Shown here: positions 1 to 64,000 of the stretch, piece by piece
Layout: every line of letters begins with the position of its first letter
How positions within the stretch are numbered: position 1 is the stretch's first letter
Assembly: GCF_001561995.1 (NCBI RefSeq)
Contig: NZ_LLWC01000026.1
Location: 62,001 to 126,000, forward strand
Reading direction: 5' to 3'
Source: Polycladidibacter hongkongensis
GTDB lineage: Bacteria > Pseudomonadota > Alphaproteobacteria > Rhizobiales > Stappiaceae
DNA: 64,000 nt
Position numbers and translations under genes: made by a program
The notes under the pieces: generated by a model
Databases searched by the model: none
Seen by the model: the letters and a program-made list of their open reading frames with translations, nothing else
Told to the model about the DNA's origin: nothing

Positions 1-1
1 G

Positions 2-478
2 CTAGCCTTCTGGGCGCAGCACGGCCAAGCGCTCGTTACAGTCTTGCTGCATTTGTTCCATATCTTTTATCACTTGCTGCAACTGCTCTTGACGCTCATA
101 GAGCTCTTGCAGAGCCTGCGTTGTGCGGCCGAGCACGTATTCCAGCTGGCTAACTTCGCCCTCGCCGCGCTCACCATACAGGGCAAGAAACTCTTTGATG
201 TCGGAGAGAGAGGAGCCGATCGCCTTGCCGCGCAAGATGAGCTTGAGGCGGGCGCGATCTTTGCGCGTATAAGCGCGATTGCCATTGCGCCGCTGGGGCT
301 CAAGTAAACTCTTAGACTCGTAGAACCGAATGGTGCGTGTGGTCACATTAAATTCTTGTGCCAGCTCACCGATTGTGAAGAGCGCCTCCTGTTCTTTAAG
401 CAGCGCTGGCGCGACGTGGTCTGACAGCTGGCTTTGTGTGTTAGTGTTTGCTTTCTGTTGTTGGTCTTGTTTTTGCAT
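2..478 (-). CDS. MerR-family transcriptional regulator, LiuR-like
   Basis: A MerR-type DNA-binding protein. The N-terminal winged helix reads FTIGELAQEFNVTTRTIRFY and is followed by the wing (RRNGNRAYTRKDRARLKLI); the C-terminal half is a glutamine-rich coiled coil typical of the dimerisation helix. The spacing and the RLKLILRGK stretch resemble the LiuR branch, which controls branched-chain amino acid catabolism in proteobacteria; that specific role is inference. The frame is open upstream to a TTG at 529. I prefer the ATG at 478 because a GGGG stretch lies a few bases upstream and the extra residues do not resemble the family; ATGs at 496 and 511 are also possible. The stop is right at the window edge, so downstream partners are not visible. 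Confidence 0.85.
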   Translation of the reverse strand: MQKQDQQQKANTNTQSQLSDHVAPALLKEQEALFTIGELAQEFNVTTRTIRFYESKSLLEPQRRNGNRAYTRKDRARLKLILRGKAIGSSLSDIKEFLALYGERGEGEVSQLEYVLGRTTQALQELYERQEQLQQVIKDMEQMQQDCNERLAVLRPEG

Positions 479-777
479 GCACGCCCCACTTCGCATCCCT
501 TGCCCATTCATAGGCCGATCTGTCGACAAATTCGTCGTGCTGACCCACCGGGATTGATTTGCCAGCTTATACCTACATTTCGTTTACGTAAAGGTTATAG
601 TAATGCAACTAGGTTTTCCCATGGGCTGTGTATGAGGGTGGCACGGCGGGTATGGCGACATATGAGGGCGCTATACAGCGCCGCGAATTGATGGCATCTT
701 TAGGCTTTAACGAATGTATGTGCTCGCCAGTGGCAGTTTGCGCGGCGACCCCAGAGGAAACTTAAGAGCAAGCCAAG
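479..777. other. Intergenic region between merR-like gene and slyX
   Basis: About 300 bases between divergent genes. It presumably holds both promoters, but I see no clear -10/-35 pair, operator or hairpin. Short open frames here do not look like proteins. Confidence 0.5.
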
Positions 778-990
778 ATGAGCAGTGAGCTAGAAAGCAG
801 GGTTGATGACCTTGAGATACATGTGGCACACCAAGCCGATACTGTGGAAGCGTTGAATTCCGTTGTGGTGCAGCAGCAAAAGACCATCGATAGTCTGGTC
901 TCCGCTGTGAGCAAATTGCGCGAGGAGTTGCTTGGTCTACATGACCTGCTGGAGGATATGCCAGCGAACGAAAAACCACCTCATTACTAG
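778..990 (+). CDS. slyX: SlyX family protein
   Basis: A 70-residue, almost entirely helical protein with heptad-like leucines/valines (residues about 4-60) and the C-terminal PPHY signature that marks the SlyX family. Length fits the family (about 70 aa). SlyX was named from its position beside slyD in enteric bacteria; its biochemical function is not established. ATG at 778 follows a purine-rich stretch (AAGAGCAAG). It stands alone between the merR-like gene and the hydrolase gene, so context adds nothing on function. Confidence 0.85.
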   Translation: MSSELESRVDDLEIHVAHQADTVEALNSVVVQQQKTIDSLVSAVSKLREELLGLHDLLEDMPANEKPPHY

Positions 991-1089
991 ACAGTGTCGT
1001 CTGCAGGCAAACATGGGGGTGCAAAGACATAGCCCTTGTTTGTCCTTTGCTGGCGCCATGATACTGATTGCCCCGCGAGGATACAGATA

Positions 1090-2160
1090 ATGAAAAAGAA
1101 CATAGAAATGATCGCTGGCGATACCAGCGGCGTCAACTACGCGTTTCCATGGTTTAGCTTTGACGGTCAGGAAGGCGGCGGTGCACCGGCGGCCTATCTA
1201 CAAGGGGCGCTGCACGCGGATGAGTTGCCCGGCCCCGCTGCCTTGCACTTCTTACTACCGCTGTTGCAACAGGCCGAGGCGGAGGGGCGTATTCGCGGCA
1301 AGATCACCGTGATCCCACAGGCCAACCCGATTGGCACTGCCCAGTGGGTGAACCTGAAGATGTCTGGGCGCTTTGCACTGCCAACCCGCGAAAACTTCAA
1401 CCGCAATCATCCTGTTATCGCCAAACCCGATCCAAATCTGGCACGGGAAGACGAAACATTTATGAGCATTGACCAGCGGCTCAAACAACGCTTGGCGCGC
1501 CTATCTCTCGGGCATCAAATCATTCTTGATCTGCACTGCGACGACGAAGGATTGAACTACGTTTACATTGCCAAGGAGCTCTGGCCGCAGACGCAGGATC
1601 TTGCCACTTGCCTTGAGGCGGATGCTGTGCTGCTTTGGCAAGGTGATGCGGACATGCCGTTTGAGGCGGCGGCCCTGCATCCTTACCTTGCTCCGGAGCA
1701 AAATGATGCGCTTGCGAACGATGTGGTGGTGTCGACGCTGGAGCTGCGCGGGCAAGCGGATGTGGACCCGCAAACAGCCAAGGCAGATGCCGAACGGCTG
1801 CTGCACTTCCTTGAGGTGCGCGGTGTGATCGCTCCTGCCCAAGGAAACAGTGCCGAAGCTCCTACCCCGTATCAGGGGCTGGCTGTCCCACTGGAACATA
1901 TCGAAATGCTGCAAGCCCCCTGCCCCGGTGTTGTGCTCTATCATGTGAAGCCGGGCGATCAAGTGCAGCAAGGAGATTTGCTGGTGCAGGTGGTTCGCAC
2001 ACCGGGAGTGCCTGAGGATGATGTGCTGCTGCATGCGCCACAAGCAGGTACGATCCTAACACGCCGAGGACACCGCTACACACGCGCCGGAGATGATCTT
2101 TTGAAGCTGCTTGGCAGCAAGCGCTCTGCGAGTGCCCGCGAGGGTATTTTGGAAGCGTAG
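1090..2160 (+). CDS. Succinylglutamate desuccinylase/aspartoacylase family zinc hydrolase
   Basis: A 356-residue member of the AstE/AspA zinc carboxypeptidase-like family. Zinc ligands are visible as the H-A-D-E motif (His42, Glu45) and the later ILDLHCDDE histidine (around residue 148). The last 70 residues (VKPGDQVQQGDLLVQV) look like a biotinyl/lipoyl-type beta-barrel, as in the family members that deacylate N-acyl amino acids or ectoine-type compounds. The substrate cannot be told from sequence. The frame is open to a TTG at 1036, but ATG 1090 has a GAGG ribosome site and matches family N-termini. It is followed by the separate GntR regulator gene, which might control it (inference). Confidence 0.85.
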   Translation: MKKNIEMIAGDTSGVNYAFPWFSFDGQEGGGAPAAYLQGALHADELPGPAALHFLLPLLQQAEAEGRIRGKITVIPQANPIGTAQWVNLKMSGRFALPTRENFNRNHPVIAKPDPNLAREDETFMSIDQRLKQRLARLSLGHQIILDLHCDDEGLNYVYIAKELWPQTQDLATCLEADAVLLWQGDADMPFEAAALHPYLAPEQNDALANDVVVSTLELRGQADVDPQTAKADAERLLHFLEVRGVIAPAQGNSAEAPTPYQGLAVPLEHIEMLQAPCPGVVLYHVKPGDQVQQGDLLVQVVRTPGVPEDDVLLHAPQAGTILTRRGHRYTRAGDDLLKLLGSKRSASAREGILEA

Positions 2161-2518
2161 CGCGGCTGGCGCTGTCTTTACGGCATCCCAGCGAATCTTT
2201 TGGGGCCTAGTTGCCCGGTGAGAACTAGAAGAGAGGGCAGGTTTTGGCTTGCCTTTTCAAATTATGCCGATAAATAGAAGTATATCTCGCGCTGAAACGC
2301 AGACCTAACCGTTTTCACGTAGCCTCCATCAACAGCCGCAGACGAGAAACAGACTGTCCCTGTGACATTCACGCGCATGCGCCGACTTAAGGATTTGCAC
2401 TTCTTTGCGCATATCCTCTAGTATAAAACTAAAGCGCAATATATCTGTGATGTTACCCCCCTGTGTTTTGTCGGCTGTCGCTGCGGAAACGCGGAATTCG
2501 AGTAGAAAGAAAATACAA
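2161..2518. other. Intergenic region upstream of the GntR regulator
   Basis: About 360 bases without a convincing gene. A possible promoter for the regulator is TTGCAC (2395-2400) with a TAGTAT-like -10 around 2419-2424 (18-base spacing). The reading frame of the regulator is open through 2405 but that extension looks unlike GntR N-termini. Confidence 0.4.
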
Positions 2519-3187
2519 ATGGCAATCGAAGATATTCTGCCTAGTCACAGCAAGGAAAGCCTTGCCGATAAATCTTATCGGCTGATTGAAGAGCTGATTG
2601 TTAATCTCGACCTAACCCCCGGAATGGCTTTGACCGAAGGGGATTTGTGCGAGCGTACACAGATTGGCCGCACCCCGGTGCGTGAAGCTATCAAACGCTT
2701 GTCCACTGAAGGTCTTATTGTTATCCGCCCACGCAAAGGCCTGTTTGTTTCTGAAATCACTGCAAACGAATACGTGTTGGTGCTGGAAACACGCAGCCCG
2801 CTAGAAGAGCTGCTGGTTGCCTCCGTTGTTGAGCGGGCCACTGATGAACAACGCGCGGCACTTGTCGCGTGCGGCGAGAATATGGTCGAGCAGGCACAAG
2901 CAGGCGATGTCAAAGGCTACCTGCGCGGTGACAAAGTCTATGACGAGATTCTGGCACTTGCATCGGGCAACCCGTTTACTTCCCGCGCAATTTTGCCACT
3001 GCAAACCATGAGCCGGTGGGCGTGGAGCGTGTTCCGCCGCGATCAAAAACTGGAAGATTCAGCTGTTGCGCATTTGAATCTGGCAAGGGCCATAGCAGCC
3101 AATGACCCAGAAACAGCTGTTGAGGCCACGAAGGCGATGATGGAACACCTGACAGCCTTCGCCAAGCAAAACGCCGCTGACGCATAA
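2519..3187 (+). CDS. GntR-family regulator with FCD ligand-binding domain
   Basis: A 222-residue FadR-subfamily regulator. Residues about 17-80 form the GntR winged helix (LTEGDLCERTQIGRTPVREA is the helix-turn-helix; RKGLFVSEI the wing), and residues about 90-210 form an all-helical FCD domain with the expected histidine late in the domain. FCD proteins bind small organic acids, often through a metal. Target genes are unknown; the upstream hydrolase is a plausible neighbour target. ATG 2519 was chosen over TTG 2405 because the added 38 residues are not family-like. An intrinsic terminator follows directly, so it is the last gene of its transcript. Confidence 0.9.
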   Translation: MAIEDILPSHSKESLADKSYRLIEELIVNLDLTPGMALTEGDLCERTQIGRTPVREAIKRLSTEGLIVIRPRKGLFVSEITANEYVLVLETRSPLEELLVASVVERATDEQRAALVACGENMVEQAQAGDVKGYLRGDKVYDEILALASGNPFTSRAILPLQTMSRWAWSVFRRDQKLEDSAVAHLNLARAIAANDPETAVEATKAMMEHLTAFAKQNAADA

Positions 3188-3218
3188 GCGACGCTGGCTA
3201 TTGATGCTAAAACTATTA

Positions 3219-3251
3219 AACGGCTTGGGAGATCTCCCCAGCCGTTTTTTT
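3219..3251 (+). terminator. Intrinsic terminator after the GntR gene
   Basis: Stem AACGGCT...AGCCGTT with an inner GGGAGATCTCCC palindrome, followed by a run of seven T on the plus strand. Confidence 0.85.
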
Positions 3252-3306
3252 GCGCCGGCTTCACGTCGTTGCTGACTGTGACAGCCACCTAACTGTTGCT
3301 TCCCCT

Positions 3307-3624
3307 TTAGGTGCAATTGTCTATTCGCGCTGTTGTACCTGATGCCCCCATTAACAGGACATAGCTTTTGTAAGGCTCTATTTTCGGCACCCGTCCGCCG
3401 AAAAGACCGGTAAGGCGCAGATGGATTTCTCCGTGTGGCGTTTGCGCAGAATAGATACCTGTCGCAACTTCATTCAGTTCCAGAGGCGCATACATGATCT
3501 CGGCACGTGCGGGTGCGCGTGTGGGTCGGCGAACAACCATCGCATTGGCGCGAATGTCGTGGCCTTCTGCATTTGGGTCGATCCGACCAACGGCGTGATG
3601 AACAATCGAGTACTTACAGGTCAT
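3307..3624 (-). CDS. Hypothetical protein, unrecognised
   Basis: An open frame of 105 residues that I do not recognise. It has no signal peptide or membrane segment; it is rich in Arg/Ala in the middle and in Gly/beta-type residues near the C-terminus. The ribosome site is weak. It lies downstream of the terminator that closes the flgJ-flgN transcript, so it is probably transcribed on its own or by read-through. The residue composition looks protein-like, but the gene could be spurious. A similarity search would decide. Confidence 0.5.
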   Translation of the reverse strand: MTCKYSIVHHAVGRIDPNAEGHDIRANAMVVRRPTRAPARAEIMYAPLELNEVATGIYSAQTPHGEIHLRLTGLFGGRVPKIEPYKSYVLLMGASGTTARIDNCT

Positions 3625-3661
3625 CCGTATCGCTCATGGCAGTATTGCAATATTTTCCTAC

Positions 3662-3694
3662 AAAAATCCCCGCGCAGAACACTGCGCAGGGAGA
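3662..3694 (-). terminator. Intrinsic terminator of the flgJ-flgN transcript
   Basis: On the minus strand: CCC-TGCGCAG, short loop, CTGCGCG-GGG, then ATTTTTG. It sits 20 bases after the stop of the FliL-like gene. Confidence 0.85.
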
Positions 3695-3714
3695 AAAACA
3701 AATTGGCGTCTTAC

Positions 3715-4248
3715 TTATAGATCTGTCAAAGGCTGTTCTTTACTCAGATTTTCCTGCATGACTTTTTTCTGTGCCGCCTCTTCTTCTTTGGCTTGCTCGG
3801 CACGGATTTCCTTCGGCACATGGAAGGTAAACTCCTGCACCAAGAGATCCTGAATAAGCTCGACACCGAAACGCTCGTTGACTTGCCCTCTTATCTGCTC
3901 GGTCAATTCATGGAGATCCGACTTGCCGAGTTGGGCAAAACGCTTGTCAGCCTTTGAATAAATGAGGCGGAAGGCTTCATCAACCACAAAAGCCTCGGGC
4001 GGGACAGCCAGTTTATCCAGTGTCACCGCGTCAACAGTGTAAACAAACTGGGCGATGATATAGCCGTGTACCTTACCATCTTCGAGAACTGGCACGGAGA
4101 AACTGTCGGTCTTTTTGTAATCCAGACCTTCCAGGTGCGCTTCTTTTTTGACCATTGGGTCGTTGCCGGTTTTGTACATGGCAGTGCCATAACTGGCAGC
4201 AAGCGTAACGGCACAAATCCAAAGACCGACGATAACAATTCTTAGCAT
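3715..4248 (-). CDS. Flagellar-cluster membrane protein, unknown function (FliL-like topology)
   Basis: 177 residues with one N-terminal membrane anchor (residues about 4-22), a periplasmic-looking domain and a charged C-terminal helix (EQAKEEEAAQKK). The topology recalls FliL, but a clear fliL lies elsewhere in this window (29713-30198). From memory, rhizobial flagellar clusters carry a similar protein at the end of the fliR transcript, without an assigned role. It is the third gene after flgJ and flgN, with 6 bases to flgN and a terminator after it, so it is co-transcribed with export/rod genes. A stator- or rod-associated role is inference only. Confidence 0.75.
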   Translation of the reverse strand: MLRIVIVGLWICAVTLAASYGTAMYKTGNDPMVKKEAHLEGLDYKKTDSFSVPVLEDGKVHGYIIAQFVYTVDAVTLDKLAVPPEAFVVDEAFRLIYSKADKRFAQLGKSDLHELTEQIRGQVNERFGVELIQDLLVQEFTFHVPKEIRAEQAKEEEAAQKKVMQENLSKEQPLTDL

Positions 4249-4254
4249 AAGGTT

Positions 4255-4752
4255 TTACCAGTGTCCGTAGGGTGCGGCATAGGTGCCGTCAGAATCCAGA
4301 TCGCGCATGGTTTGCGATAATTTTTCAGTTATATCTTTTACAGCGTTCAGCTGTGTTGCCAGCAGGCGCATATTGAGATCAATCAGCTCGCGAAGCTCTG
4401 CCATTCGTTTTTGCGTGTGGGCAGGCACGGCCCCACCACCAATGGCGATTTTCTCGGCACGCTCCAAATCCAGCAGGGCTTTGCCTTTTAAAAACGACGA
4501 GTGATCAAGATCAAAATCTTCATTGTGCAGGAGCTTTTCATTCTCCTCTTCCAGCAATGTTTCAAGGCGATCAATGACCGCATAAAGCGCCAACAGCTCT
4601 TCAGGCGGCTCGGGCAACTCATGAACATCACTTAGCAAAGCAAGGTCTTGATCTTGATGTTCTGATGCTTGCAATGTTGGCTGAACTGCATTGCTCTCGC
4701 TCACCACTGGCAAAGCGGCATCTTGCCCTAGATCGGAGGTTTGCTCTTGCAT
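4255..4752 (-). CDS. flgN: FlgN-like flagellar export chaperone
   Basis: 165 residues, mostly helical, with the FlgN-type central coiled coil (residues about 55-145; RLETLLEEENEKL) and a C-terminal D-G-T-Y-A motif common to alphaproteobacterial FlgN proteins. In the known system FlgN escorts the hook-filament junction proteins FlgK and FlgL to the export gate; both substrates are encoded in this window. The first 45 residues are acidic and low-complexity. Its ATG abuts the flgJ stop, and 6 bases separate it from the next gene, so the three genes form one transcript. Confidence 0.75.
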   Translation of the reverse strand: MQEQTSDLGQDAALPVVSESNAVQPTLQASEHQDQDLALLSDVHELPEPPEELLALYAVIDRLETLLEEENEKLLHNEDFDLDHSSFLKGKALLDLERAEKIAIGGGAVPAHTQKRMAELRELIDLNMRLLATQLNAVKDITEKLSQTMRDLDSDGTYAAPYGHW

Positions 4753-5313
4753 TTATGCCTCTTTGTTTTCAGCTGGGTTGCGCAGATTTTCCGGGATCAA
4801 CACTTCGGCAAGGCCGAGGCTTCCCGATTTTGCCAATTGTCCGGCAAGTTGCTCCGCCATCATCGACTTCCACATTTCACCAGCTGTGCCACCGCCATAA
4901 ACAGTTTCCAAAGACTTGGGCAACATGCTTTGCACGAAGGTTTGCATGATAGCAGCCTCCAGCTTCTCACCCAGCTTGTGCTGGCTTTCAACGCGCGCTG
5001 TCACGCTTTTCATGGCTGTGAGGGTATCACCAGCATTTCCGGCAAGTGGCAGACCGCCAGCGGCTACCGAGGAGAGTGGCGGACGCTGCTCTGCTTCTTC
5101 TGCTTTACGCGCCTCGCCTGCGGCTTCTGCTTCACCAAGTATTGCGGTAAAATCCTGCTGAAGAGGCTGATGTGCGCCATTGCTGGCGACAAGCGGCAAA
5201 TCGGCAGACACTTTTGCCGGCCGAGACAATGCGGTGGTTGCTGTCCGGCTGGCCAGCGGGTCGGCTTGACGCAGAACATCGAGAACCAGATCTGAAACAG
5301 GCTGAATTGCCAT
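4753..5313 (-). CDS. flgJ: Rod-binding protein, FlgJ N-terminal-domain type
   Basis: 186 residues. Residues about 110-175 carry the rod-binding signature (QTFVQSMLPKSLE, then MWKSMMAEQLAGQLAKSG and the LGLAEVL ending). The muramidase domain of enterobacterial FlgJ is absent; a separate lytic transglycosylase is encoded at 14418-15002. This split form is normal in alphaproteobacteria. The protein is expected in the periplasm as a rod-assembly cap. It is the first gene of the flgJ-flgN-FliL-like transcript, and a repeated ACCGGTC-type palindrome lies about 100 bases upstream. Confidence 0.85.
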   Translation of the reverse strand: MAIQPVSDLVLDVLRQADPLASRTATTALSRPAKVSADLPLVASNGAHQPLQQDFTAILGEAEAAGEARKAEEAEQRPPLSSVAAGGLPLAGNAGDTLTAMKSVTARVESQHKLGEKLEAAIMQTFVQSMLPKSLETVYGGGTAGEMWKSMMAEQLAGQLAKSGSLGLAEVLIPENLRNPAENKEA

Positions 5314-5410
5314 GATAGAACTCCGAGGGGTTCAAAACAGTGTCAGTCGAAGGCTCGTTGACACTCAAAAATCTATGGTTGTAACAAAACCTAGCGGCCA
5401 AGACTTATGC

Positions 5411-5425
5411 GTACCTGACCGGTAC
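5411..5425. promoter_or_regulatory. ACCGGTC-core palindrome upstream of flgJ
   Basis: GTACC-TGACC-GGTAC inverted repeat, 98-112 bases upstream of the flgJ start. One of four copies of this core in non-coding flagellar DNA of the window (see 8837, 26181 and 41071). Confidence 0.45.
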
Positions 5426-5461
5426 GGACCTGAGGTATTGCTGTGAAGAATCGGCACGGCT

Positions 5462-5860
5462 CTAGCCCTTGCGGTGGTTGGCAAGGTGTAGTTCGGCGAT
5501 ATCCATAAGAGCGACACGTTCTTGCTTGCGCGAATGGGCTACCTTGACTTTGTCGCGTTGACGTTCTGCCACGGTCGTTTGGCGGTTAGTATCATGCAAT
5601 TGTTCCAAGAGCTCGTCCTTGTGCGTGGTGCGCAGGGCGCGATCACGCTTGCAAGACTTCAGGCGACGGTCGATGGTTTGGTTCATCAATTCGCGCATGC
5701 GGCCTTCCTGACCGTTCCAAAGGCCTAAATACTCCTGCTCGCGTTCCTCGATCTGGTTAATTTCTGCATCCAGTACCGCGATTTCGTAACGCAGCGCGTT
5801 TTCCTTTTGCTGTTGCACTTTCAGCAAGCGTTGTAAGCGTTGCAGGCGTCGCTTTTCCAT
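5462..5860 (-). CDS. fliJ: FliJ-like coiled-coil flagellar protein
   Basis: 132 residues, nearly all charged helix (residues about 1-60 QQQKENALRYEIAVLDAEIN and about 75-120), the size and style of FliJ, which links the FliI ATPase ring to the export gate. Sequence similarity to classical FliJ is weak by eye, so the name rests on length, coiled-coil character and position. The frame is open further upstream inside fliR, but the ATG at 5860 lies 11 bases after the fliR stop and is preceded by a GGGGAGG ribosome site, so it is the start. Confidence 0.65.
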   Translation of the reverse strand: MEKRRLQRLQRLLKVQQQKENALRYEIAVLDAEINQIEEREQEYLGLWNGQEGRMRELMNQTIDRRLKSCKRDRALRTTHKDELLEQLHDTNRQTTVAERQRDKVKVAHSRKQERVALMDIAELHLANHRKG

Positions 5861-5871
5861 GTGCCCTCCCC

Positions 5872-6642
5872 CTAGACCAGTTGCAACCAGGCACCAAGGC
5901 CTGCGAAAAACTGCGATATGATTTCGGTGATGGTCATCCAGAGCATAAACAGCCCGCCCGTGAGCACAAATGGCATGCCGATGAAGTAGACCGGCATCTG
6001 CGGCATCAGACGGTTGGTGATCCCGAGAGCCAAGTTGATGATAAGACCGTAGACTATAAAGGGCGAGACGATACGCAAGGCCAGATAGGTCCCCTCTGCC
6101 AGTTTGCCTGCGTATTGGTCCATCGCAGCTGCGGCAACAAACTCGCCGCCCAATGGCACCAGTTTGTAGGATTCCAGCAGGGCCGAGAAAACCTGAGCGT
6201 GAGCACCTGAGATGAACAGCATACAAGTTGCGGTCAAGGTCACGGCCTCGGCAAGAGGCGGAGCCTGATTCATCTCCTCGATCATCGGCATGGGCATGTT
6301 GAAACTGCTCATCTGTGCCGCCGCAGCCATCATCATTTGCAGTGCGCCAAAGAAAGCGCGACCAAACAGGCCAATGAGTGTGCCGATGAGGATTTCGGTG
6401 CAGATCATCAGAAAGAGGGCTGCAAAGTCTGCCCGCTCGACGACCGGGGTCATTTGCGGCAGGAGCATGGGGGCGATGGCAAACGAGCACCCGAGCGCCA
6501 AGAATATGCGCAGGTTCAGCGAGACACGCGGCGAAGAAAAGCCCGGCATCGCCATAAGGCAACTGCCAAGGCGGCAGAAAACCATAAAAAGAGCCAGCAG
6601 AACCGGCTCCAAATTGGCGAGTGGCAGGGCCAGTAGCTTCAC
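5872..6642 (-). CDS. fliR: Flagellar export gate protein FliR
   Basis: 256 residues with about six hydrophobic helices in the FliR arrangement; recognisable segments are the N-terminal [14 protein letters not shown] and the later [19 protein letters not shown]. FliR joins FliP and FliQ in the export gate at the centre of the basal body. It starts with GTG, and that codon overlaps the flhA stop (GTGA), indicating translational coupling. The fliJ-like gene follows after 11 bases. Confidence 0.95.
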
Positions 6643-8720
6643 GATACGGTACCCAGCGCTTCAACTTCAACACCGCGGGCGATTTCCATGTGCGAAAGCA
6701 CAGGCAAGGCCGGGAACATGCGCTCCGTTATCATGCGCACATATTGGCGTGCTTCTGGCGCGACGACCAAGGCGAAGCGATGGCCTGCGTTAATGTTGCG
6801 GCGGATTGCCTCTGCACTTTCCTTGGCAAATTCTTCCACCTGCCCCGGCTCCATATCAAACTCCAGCACCTCGCCAGATTGGTCGCGGCGCAAAGACTGG
6901 TGGAAGGCCAAATCCCAACGGTTGCCGAGACGTAGCACTTTCAACACCCCTTCATCGGCAATGTCACCACAAATCTGCGTACCCATGCGCACGCGTACGT
7001 GATCGGCGATTTGCTCAGGACGGCGGGCATGGGGGGCGATTTCAGCAATCGCTTCCAAAATCAGCGCCAAATTGCGCACAGAGATGCGTTCTGCAAGCAG
7101 GAGTTTCAACACAGCTTGTAATCCCGAGAAGGAAATATACTGCGGGCAAACATCTTCCAATAGGCGTTTGTAGGCAGGGTCCAAACGATCAAGCAAAGCG
7201 CGCATATCCTTATAGGAGAGCAGCATTGGCAAGTTGTTGCGGATGACCTCGGACAAGTGGGTCAGAACAACCGAGAGGTTGTCAACAACCGTATAACCAC
7301 CGCGCTTAACCTCATGCTCAAAGGCCGACTGCACCCACATTGCTTTCATGCCAAAGGCTGGTTCGCGGGTCTCGGTGCCCGGCAAAGCAGGCAGATCTTT
7401 TTTGCCACCAATGACCAGCAGATCACCCACATTAATAGACTGCGAGGCGACCAGCGTGCCATGGATACGAAACTCGTAGCTTTTTGGTGTAAGATCGATG
7501 TTGTCGGAAAGTTTGATCTCGGGAACAACAAAACCGTACTGTTCGGCGAATTTCTTGCGCATCTTGTTTATGCGGTTGCCGATTTCCGGTTTCGCAGCCA
7601 GTAGACGTGCGGTTAATTGTTTGCCAAGGCGCACTTCGATTTCCGGCAGCTCCAAACTGTCCTTCACGCTTTCCTTCTTGGCTTCTTGTTCCAGCGCCAG
7701 CGCCTCTTCAGCTTTGCGGGCTTCTTCGGCTTCAGCTTCTGCAACACGGCGCGGAATGATGTAGGCACCAAAGCCGAACAGCGCCGACAATCCAATGAAC
7801 GGCAAAAACGGCAACCCGGGCATAAACGCCATGATAAATAGCATCATGGAGGAAACAGCGAGCGCGCGCGGATATGCCGCCAGCTGCCCCATCACAGCAC
7901 TTTCGGCCGTGCCGCGTGTGCCGCCTTTGGACACAAGCAGACCGGCAGCAAGCGATACGATCAGTGCGGGAATTTGCGAGACAAGGCCATCACCCACGGA
8001 TAATTTGGTGAACACATCCGCAGCTTCACTTAGCTCCATATCATAGCGGGTCACACCGATAATGATTCCGCCGAGGATGTTGACCGCTGTGATAATGAGG
8101 CCAGCAACTGCATCGCCGCGCACGAACTTGGAGGCACCATCCATAGCACCGAAGAAAGAGCTCTCCTCTTCCAGTTCAGAGCGGCGGGCCTGCGCCTGCT
8201 TTTCATCAATCATCCCCGCGGACAGGTCCGCATCAATGGCCATCTGTTTGCCGGGGATCGCATCAAGGGTAAAACGAGCACCGACCTCGGCGATACGTGT
8301 CGCGCCTTTTGTGATGACGAGAAAGTTCACCGTGACCAGAATTGCAAAGACGATCAGACCAATTACGAAGTCACCACTCATCACAAACTTCGAGAATCCA
8401 TTGATCACGTAACCGGCGGCCAATGGACCCTCGTGGCCATTGGCCAGAATAGCTCGGGTGGTGGCAATGTTGAGCGAGAGCCGCAACATGGTGGCGATCA
8501 GCAGAATCGTTGGAAAGGAGGAAAATTCAAGAGGTCGCTGGATCCACAAGGACACCATCAGGATCAGCACCGACATGGCTACCGACAACGTCAGTCCGAA
8601 GTCGATCATGAAGGTGGGCATGGGCAAAAACAGCACAGACAGAATGAAAACAATACCAACGGCAAAGCCGATATCGCGTCGATTGGTGGCGCTTGGATTA
8701 GCTGTCTGGGTGGCGATCAT
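6639..8720 (-). CDS. flhA: Flagellar export gate protein FlhA
   Basis: 693 residues, the usual length. The N-terminal half has about eight membrane helices, followed by the conserved FHIPEP-region equivalent ([16 protein letters not shown]) and, after about residue 330, the cytoplasmic domain that docks chaperone-substrate complexes. It is the central export-gate subunit and proton channel element. It heads a transcript with fliR and fliJ; the gap to fliQ (8721-8901) contains one of the ACCGGTC palindromes, so flhA may have its own promoter. Confidence 0.97.
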
Positions 8721-8836
8721 GGAATCTCTCAGGCATCAGCTGCGCTTGATGCGCAGGGGATTAGCAAATTATGCGAGAGAGTGCCTTTTGAAACTTGTGT
8801 GAGCGTAACTTGCAGGGAGGTGCGCACAATGCGCTA

Positions 8837-8850
8837 AACCGACCGGTACG
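8837..8850. promoter_or_regulatory. ACCGGTC-core site upstream of flhA
   Basis: AACCGACCGGTACG, about 120 bases upstream of the flhA ATG in the fliQ-flhA gap. Same core as the sites at 5411, 26181 and 41071. Confidence 0.45.
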
Positions 8851-8901
8851 CCTAGGGGATATTCAGAGATATCTGGCCAGAGGAATAATAGTGAGCAAAC
8901 G

Positions 8902-9168
8902 CTAGAAGCCGTGCTCTATGCGGCCGTACAATTCTTCTGTCAACGCATAGATTTGCGAGCCCATATAAGGACCGGTTACAGCAACCATGATAAGAATCGC
9001 GACGATCTTGGGAATGAAGGTCAGTGTCATTTCCTGGATCTGGGTCAACGCTTGAAACAAAGCGATGATCAGACCAATGAACATGGCCACAGCAATGGAT
9101 GGCCCGGCAGCGGCGACCACTGTCCACACCGCGTTGCGGACAATGTCTAGTGCATCGGCTTCGTTCAT
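8902..9168 (-). CDS. fliQ: Flagellar export gate protein FliQ
   Basis: 88 residues with the two long hydrophobic helices of FliQ (residues about 12-38 and 50-75; LFQALTQIQEMTLTF between them). It is a subunit of the FliPQR gate. The frame extends three codons to a GTG at 9177, but ATG 9168 gives the usual N-terminus MNEADALD. It lies downstream of flgD, separated by a terminator-like hairpin at 9216-9244, and upstream of flhA. Confidence 0.93.
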   Translation of the reverse strand: MNEADALDIVRNAVWTVVAAAGPSIAVAMFIGLIIALFQALTQIQEMTLTFIPKIVAILIMVAVTGPYMGSQIYALTEELYGRIEHGF

Positions 9169-9215
9169 CTTGAACACTCGTCGTTTTCTGTGGTTTTGAT
9201 TGCCAAAGGCAAAGC

Positions 9216-9244
9216 GATAAAAGGCGGACCATTGGCCCGCCCTT
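9216..9244 (-). terminator. Terminator-like hairpin between flgD and fliQ
   Basis: Minus strand: AAGGGCGG, 9-base loop, CCGCCTTT then TAT. An eight-pair stem with one G-T pair. It could end the flgE-flgD transcript or attenuate fliQ. Confidence 0.55.
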
Positions 9245-9264
9245 CCAAAAGGGATGGGCGCTGG

Positions 9265-9747
9265 TTAGGCGTCTTTGGTTGGGGCCTCTGCAGGCGTGTC
9301 GCTTGTTGCGTCATCAGTTGCCTTTGCCGGGGCAGCGGCGCTGGAAATTGTTACGCCTGGGCCAACAATCACCTTGGTGCCATCTTCCAATACGGCCACG
9401 TTACCGTCTGAGAAAATCTGGATAGATTTGATGGTTCCGGTAACACCATCTGCGGTTGTCAGTGTTTTACCGATAAGACTCGCTGCCTGATCAACCGAAT
9501 TCTGCTGCAACAACGCTGCCAACTTTGTATTCGTTTGTACTGCTTGTTCCACATTAGAAAACTGTGCAAGCTGGCCCATATACTCGGCTGTATCCATCGG
9601 CTTGGTCGGATCCTGATTTTTCAAGGATGCCATAAACAGTTTCAAGAAGGCCTGATAGTCAAGGAATGATTTGTCACGGGCAGCTTGGCTTTTGGGCGCG
9701 GCCTGTGAACTGGCGGTGTTGGTTGGCGCAACAGCACTAACAGTCAT
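9265..9747 (-). CDS. flgD: Flagellar hook cap protein FlgD
   Basis: 160 residues. The conserved N-terminal FlgD block is clear (DYQAFLKLFMASLKNQDPTK, then YMGQLAQFSNVEQA); the C-terminal part is short, as in rhizobial FlgD, which lacks most of the enteric tandem beta domains. FlgD caps the growing hook. It is the last gene of the flgE-flgK-flgL-flaF-flbT-flgD series. Confidence 0.95.
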   Translation of the reverse strand: MTVSAVAPTNTASSQAAPKSQAARDKSFLDYQAFLKLFMASLKNQDPTKPMDTAEYMGQLAQFSNVEQAVQTNTKLAALLQQNSVDQAASLIGKTLTTADGVTGTIKSIQIFSDGNVAVLEDGTKVIVGPGVTISSAAAPAKATDDATSDTPAEAPTKDA

Positions 9748-9768
9748 CGCTGTGGTTTCCTTTCGGTC

Positions 9769-10206
9769 TTACGCCGCGACGCTGTCGGCGCTGTATTGCG
9801 GCAGCACGTCTAGTGCATGGCTATCAAATTCGTTTAGAATGTCTTGTTCAACTACAAAAAGCTTGCGCAGTGCTTTCAACGCATCGAAATAGCGGCCCTG
9901 CTCGACTTTAGACGCAACCAGATCCAAACCTTCATGCAGATCGATGTTGGATGACACACGGCGAATTGCGTTTAGTAGGGTTTGGTACTGCACCAACGCG
10001 GCGCGGTCACCTTGCGGGTTGATCAGGGCATCCTGAACAGCGAAATAAAGCTGACGAAGCGGCGTGGTCGTTTCTTCCAACTGCATAACGTAGGAGCCAA
10101 GCAAGAAGCGGGCATCGTTCAGCAAATTCAAAGTGGTTTTCTGGTCAAAGGAAAGCACAGCACCGTTGATGAACACTTTCTCTCCGGCCTTCAAATGAAT
10201 GCGCAT
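9769..10206 (-). CDS. flbT: Flagellin post-transcriptional regulator FlbT
   Basis: 145 residues matching FlbT throughout: MRIHLKAGEKVFINGAVLSF start and the LLGSYVMQ and LRQLYFAVQ segments. In Caulobacter FlbT acts on the 5' leader of flagellin mRNA and lowers its stability until the hook is complete; in Brucella it acts positively. Its likely targets here are the flagellin leaders at 24758-24807, 26106-26154 and 28607-28657, which share two hairpins (inference). It sits 13 bases after flaF. Confidence 0.95.
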   Translation of the reverse strand: MRIHLKAGEKVFINGAVLSFDQKTTLNLLNDARFLLGSYVMQLEETTTPLRQLYFAVQDALINPQGDRAALVQYQTLLNAIRRVSSNIDLHEGLDLVASKVEQGRYFDALKALRKLFVVEQDILNEFDSHALDVLPQYSADSVAA

Positions 10207-10219
10207 GTTTGCCCTCTCC

Positions 10220-10567
10220 TTAGTTCAAGCCGTCACGAATGGATTCGTTAATCTCGATCAAACCTTCAAAGTCCTCGCTCTCCCCCGCGCGGATTTTGTC
10301 AGCTTGCTTGATGCACCAAAGACCGATGGAAATGAGGTCCGCCCTTACGCTTTCTGGCAGCGCATTTTCAGTGGACCCCAGATCCTCGATCAGGAATGAC
10401 CAAAGCCGGGAGATTGTAGTGAGTGCCTGAACAGCCTCTTCAGAGGTTGGGCCACTGTCCCGCGCCTCGCGCAGTTGCATGATCGCCAAAGTGAACACCT
10501 CTTTTTCCTGACCACGACGGTCGTAGGAGGAATCCTCGAGGGTCTCTGCATAGGACATTTGATACAT
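10220..10567 (-). CDS. flaF: Flagellin biosynthesis regulator FlaF
   Basis: 115 residues matching FlaF (AYAET-type start, then LEDSSYDRRGQEKEVF and WSFLIEDL). FlaF works with FlbT in flagellin synthesis; in Caulobacter it is needed for flagellin production and secretion. A second ATG three codons in (10558) is also possible. Gene order flgL-flaF-flbT-flgD is the standard rhizobial one. Confidence 0.95.
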   Translation of the reverse strand: MYQMSYAETLEDSSYDRRGQEKEVFTLAIMQLREARDSGPTSEEAVQALTTISRLWSFLIEDLGSTENALPESVRADLISIGLWCIKQADKIRAGESEDFEGLIEINESIRDGLN

Positions 10568-10594
10568 TGGATTACCTATCGTACCGAATAAAAA

Positions 10595-11644
10595 TTAGCG
10601 CAAGTAGTTGAGAATGCTCAGTTTACTGATGCGTGACGTAATCTGGTAGTTCGCTTGCAGCTGGGTCTGCACATCATTCAGCTCTAGAGCGATCTGCGCC
10701 ATATCAACATTTTCCATCTTGTTGATGCGCTTGTTGACCACACCCATCTTTGCATCGATGTCACTTACTGCCGCTTTTACACGGTTGATGTAGGCACCGT
10801 TTTGCGCTTCAGCCTCGATAATTTTTGTGTGGCCAGCTTGGATTTTGGCCATGGCCGATTCAATAAGCTGCTTTGTTGCATCTTTGCCCAAACCGCTTTC
10901 ACCAAACATCGTCAGCATAGTGTAGCCTGCTGCCAGATCGCGGAAACCCTGCTGGTTGGCAGATGCGCTGCTGTCAATGGTCACACCGTCGCTCAGCGTT
11001 GCCGTCATTTTCTGATCAGTTGCGCTGGACCATTTGGCTGCCCAATTTGTGCCATTGAACTCCGCTGAGAACTGATTGTCGATAAAGTCTTTCAGATCTG
11101 CAGGGGTGATATTGGCAATACTTGTCTTATCGGTGACCGGAAAGCCAAACTTCGCTTGAAAAGCGGTCTCGATATCGCCCTTTGCGGTGTTGGCAGGGTC
11201 GTTCAGCTTACGAACAACGCCAGGATCTGTGTTCTGCCCACCAAACACTGAAACACCGCCCACGGTGGTGTTCAACTGTGAAATGAGCGAATCCAGCTCA
11301 GTTTCCGCCAACTGGGACAGGGAAGTGATCGCAGTCTTCTGATCCCGAAGACCAACCAGATTTGCATTAAAGTTTTTTGCCGATTTCTGCACCGCTTCAT
11401 AGGATGTGTTGAGAACATCAAGACGCATGGCTGTTTGGCTATTGGAGGTTTTTAGAGCCTCCATGTAGGTATACTCACGGTGCAAGGATACGTTAGTGCC
11501 CATGTGGGCGCCGAGTTCCAGCCCCATATCCGCGTGTTTTTGCGAGCCTGTTTCGGTGATCAGATTATCGAGCTTTTGCTTGTTTTTCTCGATATAATCG
11601 ATCATCCGGGTGTTCATAGTCAAGGATGAGACATTATAGGTCAT
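10595..11644 (-). CDS. flgL: Hook-filament junction protein FlgL
   Basis: 349 residues with a flagellin-like helical N-terminus (heptads up to about residue 100) and a helical C-terminus (MAQIALELNDVQTQLQANYQ), as in FlgL. It forms the filament-side junction layer. It lies 3 bases after the flgK stop, so the two are translated from one message. The centre (about residues 140-260) is the variable surface region. Confidence 0.95.
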   Translation of the reverse strand: MTYNVSSLTMNTRMIDYIEKNKQKLDNLITETGSQKHADMGLELGAHMGTNVSLHREYTYMEALKTSNSQTAMRLDVLNTSYEAVQKSAKNFNANLVGLRDQKTAITSLSQLAETELDSLISQLNTTVGGVSVFGGQNTDPGVVRKLNDPANTAKGDIETAFQAKFGFPVTDKTSIANITPADLKDFIDNQFSAEFNGTNWAAKWSSATDQKMTATLSDGVTIDSSASANQQGFRDLAAGYTMLTMFGESGLGKDATKQLIESAMAKIQAGHTKIIEAEAQNGAYINRVKAAVSDIDAKMGVVNKRINKMENVDMAQIALELNDVQTQLQANYQITSRISKLSILNYLR

Positions 11645-11647
11645 GGC

Positions 11648-13099
11648 TTACCTCGCCGCTTGCAGCAATGTCTTGAACATGCCGTCTACTGTAGTCATCA
11701 AACGCGCGGACGCGGAATAGGCGTTTTCAATATTAAGCAACAGCTGCATCTGGGTATCCAGCGAAACGCCGGTGGCGCCAGACAGGGTGCCATTTGCTTT
11801 TTTGTAGGCCGCTGCATCAAGCGCTGCAACTTCGGTTGCGCGTTGTCGCTCGGTAGAAATCCAGCTCGCTGCGTTGGAAGTGAACTCCCGCAGATCCGAA
11901 TTGGTATTTACACCGGCCTTTGCATCGAATGTGCGGCCAACAGTCATTGCCTCAACTTGCTTATTGAGGTGCTCTGAGAAGCCTTCGACAGATAGCGTAT
12001 TAAAGCTGTAGGTGTGGCCATCACGCACGGCGGTCAAATTTCCGCCCTGCGCCGGATCAAAATTCGCGTTGAGGCGAATTTTGGCAGACAATCCAGCTTT
12101 TTCGGCAACCGTCGGGAGTGCTGCGCCGTCCCATGTGAGAAGACCCGCGGCAGGTGCCCCCACAGCTGTTGGGTCGACTTCTTTAAACGTATCAATGAGC
12201 GCGAAAGACAACTCATCCAACTGGGTCTGTAACGTTTCCGCAGTTTGATCGCGCATTTTTGCGTAACCAGCGAGTGCGCCGCCTTTCAGCGGGTCGCGCG
12301 CGCCCTCACCTGCCACAGAAACGCCGTCAACGAATACCTGATTGCCGGAAACGGTGGCGTCAAAAACGCCTTTCGCTGCAAAGGTCACATCGCGCGGCGA
12401 TGTTTCGAACAAAGTAACACCGCTATCAGTGTAAACCGCGACATCATTGTTATCGCGGTAAATAACATCAATGCCGATTTCCTCGGAGAGCTTCTGCAAG
12501 AGATGATCACGCTTGTCCATCTCGCTGTTGACGTCCTCACGGGCGGCGGTGCCTTTGACGACTTCGTCGTTTACCTTCTTCAGATCCTTGAGGATATTAT
12601 TAATATTCTCGACAGAAAGCGCCATGGACTGGTCCGCATCCTGTCGGACCTTTTGCACGCCAATGGAAGCGTTGTTCAACGAGGTGGCAAGCGTGCTCGC
12701 GCCATTTAGGACACTCTGCGCCAAGACCATATTCGAAGGTTCGTTTGAGTAGGCGCGCATTGCGCCTTGCAACACCCCTACTTCCCGCGAAATGCCGCCG
12801 CCAAACGGATTGCCTATGAGCTGATCGATCTGGCCGAGCAGGGTCCCGTAGGACCCTGTAGCTGTTGCTGTCGCTTTGGACTGCATCACCGATGTCAACG
12901 CCGCCTGATTGGCAGCGCGCTTGGCATTGGACACAAGAATACCCATACCACCATCGGTCACCACCGTGTGCAGATTTGCGGTCTGGCGGTGATAGGTTGC
13001 GTTTTTCACATTGGCAATATTTTGCGATGTGATGGCAACCTCTGCGCTGCGCGCCCGAATGGACGACTGCGCGGTCATCATTGCTGAAGTCAAAGACAT
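11648..13099 (-). CDS. flgK: Hook-filament junction protein FlgK
   Basis: 483 residues. N-terminal rod/hook family motif (ITSQNIANVKNATYHRQ) and the C-terminal helix ending LMTTVDGMFKTLLQAAR. It is the hook-side junction protein that lets the flagellin filament attach. The length is typical for alphaproteobacteria. The gene is 14 bases downstream of flgE and 3 bases upstream of flgL. Confidence 0.95.
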   Translation of the reverse strand: MSLTSAMMTAQSSIRARSAEVAITSQNIANVKNATYHRQTANLHTVVTDGGMGILVSNAKRAANQAALTSVMQSKATATATGSYGTLLGQIDQLIGNPFGGGISREVGVLQGAMRAYSNEPSNMVLAQSVLNGASTLATSLNNASIGVQKVRQDADQSMALSVENINNILKDLKKVNDEVVKGTAAREDVNSEMDKRDHLLQKLSEEIGIDVIYRDNNDVAVYTDSGVTLFETSPRDVTFAAKGVFDATVSGNQVFVDGVSVAGEGARDPLKGGALAGYAKMRDQTAETLQTQLDELSFALIDTFKEVDPTAVGAPAAGLLTWDGAALPTVAEKAGLSAKIRLNANFDPAQGGNLTAVRDGHTYSFNTLSVEGFSEHLNKQVEAMTVGRTFDAKAGVNTNSDLREFTSNAASWISTERQRATEVAALDAAAYKKANGTLSGATGVSLDTQMQLLLNIENAYSASARLMTTVDGMFKTLLQAAR

Positions 13100-13113
13100 C
13101 GGTCAGGCTATCC

Positions 13114-14301
13114 TTAGCGCAGGTTCACAAGTTCCTGAAGAATTTCAGAGGAGGCCGTAAAGGCCTTGGCGTTTGCACTGTAGGAGCGCTGCGACTGGAT
13201 CATGCTGGTGAGTTCGGAGGCAAGATCAACGTTGGAGCCCTCCAAAGCACCCGAGCGCATGGTACCAAAGCCAGCGGTACCTGCGGTGCCAATACGCAGA
13301 GCGCCTGCATCATTGTTTACCGCATAAACGTTGCCGGAGCGCAGGGTGAGCTTGTCCGGGCTAACAACATTGCCCAATGGCACCTTAAAGACCGAGCGCT
13401 CGGCACCATTGCCATAGATTGCAAAGAGCGTGCCGGTTTCGTCCATACGAACCTTTTCAACGGAGGATGGGGCAGACCCATCTACCACCACTTCCTGCGG
13501 CGAGAAACCAGCAGCCAAGTTGGTTGAGGACGTCATGTCGACCGAGATCTTCTTACCAGCCACTGTGATATCAAAGGTGCCGCCAGTTTTCACTTCACCT
13601 GTCGCCCCATCGAATTTAAGCTGCGGAGTACCAGTAACATCTGCACCAGTAACCGTCACATCCCACGAGGTCGCAGTAGCAGCAGTACCTGGAGAAACAG
13701 GTGGGGCACCCTTAGCTGATTTGGTGAACTCAAAGGTGATTTTATGTTCATTTCCAAGCCCATCATACATAGTGACAGAAGTTTGCTTCACATCATTTAG
13801 AGGCGTACCATCAGGAAAGTTCATATTCACGCGTGCACTTGTGGTTGCCTGCGCTTCCATCTGCATGTTGGAGACGTTGACGCCTTGCAGAGTGGTGCCG
13901 GTTGCCCCCGCAGTAATCGGGTAGCCCTGTAGGGTGAAGCCGCCGGAATTCACCAGATCGCCTTGCGCGTTTTGCACAAAGTCACCGGCGCGGGTGAGGT
14001 ACTGACCACCTTGCGGGCTCGCCACAATAAAGAAACCCTGACCGTTCACCGCCAGATCTGTTCCAGAGGTTGTGAACTGCATCGGGCCTTTTTTGGAAAC
14101 ACTCTGGGAAATTGCGGTACGCACACTACCGGAATCATAGCTGGACCCGCCAGAATTAATCACCATAGACGAAAATGACGTTGAGACAGACTTGTACCCT
14201 GTGGTGTTTACGTTGGCGATGTTGTCGGCAACAGTAGATAGCTTATTAGCCTGTGCGTTCATACCAGACACGCTGGTATTCATAATACCGTAGATACCCA
14301 T
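13114..14301 (-). CDS. flgE: Flagellar hook protein FlgE
   Basis: 395 residues. Starts MGIYGIMNTSVSGMNAQANK with the ADNIANVNTTGYK rod/hook motif, has the FlgE D1/D2 beta regions, and ends with the conserved helix SYSANAKAFTASSEILQELV. It is the hook subunit. It heads the flgE-flgK-flgL-flaF-flbT-flgD series; the roughly 115-base gap upstream separates it from the transglycosylase gene and probably contains its promoter (a TTAA-N7-TAAA element lies at about 14338-14352). Confidence 0.97.
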   Translation of the reverse strand: MGIYGIMNTSVSGMNAQANKLSTVADNIANVNTTGYKSVSTSFSSMVINSGGSSYDSGSVRTAISQSVSKKGPMQFTTSGTDLAVNGQGFFIVASPQGGQYLTRAGDFVQNAQGDLVNSGGFTLQGYPITAGATGTTLQGVNVSNMQMEAQATTSARVNMNFPDGTPLNDVKQTSVTMYDGLGNEHKITFEFTKSAKGAPPVSPGTAATATSWDVTVTGADVTGTPQLKFDGATGEVKTGGTFDITVAGKKISVDMTSSTNLAAGFSPQEVVVDGSAPSSVEKVRMDETGTLFAIYGNGAERSVFKVPLGNVVSPDKLTLRSGNVYAVNNDAGALRIGTAGTAGFGTMRSGALEGSNVDLASELTSMIQSQRSYSANAKAFTASSEILQELVNLR

Positions 14302-14417
14302 CGAAAGCTCCTCATGGCCCTATGGCCGCAATAGTTCTTAACTTGCAGTAAACCCTTGCAAACTTGTCTGAGCCTGTACGCATTCAAGACGCAGACAAGA
14401 GGGGGTACTTTGTTGAA

Positions 14418-15002
14418 TTACTGACAAAATTTCCGGCTATTTGCCGTCCACTTGCCAAAGCCGCTTGCCACCATATTGGCAATAACCCGGCAGACATATC
14501 GCTTTTGCGCCGGGTTATTGTTCGGCCCGGCATGGTAGCGTGCCACGGCCATAGTCCAAGTGCCTTCCCGCGCTTTGAGCTCTTTCAAAAAGCGAGCGGC
14601 GTAGGCGACATTGGCCGCCGGTTGCAGCATATGCTCCAAAGACTGGAACTGGCTGCGGTGGTAATGGATGTTGATCTGCATACAACCAACATCAATAAGC
14701 TTCATACCGCGCTTTTGTGCAGCGCGGACCTTGGCGAGCGCCTCATGTTGCGAACGAGCAAAGAAGGGCTTGCCGTGCAGATTGAGTGCAAACGGATGCA
14801 GCGAATTGCGGCGCCCTGTTTCGGTTAGGCCGACGGCGTACAAGATACCAAGCGGCACTCCATGCATCCGCGCAGCGGCTTCCATTTGCGTCTCGCAAGG
14901 GCGCACCATCTGCTTGGTCTTTGTGGAGGCAGCCGCCCCCTGCCCGGCCCAACCCGAGCCAGCGGCACACAACCCCAAGAATAAGATCAGCATACGCCGC
15001 AT
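14418..15002 (-). CDS. Flagellar-cluster lytic transglycosylase (SLT domain)
   Basis: 194 residues with a signal peptide (residues 1-20) and an SLT-type domain: AVGLTETGR contains the catalytic glutamate, followed by GCMQINIHYH and the MAVARYHAGPNN motif. It is expected to open the peptidoglycan for the rod and pairs with the muramidase-less FlgJ at 4753-5313. The frame is open to a GTG at 15011 that abuts the fliK stop, but ATG 15002 has AGGTGAG just upstream. It is the last gene after fliF...motB-motC-fliK. Confidence 0.88.
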   Translation of the reverse strand: MRRMLILFLGLCAAGSGWAGQGAAASTKTKQMVRPCETQMEAAARMHGVPLGILYAVGLTETGRRNSLHPFALNLHGKPFFARSQHEALAKVRAAQKRGMKLIDVGCMQINIHYHRSQFQSLEHMLQPAANVAYAARFLKELKAREGTWTMAVARYHAGPNNNPAQKRYVCRVIANMVASGFGKWTANSRKFCQ

Positions 15003-15011
15003 TGCACTCAC

Positions 15012-16583
15012 CTACAGATAGATGCCTTCTCTCAAGTCACGTTGCTGCAAAGCACCGGATGCAGGAGCTTCGGCGTTGGTGATGGTTTGACTAGACGCCC
15101 CCTGCTCTTTGCCCTGTTCTCCGCGCGCTTGATCGCGTCCACCCTGCGCGCCTTCTCCGCCGCGTCCGGATTGCGCGCTCTGACCATCTTGCTGGCCGCC
15201 AGTTGCACCGCGGAATTGCTCGCCTGCGTCATCCCGGAACTGGATAGTCAGGTTGGTTGCATCAGCCTTGTAGCCAGCTTGCGTTAGGACGCGATGCAGC
15301 ACCTGCTTATCAGCCTTAAGCATTTCTGCCGCCTCACGGGTGCTGGCCATCATGGAGATTTCCAGCTCGTTGCCTCTAAGCTGCATATGAACGCGAACGG
15401 TACCCATATTGTCCGGACGCAGTTGGATTTGCAGGGCGCGCATAGGCTGGCCCTTGCGCAAATCTGCAAGAGACTGATTGATTTCGTCAATCACCTGCGC
15501 TGCGTTGGCGGCGCTTGTGCGCGGTCCGGTCATCGCCTCTGCCACTTGTCGACTCGGACCTTTGAGTTCACCAAGCGGGGCAAAGTGCGTTTCAACCTTT
15601 AGGACTTTCACTTCGCCAAGAGCATCACCGGAAAGCTTTGCGCCTTCAGCTGCCTTCGACGAACCCGCTTCACTAAGCAAAGCCTTTAGATCCGCCTTAG
15701 AACTCTCTTGCCCATTAGCAAGGGAAATGTCAGGCGTTTTGCTGTTTGGCAACACAGCGTCCTGCAGCTTGCCTTCAATCTGGACCGCCGTTTTACTGCC
15801 TTTGGCAAGCGTCCCAAGCAGCGCGGTTTTGGAGCTATCCTTGACGAGATTCTCTGCAGCGGCCTCCGTTTTTTGAGGGGCTGCTGCTGCGATTGCACTG
15901 GCCGCTTGCTTTGTAGCCAACTGAGCTGCGCTTGACGCCGGATCAGCAAGATCAGCAGCTACCAAAGCGGCATCTTGCAGTCCCGCCGAGCGCTCACCAC
16001 CTTCACCAATCGGCGTTTCAGGTGTGCTTTGCTCAAGTTGAGCTGGTGCAACTTCGGACTGTGTCTTGTTACTATCAATTTTTGCAAGCATCGCTTGCAA
16101 GTTTGCAGATGTTTGAAGAGGCTCCGAACCGCTCATTGCGCGGACGTCTGCAGTCGGCGCAACACTTGATGGCGCGACCTCGCTGGCCGTTACCGTCCGC
16201 AGTAACTCAACGACCGACTGCTTATGCTGCTTATCCCCCTCGCCTTTCACCTCATGTTTTTGAGTGGCGGGAGTTGAGGCTTCCGTGCCGGCTTTTGCCA
16301 CATCACCGTCAGATGTATTTTGCGATAATGCCTTATCGTCAGTTTTTTTAGCAGGCACTTGCGTTTTAGCAGCGCGTTCGCGCGCAGGCGCAGCGTCATC
16401 CTTGTCACGGGCACGACGTTCACGCGCCTGCTCTGCCTGATCTTTTGCGAGGTTGCGCTGTGCTTCTACATACTTCTTGAACTCAGCACCGTTGTCCGGC
16501 TCCTGATTGGCAGCCGCGGAGCTTGTTCGTTCGCGGGCTGGCTCCACCTTTTGCGCGGGGACGAGATTGGCTGGAAAGGTCAA
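15012..16583 (-). CDS. fliK: Flagellar hook-length control protein FliK (rhizobial MotD)
   Basis: 523 residues. The C-terminal FliK domain is clear at about residues 375-460 (IQLRPDNMGTVRVHMQL and MLKADKQVLHRVL). The long N-terminal part is Ala/Glu/Ser-rich and low in complexity, as expected for a molecular ruler. The tail is Gln/Gly/Arg-rich. In rhizobia the gene was first called motD and later shown to be fliK. Translation starts at a TTG that overlaps the motC stop (TTGA); no closer ATG exists. Confidence 0.9.
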   Translation of the reverse strand: MTFPANLVPAQKVEPARERTSSAAANQEPDNGAEFKKYVEAQRNLAKDQAEQARERRARDKDDAAPARERAAKTQVPAKKTDDKALSQNTSDGDVAKAGTEASTPATQKHEVKGEGDKQHKQSVVELLRTVTASEVAPSSVAPTADVRAMSGSEPLQTSANLQAMLAKIDSNKTQSEVAPAQLEQSTPETPIGEGGERSAGLQDAALVAADLADPASSAAQLATKQAASAIAAAAPQKTEAAAENLVKDSSKTALLGTLAKGSKTAVQIEGKLQDAVLPNSKTPDISLANGQESSKADLKALLSEAGSSKAAEGAKLSGDALGEVKVLKVETHFAPLGELKGPSRQVAEAMTGPRTSAANAAQVIDEINQSLADLRKGQPMRALQIQLRPDNMGTVRVHMQLRGNELEISMMASTREAAEMLKADKQVLHRVLTQAGYKADATNLTIQFRDDAGEQFRGATGGQQDGQSAQSGRGGEGAQGGRDQARGEQGKEQGASSQTITNAEAPASGALQQRDLREGIYL

Positions 16584-17797
16584 AATTCAGATTCCTCCAA
16601 GGCACTGTCTGCATCGGCCAGAGACGCTTCAAATTTCACAAAGGTTTGCGGTTCAAGAAGAAGTTCCTGCAAACCACTGGCGGGAACGTAAGCTATATAC
16701 TCTGAAGCTGGCTTCGAGCTGGGGCTTGGCCAATTGCGGATCATGTTGGCTTTGGTAATCGCGGCGCGGAGCAGCACCCTGTCCTCGGGAGCGATATACT
16801 TTTCCTTGACGCCCAGAATTTCGTCCAACCCGCCACGCCAATCCTCACCCGCCGCACGCGCGGCCCCGCGATAGAGGCTAATGGCATTCAACTGATCAAG
16901 CGCCTTATCCGGCAGCTCAAGAAACGCATCGCCTGCCAGCATGGCGAACTCGGTGTTTCCTGCAACAACGGCGGCGCGGGCGAGTTTAACGAGTACGATT
17001 TTTCGCGATTCCACATCAAAGTCGGAAAGCAGCTGCATGACCTGCTCCCAGTCTTTTTCGCCCGAAAGGTAGTCTTGGGTAGAAATTGTTCGCGCGAGTT
17101 GATCGCGAAACTGCGACGCAAAAACCGACTTTTGATATTGAAACAAGTAGCGCCGCGACAAGCGCTCATATTTTTCATGGTCGCCAGCGGCGGCCACTAT
17201 GGGCGCTTCGCGCCGTAGGGCACTTTCTTCGACCAACGTGCCCGGCATTAACAGACGTGCCAAATCAAAATACTCGATCGATTCAACCGGCTCGTCACGT
17301 GAAAGGAGAATTGCCTGTGCCAGTGCAACCTGCCCGGCAATCGCGGTTGGCAGGTCTTTGGCATTAACCTTGAGCAGCAGGTTTTTGGCGGCGGTTCGGT
17401 TTCCTTGGGAATAGGCCAAAGCACCAGCGAAGAGATTTGCATCTACGTTAAAATGCACTTCCTGCTGCGCCAGCGCCTGAAACACGCTGCCCGAACCGCC
17501 GGAAAGCATGAATGCGACAGCTGCATAGGCATTGCGCCGGTCTTTCCAGACAGAGTGATCCAGTCGCAAAAAACGTCGCCCGATAACAATCAGCGAGGGC
17601 TGCAACAGGCGATATGCATCACGGTTGCCCATCACGATTTCGTCCTGCATGATTTGCAGCTCGAGCATCATCAAATCCGGATTTCCAGCCGGGCTTACCT
17701 GCGCCTGCACCGGGCTTGACACCGGCACACTTGCGAGTGGCAGAGCAAGTGCCAAAGCACTGGAGAAGAGCAGGGCCTTTGCAGCGACGCGCAGCAT
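16580..17797 (-). CDS. motC: Periplasmic motility protein MotC
   Basis: 405 residues with a signal peptide (LLFSSALALALPLASVPVSS). It matches rhizobial MotC, which is found only in this lineage and is thought to bind MotB in the periplasm. A TTG at 17800 directly precedes the ATG; GGAGG at 17805-17809 is better spaced for ATG 17797, which overlaps the motB stop. Order motB-motC-fliK is diagnostic of Hyphomicrobiales. Confidence 0.9.
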   Translation of the reverse strand: MLRVAAKALLFSSALALALPLASVPVSSPVQAQVSPAGNPDLMMLELQIMQDEIVMGNRDAYRLLQPSLIVIGRRFLRLDHSVWKDRRNAYAAVAFMLSGGSGSVFQALAQQEVHFNVDANLFAGALAYSQGNRTAAKNLLLKVNAKDLPTAIAGQVALAQAILLSRDEPVESIEYFDLARLLMPGTLVEESALRREAPIVAAAGDHEKYERLSRRYLFQYQKSVFASQFRDQLARTISTQDYLSGEKDWEQVMQLLSDFDVESRKIVLVKLARAAVVAGNTEFAMLAGDAFLELPDKALDQLNAISLYRGAARAAGEDWRGGLDEILGVKEKYIAPEDRVLLRAAITKANMIRNWPSPSSKPASEYIAYVPASGLQELLLEPQTFVKFEASLADADSALEESEF

Positions 17798-19953
17798 CAA
17801 GTTTCCTCCTTCAACAGCACAATTTCAATGCGGCGGTTTTCAGGAGCGTATGGGTCGCCATCATTTTTCAGGCGACGATCAGCATAGCCTTCGATGCCGA
17901 CAATGCGTTTCTTATCGAGACCACCGCGCACAAGCATGTAGTAGGCCATGTGAGCACGGGACATGGACAAGCGCCAGTTGTCATTGGTAGCGGAGCGGAA
18001 CGGACGGCCATCTGTATGCCCACGAATGACGATTTCGCCTTCTTGCTCGTTCAGCACCTTGGCAATTTCTTCCATTGCTTTGACTACGGACCCTTTGGGC
18101 TCGGCAGAACCAATGGCAAACATACCAAACTTGTCGTTGTCCATCAGGCGGATAAGTACACCGTCTGAGTTCTGTGTCAGCTCGACACTGGCCCCGGCTC
18201 CATAGCCATTGAGTGCTTCGCCCACCTTCTGGGAGATTTTCTCGAAGCGTTGCTCATTGGCATTGGCAAGACGCACATTGGCATCGTTTTGGGCCAGCAC
18301 TTCACCATCGGACGGCTTTTGCTTTTGTGGCTGGGCTGTCAGATCCAGCGGTAGAGAGGCCATTTCAGGTTGACGCTGCGCGGTTCCAAGCGAGGGCTCT
18401 AGCTGCTTCACTCCAGTGCCATCGCCATCAATGCTGATAACAGCCTTTACGTTGGCATCTTCCCCTTTACCTGCTGCGGTACGCACCAGATTCTTAGTAT
18501 TACCCTTCGCTGGACGTGCCGCAGCGGCGGATTCCAACACCGGATCCATGAGGTTCATCGGGCTTGGCGGCGTATTTGTGGTTCCTTCCTCAAACGAGGT
18601 CGCAACATCTACGCCATCATATTTCCCAAGCCCAAATTTGGGACCAGTACCGGCAAATGCGCTTGTGCCTTCAAGTGTGTTCACACCTTGCTCTTCCGAG
18701 TTACCGGTGACGATCTTATCGCCAACGCTCAGTACATCTTGGAATGGCTTATCACTGTCGCCGACTTGCTTAATCGCTGCCAGCTTTTCTGTGTCACTAG
18801 AGGTATCCGGCTTTTCCAATGCAGCCATAGCCTTGTCAGCCAGATCTTGTGTGTCATCTGCCTCAGGTGCGACCACCGGCTCGGTCACGGCGCCCAACAT
18901 GGATAGCTCTTGCGCCTCTTCGCGCGCCTGCTTCTGAGCCTCTGTGATCGCAAGCACCATGGCGAGCTCTTGCATTTCCTCGCTCATCGGCTCCAGTTCA
19001 TTAGAACCGGCCTCTTGACCTGCGGCATCCATGGCTTTGGAGCGGATCATCATCAGCGCTGTACGCAGCTTGCTGTCACCGGTGAGCTCAACACCCGGGA
19101 TTTTCTTGCCTTCTCGCGAAAGACGCACTGCCTCTTGCAACACTTTGATTTGTTCGGGGGTCAGATCACGGGCAGCGATACCTTCTTCATCCCGCTCCAG
19201 AAGCGGGATGTTGGCAAGCAGCGGCGCATTGCCCGGCAACGGCTCCTCCTGCCAGCCGGAAGGATCAAACGGATCACGGAAACTGGTGCCATCGGCAAGA
19301 CCTTCCCCATCCGGATCCCGGTTCGGTTGAGCAAACAACACTGGCGTTTTCGCCATTTGTAAGGACCCTTGACCACCGGTCCCCGGCGAGCCATCAGTTT
19401 GCATTATCGCCTCGGCCTCAGACGCGAGAGCCGCCAGAATCGCGTAAGGATTTTCGAAGAGTTCACGGTCAGAATACCGGGCAGCCTCAGCGTCTCTAGC
19501 GCCGGTAATCGAGCGTTTCTCACCTTCAGATACTTTGGCGGCATCGCCAGCGCCCGTTGGTGCGTCAACAGGATTTACTTCCGTTCGCGGCGCGACCTTT
19601 TCTTCACCGCCGCCGGTTTCAGGCCCTTGTAATTCTAAACCACCCTCGCCAGCGGGCCGTCCGGCGTCTACACCGGTGTCCGAAGTAGACGGCAAAGCAT
19701 TGTCCTCAGGGTCTTTCAGGCCCTTGGGCTTATCAGCACTGTCCACCAATCGGATCGGGTTGAAATAGGAAACCATGGCGGCACGGGTCGCCTCATCAGA
19801 GGCGGTCACCAACCACATTACGAGAAAGAACGCCATCATCGCTGTCATGAAATCAGCGTAGGCAATCTTCCAAACACCCCCATGATGCTCATCAAGCATC
19901 GCGTCGCGACGACGACGGACAATAATCAGCTCGTTTGGTTCTGAATTTGCCAT
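17797..19953 (-). CDS. motB: Stator protein MotB with an extended linker
   Basis: 718 residues, far longer than the usual 300-430. The N-terminal membrane helix (about 28-49, AYADFMTAMMAFFLVMWLV) contains the essential proton-binding aspartate (Asp34). The C-terminal OmpA-like peptidoglycan-binding domain occupies about residues 590-715 (EIVIRGHTDGRPF, ENRRIEIVLL). Between them lie some 500 residues that are acidic, Ala/Pro/Ser-rich and without an obvious fold. The frame shows no break. MotB forms the stator with MotA (40068-40934). The gene overlaps its neighbours by one base at each end. Confidence 0.93.
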   Translation of the reverse strand: MANSEPNELIIVRRRRDAMLDEHHGGVWKIAYADFMTAMMAFFLVMWLVTASDEATRAAMVSYFNPIRLVDSADKPKGLKDPEDNALPSTSDTGVDAGRPAGEGGLELQGPETGGGEEKVAPRTEVNPVDAPTGAGDAAKVSEGEKRSITGARDAEAARYSDRELFENPYAILAALASEAEAIMQTDGSPGTGGQGSLQMAKTPVLFAQPNRDPDGEGLADGTSFRDPFDPSGWQEEPLPGNAPLLANIPLLERDEEGIAARDLTPEQIKVLQEAVRLSREGKKIPGVELTGDSKLRTALMMIRSKAMDAAGQEAGSNELEPMSEEMQELAMVLAITEAQKQAREEAQELSMLGAVTEPVVAPEADDTQDLADKAMAALEKPDTSSDTEKLAAIKQVGDSDKPFQDVLSVGDKIVTGNSEEQGVNTLEGTSAFAGTGPKFGLGKYDGVDVATSFEEGTTNTPPSPMNLMDPVLESAAAARPAKGNTKNLVRTAAGKGEDANVKAVISIDGDGTGVKQLEPSLGTAQRQPEMASLPLDLTAQPQKQKPSDGEVLAQNDANVRLANANEQRFEKISQKVGEALNGYGAGASVELTQNSDGVLIRLMDNDKFGMFAIGSAEPKGSVVKAMEEIAKVLNEQEGEIVIRGHTDGRPFRSATNDNWRLSMSRAHMAYYMLVRGGLDKKRIVGIEGYADRRLKNDGDPYAPENRRIEIVLLKEET

Positions 19954-20591
19954 TAGTCTTGTCCCTCAAGCGCCGTTGCCAAGTTGGCTGAAAACTCATT
20001 TAATCCCGTAGATAGGTGCATTTCCCCGACCTCTACATGCAGGTCTGCGTCATCGGTTTCGATAAAATCTATACGCGCGCCATTTGCAGCGCCTTTTTCC
20101 TTAAACATGCCAAACAGCTCCGCAGGTCCCCTCACCGTGATCAGTGGATGCTCCGCTGCAGAGAGGTGGCGACGCAAAATCGTTGCCAATGCCTGCACGG
20201 CGCGCGCTCTGGCTTGCTCATGCATAAAGGGCGCTAGAATTGCGGCAACATCTGCCGCCACCTTGGCCTCGATCTGGGCGATCGCACTGGCCAACTCCAT
20301 TTCGAGTTGCTGACCTTCACCCGCCTTAAAGGCTGAGCGCTCAGTTGCCAGCGTTTCCTGCAGCTCCTGCTGCATTTTTTCTATCTTGCCGTCAGCGGCC
20401 TCTTGAACCTCTTTCTTACCATCGGAGACCCCATCTTCGTAGGCCTCGAACACCCGGTTAATCCAGTCATCGCCATCACCGTAGCTTTTTGGCAAGCGCG
20501 AGACGATTTCCTTCAACTCTTGCGCTTCATTGACTGGCAGCGGATTGTCGTTTGTAAAATCCGCCAAGGCAGCGGTGAGCGGGGAAACCAT
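19953..20591 (-). CDS. fliH: FliH-like regulator of the export ATPase
   Basis: 212 residues with a long charged central helix (about 55-140; KMQQELQETLATERSAF) and a small mixed C-terminal domain (about 145-205; LHVEVGEMHLS), the FliH/YscL layout. It lies directly after fliF and before motB, with one-base overlaps on both sides. FliH normally holds the FliI ATPase at the export gate. The name rests on architecture and position, since no sharp sequence motif is present. Confidence 0.65.
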   Translation of the reverse strand: MVSPLTAALADFTNDNPLPVNEAQELKEIVSRLPKSYGDGDDWINRVFEAYEDGVSDGKKEVQEAADGKIEKMQQELQETLATERSAFKAGEGQQLEMELASAIAQIEAKVAADVAAILAPFMHEQARARAVQALATILRRHLSAAEHPLITVRGPAELFGMFKEKGAANGARIDFIETDDADLHVEVGEMHLSTGLNEFSANLATALEGQD

Positions 20592-22321
20592 TATGCGCGA
20601 TCCTGATTATACATCCACTGCTTGAGAATGATGGCCGCTTGCATGTCGTCAATTTCGACCGCACGCTCCAGCTTCTTCAGGGCAGACCGGTTCATCAAGG
20701 TGTCATCGATGCCATCTACGGCAAACTGCGCATCGCCATCAACAGCGTCGGGCGATGGCAACTCACCCACAGCAGCTGTTCCTGCTGCGATAGCAGCCAG
20801 CTGCTCTTGTGACATGCCTGCGCCAGATTCATTGGCAGCCTGTTCAACAACCGGATCCGGACGCGGGATGAGGAAGTTTACAGCTGGACGCAAACCAAAC
20901 CAGATGATCATCAATGTAACAACGAGGATCGCCGCAGCATTAACCAAGGTACCTAGGTTGCGATTAAGCATCTCAGTCAGGGTCGGCTCTGGAATTTCTA
21001 CTAGCTGGTTGCTCGGGGTGAGGAAGTTCACCGCCGTGACCGTTATTTCATCTCCGCGCTTTGCATCAATGCCTGCTGCGGCTGCGATAATTCCTTCAAC
21101 CTCAGCGATCTTGTCAGTCAGATCCACCGGGATTTCCCGGGCAACGGCCTGCTCTCCTTCAGCAGTTGCATCCCCTTTTGCAAGACTGGTCTGGCCGCTG
21201 GAAGACAGTTCCTCCACCAAGCGCTCGCGATTTACAAGCACTGCAATAGAGAGCTTCTCAACACGGTAATCATCAAAGATAGTTTCAACGGTACGACTGG
21301 AGATTTCGTAGTTTGTCAACTCTTCGCGACGCTCGTTCTGCGCACTGGAACGTTCACCAGACTGAGCATCCACCTCTTCCTCTGGCAAGTTCTGCTCAAC
21401 CGTAGTCGGTGTTTCCAAAGAAGCGTTCTGGGAGCTTTCATTTTCACGAACAACTTTGAAGGAGCGCTCCACGCGAGATTCAGGATCATAGCTGGTTTCC
21501 GAAATTCGCTGATTATCGGTGTTTACCGAAGCTGCGACAGAAACTTCAAAGTTTGACACACCGAGATAAGGTGTCAAAGCCCGTCGAATAGAATCCTGTA
21601 CGCGGGTTGAAATCCCCTCTTCCAGCATAGCCTTGCGGCCAGTTGACGCGCTCTTTGGATCCTCACCGGTTGCGAGCAAGCGCCCCTCAGTATCCAACAC
21701 AGTAACAGATTCCGCTGTCAAACCAGGAACAGCTGCGGCTACCATGTACCGCACAGACTGCGCCATATTGGTTTCAGTGGTCGAATCTGCCCGCAGAAGA
21801 ACGGAGGCGGTCGGCTTCATTTTCTCCGCACGGAAAGACGCCTTTTCCGGGAGAACCAAATGTACGCGCGCTGCCTTCACGCCCTGTAGCTGCTGAATTG
21901 AGCGAGCAATCTCACCCTCCAGGGCGCGCACTTTGGTGATTGACTGCATGAATGAAGTCAATCCGAGAGATCCCATCTGATCAAAGAGCTCATAACCTGC
22001 ACCTGAACCACGCGGCAAACCCTTTTCCGCCAGCAACATACGCGCCTTGGCCGTACTCCCAACATTCACCGATACAACCGCGCCATCAGCGCTTACATCA
22101 AAGGGAATCCCCGCTGTTTGCAGCGCTGCACCAATTTGCGTCACATCATCGCGCTCTAGATTGGCGTAGAGCACTTCTTGCTCGGGGCGAGACAACAAAT
22201 ATGCAGCCGCACCAATTGCGGCAAAAGTAAAGACAGCAATAAATGCCAGAGCAGCAAGCCGGCGTGTGCCAAGCTCCGCAAGGTTTGCGTAAATTTTTTC
22301 TGCGTTATCACGGGCAGCCAT
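20591..22321 (-). CDS. fliF: MS-ring protein FliF
   Basis: 576 residues, normal length. First membrane helix at about 20-45, secretin-like ring-building domains (GAGYELFDQMGSLGLTSFMQ; RVHLVLPEKASFR), a second membrane helix at about 455-477, and a C-terminal cytoplasmic tail that binds FliG (ERAVEIDDMQAAIILKQW). It is the base of the motor. It is the first gene of the fliF-fliH-motB-motC-fliK transcript. In Brucella fliF is the direct target of FtcR; a homologue of FtcR is at 45947-46621. Confidence 0.97.
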   Translation of the reverse strand: MAARDNAEKIYANLAELGTRRLAALAFIAVFTFAAIGAAAYLLSRPEQEVLYANLERDDVTQIGAALQTAGIPFDVSADGAVVSVNVGSTAKARMLLAEKGLPRGSGAGYELFDQMGSLGLTSFMQSITKVRALEGEIARSIQQLQGVKAARVHLVLPEKASFRAEKMKPTASVLLRADSTTETNMAQSVRYMVAAAVPGLTAESVTVLDTEGRLLATGEDPKSASTGRKAMLEEGISTRVQDSIRRALTPYLGVSNFEVSVAASVNTDNQRISETSYDPESRVERSFKVVRENESSQNASLETPTTVEQNLPEEEVDAQSGERSSAQNERREELTNYEISSRTVETIFDDYRVEKLSIAVLVNRERLVEELSSSGQTSLAKGDATAEGEQAVAREIPVDLTDKIAEVEGIIAAAAGIDAKRGDEITVTAVNFLTPSNQLVEIPEPTLTEMLNRNLGTLVNAAAILVVTLMIIWFGLRPAVNFLIPRPDPVVEQAANESGAGMSQEQLAAIAAGTAAVGELPSPDAVDGDAQFAVDGIDDTLMNRSALKKLERAVEIDDMQAAIILKQWMYNQDRA

Positions 22322-22447
22322 AGGAACCTCTAAGGTATCTCAGTTGGCCCCACCCTCTCTCAACAACCTTGTGCGAACTTGAAGCAGAGTGTTTTACACA
22401 CCAGCCACAAAGCGTCCCTATTACTATTGAGGCGCGACGATAATAGC

Positions 22448-22480
22448 ACAAAGGGCCAGCCTCCTTCAGAAGCCAGCCCT
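22448..22480 (-). terminator. Probable terminator after the unknown gene upstream of fliF
   Basis: Minus strand: GGGCTGGC, loop, GCTGGCCC with two G-T pairs, then TTTG. Moderate strength. Confidence 0.5.
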
Positions 22481-22506
22481 CGCAACGCATTCATGTTGGA
22501 ACTACT

Positions 22507-23370
22507 TTATACCGTCAGCTGCTGGATAGAAAACAATCCCTTTTCACAGATCGGGGAGCGCATGGGGCGCAAGGCAGCCACTGCACGTGAGCAAATCGCT
22601 CGTGCCTCGTGATAACTCTCGGGCTGATAGACTGCCTGCGCCAAAGCACTTTTGCTGTAAATTGCCTGATCATACAGACGCATTTGCGCGCGGGAGATAC
22701 ACTCTTTGATTTCACCCAGATGCTCGCGCCGGTTGCCGAGCAGGTCCCCTAGTGACGCGACCGCCGAGCTCAAGCTTTCAAGCTGAAGCGCACTGGCTTT
22801 TCCAGCGACGTCTGCAAGCTCTGCTGATAAGACGCTCAGCTCCTTGCCCGTACGCCTGCTGCGCACCAACGCCTTATTGAGCGCGGAGTGGTCACTCTCA
22901 AGGTTGAAATGCCGTTCATCTATCGCAACCCAACCTAGCGCAAGCAGCTCCGAGTTCTGGCGCTCAAAATCCGCCAGAATCAAATGCACCCGTTTCAAGG
23001 TAACCGCGGTTTCCCTGCCATCGGGAATACGCGCAAGCACTGGTTGAATGCGCTGCTGAAGCTGGCTAATCTTGCGTTGAATCGCGGGGCGGTCCGCCCC
23101 CTTAGCACTTGCTGCAAGCAAGCATTCACGCAACCGCAACAGAAACAACATCACCTTGTCGTACTCTGTCGTCGGCACATTAGGGACAGCCTCGCGCCTC
23201 GCGACACTGCTAACCTTAGGACGACGTCTTGGCACAGCGGCAACTTGCTTGTGCCAGTGATCCTCATGGGTGAACTCTTCCAGTACAGCACTAGTCGAGC
23301 CGACCGGCAAGACTTGACTCTGAGAGGGGGATCTGGATTGAACTTGTTTAACTTGACGATTACTTGGCAT
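22507..23370 (-). CDS. Unknown helical protein between flagellin and fliF
   Basis: 287 residues, not recognised. The first 70 are Ser/Gln/Val-rich and probably disordered; the rest is predicted largely helical by eye (LLRLRECLLAASAKG, KISQLQQRIQPVLARI). There is no signal peptide or membrane helix. It has its own terminator-like hairpin and about 190 bases on each side, so it is probably transcribed alone. Its position inside the cluster suggests a flagellar role, which is inference. ATG 23370 was preferred to the GTG at 23379 because of the GGTGG just upstream. Confidence 0.7.
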   Translation of the reverse strand: MPSNRQVKQVQSRSPSQSQVLPVGSTSAVLEEFTHEDHWHKQVAAVPRRRPKVSSVARREAVPNVPTTEYDKVMLFLLRLRECLLAASAKGADRPAIQRKISQLQQRIQPVLARIPDGRETAVTLKRVHLILADFERQNSELLALGWVAIDERHFNLESDHSALNKALVRSRRTGKELSVLSAELADVAGKASALQLESLSSAVASLGDLLGNRREHLGEIKECISRAQMRLYDQAIYSKSALAQAVYQPESYHEARAICSRAVAALRPMRSPICEKGLFSIQQLTV

Positions 23371-23515
23371 ATTGACCACCAGTCATTCAGTCCCGTTTAA
23401 CGGGAGGTTTAGCCACATAATAAAAATGGCTGGCTTGCGCCTGTCTGACTTTGCCGTAATTTTAGCGGATTTTTATCTATATTTTTTTATTAAAACAGGC
23501 TTGTATGAAACGCGA

Positions 23516-23541
23516 AAGAAGGGACTAGCGCCCCTTCCCTC
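23516..23541 (-). terminator. Weak terminator after the first flagellin
   Basis: Minus strand: GAAGGG, 8-base loop, CCCTTC, TTTC. Located about 30 bases after the flagellin stop. Confidence 0.4.
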
Positions 23542-23566
23542 ATTTTTAAGCTACTAAACCAGTCGC

Positions 23567-24757
23567 TTAGCGGAAGAGGCTCAGAATGTTCTGTGCACCG
23601 GCGTTAGCGATGGACAGAGCCTGAATACCGAGCTGCTGCTGGGTTTGCAGAGCTTTAAGGCGGGTGGATTCTGCGTTCATGTCCGCATCAACCAGCTGAC
23701 CAACACCACGGGTGATGGAGTCGGACAGGTTGGTCACGAACTCTTTCTGCATGGTGATACGCTTTTTAGCGGAACCGAGGTTGGTTGCAGCGGTGGTCAT
23801 TTCCGACAGCTGCTCGTCAACTGCATTGATAGCAACACGCAAAACGGCTTGATCAGAAGCGGTTTTTCCAAGTGTGGAAATATCCATATCCAAGACAGAA
23901 AACTTACCGAGCTTATCGACAGATTTCTTTACGTCCACCAAGTACGCTTTTGCTTTTGCCTCATCAAAATCCGCATACTCGCTATCGCTAAGACCATCGA
24001 TCTTGTCTTGCAGCGCTAGGCGGTAAGCTTTTACTTCAATTCCTTCAGCTTTATCTGCTGGCACGGCAATATCAAAGCTTGGAGCCACACCTGGCACAGC
24101 AGCCACAGAAGGAGGCCCGGCAGAAGCAGCAACAGCATTTGTACCAGCAGTATAGGTTAACCAACCAGCATCCCAGTCACCCTTCAGGCTCTTGGAAAGG
24201 ATACCGGAATCGCTAGCATCGGTTGCTTGGGTATCGACAAGAACGACAGTTGAGGTATCAACGTCGATATTCTTGATTTCTGTCGCACCGGACGCATCAC
24301 GGGTGAAAGAACCAGTGATTTTCTTGGCAAGGTTGTCTTTTTCCATGTCCTGCTGCAGCCAGTTCTCACCAGAGAAGTTAGCAGAAGCAGCAATGGTTCT
24401 CAGCTGACCTTGAAGTTCTTTGATGTCCGACTGGATCTTGTTCTTGTCAACAGTACCATCGGTTGCAGCGGTCAGCTTGGCTTTGATGTCGTCAACAACC
24501 TTAACCGCTTTATCCATAGCGGTGAAAGCAACGTCAACAGTCGCAGCACCCAGACCCAGAGCATCCTGCACAGCAGAAAGCGCTTTATTGTCGGATTTCA
24601 TGGTGGTCGCGATGGACCAGTAAGCCGCGTTGTCAGAAGCATCAGCAACACGCAGACCGGTAGAAATACGGTTCTGGGTGGTGCCCATGCTTTCGTTAAT
24701 ACCACGCAGGGTATTAAGAGCAACCATTGCGGCGGAGTTAGTCAAAAGACTAGACAT
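23567..24757 (-). CDS. Flagellin (copy 1)
   Basis: 396 residues. Residues 1-150 are the conserved D0/D1 half (SSLLTNSAAMVALNTLRGIN, RISTGLRVADASDNAAYWSI) and the last about 100 the C-terminal half, ending in ANAGAQNILSLFR. These ends are nearly identical in the copies at 24969 and 27569, while residues about 180-290 are unique to this copy. It is the longest of the set. ATG 24757 is preceded by AAGGGA inside a leader hairpin (24765-24787). Exported by the flagellar gate; expression probably depends on FlaF/FlbT. Confidence 0.97.
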   Translation of the reverse strand: MSSLLTNSAAMVALNTLRGINESMGTTQNRISTGLRVADASDNAAYWSIATTMKSDNKALSAVQDALGLGAATVDVAFTAMDKAVKVVDDIKAKLTAATDGTVDKNKIQSDIKELQGQLRTIAASANFSGENWLQQDMEKDNLAKKITGSFTRDASGATEIKNIDVDTSTVVLVDTQATDASDSGILSKSLKGDWDAGWLTYTAGTNAVAASAGPPSVAAVPGVAPSFDIAVPADKAEGIEVKAYRLALQDKIDGLSDSEYADFDEAKAKAYLVDVKKSVDKLGKFSVLDMDISTLGKTASDQAVLRVAINAVDEQLSEMTTAATNLGSAKKRITMQKEFVTNLSDSITRGVGQLVDADMNAESTRLKALQTQQQLGIQALSIANAGAQNILSLFR

Positions 24758-24807
24758 AGTAATCGTCCCTTAAAAAAAGAGTGGGACATTCCGGCGCTAA
24801 ACACCGG
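24758..24807 (-). promoter_or_regulatory. Two-hairpin leader of flagellin copy 1
   Basis: On the mRNA, hairpin 1 pairs CCGGUG (24807-24802) with CGCCGG (24796-24791), loop 5. Three bases later hairpin 2 pairs GUCCC (24787-24783) with GGGAC (24769-24765), loop 13; the GGGA is the Shine-Dalgarno, 7 bases before the ATG. The same layout precedes the other flagellins. Confidence 0.65.
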
Positions 24808-24878
24808 TGGCAGCGCTATTTTGCATCATGCAACCTAAAATAAAGGTGCGCTACTAAATATAACCTTAGATTGATTTT

Positions 24879-24891
24879 ACTTGCGCGAAGC
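24879..24891 (-). promoter_or_regulatory. Flagellin upstream box, copy 1
   Basis: GCTTCGCGCAAGT on the minus strand, 122 bases upstream of the ATG. Close matches lie 122 bases before copy 2 and 130 before copy 3. It could be a promoter element or activator site. Confidence 0.45.
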
Positions 24892-24914
24892 TGAAGGCGC
24901 TTTCAACCTAAAGC

Positions 24915-24947
24915 ACTTGCCGGTGAAACACCGGCAAGTTTTTTTTT
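24915..24947 (+). terminator. Strong hairpin with plus-strand T run between flagellins 1 and 2
   Basis: ACTTGCCGGTG, AAA loop, CACCGGCAAGT: 11 perfect pairs, followed by nine T on the plus strand. Both flanking genes are on the minus strand, where only a weak GCTTTAGG follows the stem. It may still end the copy 2 message. Confidence 0.5.
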
Positions 24948-24968
24948 AAAAAACCAAACTCAACCGGA

Positions 24969-26105
24969 TTAACGGAAGAGGCTCAGAATGTTCTGTGCAC
25001 CGGCGTTAGCGATGGACAGAGCCTGAATACCGAGCTGCTGCTGGGTTTGCAGAGCTTTAAGGCGGGTGGATTCTGCGTTCATGTCCGCATCAACCAGCTG
25101 ACCAACACCACGGGTGATGGAGTCGGACAGGTTGGTCACGAACTCTTTCTGCATGGTGATACGCTTTTTAGCGGAACCAAGGTTGGTTGCAGCGGTGGTC
25201 ATTTCCGACAGCTGCTTGTCAACAACGTTGATTACAGCTTTCAAAAGCGCCTGATCTCCTACAGTTTTACCCAAGCCGGAGATATCGATATCAAGTACAG
25301 AATTCCCTAGCTTTGCAAATGATTTATCAACTTCGTCTGTGATCGCTTTTGCTTCTGCTGTGTCAAAAGCCTCTTTGTCGGCTGTTTCTAATGCTGAGAA
25401 CGCTGAATCGATGGCGCTCTTATAAGCGGCTCTTTTCAAGCCATCAACATCACCTGCCGCATTCACTTCCACAACATAAGTGGACTCGGTACCAACGGAC
25501 CCTTTAGTAACAGTGACTTTAGCTGTTCCGACGAGGTCTTTGGACAGGATACCAGCGTTGTTGGTGTCATCCGCCTGTGTATCAACAAGAACGACGGTCG
25601 AGGTATCAACGTCGATATTCTTGATTTCAGTCGCACCGGACGCATCACGGGTGAAAGAACCAGTGATTTTCTTGGCAAGGTTGTCTGTAGACATATCCTG
25701 CTGCAGCCAGTTCTCGCCAGAGAAGTTAGCAGAAGCGGCAATGGTTTGCAGCTGACCTTGAAGTTCTTTGATGTCCGACTGGATCTTGTTCTTGTCAACA
25801 GTACCATCGGTTGCAGCGGTCAACTTCGCTTTGATGTCGTCAACAACCTTAACCGCTTTATCCATAGCGGTGAAAGCAACGTCAACAGTCGCAGCACCCA
25901 GACCCAGAGCATCCTGCACAGCAGAAAGCGCTTTATTGTCGGATTTCATGGTGGTCGCGATGGACCAGTAAGCCGCGTTGTCGGAAGCATCAGCAACACG
26001 CAGACCGGTAGAAATACGGTTCTGGGTGGTGCCCATGCTTTCGTTAATACCACGCAGGGTATTAAGAGCAACCATTGCGGCGGAATTCGTCAAAAGGCTA
26101 GACAT
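24969..26105 (-). CDS. Flagellin (copy 2)
   Basis: 378 residues. The first about 150 residues differ from copy 1 at only a few positions (for example LQTIAA for LRTIAA; STDNLAKK for EKDNLAKK) and the C-terminal hundred are almost the same. The centre (about 190-285) is unrelated in sequence and richer in Lys/Glu. Nucleotide identity at both ends is also very high, suggesting recent duplication or gene conversion. It has the two-hairpin leader, the upstream box and, uniquely among the flagellins, an ACCGGTC palindrome at 26181-26194. Confidence 0.97.
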   Translation of the reverse strand: MSSLLTNSAAMVALNTLRGINESMGTTQNRISTGLRVADASDNAAYWSIATTMKSDNKALSAVQDALGLGAATVDVAFTAMDKAVKVVDDIKAKLTAATDGTVDKNKIQSDIKELQGQLQTIAASANFSGENWLQQDMSTDNLAKKITGSFTRDASGATEIKNIDVDTSTVVLVDTQADDTNNAGILSKDLVGTAKVTVTKGSVGTESTYVVEVNAAGDVDGLKRAAYKSAIDSAFSALETADKEAFDTAEAKAITDEVDKSFAKLGNSVLDIDISGLGKTVGDQALLKAVINVVDKQLSEMTTAATNLGSAKKRITMQKEFVTNLSDSITRGVGQLVDADMNAESTRLKALQTQQQLGIQALSIANAGAQNILSLFR

Positions 26106-26154
26106 AATAATCGTCCCTTAAAAAAGAATGGGACATTCCGGCGCCAAACACCGG
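26106..26154 (-). promoter_or_regulatory. Two-hairpin leader of flagellin copy 2
   Basis: Hairpin 1: CCGGTG (26154-26149) with CGCCGG (26143-26138), loop 5. Hairpin 2: GTCCC (26134-26130) with GGGAC (26117-26113), loop 12, covering the ribosome site. Three bases separate the two. Confidence 0.65.
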
Positions 26155-26180
26155 TGGCAGCGCTGTTTCGCTTCATGCAA

Positions 26181-26194
26181 CTACCGGTCGGTAG
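26181..26194. promoter_or_regulatory. ACCGGTC-core palindrome upstream of flagellin copy 2
   Basis: CTACCGGTCGGTAG (arms CTACC/GGTAG), 76-89 bases upstream of the ATG. Same core as the sites at 5411, 8837 and 41071. If transcribed it could also form a small hairpin. Confidence 0.45.
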
Positions 26195-26226
26195 TGCGCT
26201 GCTAAATCTAGTTATGATTGTATTTT

Positions 26227-26238
26227 CTTGTGCGAAGC
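26227..26238 (-). promoter_or_regulatory. Flagellin upstream box, copy 2
   Basis: GCTTCGCACAAG on the minus strand, 122 bases upstream of the ATG, the same distance as in copy 1. Confidence 0.45.
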
Positions 26239-26328
26239 TTGCGAAGTGCGAACAGTTTTATTTGAATTGACGCGCAAATCTCACAAACCTACACAGAAAT
26301 AGAACCCGCAACAAATGTGCAGGTGTAT

Positions 26329-27351
26329 CTACCTAAATAGACTGAGGATACTTTGGGCCCCAGCATTGGCGATGGACAGAGCCTGAATGCCGAGTTGTTG
26401 GGTTTGCAGAGCTTTAAGGCGCGTCGATTCAGCATTCATGTCCGCATCAACGAGCTGCCCAACGCCGCGGATAATTGCGTCTGAGAGATCTTTGACAAAT
26501 TCTGTTTGCAGGGTAATACGCTTTTTTACAGAGCCGAGCTGAGTGGCAGCATCCGCCATGCGAGATAAAGTAAAATCAATTTCTCCAATGGTCTTTTCGA
26601 GAACCCGCTTATCATTTCCCGAAGTCGTCAAACTTGAAACATCTAAAGTCAATGTCGAAAAGGAGTCAAAATCAACACCCGTATCACTGGCCCCAACCCA
26701 TCGAAACCGATCGTTTAAAATTGCCGATCGGACAGGTAACATTATAGGTATTCCGTGTCCTGATCCAACACCGAAGCCCCCGCCCCATTCCCATATGGAC
26801 CAACTCCATTGCAAGCGGGTTTGTCGAGCTATTGATTAAAACAACACTCTTGGTATCGACCTCCAGCTGCTAAAGGTCAAAGTTCGGGCCATCCCTTCGC
26901 ACTGCACCAACGATTTTCTTGCTGAGGCTTGCGGTGTCAACATTTTGTTGCAAGCAGTTTTCACCTGACAAGTTGGCCGTGGCAGCAATCGTTTTAAGCT
27001 GCCCCTGCAATCTGTAATATCAGATTGGATCTTACGTTTATCGACAGTATCATCTGTTGCGGCCGCCAGCTTGGCCTTGATCTGGTTAACGATCTTGATT
27101 GATTTGTCCATCGCGGTGAGTGCCACATCAATTGTCGCCGCCCCCAAGCCCCAAGCATCCTGCACAGCGGACAGCGCTTTATTGTCGGATTTCATAGTGG
27201 TCGCGATGGACCAGTAAGCCGCGTTGTCGGACGCATCAGCAACACGCAGGCTCGTAGAAATACGGTTCTGGATGGTGCCCATGGACTTATTTATAGCGCG
27301 CAACGTATTCAGCGCCACCATCGCGGTGGAGTTGGTTCGTAAACTAGACAT
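26329..27351 (-). pseudogene. Decayed flagellin
   Basis: A fourth flagellin that can no longer be translated whole. The N-terminal part from ATG 27351 is intact to about residue 112 (SSLRTNSTAMVALNTLRAIN). Relative to the intact copies one base is missing near 27012-27016, inside the SDIKELQGQ region. In the restored frame homology continues to an in-frame TAG at 26871-26873. Further shifts follow. The C-terminal block (DMNAESTRLKALQTQQ to NILSLFR-like end SILSLFR) is intact but has lost one of three consecutive Gln codons. Its leader keeps hairpin 1 but not the ribosome-site hairpin, and it lacks the upstream box, so it is probably silent. Confidence 0.92.
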
Positions 27352-27399
27352 GCAGCACCGTAATGTTTCAGAAGGACATGCTGGAAACCCAATTCCAGC
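27352..27399 (-). promoter_or_regulatory. Remnant leader of the decayed flagellin
   Basis: Hairpin 1 is present with a different sequence: GCTGGAA (27399-27393) with TTCCAGC (27386-27380), loop 6, seven pairs. ATGTCC follows as in the other leaders, but the partner GGGAC is gone. Confidence 0.55.
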
Positions 27400-27503
27400 G
27401 TGGCTGCAATAGTGCATCATGCCAACATTAACGCGCTGCAGCACAAGCTAAAGTTGCACTTAGAGCCTTTAACCAAACTAACCAGTTCATTCGATATGCA
27501 TAA

Positions 27504-27539
27504 TAATAAAAAGGCCGCTCTGAATATTCAGAGCGACCC
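27504..27539 (-). terminator. Intrinsic terminator of flagellin copy 3
   Basis: Minus strand: GGTCGCTCTGAA, then TTCAGAGCGGCC and TTTTTATT. It lies about 30 bases after the stop. Confidence 0.85.
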
Positions 27540-27568
27540 ATTATCTTCAAAAAGGCTTTGCTAGATGC

Positions 27569-28606
27569 TTAGCGGAACAGGCTCAGAATGTTCTGTGCAC
27601 CGGCGTTTGCGATGGACAGAGCCTGAATGCCGAGCTGCTGCTGGGTTTGCAGAGCTTTAAGGCGTGTGGATTCTGAGTTCATGTCCGCATCAACCAGCTG
27701 ACCAACACCACGGGTGATGGAGTCGGACAGGTTGGTCACGAACTCTTTCTGCATGGTGATACGCTTTTTAGCGGAACCGAGGTTGGTTGCAGCGGTGGTC
27801 ATTGCAGACAGCTGCTCATCAACGACACTGATCAAACCCTTAAGAGCATACTGCTCCTCTACAGTCTTACCAAGAGTTGAGATATCAAGATTCAGAATGC
27901 TAATGTGATCAGCAGTACCCGTTTTCTTAATAGCGGCATCAAGTAGAGTAGGATCAATTGTGGCACCATCAGCTGCAACTGCACCTTCTGCAAAACCAAA
28001 CACGGTCTTAGCGCCATCGCCAGTTACACCAATCAGGTTCTTGTTCAAGATACCTGTAGCTGCAGTTGCATCAGCGCGTGTATCAACCAGAACAACAGTG
28101 TTCGTGTCCACATCAATGTTTTTGATGGAAGTCGCGCCAGAAGCATCACGGGTGAAAGAACCGGTGATCTTTTTGGCAAGGTTGTCGTTTTCTGTGTCCT
28201 GCTGCAGCCAGTTCTCACCAGAGAAGTTGGCAGAAGCAGCAATGGTTCTCAGCTGACCTTGAAGTTCTTTGATGTCCGACTGGATCTTGTTCTTGTCAAC
28301 AGTACCATCGGTTGCAGCGGTCAGCTTCGCTTTGATGTCATCAACAACCTTAACCGCTTTATCCATAGCGGTGAAAGCAACGTCAACAGTCGCAGCACCC
28401 AGACCCAGAGCATCCTGTACAGCAGAAAGCGCTTTATTGTCGGATTTCATGGTGGTCGCGATGGACCAGTAAGCCGCGTTGTCGGAAGCATCAGCAACAC
28501 GCAGACCGGTAGAAATACGGTTCTGGGTGGTGCCCATGCTTTCGTTAATACCACGCAGGGTATTAAGAGCAACCATTGCGGCGGAGTTAGTCAAAAGGCT
28601 AGACAT
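27569..28606 (-). CDS. Flagellin (copy 3)
   Basis: 345 residues, the shortest intact copy. N-terminal about 150 residues and C-terminal about 100 are nearly identical to copies 1 and 2; the centre (about 185-255) is short and unique. The open frame extends 25 codons upstream, but ATG 28606 gives the family start MSSLLTNSAA and has AGGGAC in front. It is nearest to fliP and has the most divergent leader and upstream box, which makes it useful for comparing the regulatory elements. Confidence 0.97.
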   Translation of the reverse strand: MSSLLTNSAAMVALNTLRGINESMGTTQNRISTGLRVADASDNAAYWSIATTMKSDNKALSAVQDALGLGAATVDVAFTAMDKAVKVVDDIKAKLTAATDGTVDKNKIQSDIKELQGQLRTIAASANFSGENWLQQDTENDNLAKKITGSFTRDASGATSIKNIDVDTNTVVLVDTRADATAATGILNKNLIGVTGDGAKTVFGFAEGAVAADGATIDPTLLDAAIKKTGTADHISILNLDISTLGKTVEEQYALKGLISVVDEQLSAMTTAATNLGSAKKRITMQKEFVTNLSDSITRGVGQLVDADMNSESTRLKALQTQQQLGIQALSIANAGAQNILSLFR

Positions 28607-28657
28607 AGTTTTGTCCCTATCAAAATACACTGGGACATATCGGATTGTATTACCGAT
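28607..28657 (-). promoter_or_regulatory. Two-hairpin leader of flagellin copy 3
   Basis: Hairpin 1: ATCGG (28657-28653) with CCGAT (28643-28639), loop 9, a different sequence from copies 1 and 2 but the same position. Hairpin 2: GTCCC (28636-28632) with GGGAC (28617-28613), loop 14. Two bases separate them. Confidence 0.65.
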
Positions 28658-28734
28658 GAAACGAGAATGGCTTGATACCAACGCTTGTCGTTTTATTGTT
28701 AGCGCCTCGTTACAGATCGATATTTTTCTGAGTC

Positions 28735-28747
28735 CACTTGCGCAAGG
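28735..28747 (-). promoter_or_regulatory. Flagellin upstream box, copy 3
   Basis: CCTTGCGCAAGTG on the minus strand, containing a perfect CTTGCGCAAG palindrome, about 130 bases upstream of the ATG. The rest of 28658-28902 is AT-rich with no gene. Confidence 0.4.
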
Positions 28748-28902
28748 CTGACCATTTTTACTTACTTTTAGTTGTATTGTCCTAATAATTTTTTATAGGT
28801 TGTATTTTACAACTTATACTTACTTCTGCAGCAACATAATCAATTTAAAGTTGTATTGCATTGTCTCATTTGGCAAACAATCCACATGTCTCTCATGTAG
28901 AT

Positions 28903-28933
28903 AAAAAAAATGGGGAGCCGAGGCTCCCCATTT
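28903..28933 (-). terminator. Intrinsic terminator after fliP
   Basis: Minus strand: TGGGGAGCC, TCGG-type turn, GGCTCCCCA and eight T. It ends the long flgB...fliP series. Confidence 0.9.
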
Positions 28934-28966
28934 CAAAATCCTAGATTTTAGTAATTGAGCTTTGCG

Positions 28967-29713
28967 CTAGACAAAGGATCGGATTAGCCCCGCTGTTAGC
29001 AAATGCCAACCATCGACCAAAACAAAAAACAATACCTTGAAGGGTAGCGAGATCACAGTAGGTGGCAACATCATCATGCCCATAGACATGGTAAGGGTGG
29101 CCACGATCATATCGATCACCACAAATGGCAGAGCGATCAGAAAACCAATTTCAAAGCCGCGACGAAGTTCAGACACCATAAAGGCGGGAATGAGAACGCG
29201 CAGATCGATTTCTTCTACAGGGGCTTCCCTGTCGTAGCCAAAGCTGTCAATTGCCAAATCATCAAACAGTGCCAAATCTTTTTCGCGCACATTGTCGAGC
29301 ATAAAACTGCGGAATGGGGCAGTCATTGCCTTATACGCTTCTGGCTCGCTGATTTCATTATTGATCAAGGGTTGCAAACCATCACGCCAAGCGCGATCAA
29401 AAGTCGGCGCCATAACATAAAAGGTCATGAACAATGCCAGCGACACCAGAATGATATTTGCAGGTGTTGTTTGCAAACCCATACCGGAGCGGAGAAACGA
29501 CAAGGCAACAGCAAATCGTGTGAAGCTGGTGACCATGATCAGAATGCCCGGCGCCAATGACAAGACTGTCAGGATCAGCGCATACTGAATGATACGGCCA
29601 GACGCCCCCGCCTCCCCTGCTGGTAACACCGAAGACAAGTCAAATGACTGCGCCGCTGCGGCACCGCTCATGGAGAGCAACAGGAGCAAAAACAGGGAAA
29701 TGCGACGTAGCAT
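28967..29713 (-). CDS. fliP: Flagellar export gate protein FliP
   Basis: 248 residues. Cleavable N-terminal hydrophobic segment (residues about 1-22), then the conserved FliP blocks SFTRFAVALSFLRSGMGLQT and KEASVEEIDL-type region (REAPVEEIDLRVLIPAFMVS), with about four membrane helices. FliP forms the export channel with FliQ and FliR, whose genes are 20 kb away in this cluster. Its ATG shares one base with the fliL stop. A strong terminator follows. Confidence 0.96.
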   Translation of the reverse strand: MLRRISLFLLLLLSMSGAAAAQSFDLSSVLPAGEAGASGRIIQYALILTVLSLAPGILIMVTSFTRFAVALSFLRSGMGLQTTPANIILVSLALFMTFYVMAPTFDRAWRDGLQPLINNEISEPEAYKAMTAPFRSFMLDNVREKDLALFDDLAIDSFGYDREAPVEEIDLRVLIPAFMVSELRRGFEIGFLIALPFVVIDMIVATLTMSMGMMMLPPTVISLPFKVLFFVLVDGWHLLTAGLIRSFV

Positions 29714-30198
29714 TACTGGATCACCACTGATTCTAGTACGAGTTCGCGCACGACACGACCGCCACGCATTTTGGCGCGTTCGTTAAGATCATCGCGCAGA
29801 CGCAGCAATCCGCGCGTGCCCTGCAACTGGCGCGGTCCTAGCGTCCGAGCATAGAGAAGGAAGTCCTGTTCGATTTCCTTGGCGAGCACCGCGTGATCTT
29901 CTTCACTCATATCTGTCTTTTTCAGAACAACCGAGCTTTCGATACGGATCCAGTTCTCCGAGGACGACAACAGGTTGGTCACAATCGGCTTGAGAGCGAC
30001 GATTTCGCTGTCCGATGCATAGACCGGATTAATCATACCAGGCGCTTCTGCTTTACGCTCTTCAATCAACTGCGTGTGCACGCGATCGACAAGAGCGGCG
30101 CCAAGAAGACCACCGGCAAGGATCGCCAAGGCAGTTACGCCAGCAAATGCCAGTGCACTTGGTGTCTGGGGCATATCGCCCGCTAGTTTTTTTAGCAT
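29713..30198 (-). CDS. fliL: Basal-body protein FliL
   Basis: 161 residues: one N-terminal membrane helix (about 16-37), a linker, and the periplasmic FliL domain (KPIVTNLLSSSENWIRIES; LLRLRDDLNERAKMRGGRV) ending in ESVVIQ. FliL surrounds the stator and helps torque. The flgI-motE-flgH-fliL-fliP order is the rhizobial one. It overlaps fliP by one base. Confidence 0.93.
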   Translation of the reverse strand: MLKKLAGDMPQTPSALAFAGVTALAILAGGLLGAALVDRVHTQLIEERKAEAPGMINPVYASDSEIVALKPIVTNLLSSSENWIRIESSVVLKKTDMSEEDHAVLAKEIEQDFLLYARTLGPRQLQGTRGLLRLRDDLNERAKMRGGRVVRELVLESVVIQ

Positions 30199-30207
30199 GG
30201 CCGGCTC

Positions 30208-30918
30208 CTAGAACGGGGTAATCTTGTCCAGCACCTGCTGGCCAAGGCTTGGCTGCTGCAATTCTGTTACCCGGCCACGACCGCCATAGGAGACGCGAGC
30301 CTCGGCGATCTTGTCATAGGCAATGGTGTTGCGGCCCGTGATGTCTTGCGGACGTACAATACCGGCAACAGATAGGACGCGAACCTCGTAGTTCACGCGC
30401 ACCTCTTGCTGACCGGAAATGATCAGGTTACCGTTTGGAAGCACCCTGGTAACAACCGCCGCTATGGAGAGGTTAATCTTCTCGGAGCGATCAATTTTGC
30501 CCGTGCCTTTGGAGGTGGAATTCCCTGCCCCATTTAAAGAGGCCTTTGCCTCGCCCGTGGAGCTGGTGCCCCATGAGAAGCTGCCGCCAATGGAGTTGGT
30601 GAGCTTGGAATCGCGCGAACGGGTGGATTCATTGTCCAATGTGGCCTTGTCATCGATCGAGATAGCAACGGTCACCACATCTCCAACGCTAGATGCGCGG
30701 GAGTCTTTAAAAAACGCCTGATCGCCCTGCGCCCACAATCCATGGAACGAGCGCTTCTTGTGGCTGCCCTGATTGGGCACCGCAATGGTTGAGTTGGCAA
30801 CTTTCGGGCTCAGACCATGACCAAGCGGCGTGAGGCTTGGCTCCTGACCGATTTCGCGGATCATGCTTGTACAGCTGGCAAGTGAGAGCGCCAGCACTAG
30901 CGTGGCAAGTGGTTTCAC
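30208..30918 (-). CDS. flgH: L-ring lipoprotein FlgH
   Basis: 236 residues. Lipoprotein signal with lipobox ending at Cys16 (LSLASC). Conserved FlgH regions GDVVTVAISIDDKATLDNES and the C-terminal AEARVSYGGRGRV. It forms the outer-membrane ring. It starts with GTG overlapping the motE stop (GTGA), so the two are translationally coupled. Confidence 0.96.
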   Translation of the reverse strand: MKPLATLVLALSLASCTSMIREIGQEPSLTPLGHGLSPKVANSTIAVPNQGSHKKRSFHGLWAQGDQAFFKDSRASSVGDVVTVAISIDDKATLDNESTRSRDSKLTNSIGGSFSWGTSSTGEAKASLNGAGNSTSKGTGKIDRSEKINLSIAAVVTRVLPNGNLIISGQQEVRVNYEVRVLSVAGIVRPQDITGRNTIAYDKIAEARVSYGGRGRVTELQQPSLGQQVLDKITPF

Positions 30919-31466
30919 GAGTTGCCCTCTTTTCTTTTACGTTCGGTGAGAAGCGCCATAGAATCTGTCAGGTACGCGGCGCGGTCCGAGGTCATTTCTG
31001 CCAAAATCGCTCCGGCTTGGCGCGGCTTCATCTGTAGCAGGATAGATACCGCTGTCTTATCATCGAGTGTCAACAATTGCTCGGCGGCGGCTTCGGCACG
31101 CATGTTGGCATAGATCTGCACCACATGACCTTCCGAGCGCTTCAGGATATCGTCCCGCATTTCGACCCACTTGCGCAGCTCCTCGATTTTTTCATCCAGC
31201 TCGACGATCTTTTCCTGCATCCGGGTTTCAACATTGAAAAGCGCGCGCATTTGCCACGCAAGGCGCGCATCGGATGCTTCTGCGGCGGTGTTGCGGCAGT
31301 AGCTCTGCGCTGCCGCAATTGCTTCTTTTTGCAGCTCAACGCTCAGCTCGTCCACCGGGCCGTCATCTGGGGCATTGGCAGCCACCGCTGCGCCAGAGGC
31401 AAAGCTTGCGGTAAAGAGCATCGCAGCAGCGCTAACGCGCGTAACTAGAGAAAGTGAACTCAACAT
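30915..31466 (-). CDS. motE: MotE chaperone for MotC
   Basis: 183 residues with a signal peptide (about 1-30), a coiled coil (about 80-115, EKIVELDEKIEELRKW) and a C-terminal MgtE-N-like helical domain (SILLQMKPRQAGAILAEM). In Sinorhizobium MotE is a periplasmic chaperone of MotC. It lies between flgI and flgH, its standard position, and overlaps flgH by four bases. Confidence 0.9.
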   Translation of the reverse strand: MLSSLSLVTRVSAAAMLFTASFASGAAVAANAPDDGPVDELSVELQKEAIAAAQSYCRNTAAEASDARLAWQMRALFNVETRMQEKIVELDEKIEELRKWVEMRDDILKRSEGHVVQIYANMRAEAAAEQLLTLDDKTAVSILLQMKPRQAGAILAEMTSDRAAYLTDSMALLTERKRKEGNS

Positions 31467-31558
31467 GGCTCCAACCGAGTTTCAAAAGACGTAATTATTG
31501 GGAGAGAGTGTTGCGCAAATAGCTTGCACGGGCCTGATTGGCCCGTGCACAGTCTCTG

Positions 31559-32698
31559 TTACTTCACAACCAGTGTCGCTTGCAGTGCGCCCGCCTGCTT
31601 GATTGATTGCAGGATCGCGATGATACCTGTTGGTTTCAGGCCGATGCGATTGAGGCCACGAACCAGAGTTTGCAAGTCAGTGCCCTCAACAATTTGCAGT
31701 TGACCATCATCTTGCTGCACTTCGATTTCGGTGCGCGGGACAACCTTGGTTTCGCCGACCTCGGCAAATGGATTTGGTTGGGACACCTCTGGCTTTTCTG
31801 AGACCTTAACCGTCAGGTTGCCGTGGGTAACTGCGACTGTGGTGATACGTACATTATTGCCGATAACGACCGTGCCTGTACGTTCGTCGACCACGACGCG
31901 GGCTGGCGAATCCGGTTGCACCAGCAAGCCCTCAATCTGAGAAACAAACCGAACCGCGCTCATGGTTGTCGGACGCATCACTTCAACCGAGCGATAATCC
32001 AACTCCCGCGCAACCTTGACACCATAACGGTTCAAGGTGAAGGCATTGATCGCGTCCGCAACACGAACAGACGTTTTAAAATCTGGATTGCGCAGCTCGT
32101 AAATCAGAGCAGGCAACTGCTCAAACTGGTCAGGTAGCGTGCGCTCGATCAGTGCACCATTTGGCACGACACCGGCTGTAGGGACACCCTGCGTGATACT
32201 CGCAGCATCACCAGATGCGGAAAAACCGGAGACCGACACAGACCCTTGCGCAACTGCGTAGACATTGCCATCCGCGCCCATGAGCGGGGTGACAATCAAC
32301 GTACCACCCTGCAGGGACTTCGCATCCCCCAAAGAGCCGACATTGACATCAATACGTGAACCGTGACCTGCAAAAGGCGGTAGCTCTGCTGTTACGACCA
32401 CGGCGGCAACGTTCGCCGAACCCAACGAGGTCTCCCGTACGTTGACCCCGAGGCGCTCCATCATACTTTGCAAAGATTGCTCGGTAAACGGCGCATTTCG
32501 CATGGAATCGCCGGTGCCGTTAAGGCCGATCACCAGACCATACCCTACCAGCTGGTTGTCACGCATGCCGCGCAGTTTGGCAATATCCTTGATGCGCACC
32601 ATGGCCGAGGCAGAAGTGCCCAACACTGCGCCTGTGACCGTCAGGGTAACGAGCGCAGCGGCAACGGCGCGCGCCAATCGTTTAAAGCCCCAATTCAT
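31559..32698 (-). CDS. flgI: P-ring protein FlgI
   Basis: 379 residues with a signal peptide (about 1-32) and the FlgI core: RIKDIAKLRGMRDNQLVGYG, GLNGTGDS, and the C-terminal LVRGLNRIGLKPTGIIAILQ. It forms the ring in the peptidoglycan layer, built with the help of FlgA, whose gene precedes it by 3 bases. Confidence 0.97.
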   Translation of the reverse strand: MNWGFKRLARAVAAALVTLTVTGAVLGTSASAMVRIKDIAKLRGMRDNQLVGYGLVIGLNGTGDSMRNAPFTEQSLQSMMERLGVNVRETSLGSANVAAVVVTAELPPFAGHGSRIDVNVGSLGDAKSLQGGTLIVTPLMGADGNVYAVAQGSVSVSGFSASGDAASITQGVPTAGVVPNGALIERTLPDQFEQLPALIYELRNPDFKTSVRVADAINAFTLNRYGVKVARELDYRSVEVMRPTTMSAVRFVSQIEGLLVQPDSPARVVVDERTGTVVIGNNVRITTVAVTHGNLTVKVSEKPEVSQPNPFAEVGETKVVPRTEIEVQQDDGQLQIVEGTDLQTLVRGLNRIGLKPTGIIAILQSIKQAGALQATLVVK

Positions 32699-32701
32699 GT
32701 G

Positions 32702-33178
32702 TTAACCTCCCGTTGCGAGGAGCGAGCCATCCGGCTGCACCCGGCCGGTCACGTTCAGACCGGTATCAAGATTTTTTGCTTTAATGACATCACCAACGGA
32801 ACCAGATTCCAGCGGCTCGACGACGGCGCGGATTTCCAGCCCATCCTCGCGAAAAACGAGAGTGGCAGCTGAGCCACGTTTGATGATGATAGGTTCTCTA
32901 ATGGCGCTTTTTGGGATTGGTTGCCCCACCAACAAGGTGCGGCGCGCCTCTTTGCCGATCAACTGATCTGGCGAGCGCATCACGGACAAAGCGCCTATGG
33001 AGCGGCGCGAGAAGTTTTTCTCCCGCAGCATGCCAATGGTGATCTGGTCACCAGGATAGATAACAACACCTGCCACGGGCAGCGTGACGATTTTGCTGGC
33101 GGCGTGCGCGCCGGTTAGCGATGATGCCAACCAGAGCGCTGCCAATGCAGCGCCCAACTTTGTTCTACTCAGCTTCAT
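32702..33178 (-). CDS. flgA: P-ring assembly chaperone FlgA
   Basis: 158 residues with a signal peptide (1-26) and the SAF-type domain of FlgA (GMLREKNFSRRSIGAL; LIGKEARRTLLVGQPI). It is a periplasmic chaperone for FlgI. It is short compared with enteric FlgA, as in other alphaproteobacteria. It lies between flgG and flgI in one series. Confidence 0.93.
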   Translation of the reverse strand: MKLSRTKLGAALAALWLASSLTGAHAASKIVTLPVAGVVIYPGDQITIGMLREKNFSRRSIGALSVMRSPDQLIGKEARRTLLVGQPIPKSAIREPIIIKRGSAATLVFREDGLEIRAVVEPLESGSVGDVIKAKNLDTGLNVTGRVQPDGSLLATGG

Positions 33179-33201
33179 CTTAACTCACCGGAGCGCTTGG
33201 A

Positions 33202-33990
33202 TTAGCGGATGCCTTTGGAGACGGTGCCCGCCATATCATCAGCGGCCTGAATCACCTTGGAATTCATCTCGTAGGCGCGCTGTGCGCTAATGAGCTCGGT
33301 GATCTCTTTTACTGGATCCACATTGGCAGATTCCAGATAGCCTTGACGGATGGTGCCATAAGCGCCCTGCCCTGCCACACCTTGAATAGCAACGCCGGAA
33401 GCTTCCGTTTCTTGAAACAGATTACCGCCCATGGCGCGCAAACCTGCATCATTGACGAACATGCTCATGGTAAGCTGCCCGATGTTTTGCGGCGCTTGCC
33501 CGTCGTTGAAGGTGGCAAAAACCTGACCACTTTCGTTAATGGTAACCTTCGCGGCATCCTCTGGAATGGTAATGTCTGGCTGAACGCGGTAGCCATCGAG
33601 GGTTACCAACTGACCGTTGGCGTTTTTATTGAAAGAGCCTGCGCGTGTGTAAAGTGCGACTCCATCAGGACCTTGCACCTGAAACCAGCCCTGCCCGTCA
33701 ATTGCCACATCAAGCGAATTGGAGGTTTGCATGAGCGGACCTTGATTGTGGACCTTACGCACTGCTGCGGTGCGCACACCCAAGCCCTGCTGAACGCCCT
33801 CTGGGATCGCCCCTTCACCGCCCCGATTGGCAACGCCGGCGGCACGGTCCACTTGATAAAGCAGGTCCGTAAACTCAGCACGAGAGCCTTTGTAAGCGGT
33901 TGTGTTCATGTTGGCGATGTTGTTGGAGATAACCTCCAGATTGGTCTGCTGGGCAGACATGCCGGTTGCGGCAATCGCTAGAGCTTTCAT
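33202..33990 (-). CDS. flgG: Distal rod protein FlgG
   Basis: 262 residues, the usual size. N-terminal [20 protein letters not shown] and [14 protein letters not shown]-terminal [19 protein letters not shown]. It forms the distal rod. It is followed by flgA and preceded by fliE. Confidence 0.97.
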
Positions 33991-34003
33991 GGGTTTGTTA
34001 TCC

Positions 34004-34345
34004 CTAAATGGTCATCCGAGAGAATTCTTGATAGGCGCTGACGACTTTGTCGCGAATGGCAAGTGCGGTTTTCAGCGACATTTCCGCCTCCATCACTGCC
34101 TCTACAACCTGCTGCGCTGAAGCTTCACCGCGCACTGCGGAAATAGATGCCGCTTCCGCGCTTTTCAGATCTGCAGCAGTATCTGTCAAAACATCCGCCA
34201 TAGTCTGAGCAAAGCTTGTTTCCTCAACGCCACTTGCGGCGTTGGCACCACCAGCGACATGGCGAGTTTCATTGGCGCCGGAGGCAAAAGATGTCGCGGC
34301 CGGACCGGTATAAATGGTGCGAACGCTAGAGACGAAACCAACCAT
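34004..34345 (-). CDS. fliE: MS ring-rod junction protein FliE
   Basis: 113 residues; the conserved C-terminal half reads [20 protein letters not shown] and [15 protein letters not shown]. FliE joins the MS ring to the rod. Its ATG shares one base with the flgC stop. Confidence 0.93.
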
Positions 34346-34764
34346 TACCGGCTCCTCAGAAGATCGATTGTGCGATTAATCATAGTGCGCGATTGCTTCA
34401 TCACCTGCAGACCTGCTTCGTAGGAGCGGGAGGTTTCACGCATATCTGCCAGCTCGATAAGCGGGCTTACATTTGGATACTTCACGTTGCCATTTTCATC
34501 AGCAGCCGGGTGGGAAGGATCATGCTCGATTCGGAAGTCCGCCTTATCGGTCCCGATTGCTTTCACCTTTACCAGATCGGCACCAAGGGCCCGATCCATT
34601 TCGGCAGTAAATGTGATGGTCTTACGTGTAAAGGGTGTGGCGCCGGGTGTATTACCGGTAGAATTGGCGTTTGCCAAGTTTTCCGAGACAACGCGCATCC
34701 GCTGGGATTGGGCGTGAAGGCCTGCTCCAGTGATGCGTAGGGACGCTGAAAGGGGATCGATCAT
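34345..34764 (-). CDS. flgC: Proximal rod protein FlgC
   Basis: 139 residues; [20 protein letters not shown] start, [14 protein letters not shown] rod motif and the C-terminal [21 protein letters not shown] proximal rod subunit. Between flgB and fliE as usual. Confidence 0.96.
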
Positions 34765-34825
34765 TGAACTTTCCTAGTGGCTGTCATGTCGAGTCGCAAA
34801 GACGTGTCGGGCTTAGAATTACCGC

Positions 34826-35227
34826 CTAGCCTTTTCCGAGGCTGGTCAACATGAAGCCATGAAACTTGCTTGTTATTGAGGTGTTGAGATTGTGGGCCCG
34901 ATTAATCTGGCCAGCCTTAATCATTTCCTGCTCAAGGGAGACAGAGTTTTTTGAGACCGACACCTGCCAGCTCTCGCCCTTATCCACCTCGGCTTTGCCA
35001 TTACCCACGCCTGCCGGCATCATATGCCCAGACGAAGTTGCCGCCATTGTAAGTTGTGTTTTATCAAAGACATCACGAAACGGCTCGACATCCTTGGCGG
35101 CAAAACCCGGCGTGTCAGCATTTGCAACGTTTTCTGCAACGGTCGCCTGACGAACGGACAACCATGAGGCTTGCCGTGATGTGAGGGTAAACAAATAAAC
35201 AGGATCCAAGGGACTTACTCCACCCAT
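34826..35227 (-). CDS. flgB: Proximal rod protein FlgB
   Basis: 133 residues; the ATVAENVANADTPGFAAKD rod motif lies at about residues 28-46 and the C-terminus is the usual HGFMLTSLGKG. It appears to head the flgB-flgC-fliE-flgG-flgA-flgI-motE-flgH-fliL-fliP series; about 100 bases separate it from the unknown gene upstream. Confidence 0.95.
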   Translation of the reverse strand: MGGVSPLDPVYLFTLTSRQASWLSVRQATVAENVANADTPGFAAKDVEPFRDVFDKTQLTMAATSSGHMMPAGVGNGKAEVDKGESWQVSVSKNSVSLEQEMIKAGQINRAHNLNTSITSKFHGFMLTSLGKG

Positions 35228-35330
35228 TCGAAACTAATGGCAGAAGTAACAAGAGAATCTTGCGCCTAGCTGGCGGAGGGTAAACTAATAGGGAAATGCC
35301 GGTTAGTGCTTGTGCAACACCTTGGTGACG

Positions 35331-35765
35331 CTACAGCTTAAGCTGCGCATCCGTGAGTGCCTGTTGCAAAACTACCGTGTTTTCCTCTGCATCATCAGAG
35401 GGTGTATCAAACGCGATGTACTTCACCTCGACGGCGGAGTTGAGCGGCAGCAGAATGAGTTGAAACAGGATAATCACACCATTATGGGCGAAGCGTAAAT
35501 GCAGATTGACGCTGGTTTCGCCTGACCAATTGAGCTCGATGGTCGATGTGCTGGCGTATGTCAGCGTGTCCGGCTTGAAAAACAGCTCCACCGAGGAGGC
35601 GATCAGGTCGTCCATATTTGCCGTTTCATTGGCAAGTATGTGACGGGCAAGTGATGTCAGGTCAACCATGCGCAACTCTGCAGCAACAGGGCGAATGGCC
35701 TCGGCAATGATCGCCTCGCGGCGCATTTGCTGGGTGCTGGCCGAGACATACTTGTTTTTTTGCAT
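35331..35765 (-). CDS. Unknown protein between flhB and flgB
   Basis: 144 residues, not recognised. N-terminal basic helix (MQKNKYVSASTQQMRREAII), a middle beta-rich region (residues about 70-115, SSTIELNWSGETSVNLHL-type) and an acidic C-terminal helix. There is no signal peptide. A 27-base gap follows flhB, so it is probably co-transcribed with fliM-fliN-fliG-flhB. The position suggests a flagellar or unrelated accessory role; nothing more can be said from sequence. Confidence 0.7.
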   Translation of the reverse strand: MQKNKYVSASTQQMRREAIIAEAIRPVAAELRMVDLTSLARHILANETANMDDLIASSVELFFKPDTLTYASTSTIELNWSGETSVNLHLRFAHNGVIILFQLILLPLNSAVEVKYIAFDTPSDDAEENTVVLQQALTDAQLKL

Positions 35766-35792
35766 GGAGTTATCCCATTACTCGCTAAAATG

Positions 35793-36857
35793 TCAGCGTT
35801 TCTTCGTATACACGTAGGAGATGATTTCCGCAACGGCGCGGTAGTATTGCGGTGGGATAAATTGGTCAACCTCTACGGCGGCATAGAGACCGCGGGCGAG
35901 CGGCTTGTCTTCGATCACCGTCACATCATGCAGGTAGGCCAGCTCCTTGATACGCAGGGCGATAAGGTCCTGGCCTTTCGCCACGACTTTTGGCGCACTT
36001 TCGGCGGTGCGGTCATACTGCAATGCAACAGCAAAGTGCGTAGGGTTGGCGATGACAACCGTAGCGTCTTGGACGTTGCCCAACATACTGCGGCGGGCAC
36101 GATCTCGGGCGATCGAACGCTGACGCGCTTTGACCATCGGATCGCCTTCGGACTGCTTGAATTCGTCCTTGATATCCTGCTTGGTCATACGCAGTTTTTT
36201 ACGCCACTGGAAGCGGGCAAGCACAAGATCGAACCCAACAAGCGCAATTGTTGCAACGCAAATGCCGGAGAGCAGTTTCATTGATATGGCCACGATGGTG
36301 GCAGGCAGGAGGGCAGGATCAGTGTACATAGTTGTCAACGCTGCCGCTTGTTGAGAGCGGATAATCAATAGAGCAACCACAGTAACTGTGGTCAACTTGA
36401 AAAGAGATTTGATGAATTCCATAAATGTGTTCATCGAGAACAGGCGCTTCACCCCTTTTTGCAACGAGATCTTTTCCAGCTTCGGTTGAATACGGGTCAG
36501 AACCATGCGCGGCGTATTTTGTAAAAATGAAGATGCCAAACCAAACGCAATCAGCAGCCCCACCATGGGAAGAAGAAACTTAGAAAGCTCTAGCCCCACA
36601 ACGAACATCAACTGCGATAGGTCCGAGGAGGTATTCAAAGAGATTTCGGCAGGATTATCCAGAAACCACGTGAGAAACTGCACGATCGAGCTGGTTCGGC
36701 TCATGGACATAAAGCTGAGAATAAGCAGTATGGCGACCAGAGCAGCCAAGACCGACGCCTCTTTCGAGACCGGCACATCCCCTTTTTCGACGGCATCACG
36801 GATTTTTTTCTCCGTGGGCTCCTCGGTTTTACTTTCCGGGTCCTGATCTTCAGCCAT
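35793..36857 (-). CDS. flhB: Flagellar export switch protein FlhB
   Basis: 354 residues. Four membrane helices in residues about 33-215, then the cytoplasmic domain with the self-cleaving NPTH motif at residues 271-274 (VVIANPTHFAVAL). Cleavage there switches export from hook to filament substrates, together with FliK (15012-16583). It starts 94 bases after fliG. Confidence 0.97.
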   Translation of the reverse strand: MAEDQDPESKTEEPTEKKIRDAVEKGDVPVSKEASVLAALVAILLILSFMSMSRTSSIVQFLTWFLDNPAEISLNTSSDLSQLMFVVGLELSKFLLPMVGLLIAFGLASSFLQNTPRMVLTRIQPKLEKISLQKGVKRLFSMNTFMEFIKSLFKLTTVTVVALLIIRSQQAAALTTMYTDPALLPATIVAISMKLLSGICVATIALVGFDLVLARFQWRKKLRMTKQDIKDEFKQSEGDPMVKARQRSIARDRARRSMLGNVQDATVVIANPTHFAVALQYDRTAESAPKVVAKGQDLIALRIKELAYLHDVTVIEDKPLARGLYAAVEVDQFIPPQYYRAVAEIISYVYTKKR

Positions 36858-36951
36858 ACGCCCGCTTTATTCCTGTTAGGAAAGTGGGAGGCGTTGCCCC
36901 CTCCCCTCGCCTATGGTGAGCACCTGCCGGCTTACGCCGCCCATGTTTTGC

Positions 36952-37983
36952 TTAGACGAATACTTCGTCCGAGCGGCCGATCTCCAGATCGATCTCGCCA
37001 CTGTTGGCTTTTTCCAGCGCAAGATCTGTGATCTCGCGACGGGCTTCGAGCACTTCGCGCTGAGCAACAGGTTCGGCTGCCGCCAGATCGTTTTCTACGA
37101 TACGGCGTGCACGGGAGGACATCGCCTCCAAAATTGCATCCCGGAAACCGGGCTCGGTCCCCTTGAGCGCTGTGGTGATCTGATCGGACGTGACATCGTC
37201 GAAGATAGCCATACGTGTACGAATATCCAGATGCTGGATGTCTTCGAAGGTAAACAGCAGGCCTGCGAGCTGTTCTGCAGACTTTGGCAAGACTTCGCGC
37301 AGATTGGACAGGGTGTCCTCCAGATCGTCCCGCTCCATTTTGTTGAGGATATCAGCCATGCGCGAGTGGGAATCTGTCCCAACCGTGCGCGCAAAGTTGA
37401 CCATGAAGTCCTCGTGGAGGGTTTTTTGCACCTCGTCGATCACATCCTCAACAATCGGCTTCAAGGTCAGCATCCGGCGAACGATCTGGTTACGGCGGCG
37501 ACGCGGGATCTGCGATATCACTTTGGCCGCTGCGTTTGGCGTGATTTTTGACAGGATCACCGCAGCTGTTTGCGGGTGTTCTTTTTGCAGATACGTCGAG
37601 AGGACGTGCTCGGAAATCTGGGAAACCTTGTCCCAGATGGAGCGCTTGGAATAGCCCATGACATCGGACATGATGTCGGCAACCTGATCTTCAGGCAACA
37701 AGCCACGCAGCAAGTTCTCGGCGCCTTCAGCGGTACCAAACAGGTTTACACCACCAGAGAATTGGCCGATGAACTCTTCGATGAGCTCATCAAGTTCATT
37801 GGCAGGCACGGTACCCAGCTCTGAAGCGGCGCGGATGATCATCCGCATTTCGTCATTGTCGAAGTGCTTTAGAACTTTTGTGGCTTTTTCACTGCCCATG
37901 GCCAACAGAAGCGCGGCTGCTTTTTGCGTACCAGGCTTGCTAGGCAGCAGCGGGTCTGTGGTCGCCTGAAGCGCGTTTTTCAT
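36952..37983 (-). CDS. fliG: Motor switch protein FliG
   Basis: 343 residues. N-terminal FliF-binding domain (KAAALLLAMGSEKATKVLKH), the middle EHPQ motif (YLQKEHPQTAAVILSKI), and the C-terminal torque helix region (FTFEDIQHLDIRTRMAIFDD). It transmits stator force to the rotor. It lies 22 bases downstream of fliN. Confidence 0.97.
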   Translation of the reverse strand: MKNALQATTDPLLPSKPGTQKAAALLLAMGSEKATKVLKHFDNDEMRMIIRAASELGTVPANELDELIEEFIGQFSGGVNLFGTAEGAENLLRGLLPEDQVADIMSDVMGYSKRSIWDKVSQISEHVLSTYLQKEHPQTAAVILSKITPNAAAKVISQIPRRRRNQIVRRMLTLKPIVEDVIDEVQKTLHEDFMVNFARTVGTDSHSRMADILNKMERDDLEDTLSNLREVLPKSAEQLAGLLFTFEDIQHLDIRTRMAIFDDVTSDQITTALKGTEPGFRDAILEAMSSRARRIVENDLAAAEPVAQREVLEARREITDLALEKANSGEIDLEIGRSDEVFV

Positions 37984-38005
37984 GTCCGATGTATCCTATC
38001 CAGCC

Positions 38006-38431
38006 TTAAGCGTAGCTGCCTTTGGCACCTACAATTTCAGTGAGGGAAACGCCAAAGCGAGAGTTATCATCCTCTACGACGACGATCTCACCACGGGCGA
38101 CGGTACGGCCATTGACGACAAGATTCACTGGCTCACCAACGCGGTGATCAAGCGGAATTACCGCGCCGCGACCAAGCTTCAAAAGAGAAGCCACCGGCAT
38201 TGTTGCAGAGCCTAGCACCACCTGCATGTCAACAGGGATGCCAAGGACGGCGTCCAGATTACGATCGACGTTTTCTTCGCTCACTCCGTCACCGATGGTG
38301 CGGTTACTGGCGGTGCTGGCTGGCGAGCTGGCAATTGCCGGCGCTTCGTCCATTTCCATTTCACCTTCAGCAGCTGCGGCTTCCCACTGCAGGGCCAATG
38401 CCTCGTCGCTCAGTTCGTTTGGATTGCTCAT
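38006..38431 (-). CDS. fliN: Motor switch protein FliN
   Basis: 141 residues. The first about 55 are acidic and variable; residues about 58-135 are the SpoA domain (VDMQVVLGSATMPVASLLKL, GEPVNLVVNGRTVARGEIVV). It forms the C-ring base with FliM. Between the DUF6468-like gene and fliG. Confidence 0.96.
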   Translation of the reverse strand: MSNPNELSDEALALQWEAAAAEGEMEMDEAPAIASSPASTASNRTIGDGVSEENVDRNLDAVLGIPVDMQVVLGSATMPVASLLKLGRGAVIPLDHRVGEPVNLVVNGRTVARGEIVVVEDDNSRFGVSLTEIVGAKGSYA

Positions 38432-38465
38432 CTGTGCTGTTCCTTAATTGTAAAACTATTGAACC

Positions 38466-39122
38466 TTAGGAGTTATCTTTGTCTGCTTCAGAATTTTCCG
38501 CTGGCGCTTCTACAGCCTGATCGCTTGCGGCCACATGGCGGAATGCAGACCCTTCTCCGAAGGAGACCTTGCGGACTTTTTTGGGCGCCTGTTTCTCCTC
38601 GGAGCTGGCAACGGTCTGTTTTGCGGCGACCACCTTGCCGCCGGTCAAGAGCATTGCTGCCGAGTTATTCGAAGACCCTGCCGGTTTGGGACGGGCGCGC
38701 CCTGCGGTGCGCTGGCGCGCAGCTGTGGCCTCGCGACCACCCGAGCGGCGCCCGGGATCACGAGGCATTGCAGAAAGATCGAGGTTTACATCATTCACAC
38801 CTTTGCGAAGCCAATCGATATGCTCTTGCAGCGTGCGCATTTCGGTTTGCGCTTGCAGTACTACAGAACTGATATCAACCGTCGCCTCCCGAGCGTCATC
38901 AATGCGCTCCCCGAGCGCCTTGAGGATTTCCTCGCCACGTACGCGGATTTCTTGCAGAGACAAGCCAACGGCGTCCATCGCTTCACTGGATTGCTCAAAG
39001 GCTCTGGTGTACTCTTGCTGGTAAGCTGCCAAATCTTTGAGCTTGCGATACATGACGGTGACCCGCCAAGTGGTGATCATAAGCGCCAGAAAGAGAACGC
39101 CATCAATTAGATAGGATGTCAT
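38466..39122 (-). CDS. DUF6468-like flagellar-cluster membrane protein
   Basis: 218 residues: one N-terminal membrane helix (about 3-24), a coiled coil to about residue 110 (YRKLKDLAAYQQEYTRAFEQ), and a disordered, basic then acidic C-terminal half. The layout matches a family (DUF6468 as I recall it) found beside fliM in alphaproteobacteria, without known function. The frame is open to 39191, but ATG 39122 has a strong GGAGGGGGAG ribosome site. The start lies inside the end of fliM (20-base overlap), so expression is coupled to the C-ring genes. Confidence 0.75.
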   Translation of the reverse strand: MTSYLIDGVLFLALMITTWRVTVMYRKLKDLAAYQQEYTRAFEQSSEAMDAVGLSLQEIRVRGEEILKALGERIDDAREATVDISSVVLQAQTEMRTLQEHIDWLRKGVNDVNLDLSAMPRDPGRRSGGREATAARQRTAGRARPKPAGSSNNSAAMLLTGGKVVAAKQTVASSEEKQAPKKVRKVSFGEGSAFRHVAASDQAVEAPAENSEADKDNS

Positions 39123-40068
39123 CAAGTAACTCCCCCTCCTGCTGGATGAGTTCATCAACACGTACGGTGTAGTTTCCGGAAACCTGACCAAGGCGACAGT
39201 TAAACAGCGGCTGGCTGTTACATTCCAGCTTCACTGGAGTTTTCGGCGTCGCATTAAGCTCAAGCACGGTGCCGACTTCCAGCTGCGCGATCTGATCAAG
39301 AGTAAGCTGCTGCTCCTCCAGAACCGCCGTAAGCTTGACTTCGGTGCGCTGGATCTCCTGCTGGAACTGCTTGGTCCAGCGGGTATCACGGCCAGCCACT
39401 TCGCCGCTGAGCACTTGGGTGAGGTTCTGACGCAGTGGGTTGAGAACCGACTGCGGAATGACAACGAAGATTTCGCCTTCGCGGCCGATTACTTCAGAGG
39501 TCAGGTTCGCAATAACACAAGGGTTGGAGCGCCGCCCGGTTTGCGCAAACTCCATGCGAGTTTCCAGACGCTCTACCTTCAGAGATGTATCGGCGATTGC
39601 CTCAAACGCGGTCTCCAGCGCCTGCGCCGCCTCGGAAAACATCCGATAGGCAAGGCGCTGCTCGACGTTTGTCAGGCCGCGGTTTTCCTCTTCAGCCTGC
39701 TCCTCACCATCGCCGCCAAGAAGGACTTCCACCATTGAGAAGATAAAGGCACGATCAAAGCCCAAGAGGATGCGCGCATCCCATTCCTGCGCGTGCAATA
39801 CAGCAACGATTGCATTGTCATCGTAACGATCAAGCACATCACCAATTCGCTCGTTTTCCACCGAGCGCACAGCAATGTAAGGCGCAGTGGCTGCCATCTG
39901 GCGCAGCGTATCAATGAACTGACGAGCCATGCGGTCAAAGACCACGTTGAGCATCGGCAGACGATCAACCCCTAGACCAGCCGCATCCAACAGGCGGGAG
40001 GGCAGATCCAGCTTACCCGCCATATCCTCAGCACCGGCCTGCATTTCTTCCATAGCTAGCTCTTCCAT
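39103..40068 (-). CDS. fliM: Motor switch protein FliM
   Basis: 321 residues with the CheC-like middle domain (about 50-230; LLGFDRAFIFSMVEVLLGGD) and C-terminal SpoA domain (about 245-315). The N-terminal CheY-binding peptide of enteric FliM is replaced by an acidic segment ([15 protein letters not shown]). FliM carries the direction signal in the C ring. Its ATG shares one base with the motA stop. Confidence 0.96.
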   Translation of the reverse strand: MEELAMEEMQAGAEDMAGKLDLPSRLLDAAGLGVDRLPMLNVVFDRMARQFIDTLRQMAATAPYIAVRSVENERIGDVLDRYDDNAIVAVLHAQEWDARILLGFDRAFIFSMVEVLLGGDGEEQAEEENRGLTNVEQRLAYRMFSEAAQALETAFEAIADTSLKVERLETRMEFAQTGRRSNPCVIANLTSEVIGREGEIFVVIPQSVLNPLRQNLTQVLSGEVAGRDTRWTKQFQQEIQRTEVKLTAVLEEQQLTLDQIAQLEVGTVLELNATPKTPVKLECNSQPLFNCRLGQVSGNYTVRVDELIQQEGELLDDILSN

Positions 40069-40934
40069 TATGCCGCTCCTGCCCCAGCATTCATGGTTTC
40101 TTCCTCAACCTCGTCAATGGTTGGGCGATCTTCAGAGGCGATGGTTTTACGACCATGCTCCAAAGCAATCTGTGGAGCGGCACCATTCATAAATGCCAGC
40201 ATGGTTTGCTTTACTTCCACATAAAGACGGAACCGCCGCTCGCGTACGGATTTAATTTTGTTCGAGATCGGCGAGACAACCCCATAAGAAACAAAGATAC
40301 CGAGGAATGTCCCTACCAGCGCCGCACCGATGAGGCCACCGAGCACTTCCGGCTCCTGATCAATTGCCCCCATCGCCTTGATCACACCAAGCACCGCAGC
40401 AACAATACCCAGCGCCGGCAGCGCCTCCGAAACCGTATTCAGCGCATGGACCGGTCGCAGCTCTTCTCGGGAGAGCGTGTGCAGCTCTTCATCCATCAGC
40501 GCTTCGATTTCGTGTGGACGAACATTTCCGATAACAATGAGACGGAAATAGTCACAGATGAAACTCGTCAGGCTCTCGTTGCGCAGAACTTTCGGGAACG
40601 TTTGAAATAATTCGGATTCGCTCGGATTGTCGATAATCGCCTCAACATCATTGCGCCCCTTGGCACGCATGGTGCGCATCAGGCCATACAAGATTGAGAG
40701 CGTATCGAGATGATCGCGCTTTTTGGGACTATCGTTGCCAATAGCCTCCTTGATACCCCGCGCGGTGTCTTTCAAGGTCCGCATGGAGTTGGCCACGACA
40801 AATGTCCCGAAGGCTGCGCCGCAGATAATCAGGAACTCGAAGGGCTGATAAAGGACGCGCAAGTAGCCGCCCATGGCGACGTAGCCGCCCAAGATCGACC
40901 CGAATACGATGATAAGACCTAGGATGATATTCAA
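40068..40934 (-). CDS. motA: Stator protein MotA
   Basis: 288 residues, four membrane helices, with the MotA pattern [15 protein letters not shown] at the start and [19 protein letters not shown] near the third and fourth helices. It forms the proton channel with MotB. The frame is open to 41036, but TTG 40934 gives the family start [12 protein letters not shown], and GGAG lies six bases upstream (40941-40944). There is no ATG nearby, so this stator subunit probably starts at TTG. It heads motA-fliM-DUF6468-fliN-fliG-flhB. Confidence 0.95.
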
Positions 40935-41395
40935 AACTTGCTCCACGCGTTTGGATGGATCGCTACATTCTTGGGAGTAAGTGCTAGGGCTGGTTTCTTG
41001 TCTGAAACTGGCGGATTTGGCGCTGATTTCGCGCAAGCACCCTCAGACCACCTGCGGCAAGCTGCAAAAATACCGACCGGTCAGTACTCAAGCCACTAAG
41101 ATAGACGCAGAACCCCGCCGTTTTTCCCGCATCCACCTGCTCACTTTCGCGCAACTCACAGGCAACGCATTTTTTGTTTGCGGGCGCCATCTTGAGATCC
41201 ACTCCAAGACCCTCAACATAAAAACGCCTGTTATTTCTTGGCGATGACGCAAGAATCGCAACCGGTGCAAATCGATCCGCCGTTAGTTCAACAATTTGCT
41301 TCGCTTGAAAGGCGTGCGCTGCGTGCGAATGACAGCTTCAGACAAGGCATATCCCGCATGATCGAGCCCAATATATTCTTTGGAGGAATTGCGCC
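40935..41395. other. Divergent promoter region between motA and the DUF1217 gene
   Basis: 461 bases between the minus-strand motA series and the plus-strand DUF1217-flgF-fliI series. It contains an ACCGGTC palindrome at 41071-41086. No convincing protein frame is present. Both promoters must lie here; clear -10/-35 elements are not obvious. Confidence 0.6.
41071..41086. promoter_or_regulatory. ACCGGTC-core palindrome in the motA/DUF1217 divergent region
   Basis: TACCGACCGGTCAGTA, a near-perfect 16-base palindrome, 137 bases from the motA start. Same core as the sites at 5411, 8837 and 26181. Confidence 0.5.
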
Positions 41396-42583
41396 ATGAT
41401 GGACACGGCACTTCGATACAGGCTTATCAATCGCGATATGGCAAAGACACTGGAGACAACCTCCAAGGATCCGCAGGTCAAACGTGAAAGCGAACATTTT
41501 TTAACGCGCATTAAAGAAATCAAGAGCGTTGACGAATTCGTCGATGATTTTCGTGTGTTTAATTATGCAATGCGCGCAATGGGCCTTGAGGATATGGCCT
41601 ATGCAAAAGCATTTATGAAAAAAGCCCTTAATGAGGGGGTAAAGGACCCTAACTCCTTCGCCAATAAGCTGACTGACAAACGTTTTAAAAAGTTTGTCGA
41701 AGCGTTTAGCTTTGTCAGTTCGGGTGGCATTAAGGGGCAAGCAGCAGCAGCGACCACCGCTACGCATACAAAAGAGCAGGTTGAGGCGCAAAAGAACAAG
41801 GACAATTACTTCTACGCCGTAATGAAGATGGTGATCCCGAACAGCTATACCAAGGGGTATACGACCATGGATTACAACAAGCGACAGAAGGTATGGGACG
41901 AGATTTTGGCGGATCCTGTCCTGAAAAAGAACGTGCAAGACATAGCACGTATGCCCACAGAGCTGCGAGAACAAAGCGCTTGGAAGCAGCGCGACTACCT
42001 TGATAAAAAGCTGAAGCTTGACGATTTGCGCAAGACCTTCAAACTTCAGGATATGCTTGCGGATGTGCGCAAAGAGCAAACCGCTGAGATCCAAGGCAAG
42101 TTGATTAAGGATCAACAAAAGATCGTCGACAGCTATCTGAAGCAAACCCTTGAACTAACTGAGGGCGCCAGCAGCGAAGGTGTGCGACTGGCATTGTATT
42201 TCAAGCGTAAGATCGGTGACATTTTGCCATCACAAAAACTGCTTGATGATCCTAAAGTTTCTCAGAAGGCCAAGGATAACTGGGTCTATGAAATTCTCGC
42301 GGATCCGGCGCTTTACAAATTTGTCCGCTCGACGATCAATATGCCGGACCAGATGGTTGGCGGCAACGTGGACAAGCAGGCAACCTTCATTTTGTCGAAA
42401 ATGAAGGTGAGTGAGCTCAACACACCAGAGGCTCTGGACAAGACCATTTCGAAATTCACAAGCCTTTACGACATCAACAACAATGTTGGTTTTGCACCAA
42501 CTGTTTCGCTTTTCACCAACGCCGGGATGGGCATCAACGCCAATACCCTCGCACAGTTTAACGCGATTAAATTCGGAGGCTAA
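41396..42583 (+). CDS. DUF1217 flagellar-cluster protein
   Basis: 395 residues, helical and lysine-rich, with the duplicated DUF1217 layout: an N-terminal unit (about 5-105; FRVFNYAMRAMGLEDMAYAK) and a related C-terminal unit (about 255-370). The end (VSLFTNAGMGINANTLAQFN) resembles helical axial-protein termini. DUF1217 proteins occur upstream of flgF in rhizobia; their role is unknown. There is no signal peptide. GGAGG precedes the ATG. flgF starts 4 bases after its stop, so it is the first gene of the flgF-fliI transcript. Confidence 0.9.
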   Translation: MMDTALRYRLINRDMAKTLETTSKDPQVKRESEHFLTRIKEIKSVDEFVDDFRVFNYAMRAMGLEDMAYAKAFMKKALNEGVKDPNSFANKLTDKRFKKFVEAFSFVSSGGIKGQAAAATTATHTKEQVEAQKNKDNYFYAVMKMVIPNSYTKGYTTMDYNKRQKVWDEILADPVLKKNVQDIARMPTELREQSAWKQRDYLDKKLKLDDLRKTFKLQDMLADVRKEQTAEIQGKLIKDQQKIVDSYLKQTLELTEGASSEGVRLALYFKRKIGDILPSQKLLDDPKVSQKAKDNWVYEILADPALYKFVRSTINMPDQMVGGNVDKQATFILSKMKVSELNTPEALDKTISKFTSLYDINNNVGFAPTVSLFTNAGMGINANTLAQFNAIKFGG

Positions 42584-42587
42584 TTCA

Positions 42588-43310
42588 GTGGAATCATCAC
42601 TTTACGTTTCCCTTTCCGGCCAAGTCTCCATGGAGCGCCGGCTGAACACCATCGCCCGCAATGTGGCGAACATGAACACAGCCGGTTACCGGGCGGATGA
42701 GGTGAAATTCGATAGCCTTGTAACCTCGCCTGGCCGCGACAAGATCGCTTTTGCATCAGAAGGCGCGACTTACATTTCCAGGCAGGCGGGAGCTATTGAG
42801 CAGACCGGCAATGCTCTGGATGTGGCAATTTCGGGTGAAGGCTGGTTGGCAATGCGTACCGGCAATGGTGTCGCCTATACCCGCGACGGGCGCATGCAAC
42901 TTGGTGTTGATGGTGTGCTACGTTCGGTAACAGGCAATGCGATCCTTGATGCCGGAGAGGCTGAAATCGCCCTCGATCCGCTTGGGGGTCGGCCAACGAT
43001 CGGCAAAGATGGTACGATTATGCAAGGTAATCGGCGTGTTGGTGTGATCGGGCTGTTTAGCATTGATCCACAAGCGAAGCTTTCGCGAGTTGGCAATTCG
43101 GGCGTCGTCCCGGACCGTCCTGCAGAACCAATTCTGGACTTCGTCAATAATGGTATTGAACAAGGGTATGTTGAAGGCTCTAACGTCAATCCTATTATGG
43201 AAATCAGCAAGCTGATTGAAGTGACAAGGACGTTTGATAGCACCAACTCCGCCGTTCAGGGGGCTGAAGATGTTCGCCGCCGGGCCATTCGCGAACTAGG
43301 AGGCGGATAA
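42588..43310 (+). CDS. flgF: Proximal rod protein FlgF
   Basis: 240 residues starting at a GTG with GGAGG eight bases upstream; the frame is open further but that part is DUF1217 sequence in another phase. Motifs: TIARNVANMNTAGYRADEV at the N-terminus and NPIMEISKLIEVTRTFDSTN at the C-terminus. A proximal rod subunit. Its stop shares a base with the next ATG. Confidence 0.95.
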   Translation: MESSLYVSLSGQVSMERRLNTIARNVANMNTAGYRADEVKFDSLVTSPGRDKIAFASEGATYISRQAGAIEQTGNALDVAISGEGWLAMRTGNGVAYTRDGRMQLGVDGVLRSVTGNAILDAGEAEIALDPLGGRPTIGKDGTIMQGNRRVGVIGLFSIDPQAKLSRVGNSGVVPDRPAEPILDFVNNGIEQGYVEGSNVNPIMEISKLIEVTRTFDSTNSAVQGAEDVRRRAIRELGGG

Positions 43311-44494
43311 TGGCTGTTAATCCAGTTGGGCCGGTTGCTGCTGGCGATGAACAAGGGACTTCACAGGCAGCCACCAGTTTGCGCAGGTCAGCAAGTGACG
43401 TGCAACAAGCTGCCAAATCGAAGGATTTCACGTGGGATGAAATCCTTGATGTGATTAACCCTTTGCAGCACATTCCAGGGATCAACACGCTTTACCGGGA
43501 AATCACCGGAGATGAAGCGACTGTGCGTTCACGCATTGCTGGTAGTGGTGTTTGGGGCATGCTGGCTGGCGGGCCACTGGGCATGGCTGGCTTGATGGCG
43601 GGCAATGTTGGAGAAATGGCCGCCACCGGACAGATTGATCTGAAGGATGCCTACAATACAGTCACTGCCGGATCTGATAGTAAACCGAGCACCCAGGCAA
43701 GTGCTGCGACCCGGAAAAGCGGACCGCAGGCTGCTGCCAGGGCAGTTGCTGGTGCGCAGGTGCCGTTTGCTGGTGCGACCACGCCGCCAATGGGAGAGAC
43801 TGGCTGGCAAAGCGCACAAATGAATCTGTTGCCGCAGATTCAAGAGGCCGGTAGGCAAGTCGGGGAAGCCGTCGTCTACACAGGAAAAGCGGTTGGTGAG
43901 GCGGCTGTTGTGGTTGGCACCGGTGCGGCGCGAGCTGCGGAGCAGGGCTACTCCAATATCTCCAACAAAACCCGCAATACATTGGACCAAATTCCCAACC
44001 ACCCCTCTCAGCTGAACATTCCAGATGGTTCTGGCCTTGCGCTGCCTGACGTTGAAAAGCTGCGTAAAGCAGCGGGTGTTCCCGATTGGGGGGATGTGTC
44101 CAATACGTTTGCTACCCTGCCCGATCCGGTTGATATGGTGACCGGCGAAAGCGCAAGGGTCTCGCGCGAAAACGGAGCGGATCTGCTGCAGCAAAAACTC
44201 TGGGCGGCCGGGGCAAACAATTTTGAAAGCGTAACACCCCGCAGCAGCGGCTTTGGTGGCTCTGCCAGCGGCCCGATGAATCTGGGTCACATGGTGCAAG
44301 AGGCGCCTGCGAGCCAGCTACGGGCACAGCAAGGAGCGCAGTTTAACACTGCTGGCACAGTGGATCCTGTCTTGCCGCAAGTGAATGCGCTGGCGCGTGA
44401 TCCACGCAACCAATTGCCGCCTGAATTGCTGCAAGATCTGCAAAGCCTGCATCAGCAGCGCATGAAGCAGGGCGATTCTAATGACGGCTCTTGA
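43310..44494 (+). CDS. Unknown conserved-looking flagellar-cluster protein
   Basis: 394 residues. Residues 39-70 form a distinctive block (WDEILDVINPLQHIPGINTL) followed by a Gly/Met/Ala-rich hydrophobic stretch at about 78-100 that could enter a membrane. I recall a similar INPLQHIP...TLYR..TGD block in other alphaproteobacterial flagellar clusters, always unnamed. The remaining 290 residues are low-complexity, Ala/Gln/Gly-rich and probably disordered. It is wedged between flgF (one-base overlap) and fliI (14-base overlap), which implies co-expression with rod and export genes. Confidence 0.8.
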   Translation: MAVNPVGPVAAGDEQGTSQAATSLRRSASDVQQAAKSKDFTWDEILDVINPLQHIPGINTLYREITGDEATVRSRIAGSGVWGMLAGGPLGMAGLMAGNVGEMAATGQIDLKDAYNTVTAGSDSKPSTQASAATRKSGPQAAARAVAGAQVPFAGATTPPMGETGWQSAQMNLLPQIQEAGRQVGEAVVYTGKAVGEAAVVVGTGAARAAEQGYSNISNKTRNTLDQIPNHPSQLNIPDGSGLALPDVEKLRKAAGVPDWGDVSNTFATLPDPVDMVTGESARVSRENGADLLQQKLWAAGANNFESVTPRSSGFGGSASGPMNLGHMVQEAPASQLRAQQGAQFNTAGTVDPVLPQVNALARDPRNQLPPELLQDLQSLHQQRMKQGDSNDGS

Positions 44495-45800
44495 TCAGCT
44501 GAAAGTGCTTACCAGCCATGTTCCATCCCATGGCTGGGAACTGGATATCAGCGGTGTAGTGAGTGAAGTCGCTCCCGGCTATTTGCGGGTGAAGGGGCTT
44601 AGCAGCGCTGTAAAGCTCGGCGATCAGGTTCGTTATCAGCGCGGCGAACGCTTCGAGTTTGGCGAAGTTATTCGCGTGGACGCGGATAGCGTTATGGTGA
44701 AGCCTTATTCCACACAAAGCGATTTGGGCCTCGGAACACCTGTTAAACGGGTAGGCAAGCTTAGCTTGATGCCGGATCCAAGTTGGTGTGGACGCGTGGT
44801 CAATGCGCTTGGGCACCCGGTAGATAACAAAGGCCCCCTGCGCCAAGGCAAGGTAGAGGCTCCATTTGATCGCGAGCCGCCACGTGCTGTTGAACGTAAA
44901 CGCGTCAGCGAACCAGCTGTGACCGGCGTGCGCGCCATTGATATTTTCACGCCGATCTGTCAGGGGCAGCGTATTGGCATCTTTGCCGGCTCAGGAGTTG
45001 GTAAATCCACTAGCCTCTCGATGATCACGCGCAGTAATTCTTTTGACAGTGTGGTCATTGGTCTGGTCGGCGAACGCGGCAGAGAGGTGCGCGAGTTTCT
45101 AGAAGACACGCTCGGCGAACAGCTCAGCAAGGCTGTGGTGGTGGTCGCGACAGGTGATGAAAGCCCGATGATGCGGCGCTTGGCCCCAAAAACCGCTGTT
45201 ACGATTGCTGAGAGCTTTCGCGATCAAGGACAGTCCGTACTGTTGGTACTGGATAGCGTGACCCGCTACGCCCATGCGGCGCGCGACGTGGCGCTGGCGG
45301 CCGGAGAACCTGCTGTTTCGCGCGGTTACCCGCCATCGGTGTTTACCGCGCTTCCTGAGCTGCTGGAGCGCACGGGACCTGGCGTTGAGGCCAGTGGCGG
45401 TATGATTACCGCTGTTATTTCTGTGTTGGTTGACGGGGATGATCACAACGATCCGATTGCCGACAACATTCGCGGGCTGCTGGATGGCCATATCGTTCTG
45501 GACAGACATATTGCGGAGGAAGGACGCTATCCTGCCCTAAATCCGCTGGCGTCCGTCTCTCGACTTGCGCAGAACTGCTGGAGCGAGCAGGAGCGCGAGC
45601 TGGTGTTAAAACTGAGAGCGATGATCTCGAAGTACGAAGACACCAAGGATTTACGCATGATGGGTGGCTACAAAGAGGGCGTTGATCCTTTCCTTGATCA
45701 AGCGGTGACGATTGTTCCCAAGCTTTACGAAGCGCTTAAGCAGTCCTTGGATGCCCCCTCCTCCCAAAGCGCGTTTAGCGAGCTTGCGCAGATGCTTTAG
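44481..45800 (+). CDS. fliI: Flagellar export ATPase FliI
   Basis: 439 residues. Walker A GSGVGKST at 170-177, Walker B-type LLVLDSVTRYAHAAR, and the conserved GYPPSVFTALPELLERTG segment. It powers unfolding of export substrates with FliH and FliJ. It is separated from other export genes in this cluster, as in rhizobia, where it follows flgF. An intrinsic terminator lies 30 bases after its stop. Confidence 0.97.
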   Translation: MTALDQLKVLTSHVPSHGWELDISGVVSEVAPGYLRVKGLSSAVKLGDQVRYQRGERFEFGEVIRVDADSVMVKPYSTQSDLGLGTPVKRVGKLSLMPDPSWCGRVVNALGHPVDNKGPLRQGKVEAPFDREPPRAVERKRVSEPAVTGVRAIDIFTPICQGQRIGIFAGSGVGKSTSLSMITRSNSFDSVVIGLVGERGREVREFLEDTLGEQLSKAVVVVATGDESPMMRRLAPKTAVTIAESFRDQGQSVLLVLDSVTRYAHAARDVALAAGEPAVSRGYPPSVFTALPELLERTGPGVEASGGMITAVISVLVDGDDHNDPIADNIRGLLDGHIVLDRHIAEEGRYPALNPLASVSRLAQNCWSEQERELVLKLRAMISKYEDTKDLRMMGGYKEGVDPFLDQAVTIVPKLYEALKQSLDAPSSQSAFSELAQML

Positions 45801-45830
45801 GGCGTTTTGCAAAACCGTTTATCGGATTTT

Positions 45831-45862
45831 AAAGGGCGGCCGCTTGGTCGCCCTTATTATTT
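45831..45862 (+). terminator. Terminator after fliI
   Basis: AAGGGCG, loop, CGCCCTT and then ATTATTT on the plus strand. Confidence 0.6.
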
Positions 45863-45887
45863 GGCGCGGCGGCATCGCATTGGTCCT

Positions 45888-45932
45888 CGCAAAAGAAAAG
45901 CCCCCTACAGAGTAGAGGGCCTTTTCTTTGGG
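45888..45932. terminator. Bidirectional terminator between fliI and ftcR
   Basis: Long stem of about 13 pairs (AAAAGCCCCCTAC with GTAGAGGGCCTTTT) with T-rich sequence on both outer sides. It ends ftcR on the minus strand and backs up fliI. Confidence 0.75.
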
Positions 45933-45946
45933 AGAATTCTCGGCGA

Positions 45947-46621
45947 TCAGCTAGGATTGATGATGTAGCCGAGATAGCGCTTTGAATCGATTGGATCAAA
46001 GCCGAGGTTTGATCGCAGTTTCTTACGTAACTTTGAAATGTGGCTCTCGATGACGTTCTCGTCTACGTCACTTTCAAAGATGCCATAAACGTAGTTGTAG
46101 ATCTGTGTCTTGGTCAGACGGCGGCCATTATTCTGCGCCAAGTATTCCAGAATGCGACGCTCGCGGCGCGGCAACGGCAAGATATCGCCATTTACTTCTG
46201 GATCACGGCCATCAAAGAACACAGTCAGATTGCCAAGGCGCACTTCGCTGGCCTGCTTGACGGTCCGGCGCTTGATCGCACCAACGCGAGCCAGAATTTC
46301 TTGCGGATGGATCGGCTTGCGAACAACATCATCGACGCCAGCTGCAAACAATTTCAAGGTCTGCTCAAGCGCATTGGCATTGTTTAAAACGATAAGCGGT
46401 TTCTGCGCGCAGCGGCGACGAATAATAGGTGCAATAACCTCGCGCTCTTTACAGTCACCAAGAAGGATTGCTTCTACCGCTTCAAAGTCTTCATCCGGTG
46501 CGGTTTCTAGCCAGTCTTTAAATTCATCCGGCTTAAAGCCACTGGTTGAAATTCCTTCGCGCCCAAAACCTGAAGCATATCCTTCAGTCACTAATTCCTG
46601 TTCATCTATAATTAGGTACAT
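45947..46621 (-). CDS. ftcR: Flagellar regulator FtcR/Rem (atypical OmpR-type response regulator)
   Basis: 224 residues. Receiver-like domain at 1-115 and OmpR-type winged helix at about 130-220 (LPLPRRERRILEYLAQNNGR; ENVIESHISKLRKKLR). The N-terminal MYLIIDEQELVTEGY matches Brucella FtcR and Sinorhizobium Rem, activators of flagellar genes. The usual phosphoacceptor position in strand 3 reads AVEAILLGD with a Glu (Glu50) where Asp is expected, so regulation by phosphorylation is doubtful. The frame extends ten codons upstream, but ATG 46621 matches the family. A long AT-rich region lies upstream. Confidence 0.92.
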   Translation of the reverse strand: MYLIIDEQELVTEGYASGFGREGISTSGFKPDEFKDWLETAPDEDFEAVEAILLGDCKEREVIAPIIRRRCAQKPLIVLNNANALEQTLKLFAAGVDDVVRKPIHPQEILARVGAIKRRTVKQASEVRLGNLTVFFDGRDPEVNGDILPLPRRERRILEYLAQNNGRRLTKTQIYNYVYGIFESDVDENVIESHISKLRKKLRSNLGFDPIDSKRYLGYIINPS

Positions 46622-47427
46622 AACCCAGCCCCGAAAAATCATATTCCCCAAATCTGCGTTGAGTAAAACTAATCACTCATTAATTGTCAAATGTAGTTTC
46701 TACAACGAAATGCGCAGATAAGAGTTTATTTTTAAAGGCTTTTATTCCAATTATATTTTAAATACATACTAGTTTTATATCAAATTTTATTGAACTTTTA
46801 TCCTCTCTGTAGAGGGTTGATTTGGCACATTTTTTTTAAAGTCACTAAAATTTGAAATGCATTTCAACCATTTGATAAATCTGGTATTTTTTAAATACAG
46901 ATAAAATTATCTCTGTTTCCGCTGCGTTTTGTGGAATCTTCAGATCAAATTTTCTTTTTCTTCGATCGAAAACGAACGCAAGGGCTGTGCAAAAAATCTC
47001 ATTTTTTGCAGAATCAATCTCCCTTGCGGCGACTCTTCAGAGTTTGACAGCGGATAAACTGACGTTGCTGTATCCGTATTTGCACTGTGACAAATGTATA
47101 CAATATAGGTGAACGCCTATAAGACTGTGAGGTCGCACAGAATACCGCAAGCACTCGCTTTCGCTTATAAGCATTTATTCATAGCTAAACGCAGCATTCC
47201 ACCTGCGCATTTGATTCTTGTAGTTTGCTAAATCATGGCACAGCGTAATCTACGTAGTTTTACCATTAAATTGGTTGTAGCCCGCAAAAAACACTATTCG
47301 TAACGACTAGGCAAAGCTGAGTAAATTTGGTGCAATTTTGAGCCAGTTTTCTACCAATACGCATGAAAAAGCCCGCCGGGTAAGCCGGCGGGTCGCGATT
47401 TTTGATCTGCTGCGCAACTGTATCGTC
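46622..47427. other. Long AT-rich gene-free region upstream of ftcR
   Basis: About 800 bases without a supported gene. It contains a perfect 10-pair inverted repeat (TGCAAAAAAT/ATTTTTTGCA, 46988-47010, 3-base loop), two small adjacent hairpins (TATAGG/CCTATA at 47104-47121; CTGTG/CACAG at 47125-47140) and, at its right end, the terminator of the phytase-like gene. The ftcR promoter must be here. A small RNA is possible but not shown. Confidence 0.6.
47364..47393 (-). terminator. Intrinsic terminator of the phytase-like gene
   Basis: Minus strand: CCCGCCGG, CTTAC loop, CCGGCGGG and then CTTTTT. Confidence 0.92.
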
Positions 47428-49659
47428 TTAGTTAACGTCCAGACTACTTCTGGTACCGATATCAAAGAAGAGGCTCTCGCCGTTTGCGTCGTCCACGCCA
47501 TCATTATCGGTGGAGACGAGAACGCGGCCATCAGCAGTGATCGCCAACCCTTCTACCTTGTCTGGGGTCCAGCCGTTACCTGCTGCCATAGTTGGGAGTA
47601 GATCAAGTGCCAATACTTTTTCCAGCACTGGTAATGTTGCACCATGCGGTTTTGGCATAATACCCGCTAGGTCAACGACTGTGACCTGCTTGATGGCTGC
47701 ATCTTCACCGCCTTTATTATCGCGCTCGATAATCGCAAGACGGCTGTCGCCGAGGCTGGTCACCTCGGAAAGGCCAACCCAACCGCCAGCAGGACTTGCC
47801 GGTGCATAAAGAGGATAAAGAGCAAAAGTCCATTCTTTCGTGGCAGGATTGTAGAAGCCAAGTTTGGTCTGGCCCTTGGTATCATCTTTCCATTCGCGCT
47901 GGAAAGCCACGATCACCTGCGGTGCGCCATTAATATTTGCAGTGGTCACACCTTCCAAAGAGAAGCGCTGCGCCTGCTCCACCAAGGAAGCTGGCAATTC
48001 GATCTCTTCTTGCACAACGCCTTGTGCTGATGTTTTGATGAGAAGATGCTTCAAGCCTTTCTTGGGGTGGCCTTCGGAAGAGAGCCAGAAACCGCCATCA
48101 GCAGCAAGGGCGATCCCTTCCAGATCGTAGCGCTTCTGCGCTCCGCCCGACAAATCGACCTTAGAGGTGATGCGTGCCGGATTTGCAGAGACATCAATCT
48201 GGAAGATGCGGGCAGCATCATAGAAACTATCGCTGACAGCGTAGATCTTGTTGGCATCAAGGCTGTCGCCAACCATGCCAGAGATCGCCCCCCAGCCAAT
48301 TGGCGCCTCTGTTGCCGGGTCGATCTCAGAGATCAGCTGCGGATAGGCGCTTGCCGCTGCTCCAAAACGATAGACGCCCACATGTGCACGAACGCCCTCT
48401 TCAGCCTCGTCCTTTTCATTGGCAACAACAAAGAGGCCGCGCTTAGGCAAGGCAAGCAGACCTTCCGGCGCGATATGAGTTGGCAGGAACTGGCGGAACT
48501 GCGGCGCCGCGCCGGTATCTTTAAAGACGGCGACAAAGTTACCACGCTCAGAGTTCACGAAAATAAGCTTCTCGCCGTCAAAGGAACCGGTTGCGACCCC
48601 TTCGGGCTCGGTGCCTTTTTTATGTGCGCGTTTTGAAGGGTAGTGACCATGAGACATGCCCAAGTGTTCCATCAGCGCGCCGCTGTCATAGGAAACGCTA
48701 CCATCCTTGTTCCAGATAGTGAAACCGCGGGAGCCGCCTTTATAGTCGCCTTCGTTCGCCGTTACAAAGCGCTCATTGTCGATCCACGCCACAGCATCGG
48801 GCTCACGGCGCACATCCTTCAGATCACCAGAGGCGTCGGACATGCGCGCTTTTTTTGCAGGCACTGCTGCCAGAGACGCAGTGCCCGCAGAGAAATGCTT
48901 AATGACTTTGGAAGTGGCAAGGTCAACAAGCGCGATGTGATTGTTTTCCTGCAAGGTGACCACAGCAATATTGTCATCATTGATGGCGACAAATTCCGGC
49001 TCGGGATCGGACGGGGCAATCTCGGCAAGTCCTGTCATGGGGACGGTGGTGGCGCTGTCACAGTTGACCGGCTTGCCGTCGCTGTCCAGCTGGAACACGG
49101 AGAGATGACCGGCAGGTGCTTGCGGGATAACGCCGTCGTTCAGGTCTTCGTCGCGCTCATTTTCAATGGCAACTGCGAGGAACTGCCCATCAGGGGAGAT
49201 CGCGACTGCGTCGGGCTGACCGCCCACATCACACTTGGCGGCAACAGCTTTGCTGTCCAAATCAATGACAGCCACATAGCCGGATGGCTCAACAAAGCTC
49301 TTCGAGGTGTTAACACCCGCCAAGGCATAATTGCTAGCGACGGTGACAGAGGTTGGTTCGCCGCCCACGTCGACGCGCGCCATCGGCTTCAGCTTGGCAG
49401 GATTGGTAGCGTTGACGAAGACGATAGAATCTGCGGGACTATCCGTAAAAACGAGGGTACGGCCATCCTGAGTTGCGCTGATGATTTCGGCAACCGTTTC
49501 TGTTGCCTTGTCCGCATTGGCAGGTAGCGTTTTATAGACAGGGAACGTGGCGATGCGTTCAAAAAAATGTGGCTGAGCTGCGGCATGAGTTGAAGCCAGC
49601 AGCGTAGTTGCAGTAGCAATTGCCACACCCTGAGCCAGGCGGGATCGCAATATATTCAT
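47428..49659 (-). CDS. Secreted esterase-like phytase-family protein
   Basis: 743 residues with a signal peptide (about 1-28, ending AAA). Residues about 40-280 form beta-propeller-type repeats (VAVIDLDSKAVAAKCDVGGQ, PDAVAISPDGQFLAVAIENE). The second half (about 430-720) matches the esterase-like domain of the phytase family (YDLEGIALAADGGFWLSSEG, SLEGVTTANINGAPQVIVAF, GLSEVTSLGDSRLAIIERDN). Expected in the periplasm or outside, acting on phosphate or carboxylic esters; the substrate is unknown. It stands alone with its own terminator, and a phosphate-starvation promoter was not recognised. Confidence 0.88.
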   Translation of the reverse strand: MNILRSRLAQGVAIATATTLLASTHAAAQPHFFERIATFPVYKTLPANADKATETVAEIISATQDGRTLVFTDSPADSIVFVNATNPAKLKPMARVDVGGEPTSVTVASNYALAGVNTSKSFVEPSGYVAVIDLDSKAVAAKCDVGGQPDAVAISPDGQFLAVAIENERDEDLNDGVIPQAPAGHLSVFQLDSDGKPVNCDSATTVPMTGLAEIAPSDPEPEFVAINDDNIAVVTLQENNHIALVDLATSKVIKHFSAGTASLAAVPAKKARMSDASGDLKDVRREPDAVAWIDNERFVTANEGDYKGGSRGFTIWNKDGSVSYDSGALMEHLGMSHGHYPSKRAHKKGTEPEGVATGSFDGEKLIFVNSERGNFVAVFKDTGAAPQFRQFLPTHIAPEGLLALPKRGLFVVANEKDEAEEGVRAHVGVYRFGAAASAYPQLISEIDPATEAPIGWGAISGMVGDSLDANKIYAVSDSFYDAARIFQIDVSANPARITSKVDLSGGAQKRYDLEGIALAADGGFWLSSEGHPKKGLKHLLIKTSAQGVVQEEIELPASLVEQAQRFSLEGVTTANINGAPQVIVAFQREWKDDTKGQTKLGFYNPATKEWTFALYPLYAPASPAGGWVGLSEVTSLGDSRLAIIERDNKGGEDAAIKQVTVVDLAGIMPKPHGATLPVLEKVLALDLLPTMAAGNGWTPDKVEGLAITADGRVLVSTDNDGVDDANGESLFFDIGTRSSLDVN

Positions 49660-50066
49660 GGAAGGATTCCTCGAACTATACTAAAAGTTACAGAGGACCA
49701 AGACCTAATACACTAACATAGAACTTTTTTTACGGTATAATTACAATTTTATGACTTATAATTACTATAAGTTATACAGCAACAATTGCGGAGGAGCATA
49801 GCAAATTTTCTTGATTGTTTACTGTGAGCAAACTAGCAAGAAAGCTGTTCATTTATTTCGGGCCAATTATTTTCTTAGGGCATAGTGCTGTGCCATCACC
49901 GCCTTCTTTTTCAGATACATTGGAACCCTTTCAACCACGATATGTGGTGCTCTTGCGTCAATTTCATACTGGGCAAGTCGCCCCAAGCAGTTTCTTTGTG
50001 GGGTGCAAAAGAGTATTACAGAGGCAAACACAGAGGAATCCTAGCTGAGGGATTACAGGAGTATCT
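49660..50066. other. AT-rich divergent region between the phytase-like gene and ugd
   Basis: 407 bases. A perfect inverted repeat ACTTATA-ATTAC-TATAAGT lies at 49754-49772, possibly an operator for either gene. A frame at 49824-50048 could encode a 74-residue secreted peptide, but its ribosome site is badly placed and I do not call it. Confidence 0.5.
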
Positions 50067-51386
50067 ATGATTATTTCAGTTATCGGCAGCGGCTATGTGG
50101 GGCTGGTTTCCGGCGCCTGCTTCGCAGATTTTGGCCATGAGGTTATTTGCGTCGACAAAGCAACGGATAAAATCGCCAAGCTGCAAGCTGGTGAGATCCC
50201 GATCTATGAGCCGGGTCTTGATGCACTGGTTGAGAGTAATTGTGCTGCCGGTCGCCTCAGCTTCACCACAGATCTGCAAGAGGCCGTTGCCAAAGCCGAT
50301 GTGGTGTTTATTGCCGTTGGCACGCCTTCGCGGCGCGGTGATGGCCATGCGGATCTTAGTTATGTTTACGCCGCTTCCAAGGAAATCGCTGCTGCCATGA
50401 ACGGCTATACTGTGGTGGTGACAAAATCGACAGTGCCTGTAGGTACGGGCGACGAGGTGGAGCGCATTATTGCCGAGACCAACCCGGAGGCCGCGTTTGA
50501 TGTGGTGTCCAACCCTGAGTTCTTGCGAGAAGGTGCAGCGATTGACGATTTCAAGCGGCCTGACCGGATCGTAGTTGGAACTGATGTAGCGCGGGCGCGC
50601 GATGTGATGAGCGAGGTGTACCGCCCGCTATATCTCAACCAGTCGCCACTGGTCTTCACTTCGCGGCGCACGTCCGAACTTATCAAGTATGCGGCCAATG
50701 CGTTTCTGGCGATGAAGATCACCTTTATCAATGAAATCGCCGATCTAAGTGAAGCAGTTGGCGCAAACGTACAGGATGTTGCGCGCGGTATCGGCCTCGA
50801 TAACCGGATTGGCTCCAAGTTTCTGCATGCGGGCCCGGGCTATGGTGGCTCCTGCTTCCCCAAGGATACGCTTGCCCTTGTGAAAACGGCGCAGGACAAC
50901 TCCTCGCCGGTGCGTCTGATCGAGACCACTTGCTCAATCAATGACCAACGCAAGCGCTCCATGGCGAAAAAGGTGGTGGCGGCGCTATCGGGCGACGTAC
51001 GCGCCAAGAAGATTGCCGTTTTGGGGCTGACGTTCAAGCCGAACACCGATGATATGCGCGACAGCCCTGCCCTTTCTATTGTGCAAGCGCTGCAAGACCA
51101 TGGGGCGCAGGTGCATGCTTATGATCCGGAGGGGATGGAAAGCGCAGCGGAGCTGATGGAGAACGTCCACTTTGGTGCCGACGCCTACAGCGTTTGCGAG
51201 GGAGCGTCTGCGGTGGTGATTGTCACAGAATGGAACGCCTTCCGGGCGCTCGATTTTGGCCGTTTGAAGGAGAGCTTGGCTGCGCCAATCATGGTGGACT
51301 TGCGCAATATCTACCGCAGGGAAGAGCTGGAGAAGCACGGCTTCCAATACCACTGTGTCGGGCGTCCGGACCAAGAGATCCGTTAG
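50067..51386 (+). CDS. ugd: UDP-glucose 6-dehydrogenase
   Basis: 439 residues. N-terminal NAD-binding motif GSGYVGLVSGACFADFGHEV, central helix FLAMKITFINEIADL, catalytic cysteine in GPGYGGSCFPKDT (about residue 260), C-terminal UDP-binding domain (GLTFKPNTDDMRDSP). It converts UDP-glucose to UDP-glucuronate for polysaccharide synthesis. Length and motifs are complete. AGGAG precedes the ATG. It is a single gene with a terminator shared with the convergent transporter gene. Confidence 0.96.
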   Translation: MIISVIGSGYVGLVSGACFADFGHEVICVDKATDKIAKLQAGEIPIYEPGLDALVESNCAAGRLSFTTDLQEAVAKADVVFIAVGTPSRRGDGHADLSYVYAASKEIAAAMNGYTVVVTKSTVPVGTGDEVERIIAETNPEAAFDVVSNPEFLREGAAIDDFKRPDRIVVGTDVARARDVMSEVYRPLYLNQSPLVFTSRRTSELIKYAANAFLAMKITFINEIADLSEAVGANVQDVARGIGLDNRIGSKFLHAGPGYGGSCFPKDTLALVKTAQDNSSPVRLIETTCSINDQRKRSMAKKVVAALSGDVRAKKIAVLGLTFKPNTDDMRDSPALSIVQALQDHGAQVHAYDPEGMESAAELMENVHFGADAYSVCEGASAVVIVTEWNAFRALDFGRLKESLAAPIMVDLRNIYRREELEKHGFQYHCVGRPDQEIR

Positions 51387-51413
51387 GCACATCGCCTTAC
51401 ATTGTAGAGAGAC

Positions 51414-51451
51414 GAAAAAGCCGCTGACGGGACACCGCCAGCGGCTTTTTC
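51414..51451. terminator. Bidirectional terminator between ugd and the YeiH-type gene
   Basis: AAAAAGCCGCTG, GCGG-type loop region, CAGCGGCTTTTT. T runs on both strands. Confidence 0.9.
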
Positions 51452-51472
51452 TATACGCGTTTCTAAACTGGC

Positions 51473-52480
51473 TTACAAAAAGGCCACCAGCAGGGAAGTC
51501 GCAAGCGCAAACAAGAACACTGTTTCCCCGATAATAACGCCAAGATGGCGCAGACCAAGCGATGCCATGGCCTTCAAGGAGGTTTTGGTACCCAGTGCGG
51601 AAATAGCCATAACAAGGGCAAAGCGGGAGGTATCATCCATGACGATGCGCAGGTCTTCTGGGATAGCACCCATGGAGTTGATCACCAAGATGACAGCGAA
51701 AGCAACAGCGAACCAAGGGAACGAAGAGGCGGCGCTTTCTTGTCCGCCACGCTTCCCGGCATAGGCAACAACAAACAACAGGACAACGATGGGCAATAGC
51801 GCCACGCGCAGCAGTTTGACATAGGTGGCTATGTCGCCGGTTTCCTCAGAGATCGCATAGCCCGCACCAACCACCTGCGCCACATCATGAATGGTCGCAC
51901 CTAGCAGAATGCCGATTTGTGTATTTTCCAGCCCGAGCAACTGAAAGATAATCGGGTAGGAGATCATCGCCAAAGTAGAAAGCGTTGTCACAGCAATAAC
52001 AGTAAAGAGGGTGTCGCGTTCGGCCTCTTTAGTTTGCGGCAGGGCAGAGGACACAGCCAGCGCCGCGGAGGCGCCGCAAATGGCAACAGCGGAACCGGTG
52101 AGCAAGCCGAACTCTCTGGAGCGCCCGCTGAGACGCGCAATAAACCAGCCAAACAGGATCGTGGCGGCAACGCACACGATGATAAGCAGCAGCGGCTCCA
52201 AACCAAGACTCTGGATTTGTTGCAAAGTAACGCGGACGCCGAGTAGCGCGACGCCGATACGCAGCAGACGCTTGGCACAAAACGTAATGCCCGTAATGCA
52301 AGGCCCTTCTTGCGACAAGAAATGAAAGGCCATGCCAAGCAAGAGCGCAAACAGCATTGTCGGTCCGCCGTAGTGCTCGGATAGGAACATTGCCGCAATG
52401 GCGACGGTGGCACATAGCAAAGTGCCCGGTGCGATTTTTCGCAGGGAGGTAAGGTAGCCGGTGAGGCGGTTGGCAAGCAT
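51473..52480 (-). CDS. YeiH-family putative sulfate exporter
   Basis: 335 residues with about ten membrane helices. Family signatures are LLGMAFHFLSQEGP, RIGVALLGVRVTLQQI, GLLTGSAVAICGASAALAVS and IHDVAQVVGAGYAIS. The YeiH/Cons_hypoth698 family is annotated as sulfate exporters, on limited experimental evidence. The frame is open upstream to 52627, but ATG 52480 has a GGGA ribosome site and matches the family start. It converges on ugd. Confidence 0.9.
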   Translation of the reverse strand: MLANRLTGYLTSLRKIAPGTLLCATVAIAAMFLSEHYGGPTMLFALLLGMAFHFLSQEGPCITGITFCAKRLLRIGVALLGVRVTLQQIQSLGLEPLLLIIVCVAATILFGWFIARLSGRSREFGLLTGSAVAICGASAALAVSSALPQTKEAERDTLFTVIAVTTLSTLAMISYPIIFQLLGLENTQIGILLGATIHDVAQVVGAGYAISEETGDIATYVKLLRVALLPIVVLLFVVAYAGKRGGQESAASSFPWFAVAFAVILVINSMGAIPEDLRIVMDDTSRFALVMAISALGTKTSLKAMASLGLRHLGVIIGETVFLFALATSLLVAFL

Positions 52481-52753
52481 TATTATTATTCCCGTAGAGC
52501 TGCCTTCAATATGCGAGGTCAACTGCAACAAACCAGAGGCCGTTGTTTGATGGTGATACTGCTTTGGCACAGCCATGCAGACAGTTGCATGTGATTGGTT
52601 GGTCTTCGCATCGTCGATAACAACCAACGCTGCTCTGCGGTTATTGCCAAAGCCCTGCGCTAAGTCCAGAGTTTTTTAGTGCCTTTATGAAATTGGCCTG
52701 TTGCACTTTCTCTATGTTAAGGCTCCACTCCCGCGAAGTCGCGCCTGAGCGGT

Positions 52754-54244
52754 TTACAGCAATGGCTTGTTTCCCTGCCGCCTTGGTTTTCCCTGTTGCT
52801 GTTCTTCGACATAACAGGACGCGACCTGCTCGACCCTTTCGATCACACAGGCATCAGGAAACAGCTGTGGCCGCGGTGTGGCGATGACAAACTGCAATTG
52901 CCCTGTGCTGGGAAAGTTTTGTTGCATGTGGCGGTGAATATCGACAGAAGAAACTGCGTCCATCTGGGGCACGAGCTCCACAAAAGTGAAAGGCGGCTTG
53001 CCGCGCAACTTGTCCTTTGCAACTTGGTGCGCCATGGTGTCGAGCCTATGCAATTGCGCTGTGATCGTGGCTATTGATGCTGTTTTGACCTTGTCAAACC
53101 AACCTAAGTCGGGTTCGTTTAAGAACTGCTTGTAGGCTTCGGAAAAGCGTTGCAAAGCGTGTGGTGCTGCCTCTGGCGGGCTTAAGAAACTGAAAGACAG
53201 TAGGCTCTGATTAGCTGTGTAACGCAGCTCTAACGCTTCAACAGCGTAGCTATATGCTGCGTCATGACGAAGGGCTTTTATCAGCGCGCCGCTGTGTTGA
53301 TTATTCAAGTGCTCTATGACTGCACTGGTTTTGAAGCTATCGACCTCGCTTTGCTCATTGACCTCGCCGAGTGCATAAATGCGCGCTACGTTTTCTTTTG
53401 GCGTATGAAGCACTATCTGGCCTTTGGGCTGTAGTGGCTGCAATGTTTTGGCGGGCTGATTGCAAGAAGGTGATTTTGCCAGTAGCGCTGACGGGGGAGG
53501 CCCCAAGACTAAATCAACCAATTGCGCCGCTCGCTCTTCACCAACCGGACCGGCAACGGCTACAATCAGTGGTTTGCAAGCCAACAACAAGCGCCTCCAG
53601 GCAAGAATCTGCGTGACACTCACTTCCTGAAGCGCGTTTTGACGATGACTTGCCGAAGTGTCGCTGCTGCCGCCGACAAGAAACCACTGCATTCGCGGCT
53701 CACGCAAAGCCGCGCGAAATGCCACATCGACGACAAGAGTGTCCCGGTTTTGTTGCCTCTCTTTCAAACCGCCAAGGGAGGCTTCTTTTATGCGCCTAAG
53801 CCATTTTGGGTTGATCGTCTCACTATGAAGTAATTGCTGAACAAGCGGCGCGATTGTTTCTATTTCTTGTGGTGGCAGATGCAAAACCCCGCTCACTGTC
53901 ATTGGCGCAGCTTTGAGGCGCGCATAGGCCTGTGCTGTCCCAAAGGCTTGTTGAACCTGCCGCTCGTCTAGCACCGACGTGCGCCCAGTCCGCATTAGCT
54001 CCATATTGACCAGCGAGACGCTGGCCGGAAACCCTAGCGGTTAGGGCCAGACAATCTTCATGGAAACTAATTCCGCAGTCCCCTCGGGAACTGAAACCAA
54101 GTGGTAGACATTGCCCTGTGGCGAAGTGCGGATCATACTATCCGCTGTGGGCTGCGTACAGGCAACGAGGACTACGCCTAAACCAAGCATGACCAGTAAA
54201 TGGGTGAAAAGTGTTAATCGCATACTCGCAAATACCTTAAGCAT
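52754..54244 (-). pseudogene. M16-family non-catalytic lipoprotein, split by an in-frame stop
   Basis: One reading frame runs from ATG 54244 to 52754 but is broken by TAA at 54041-54043 (codon 68). The first part has a lipoprotein signal with lipobox ending at Cys29 (VVLVAC) and the start of an M16 domain. The second part (from about 54040, next ATG 54004) continues in the same phase for about 425 residues. It has no HxxEH zinc motif, as is usual for the inactive partner of two-subunit M16 peptidases. The ATG follows the stop of the catalytic partner with no gap. Single-base nonsense mutation, re-initiation at 54004 or a sequencing error are all possible. Confidence 0.8.
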
Positions 54245-55606
54245 TTATTCTGCCCTGATAAAAACAGTTGCTCGCCGAGAGCTCGTCACCATTTGGGAAA
54301 AAAGATTACGCAAGTCGTCTTGGGTGAGTGCCTCAATCGCAGCGAGGATCTGATCTGTATCGGGGACTGGCAGGCGCCCCACTAATGCTTTAAAGACATA
54401 ATCTGCACTATTTAACTTATCTGATCCATTGCGCAGCCTTGCAAGCAGCTGTCCTTTGATCCGTGCAAATTCCGGCTCCGGCATGTCTAAAAACTGCAAG
54501 TTATCAAGAAATTGCAATACCGTGCGCTTGGCATCCCCAAGGCTTGTTTCGCTTGACGTTTTTGCGTTTAGGGTGAGCAGCAGATCAGATGCGCTGATCA
54601 TTTCAAGGTTTAAATCAAGAGTATTAATCTGGTAATCGTCATAGTAGAGCGCTCCGACCATGCCATAGGCAGAGCGGTCCTGCAAAAAGTCAGAGGCAAG
54701 AAGAATAAGCGCTTCGAATTTATTCACGTCGACATCGCTATTCACGCGGGTCCGTTGGCTCAGGTAAAATCTCGATGTGGCGATCGTTGGTACCGTAATT
54801 TCCTGATGCAGCTGGCCATTGGTGAAGGGAAGCGTAAATTGTTGAGGGGGAGACCAAGGTTGCTGAGACATATCGTGCTGCTGCGTGGAGGCGCGGGCCC
54901 ATGCTGTATTCACCAACTCCCGAGCCCTTGCCCAGCGTTCGGGCGTTAACAAAATCAAGTGCCCTTTGCGCAATTGATGCGTTTTTCGATGGCTGAGGAT
55001 GGCCATAGGGGGCTTGAAAGCGGCAATTGATTGCGGCGTACCTAAAGGGTCGCGCCGCATGCGTTCATCTTGAAAGATAAATGCCCCGGTATTGGTCCAA
55101 ATGTCTCTAGCTTGTTCATCGCGGACCCGGAATTCATACTCTCGCTTGACAATTTCCCGTTCGGCGATGATCTCATCATAGTGTAGCTTGAGCGCTTGCG
55201 TGTGGCGCAGAACATTGGCCAAGGCCTCCTCAGGAATGGTAGAGCTGCTGCTGTAATAGGTTGCCAAGCGCGTTGTCCACGCGCCATCATGAGGAGCGAT
55301 GGCTTTGGATCTGTGCTTGTTTGCATTGCGTACTGCCAAGTGCTCGACAAAATGCGGCAGGCCATGCACTTTGTCATTATCATATTCACCGTGTTGGAAA
55401 ATAAGAGTGGCACGGGTTTCTTGCAAGTCAGGCACATAAACATACCACAAGCTGGCAAACGGGCTGCCAGAAATCGATGTAATTGTGTTTGGAGACATTT
55501 GCTGTTCGCAGCCAATAAACAACAGTAAGCATAGTGATATTGTTAGCCTTTTGGCAAAACAAAAGCATGAGCCCAAAAAATCACTCAGCAGGATACAATT
55601 ATACAT
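54245..55606 (-). CDS. M16 zinc metallopeptidase lipoprotein
   Basis: 453 residues. Lipoprotein signal with lipobox cysteine at about Cys33 (LLLFIGC). Zinc site HFVEH at residues 85-89 (HxxEH) with a downstream glutamate in EIIAEREIVKREYE, the M16 arrangement. The C-terminal half is the second M16-like domain (SLGDAKRTVLQFLDNLQFLD). It is anchored on the inner face of the outer membrane or in the inner membrane. The inactive partner gene follows immediately (TAA then ATG). The substrate is unknown. Confidence 0.88.
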   Translation of the reverse strand: MYNCILLSDFLGSCFCFAKRLTISLCLLLFIGCEQQMSPNTITSISGSPFASLWYVYVPDLQETRATLIFQHGEYDNDKVHGLPHFVEHLAVRNANKHRSKAIAPHDGAWTTRLATYYSSSSTIPEEALANVLRHTQALKLHYDEIIAEREIVKREYEFRVRDEQARDIWTNTGAFIFQDERMRRDPLGTPQSIAAFKPPMAILSHRKTHQLRKGHLILLTPERWARARELVNTAWARASTQQHDMSQQPWSPPQQFTLPFTNGQLHQEITVPTIATSRFYLSQRTRVNSDVDVNKFEALILLASDFLQDRSAYGMVGALYYDDYQINTLDLNLEMISASDLLLTLNAKTSSETSLGDAKRTVLQFLDNLQFLDMPEPEFARIKGQLLARLRNGSDKLNSADYVFKALVGRLPVPDTDQILAAIEALTQDDLRNLFSQMVTSSRRATVFIRAE

Positions 55607-55709
55607 ATTAAAGGAGCCAACATTATTAAACTGACTTGTACAACATCTTTTGAAACAATAGTATTATACCTAAAATGTACAATAGTATTTTCGTTGAGAC
55701 AAATTAGTC

Positions 55710-56300
55710 ATGGGCACAAATATTGACAGACAATTCGCTATATTTGATGTAGGTGCCACCGAGGCTCCGCGCCAATACACCATAAGCAGCGCCAGATTGC
55801 AACTCAGAGCGCCAAAGCTAACGGATTGCGCAGCCTCGCAAGCGCTGTGGTCGGATCCGCTGGTGTATCGCTATATTCGCGAAGTGCCACAAACCTACGC
55901 CAAAGCGCATGCCCGGCTGATGACATATGCTGGCCTGTGGGCGTTGCATGGTTATGGCTATTTTTGCGTTGAAGAACGTGACAGCGGCAAGTTCGTTGGT
56001 GAAGCCGGCTTTGGCAGTTTTGACCGCGGGCTCGGGACGCATTTTGATGATGCCCCAGAGGCGGGCTGGGTGATGTGTTCACAAATTCATGGCAACGGTT
56101 ATGGGCGGGAGCTGCTGCAAATGCTTTGCTATTTTGCTGATGAGGTGGCGAAATTTCCGCGAAGTGTTGCAATGATCGATCCACATAATGCAGCGTCGCT
56201 GGCAGTAGCGCGCCGTGCCGGTTTCAAGGCCTATGACAAAGCCTCATTTGAGGATAGTGAAGTGTTGCTGTTTGAAAGGCTACGCGGGGCGCGGGCCTAA
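55710..56300 (+). CDS. GNAT acetyltransferase, RimJ/RimL type
   Basis: 196 residues. GNAT fold with the acetyl-CoA loop around HGNGYGRELLQMLCYFADEV and the late N-A-A-S-L-A-V-A-R-R-A-G-F motif, as in RimJ/RimL ribosomal-protein acetyltransferases and relatives. The target is not predictable. The ribosome site is weak. An AT-rich gap separates it from the divergent M16 genes. Confidence 0.88.
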   Translation: MGTNIDRQFAIFDVGATEAPRQYTISSARLQLRAPKLTDCAASQALWSDPLVYRYIREVPQTYAKAHARLMTYAGLWALHGYGYFCVEERDSGKFVGEAGFGSFDRGLGTHFDDAPEAGWVMCSQIHGNGYGRELLQMLCYFADEVAKFPRSVAMIDPHNAASLAVARRAGFKAYDKASFEDSEVLLFERLRGARA

Positions 56301-56367
56301 GGTTGTGTTTGCCCCTGCCCTCCTATAGGGATTGGCATAGGGTCGATAACAGCTGCGAAGCCAGAGC

Positions 56368-56874
56368 ATGAAAAAGTACGACAAGATTTACCAGAAGGAT
56401 CCGGATTATTTCGGGCACACTTCCAAGCAATTTACCACCACTATCAACGCGTTTGACTTTAAAGAGGGGCTTGTGTTGGATATTGGTGCCGGACAGGGGC
56501 GGGACGCGCTCTATTTGGCCGCCAAGGGACACAAGGTAATTGCCGTTGATAGCTGCGCGACGGGCCTTGAACAATTGCGGGAGCGGGCTGAGGAGAAGAA
56601 TTTCCCGATCGAAATCGTACATCGGGATGCGCTTGGCTATACACCGCCCAAAGATCTTGACGCGATTGTTCTGGACCAGTTTTTCCATGAAGTGCCGAAC
56701 AATGCCAAGGTTCCATTTCTTAAACGTATGATGGCGCATCTACGCCCGGACGGCTATTTGCTCATTGCCGACGAGAAAAGCGTCCTGCCCATGCTTCGCA
56801 GTGCATTGAAAGAAGCGAAGTGGGATTTCATTCGCGACAAGAACGGCGTGCTGTTTGCGTTAAAACCGGTGTAA
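56368..56874 (+). CDS. Class I SAM-dependent methyltransferase
   Basis: 168 residues, small. Motif I VLDIGAGQGRDALYLAAKGH (about 35-54), the acidic end of strand 2 (VIAVD) and a motif IV-like AIVLDQFFHEVP. Resembles TehB/UbiE-type short methyltransferases, but the substrate is unknown. It lies 67 bases after the acetyltransferase gene and may be co-transcribed. Confidence 0.88.
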   Translation: MKKYDKIYQKDPDYFGHTSKQFTTTINAFDFKEGLVLDIGAGQGRDALYLAAKGHKVIAVDSCATGLEQLRERAEEKNFPIEIVHRDALGYTPPKDLDAIVLDQFFHEVPNNAKVPFLKRMMAHLRPDGYLLIADEKSVLPMLRSALKEAKWDFIRDKNGVLFALKPV

Positions 56875-57255
56875 CACCGTACAAACAAACCAATCCGTAT
56901 ACATTAGTGCCTGTGAGCTTTATCGGTTTATGCGATGTTTTCTCAACAGGCACCTTCACAACTAAGTGAGGGGATGTGAAGGGCGTCGCTCGCAGCCTCC
57001 GACATTTGTGAAACGGCACAGCTTCGAAATACTGATTCAATAACATATTTCAGCATGCAATTACCCATTGCAATCAATAGGATACCTAGGGCTACGCTAC
57101 AATTTCCTACAAGATCCAATTGTGGCAAAAATTAAGTGAAATTGTTCCCCGTAACTGAACAGTGCGTTTCAACTGTTTCCTCTAGAAGTTTTAGTCGAAG
57201 GCTGCGACATTCTGTGCAACCCAGACACATTAATCTGATCTAAGAGGAATACACG
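56875..57255. other. Intergenic region upstream of the YceI operon
   Basis: 381 bases; must contain the YceI promoter. I see no hairpin with a T run and no protein-like frame. Confidence 0.5.
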
Positions 57256-57831
57256 ATGAAACACTTGCAAGCTTTGACCTTCGCCGCTGCGACACTTGTT
57301 GCAACTACAGCCTTTGCTGCGCCGGTTGAATATGCTTTTGACAAAAGCCACTCCAATATTGCCTTTTCCTACAACCACCTTGGCTATTCCATCACCGATG
57401 GCCGCTTTAAAGAGTGGGATGGCACGCTGATTATCGACGAAGACGCACCAGAAAACTCATCTGTCGAAGTCACAATTGACATGAATAGCCTGGACACTTT
57501 TTGGGAGAAACGCGACGCACATATCAAGTCTGGTGATTTTCTTGATGTGGCGAATTTCCCAGAGGCAACCTTCAAGAGCACCAAGGTAGAAAAGGTAAGT
57601 GACGATGCACTTGCTGTGACAGGTGATCTGACCATTCATGGCGTGACCAAGCCAGTCGTACTGGATGTGAAAGTGCACAAGATTGCTGAGCACCCGATGG
57701 CCAAGAAGCGGGCTGCGGGCTTTGCAGCGACGACTTCTATTCTACGCTCTGAATTTGGCGTAAGTGCGTTTATTCCAAATGTTGGCGATGAGATCACCAT
57801 CTCTATTCAAGCTGAGACTTTGAAGAAGTAA
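57256..57831 (+). CDS. YceI-family periplasmic protein (copy 1)
   Basis: 191 residues with a signal peptide (1-21, ending AFA) and the YceI lipocalin-like barrel (YAFDKSHSNIAFSYNHLGYS, VTGDLTIHGVTKPVVLDV). YceI proteins bind polyprenyl chains such as ubiquinone and are often paired with cytochrome b561, as here. GAGGAA precedes the ATG. The second YceI gene lies after the cytochrome gene and is only distantly similar. Confidence 0.93.
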   Translation: MKHLQALTFAAATLVATTAFAAPVEYAFDKSHSNIAFSYNHLGYSITDGRFKEWDGTLIIDEDAPENSSVEVTIDMNSLDTFWEKRDAHIKSGDFLDVANFPEATFKSTKVEKVSDDALAVTGDLTIHGVTKPVVLDVKVHKIAEHPMAKKRAAGFAATTSILRSEFGVSAFIPNVGDEITISIQAETLKK

Positions 57832-57922
57832 CTGACCCAACTTAGAGCCATGCGTCACGAGTAGGTGCATGGCTCTGTTTTTGGTTCAAAAACCACTAGG
57901 TTTTCTTTTTGAGCGTACTGCG

Positions 57923-58492
57923 ATGCTAAAAAATACAAAAAAAAGTTATGGCTGGATTGCCATTGCCCTCCACTGGTCGATCGCCCTCATCATTATCGGA
58001 ATGCTTGCCTTTGGCTTTTATATGAGCAGCCTCAACCCGTTTGACCCGGGGGTGTTTGAGCTGTTTCAGCTGCACAAGTCCATCGGCTTCACTTTGCTTG
58101 CGCTTGTGCTCGTGCGATTGGTTAATCGGTTTTGCATGACAACGCCGCGCTTGCCAGAGAGTATGCGCCCGATCGAGCGCGCCTTGGCGCATTTGGGTCA
58201 CCTTGGTCTTTATGGCTTGATGTTGCTTATGCCTATCACTGGGTGGATGATGGTTTCCGCCTCCCCATTTAACATTCCGACGATTTGGTTCGGTCTGTTT
58301 GAGGTACCGCACCTACCGGTTCCTGCGGTGCTTGGTGATAAAGAGGCAGCATCAGAACTAATGAAGACTTTCCATGCGTTGGGAGCCTTTGCCTTTATCG
58401 CGGTTATCCTAGGGCATGTACTGGCCGCACTTAAGCATCACCTTATTAACAAAGATGGTGTGCTCTTACGCATGTTACGCCCACAACAATAG
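57923..58492 (+). CDS. Cytochrome b561 family protein
   Basis: 189 residues with four membrane helices and histidines placed for two haems (ALHWSIALII, LFQLHKSIGF, MKTFHALGAFAFIAVILGH). It probably moves electrons between quinone and a periplasmic partner. The frame is open to 57869, but ATG 57923 gives the usual N-terminus. It is flanked by YceI genes 91 and 41 bases away. Confidence 0.92.
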   Translation: MLKNTKKSYGWIAIALHWSIALIIIGMLAFGFYMSSLNPFDPGVFELFQLHKSIGFTLLALVLVRLVNRFCMTTPRLPESMRPIERALAHLGHLGLYGLMLLMPITGWMMVSASPFNIPTIWFGLFEVPHLPVPAVLGDKEAASELMKTFHALGAFAFIAVILGHVLAALKHHLINKDGVLLRMLRPQQ

Positions 58493-58533
58493 AGTATCCG
58501 GGCCCTGACCACCACTTTCTAAGGAAAGAAATC

Positions 58534-59100
58534 ATGGAAGTTCGTAGGTTGTTTGGAATTCTGGTCGCTGGTCTTTGTGTACTTGGCAGCACTGCGCTAG
58601 CGTCGGCAAGTGAATGGCAAGTTGATCAGGCAAGCAGTTCAATTGCGTTTACCGCATCGCAAGGCGGAAACGAAATCAAGGGAAGCTTTGACAGTTGGTC
58701 TGCTGAGATTCGCTTTGATCCTGATGCATTGAGCGAAGCGCAGATCTCGGCCTCAGTCGAGCTTGGTTCGGTAAAGACCGGCACATCGCAAATCGAAAGC
58801 GCATTAGCCTCGGCTGAGTGGTTTAATGCATCTGCCTTCCCGCAAGCAGTGTTTACGAGCACAAGTGTGAAACCGGGCCCTGATGGTGGCTATGTACTGA
58901 ACGGAGAGCTGTCGCTGAAAGGCATTGTGCTGCCTGTTACGCTGCCCTTTTCCCTGGAAATTGACGGAGACAAGGCGGTTGCCGAAGGGACAGTGGAGTT
59001 GATGCGCGATGCCTTTAAAATTGGCGAAGGCACTTCTGCTGGACAAGTTGCGCTGCCGGTCAATGTGCAATTGCACATCGAGGCGACACGGGTGCCGTAA
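58534..59100 (+). CDS. YceI-family periplasmic protein (copy 2)
   Basis: 188 residues, signal peptide (about 1-26) and the YceI barrel (EWQVDQASSSIAFTASQGGN, GGYVLNGELSLKGIVLPVTL). It has the same fold as copy 1 but low identity, so the pair is old. AAGGAAAG precedes the ATG. A strong terminator follows, closing the YceI-cytochrome-YceI transcript. Confidence 0.93.
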   Translation: MEVRRLFGILVAGLCVLGSTALASASEWQVDQASSSIAFTASQGGNEIKGSFDSWSAEIRFDPDALSEAQISASVELGSVKTGTSQIESALASAEWFNASAFPQAVFTSTSVKPGPDGGYVLNGELSLKGIVLPVTLPFSLEIDGDKAVAEGTVELMRDAFKIGEGTSAGQVALPVNVQLHIEATRVP

Positions 59101-59130
59101 CCACGCCTTCCTTCCTGTTGGAACAACAAA

Positions 59131-59158
59131 GAAGCCCGCACTGTCGCGGGCTTTTTTG
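59131..59158 (+). terminator. Intrinsic terminator of the YceI operon
   Basis: AAGCCCGC, ACTGTC loop, GCGGGCTT and a run of T. Confidence 0.92.
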
Positions 59159-59320
59159 TTTGGGCGTCCGTTTTCCACTAATTGCCAATGGCCTCATGGC
59201 GATAATCCGGCGATAAGCACAAAAACTTAGCGCGGCGCTTTGCCCGCAGGCAATTTGCCGTTACAACCACAGCTGAGAATTGCCTAGAGAACACTCTTTG
59301 CCAAAAAAAGAGAACAGCTT

Positions 59321-60955
59321 ATGCCAGAGACCACCGCACCTGACTACGTTCACTCCTCATTATTTCCGCTCAACGAGGACAAGACCAAGTACCGCAAACT
59401 TACCAGCGATCACGTGAGCGAGATCGCTTTTGATGGCACCTCATTGCTAAAGGTTGAAGACGAGGGCCTCCGCCTGTTGGCCGAGGAGGCATTTGCCGAT
59501 ATCAACCACTTCCTGCGAGCGGAACATCTGGAGCAATTGCGCAAAATTCTTGATGATCCAGAAGCAACGGAGAACGACAAGTTCGTTGCCTATGACCTGC
59601 TGAAAAACGCCAATATCTCCTCAGCGGGCGTGTTGCCAATGTGTCAGGATACCGGCACTGCTATTGTGATGGGCAAGCGTGGTCGACGCGTGTGGACCAG
59701 TGGCAATGACGAAGCCGCCCTTGGGGAGGGCGCGCGCGATGCTTACTTCAAAAAGAACCTGCGCTATTCGCAATTAGCGCCGATTTCCATGTTTGAAGAG
59801 AAAAACACGCGCAACAATATGCCGGCGCAGATCGAGCTTTATAGCGAGGGCGAGGACGCCTACAAATTCCTGTTTATGGCGAAGGGCGGCGGCTCTGCGA
59901 ACAAGACCTTCCTGTTTCAGGGCACTCCAAGCCTGCTGACACCCGAGCGCCTGATGGAATTCATCAAGGAAAAAATCCTTACCCTTGGCACTTCCGCCTG
60001 CCCGCCCTACCACCTTGCTGTGGTGATTGGGGGGACTTCGGCAGAGCTAAACCTGAAGAGCGTGAAACTCGCCTCTGCCCGTTATCTGGATGAGTTGCCG
60101 GAGCAAGGCTCGGAGCTGGGGCATGCCTTCCGTGATAAAGAGATGGAAGCGCAGATCCACAAACTGACGCAGGCAACCGGCGTGGGTGCGCAATTTGGCG
60201 GTAAATACTTCTGCCACGATGTGCGGGTGATCCGCCTGCCACGGCACGGAGCATCGCTGCCAATTGGCATTGGGGTTTCTTGCTCTGCTGACCGTCAGGC
60301 AAAGGGAAAGATCACCAAGGACGGTATCTTTCTGGAGGATCTTGAGCGGCATCCGGAAAAGTATCTGCCGGAAATCAACGAGGATGCCTTGTCTGACAAA
60401 GTGGTCAAGGTTGATTTGACGCGGCCAATGCCGGAAATTTTGGCAGAGCTTTCCAAGCATCCGATCAAGACGCGGTTGTCGCTAACCGGACCGCTGATTG
60501 TGGCACGTGATCTGGCCCATTCCAAATTGCGTGACCGGCTGGAGGCTGGCGAACCGTTGCCGGATTACATCAAGAACCACCCTGTGTATTACGCCGGTCC
60601 GGCTAAGACACCTGAGGGCATGCCATCCGGCTCCTTCGGGCCAACCACTGCGGGGCGCATGGATGCTTATGTGGATCAGTTCCAAGCGGCAGGTGGTTCC
60701 ATGGTGATGCTGGCCAAGGGCAACCGCTCTGCGCAGGTTCGGCGCGCCTGTCAGGCGCATGGCGGCTTCTACCTTGGCTCCATTGGCGGACCAGCGGCGC
60801 GTCTTGCGCAGGATTGCATCAAAAAGGTTGAGGTAGTCGAGTTTGAAGAGCTTGGTATGGAAGCTGTCTGGCGCATCGAGGTTGAAGACTTCCCGGCCTT
60901 TATCGTTGTTGATGACAAGGGTAATGACTTTTTCAAGGAACTGCACCTGAGCTAG
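59321..60955 (+). CDS. fumA: Class I (iron-sulfur) fumarate hydratase
   Basis: 544 residues, the usual length of oxygen-sensitive class I fumarases. N-terminal iron-sulfur ligand Cys108 in [11 protein letters not shown], with further cysteines at about 228 (GTSACPPYH) and 326 (GVSCSADRQ); C-terminal half [20 protein letters not shown] and [12 protein letters not shown]. Catalyses fumarate to malate in the citric acid cycle. It stands alone with its own terminator. Confidence 0.96.
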
Positions 60956-60990
60956 CGTCAGACGCAGTGCATCTACAACATCTACGCTTT

Positions 60991-61021
60991 AAAGGGGAGG
61001 CTAAACGGCCTTCCCTTTTTC
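60991..61021 (+). terminator. Intrinsic terminator after fumarase
   Basis: AAAGGGGAGGC, TAAAC loop, GGCCTTCCCTTT: eleven pairs with one G-T, followed by T. The rest of 60956-61250 shows nothing else. Confidence 0.85.
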
Positions 61022-61250
61022 GTTCACCTGTGCGTTTTTACTGCGGATGTCCTGAGTTTGGTTCAATTTTATTCTTATTGAAATGTGCCTTGCAGGAGGA
61101 TGTTTAGGACAGGAGAACAAAGGTGCACTGGTCGTGCTTTTTTGCTGCCGCGAGGTGGGCAGGCTTAACGGCTGCATAGCGTTTCTATGAAAATCCTTGG
61201 CTTATGCGGGGCATTTACTCCCGCCACCCATAAGAAACCAAGGAATTACT

Positions 61251-61844
61251 ATGCACGTATTAAAAAAAATGGCCTTGCTCGGCGCAGCGTTGTTGCTAGC
61301 GGCAAGCAGTGCGCAAGCAGCATCCAACTACTTCTTCGACCCGATAACAAAGAAACGGGTTACTTATGGCGCGGCCCATCACGGCAAATCACCGATCAAG
61401 CGCAAGCTGGTGCGATATCCAAGCGCCCTACCCTCTGGCACCATTCTTGTGAAAACGAACGAGCGCCGCCTCTACCATATTCGCGGGAACGGTACTGCGA
61501 TGGTTTACGGGGTTGGCGTCGGCCGTGATGGCTTTCAGTGGGCCGGCACGCACCGTATCACCCGCAAGGCGGAGTGGCCGAGCTGGTCGCCACCGGCGGT
61601 AATGATTGCGCGCGAGCGGCGTAAAGGGCGGATCCTGCCGAGCTATATGGAAGGCGGGCCCAATAACCCCCTAGGCGCGCGGGCAATGTATATCGGCAGC
61701 ACCATCTATCGCATCCATGGGTCAAACGAGCCTTGGACCATTGGCACCGCAGTCTCCTCGGGTTGTATCCGCATGGCAAATGAGGATGTGATCCACCTTT
61801 ACGAGAACGTATCTGTTGGTGCCCGAGTTATTGTACAGCACTAA
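61251..61844 (+). CDS. L,D-transpeptidase (YkuD domain)
   Basis: 197 residues with a signal peptide (1-24, ending AQA). The YkuD motif is complete: His156-Gly157 and S-S-G-C-I-R-M with catalytic Cys172. It crosslinks peptidoglycan 3-3 or attaches proteins. The frame is open to 61197, but ATG 61251 has AAGGAA five bases upstream and gives a proper signal peptide. Confidence 0.94.
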   Translation: MHVLKKMALLGAALLLAASSAQAASNYFFDPITKKRVTYGAAHHGKSPIKRKLVRYPSALPSGTILVKTNERRLYHIRGNGTAMVYGVGVGRDGFQWAGTHRITRKAEWPSWSPPAVMIARERRKGRILPSYMEGGPNNPLGARAMYIGSTIYRIHGSNEPWTIGTAVSSGCIRMANEDVIHLYENVSVGARVIVQH

Positions 61845-61926
61845 CTATCGCTAGCATAAACTGCGAAACAGAGAGCAGGACGCGGTATGCGCCTGCCCTT
61901 TGCCTCAGCTGGCGATATTTGTTGCG

Positions 61927-62289
61927 CTAGTGCTCTCGGCTTGCACCAGCTGAGGCGAGCTCCTCTATATACACTTGCCAGTTGGCCGCAAAATTTATCG
62001 CTAGCTCCTGAAGATAGGTCCAGCTGTAAATGCCAGTGTTGTGCATATCATCAAAGACAAGGCGGACCGCGTAGTTTCCCTGGGGCAGGACCTCCAGTAT
62101 TTTTACATCAGCTTTGCCCGATACAAGTTTTTTTTGATCTGCTGCGTGCCCTTGCACTTCGGCAGATGGGGAGTGCGTACGCAGGTACTCGGCAGAAAGC
62201 TTGATACTTGTATTATCATCAAATTCAATCAGTAGATGCTGCCGGTCTTTCTGCAGACGAATTTCAACCGGCCAAATATATGTTTTCAT
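61927..62289 (-). CDS. DUF971 family protein
   Basis: 120 residues. Matches DUF971 (gamma-butyrobetaine hydroxylase-like N-terminal domain): WPVEIRLQKDRQHLLIEFDD, LSAEYLRTHSPSAE, GNYAVRLVFDDMHNTGIYSW. These proteins occur near iron-sulfur and molybdenum-cofactor genes, consistent with divergent moaA here. The frame extends upstream to 62658, but ATG 62289 has GAGAAG in front and matches the family length. Confidence 0.9.
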   Translation of the reverse strand: MKTYIWPVEIRLQKDRQHLLIEFDDNTSIKLSAEYLRTHSPSAEVQGHAADQKKLVSGKADVKILEVLPQGNYAVRLVFDDMHNTGIYSWTYLQELAINFAANWQVYIEELASAGASREH

Positions 62290-62403
62290 TAGCACTTCTC
62301 GCTTGTTACGCAATGTCATTTGGTGTCGCTCAGAACCGATAGTATGTGTTATAATCGCTGGATTATTTAAATTTATTAATGCTTCCGAGGGGTAAATTGA
62401 GTT

Positions 62404-62433
62404 TTGACAAATTCTGGCCTCAGGTTTTATGCT
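62404..62433 (+). promoter_or_regulatory. Candidate sigma-70 promoter of moaA
   Basis: TTGACA (62404-62409), 18 bases, TATGCT (62428-62433), about 105 bases before the moaA start. No Moco riboswitch was recognised. Confidence 0.5.
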
Positions 62434-62538
62434 AATGGTTTGCATCTGCCATCCCGCTTTAAAGTGGTCACGCAACGTTGCATTGCAAATGCAGAAAATG
62501 AACTTTTCTGTGACAACGCATTTTTGGAGAGACGAATA

Positions 62539-63627
62539 GTGACACGGCAAACAGTTTCCTCTCACGAGCCCGCGAATTTTGCAGGCAAAATTCAAGTTGG
62601 ACAGGATGCAAAAGCTGCACCAACCGAGGCGCCGCTGATTGACCCGTTTGGCCGCCATGTGAGCTATTTACGTGTGTCTGTGACAGATCGTTGTGACTTG
62701 CGCTGTGTGTATTGCATGGCGGAGAATATGAGCTTTTTGCCCAAAAAGGAAGTATTGTCGCTGGAGGAACTGGACCGGCTGTGCTCGGCCTTTGTTCGGC
62801 GGGGTGTAAAGCGGCTGCGCCTGACCGGTGGTGAACCTTTGGTACGCAAAAACATAATATCGTTTATCCGCGCTATGGGGCGGCACTTGGACAGCGGCGC
62901 TCTACAGGAACTCACGCTAACCACGAATGGCACCCAGCTGCATCGTTTTGCCCATGAGCTTTATGATTGCGGGGTGAGGCGGATCAACGTTTCGCTTGAT
63001 ACGCTAGACGCAGAAAAATTCCATGAAGTGACGCGGTGGGGCAACCTGCAAAAGGTGCTGGATGGCATCAAAGTTGCCAAGGATGCAGGCCTCAAGATCA
63101 AGATCAACTGTGTGGCGCTGAAAGGCTTCAATGACGACGAACTGCTTGATCTGGTGGCGTGGTCACACGGGGATGGGCACGATATCACATTTATCGAGAC
63201 CATGCCGATGGGCGAGATTGATGGGGATCGAAACGAGCAATTTCTTTCGCTTGCGCAGGTGCGTGAGCGCATTGCCTCTCGCTACAGTCTTTCGGCCAGC
63301 AGCCATGTTACCGGAGGGCCGGCGCGCTATGAACGGATTGCCGAGACTGGCGGGCGCGTTGGGTTTATCACGCCGATGTCGCATAATTTCTGTGAAAGTT
63401 GTAACCGCGTGCGGGTGACTTGCACAGGCCAGCTTTATCTATGTCTTGGGCAAGATGACCGGGCTGATTTGCGGGCGGCGCTGCGGGCATCTGAAGCAGA
63501 TGATGTGCTGGAAGCGGCAATTGAAGCGGCTGTGGCGCGCAAGCCCATGGGGCATGATTTTGTCATTGAACGGGGGGTAAACACGCCCGGGTCGGTCAGC
63601 AGGCACATGAGTGTCACGGGCGGGTAA
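62539..63627 (+). CDS. moaA: GTP 3',8-cyclase MoaA
   Basis: 362 residues. Radical-SAM cluster Cys52-x3-Cys56-x2-Cys59 ([11 protein letters not shown]), [10 protein letters not shown], the second cluster CESC-x13-C ([10 protein letters not shown]) and the C-terminal Gly-Gly needed for activity. First step of molybdenum-cofactor synthesis. The start is a GTG with GGAGA eight bases upstream; the frame is open to 62404, but that part includes the promoter and is not family-like. The N-terminal 35 residues are longer than usual. Confidence 0.95.
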
Positions 63628-63690
63628 GGGAATGGCGGCCTCAAAGACATGATCTCCACCAGAGGTTGAAGCTTGTAACACTTCGCTTGG

Positions 63691-63710
63691 ACCACTAGAA
63701 GTGGTTTTGT
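63691..63710. terminator. Hairpin at the IS200-remnant end / after moaA
   Basis: ACCACT-AGA-AGTGGT then TTTTG on the plus strand. It can serve moaA as terminator; it is also placed like the end hairpin of an IS200 element. Confidence 0.5.
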
Positions 63711-64000
63711 TGGTCGTTAACAACTAACCTTGAACAAATCGTTGTAGTCACAGGACTTTTCCTTTTCTTCTGATTTTGGATGTATCGCCTAACGACCTGC
63801 TCTTGTTAACCCGTCGTTGATACAACGTATCCCCGTGCCCCAAAATGATATCCTCTATAGCGCCGTTTCCTTGCATACTTGTTAGCAACAGAAAGTGACG
63901 TTTTACCTTTCAAAAATACAACGATATGCTCCACTGAGTACTTAGGTGGGATAGAGACATGCATTTGCACAAGGTCAAGCAAAAGCTCGCCTTCTTCAAT
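63695..64000 (-). mobile_element. Decayed IS200/IS605-type transposase TnpA, C-terminal part
   Basis: On the minus strand from the window edge, the translated frame reads MHVSIPPKYSVEHIVVFLKG, HFGARGYVVSTTG and, after an in-frame TAA at 63806-63808, RRYIQNQKKRKS. This is the order of IS200-type Y1 transposases. The HUH histidines appear lost: D-L-V-Q stands where D-H-V-H is expected. The TAA replaces the residue (normally Leu) before the tyrosine helix, and the frame next ends at 63695 in the hairpin. So the element is inactive. Its left part lies outside the window. Confidence 0.82.

Follow-up and report, generated by a model that had tools for sequence, protein, structure and literature searches.

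Results

Flagellin genes and their leaders

The window analysed, a 64,000-nt stretch of the Polycladidibacter hongkongensis genome, carries three intact flagellin genes and one decayed copy on its minus strand, together with flbT and the adjoining flaF (Table 1). Each intact flagellin is preceded by a leader of 97-107 nt, presumably transcribed as a 5' UTR, which comprises five helices, i.e. a closing stem, P1, around P2 and P3, followed by P4 and then P5. P1, P2 and P3 are predicted to form a three-way junction; P3 is a small hairpin of pattern xGC-AUGAN-GCx', the AUGAN loop of which is nearly invariant, and an AUGU linker is constant among leaders. P5 is short and, in the window copies, encloses 12-14 loop nucleotides; its GUCCC...GGGAC pairing stops 6-7 nt upstream of the ATG in each intact copy, and over 192 leaders the segment running from P5 up to the start codon has a median fold energy of about -8.6 kcal/mol.

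The first-pass annotation had described the leader as two hairpins, and these are indeed present on the minus strand of all three intact copies, at 24755-24815 (copy 1) and 26103-26162 (copy 2), with CCGGUG/CGCCGG as hairpin 1 in both, and at 28603-28665 (copy 3), with AUCGG/CCGAU. In each, the Shine-Dalgarno lies inside hairpin 2, on its 3' strand. The decayed copy retains hairpin 1, as GCUGGAA/UUCCAGC, and has lost the Shine-Dalgarno hairpin; its MFE fold differs from those of the intact leaders. The two hairpins correspond to P4 and P5 and make up the 3' half only, P1-P3 having been missed. Fold z-scores for the two-hairpin segments were modest (-2.23, -1.98 and -1.41 for copies 1, 2 and 3), so that a single sequence is weak evidence and comparison among relatives settles the structure; with P1-P3 added the values were -3.30, -3.76 and -2.03, and the MFE fold of the copy 2 leader (-39 kcal/mol) contains all five helices. 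A box that may be a promoter or operator precedes P1 in all three copies; the window has 14 such matches where chance predicts 10.4, which leaves their near-constant spacing to P1 as the sole informative feature.

Table 1. Features of the flagellin leaders and associated genes (window positions; R2, whole-leader covariance model)
Feature	Position	Strand	Details
FlbT, candidate RNA-binding partner	9769..10206	-	PF07378 9.4e-36; in leader-associated FlbT clade
FlaF, adjoins flbT	10220..10567	-	PF07309 5.7e-33
Intact flagellin copy 1	23567..24757	-	ORF; Flagellin_N match in own genome
Leader of copy 1	24760..24856	-	R2 50.5 bits, E 1.4e-11
Copy 1 P1	24854-24848 with 24816-24810	-	GUAGCGC/GCGCUGC
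Copy 1 P2	24847-24844 with 24836-24833	-
Copy 1 P3	24832-24822	-	around AUGAU
Copy 1 P4	24807-24801 with 24797-24791	-
Copy 1 P5	24787-24783 with 24769-24765	-
Box AGCTTCGCGCAAGT, candidate promoter or operator	24879..24892	-	24 nt upstream of copy 1 P1, 0 mismatches
Intact flagellin copy 2	24969..26105	-	PF00669 8.4e-30, PF00700 9.3e-19
Leader of copy 2	26108..26204	-	R2 54.3 bits, E 1.5e-12; also member of R2 seed
Copy 2 P1	26202-26196 with 26163-26157	-	GCAGCGC/GCGCUGC
Copy 2 P2	26195-26190 with 26185-26180	-
Copy 2 P3	26179-26177 with 26171-26169	-	loop AUGAA
Copy 2 P4 (hairpin 1)	26154-26148 with 26144-26138	-
Copy 2 P5 (hairpin 2)	26134-26130 with 26117-26113	-
Box related to AGCTTCGCGCAAGT	26226-26239		23 nt upstream of copy 2 P1, 2 mismatches
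Decayed leader of decayed flagellin copy	27360..27444	-	R2 7.9 bits, E 1.1
Intact flagellin copy 3	27569..28606	-	PF00669 2.4e-30, PF00700 9.8e-19
Leader of copy 3	28608..28714	-	R2 43.5 bits, E 8.7e-10
Copy 3 P1	28711-28706 with 28665-28660	-	AACGAG/CUCGUU
Copy 3 P2	28705-28701 with 28685-28681	-
Copy 3 P3	28680-28677 with 28671-28668	-	loop AUCAA
Copy 3 P4	28657-28653 with 28643-28639	-
Copy 3 P5	28637-28632 with 28617-28612	-
Box related to AGCTTCGCGCAAGT	28736-28749		24 nt upstream of copy 3 P1, 2 mismatches

Covariation of the leader helices

The proposal that the leader covaries was borne out when leaders of relatives were compared, shuffle controls included. In a two-helix MAFFT alignment of 56 leaders (A1), 96.1% of cells were paired and 7 of 10 pairs showed double-sided change; 0 of 500 shuffles reached any of five measures, and RNAalifold recovered both helices unprompted. 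The source of A1 was 70 leaders with at least 5 of the 7 letters of AUGUCCC, one representative being taken per 80% similarity; 54 of these were kept, two leaders were added and 16 were omitted by eye as having no hairpin 2 or element. At least four of the omitted genes (L035, L057, L060 and L073) later matched the whole-leader model, R2, showing that the omission was too strict. Alignment A2 held 52 of 55 trimmed rows, the decayed copy being already excluded from those 55.

The seed alignment, A3, consists of 33 of 56 candidates pre-filtered by annotation score; its rows were picked because MAFFT co-aligned their separately annotated helices, and its counts therefore lean toward structure. 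Two further alignments were fitted to the model, namely A4 (the best 150 of 198 R2 matches, 143 distinct, seed leaders included) and A6 (all 56 matches from 46 sources, 53 distinct, some loci standing under two names), the latter including at least two probable chance matches (L186 1438-1540, plus strand, and L213 135-167, minus strand). Over the whole leader, the A6 rows outside the seed (53 distinct) were 88.3% paired, compared with 70.8% when shuffled and 37-47% in slid controls; 28 of 29 pairs were altered on both sides, and on all five measures 0 of 500 shuffles matched the real rows.

The helices differ in how clearly they emerge. When the identical search was applied to real and control sequences, P1 alone scored at least 6 in 63% of 192 leaders, against 24.5% with the upstream part taken from another locus and 15% with it shuffled, and up to five standard pair types occur at one P1 position in A6. 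P2 is the weakest helix (66.7% of cells paired in the A3 seed, then 75.4% and 76.4% in two further alignments including A6), owing in part to misalignment. In the A3 seed P4 shows no double changes, CCGG being self-complementary; it does covary in A1 and in the unseen A6 rows. Hairpin 2, reported at first pass as invariant in its stem, is so among close relatives; farther off the stem changes with compensation, as GUCUUUC/GAAAGAC in L133, L135 and L136 and UGUUUCG/CGAAACA in L137.

Distribution of the leader

R2 finds three sites in the window (E <=9e-10; next-best E 0.33), and within the P. hongkongensis genome the leader occurs only upstream of the three intact flagellins. Over 1.04 Mb around related flagellins, 197 of 198 R2 matches end at most 80 nt upstream of a flagellin start and the remaining one precedes a masked flagellin; the top matches in new genomes also lie upstream of flagellins (30 of 30 loci). 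In the order sample 107 of 397 genomes were R2-positive, and in the class sample (289 genomes) the matches were P. hongkongensis itself and three borderline cases, in both cases under strict filters (9 and 13 candidates scored per genome, respectively), with the result that weak or divergent leaders may be missed. At 30 flagellin loci of other orders R2 gave nothing better than E 0.087.

Association with flagellins is close without being complete in either direction. No R2 match was found at 22 of 216 flagellin starts in L010-L087, some flagellins within leader-bearing clusters are without P5 or the entire leader, Mesorhizobium-type leaders have P5 changed or absent, and at least two leaders precede genes not recognised as flagellins. 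Among the sequences searched, the leader is all but confined to positions upstream of flagellins belonging to a single type of flagellar system, in the order containing Pseudovibrio and Rhizobium. No Rfam 15 family, thermometers included, matches it at gathering thresholds, and it looks like an RNA-switch family unrecorded so far.

FlbT as a candidate partner

FlbT is present in 106 of 107 leader-positive genomes, compared with 181 of 290 others; the sole exception, G399, is 86% complete. FlbT, flagellins and leaders are inherited together, so this co-occurrence may be linkage. In a tree of 37 of the 39 FlbTs fetched (no protein was recovered for G010 and G082), the leader-linked FlbTs form one side of a single branch (15 rows versus 22; support 100/100, the bootstrap being not fully settled at 0.985), and 0 of 500 label shuffles were as low. 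The labels of two rows, G022 and G100, were assigned by reading the sequence, neither having matched at E <=0.001 in the order sample, and those in two-FlbT genomes by proximity to leader-bearing flagellins; the window FlbT sits on a long branch. The two FlbTs of P. hongkongensis fall on opposite sides of the branch, and other FlbTs, including one in this genome, adjoin flagellins that do not have the five-helix leader. A search of the PDB with the FlbT profile gave nothing better than E 0.31.

Discussion

We think it probable, if by no means assured, that the leader is a cis-acting structured mRNA element controlling flagellin translation, with FlbT opening P5. With P5 formed, ribosome loading would be blocked, so the default state would be off. 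FlbT would dock on the platform made by P1-P3 and P4, where the AUGAN loop and AUGU linker are constant; FlaF or a flagellin may serve as a co-factor, and docked FlbT would open P5, thereby tying flagellin synthesis to hook-basal body assembly. Control by FlbT is plausible on comparative grounds, whereas its binding to the leader and the direction of control are our inference. Of the first-pass interpretation, the covarying leader with its Shine-Dalgarno helix is supported, and FlbT as partner fits the presence of flbT and flaF in the window, the co-occurrence and the clade; sensing of temperature or assembly gained no support of its own. The unit is the five-helix leader, as opposed to the two hairpins proposed.

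Excerpts of two papers have FlbT acting on flagellin 5' UTRs and call its mode of action on flagellin messages unclear or unknown (PMC4347634, PMC3930126). In the literature excerpted here, FlbT is a repressor in Caulobacter and an activator in Brucella, and Agrobacterium flbT was recovered in a motility-gene screen (PMC4347634, PMC8781033, PMC9812332, PMC3930126). We take FlbT as an opener because of Brucella and the Agrobacterium screen, unlike in Caulobacter; since the sign differs between Caulobacter and Brucella, the sign adopted here is a choice.

Evenly balanced, in our judgement, is the broader proposal that this RNA family, with its three-way junction and AUGAN-capped arm, is the recognition platform of a distinct FlbT clade order-wide, controlling a small regulon. 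Besides flagellins, this regulon would include a HAMP-domain receptor-like gene in some genomes and, in Pseudovibrio, an uncharacterised protein of 293 residues. If true, the proposal supplies FlbT with a defined RNA ligand. The pairing of a five-helix RNA with one FlbT clade makes the FlbT question directly testable, with loop, junction and Shine-Dalgarno helix as separate targets, and genomes that, like that of P. hongkongensis, encode two FlbTs and have two types of leader permit an in-cell specificity test. Flagellin leaders of symbionts and marine bacteria can also be annotated with the covariance model.

A switch built in the same way, also acting on translation, may respond instead to a different ligand: some other protein that binds RNA, a co-repressor resembling flagellin, a small RNA or a metabolite. 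The structural evidence is equally compatible with this, the recognisable conserved parts (the AUGAN loop and AUGU linker) point to no partner, and flagellins without the five-helix leader also have an adjoining FlbT; we nevertheless hold it the less likely course, because FlbT is the regulator named for flagellin leaders of the class in the excerpts cited (PMC4347634, PMC3930126), is encoded in the same window and has a clade that tracks the leader, and because the search of this genome for CsrA was negative. It is improbable that the leader is an mRNA stability element, a structured 5' end shielding abundant flagellin messages from ribonuclease with no switch: the structure probably does form the 5' end of the message, and all three copies have a related box at near-constant distance upstream, but the compensatory upkeep of P5 over the Shine-Dalgarno and the constant loop would be left unexplained. 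More improbable still is an RNA thermometer, in which melting of P5 would make flagellin synthesis temperature-dependent; the short Shine-Dalgarno helix, its loop and the P5-to-start fold energy would suit one, but the upstream three-way junction and constant loop are not needed for it and the Rfam thermometers do not match at gathering thresholds. DNA-level operator or promoter repeats, for which the strongly conserved CATGA, a conceivable promoter part, and the palindrome CCGG that makes up most of hairpin 1 would speak, were rejected as scarcely credible, since the P1 strands are separated by tens of bases and show several standard pair types, stem letters varying while pairing persists where an operator would keep its letters.

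Among the closest known systems is the FlbT-regulated flagellin 5' UTR of Caulobacter crescentus, reportedly described by Anderson and Gober in 2000 (cited in PMC4347634 and PMC3930126). The two share a flagellin leader, post-transcriptional control, which is proposed here, and FlbT and FlaF in the genome; as to differences, R2 located no leader before flagellins of other orders in the 289-genome class sample and gave nothing better than E 0.087 at the 30 flagellin loci from other orders. CsrA/FliW controls flagellin leaders. That system, in the excerpt consulted (PMC4894983), is alike in having an RNA-binding protein on a flagellin leader, and differs in that CsrA control was rejected here (PF02599 in 0 of 1 for this genome, with three control genomes positive). 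The serC element of alphaproteobacteria (RF00517), as excerpted, likewise has a final hairpin sequestering the ribosome-binding site directly upstream of the start codon, with a protein partner suggested (PMC1273637), but has two stems only, serves serine genes and lacks a three-way junction. The flg-Rhizobiales RNA (RF01736), in the part of its description consulted a cis-regulatory RNA of flagellar genes with three hairpins (PMC3765529), is from the same order. It was rejected because, up to E 10, its model has no match between window positions 23500 and 29000, nor in the whole genome at E 0.001, and it differs in that its consensus ends in an apparent coding start, MENALLIGL. This start is presumably that of flgF.

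A uORF or leader peptide was likewise rejected, since the AUGs within the leader do not open a reading frame that is conserved. Frames relative to flagellin were divided 74/54/48 for the P3 AUG and 70/51/46 for the linker AUG, with stops upstream of the flagellin start, overlapping it or absent; 46 of 176 leaders have in common a frame of eight codons starting at the P3 AUG, which we attribute to relatedness.

A covarying structure in flagellin leaders

Both hairpins that the first-pass annotation had placed in each flagellin leader are indeed there, at the positions it gave (hairpin 1, here P4; hairpin 2, here P5). The single-sequence z-scores of this two-hairpin piece in the intact copies are only -2.23 to -1.41, so that comparison across leaders has to decide whether the structure is above chance. 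The upstream regions of 232 flagellin starts from the fetched loci gave 214 unique leaders, 181 of which carry AUGUCCC (at least six of seven letters) in the part searched ahead of the start codon. When 56 leaders are aligned with MAFFT, the two hairpins are paired in 96.1% of cells and show double-sided changes in 7 of 10 pairs; on all five measures used, the real alignment exceeds every one of 500 shuffles. The covariation proposed for the window's copies is upheld in related leaders. RNAalifold predicts the same two helices from this alignment. With a slightly larger helix set (alignment A2), the two count measures are weaker, being equalled or surpassed in 4 and 30 of the 500 shuffles. The hairpin 2 stem, described as invariant, is so within the window, but beyond it the stem is compensated in genomes G064 and G100 and elsewhere.

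The predicted structured feature is larger than these two hairpins, conservation running on upstream. CATGA is nearly invariant approximately 75 nt before the start codon. Of its three flanking pairs, pair 1 hardly varies, pair 2 forms in 122 of 124 unique segments (109.8 in shuffles) and pair 3 in 96 of 124 (78.5 in shuffles), with pairing at chance at positions 4 and 5. The stretch directly 5' of hairpin 1 pairs with one tens of bases upstream, around CATGA, as a closing stem (P1) around two further hairpins, P2 and P3. In an identical search of real and control sequences, 63% of 192 leaders reach a P1 score of at least 6, compared with 24.5% of controls given the upstream part of a different locus and 15% of those with a shuffled upstream part. 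Joint annotation of P1 and P2 was achieved in 179 of the 192, with a mean score of 13.2 versus 9.9 for swapped and 5.9 for shuffled sequences; the swapped score is high, we think, because orthologous leaders share stems. The full form, i.e. P1 enclosing P2 and P3, followed by P4 and then P5, is the spontaneous fold of the three intact window leaders (z = -3.30 for copy 1, -3.76 for copy 2 and -2.03 for copy 3).

AUG hardly varies at two sites, one in the P3 loop and the other in the linker from P4 to P5, and no shared reading frame accounting for these leader AUGs was found. Reading of the sequences suggests a possible alternative pairing or pseudoknot between GCAU of P3 and AUG(U/C) of the linker; both are constant, so covariation is uninformative on their pairing.

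Best named relatives of the window flagellin are Pseudovibrio species.

Flagellin cluster of the window (G000:C35:62001-126000; window coordinates) and P1 stems of its intact leaders
Feature	Position	Strand	Remarks
Three intact flagellins and one decayed copy	23567-28606	minus	ORFs and Pfam
Decayed flagellin copy	26329-27351		frame differs between N- and C-terminal parts; leader has lost P5
Terminator-like hairpin with T tail	27512-27539	minus	directly past the end of copy 3
Terminator-like hairpin with T tail	28907-28934	minus	flagellin cluster
Terminator-like hairpin with T tail	24915-24939	plus	flagellin cluster
P1 stem, copy 1			GUAGCGC/GCGCUGC
P1 stem, copy 2			GCAGCGC/GCGCUGC
P1 stem, copy 3			AACGAG/CUCGUU

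Specificity and covariation outside the seed

In the window's own genome, a covariance model of P4 and P5 (R1) has no matches up to an E value of 5 other than those at the three intact flagellins. The whole-leader model (R2; 33-row seed, copy 2 among the rows) scores 54.3, 50.5 and 43.5 bits at these flagellins; the next match in the window, a hairpin at 24910-24959, has 10.0 bits (E 0.33), and the decayed copy 7.9 bits (E 1.1). Across the window and loci L010-L087 (1.04 Mb), R2 gives 198 matches at E ≤ 0.01: 194 lie no more than 80 nt ahead of a flagellin start in the loci, three are in the window and one, in L013, precedes a flagellin that reads N past its first codons. R2 thereby matches at 194 of the 216 flagellin starts in L010-L087; the other 22 include divergent flagellins whose sequence starts MTK or MTN (MTK/MTN flagellins), with P4-like pieces, and some are without trace of the element.

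The divergent MTK/MTN flagellins missed by R2 lie in L069, L072, L047, L078, L080, L081, L067, L076, L044 and L075; MTK/MTN leaders have P4-like stems, e.g. GCCAGA/UCUGGC, and no clear P5. Mesorhizobium-type leaders (L060, L061, L064, L087 and L131) keep P3 and P4, with the GUCCC/GGGAC helix replaced or lost.

Among 56 matches (53 distinct) from loci outside the R2 seed, 88.3% of cells are paired, compared with 37-47% in slid controls, and 268 cells have changed on both sides against a shuffled mean of 83.7. Such changes occur in 28 of 29 pairs, i.e. every pair of P1, P2, P3 and P4 and 6 of 7 pairs of P5. This alignment was fitted to R2 and is hence biased towards the model, a bias answered in part by the slid and shuffled controls, RNAalifold and the P1 control search.

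Distribution and downstream genes

In the sample of the order of Pseudovibrio and Rhizobium, screened, like the class sample, with strict filters, R2 matches at E ≤ 0.001 in 107 of 397 genomes and 40 of 141 genera, and all 30 top-match loci returned lie before flagellins. Twenty further places, chosen mainly because they lay outside the main cluster or came from other families, yielded 18 usable ones, 13 with the leader before a flagellin-like start. In G409 (L201) and G090 (L202) it precedes membrane receptor-like genes starting MVLANLKVSRKLA; the G090 product has a HAMP match in Pfam (E 1.4e-9). Given these receptor-like genes, the leader RNA may control more than flagellins. In G613 (L204) and G638 (L205), of the window's genus, it precedes a 293-residue protein, with no Pfam match for the one tested (L204); its C terminus looks faintly flagellin-like by eye. 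In L215 there was no ORF after the leader in the range examined.

The class sample of 289 genomes gave a clear R2 match in the window's own genome only, plus three borderline matches (E about 0.007), none seen before a flagellin. Among 30 flagellin loci from other orders, 29 leaders were readable and none of them showed such an element; the best R2 match to these 30 loci had an E of 0.087.

Relation to known RNAs and to FlbT

Rfam 15 at gathering thresholds gave no match in the window, ten related loci or fourteen diverse loci; with permissive settings the window region has hits, none of them over the leaders, and no description of the leader was recognised among the papers listed by searches of open-licence PMC. 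On this basis we treat it as an RNA family that these searches of Rfam 15 and open-licence PMC did not find. Weak matches to flg-Rhizobiales (RF01736), under the gathering score, occur at G041:C10:497405-497507 and G081:C1:2163021-2163123, in two genomes that belong to the same family as the window and gave no R2 match.

The kind of leader is already known, namely protein-responsive mRNA leaders that sequester the Shine-Dalgarno sequence, with FlbT as the partner we infer. GGG[AG]C was recognised within the last 25 bases of 152 of 192 leaders, ending 3-10 nt before the start codon, and P5 covers the Shine-Dalgarno sequence; closure of P5 would block translation initiation, and P1-P4, with the constant AUGAN (P3 loop) and AUGU (P4-P5 linker), would be the likely recognition part. 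FlbT is the best candidate partner, although the direction of its control here is uncertain: Brucella FlbT is reported as activating (PMC8781033; PMC9812332) and Caulobacter FlbT as repressing (PMC3930126), the Caulobacter repressor being FlbT with the flagellin FljJ (PMC7591256).

Of the two FlbTs of the window's genome, one adjoins FlaF in the window and the other lies next to two flagellins that are of another type. FlbT is present in 106 of 107 leader genomes versus 181 of 290 others, and 45 of the 107 have two or more FlbT matches versus 14 of the 290; since the genomes are not independent, the Fisher values for these counts are overstated. Within five genera having both leader states (g303, g71, g320, g342 and g37), each of the 34 genomes with the leader has two or more FlbT matches, compared with one match in 17 of the 19 FlbT-bearing leaderless genomes listed. 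In the FlbT tree, a single branch (support 100/100) separates the 15 leader-linked FlbTs from the rest. The association is expected of a partner, but also of co-inheritance of a flagellar cluster.

The second flagellar set, at G000:C1:310518-313042 (L007, L008 and L222), comprises two other flagellins and their own FlbT; their leaders differ, having GUCAGCU/AGCUGAC and a CCUAGAAAAGG mini-hairpin that holds the Shine-Dalgarno sequence, and in other genomes flagellins of this second-set type have comparable CC(U)AGAAAAGG pieces ahead of them.
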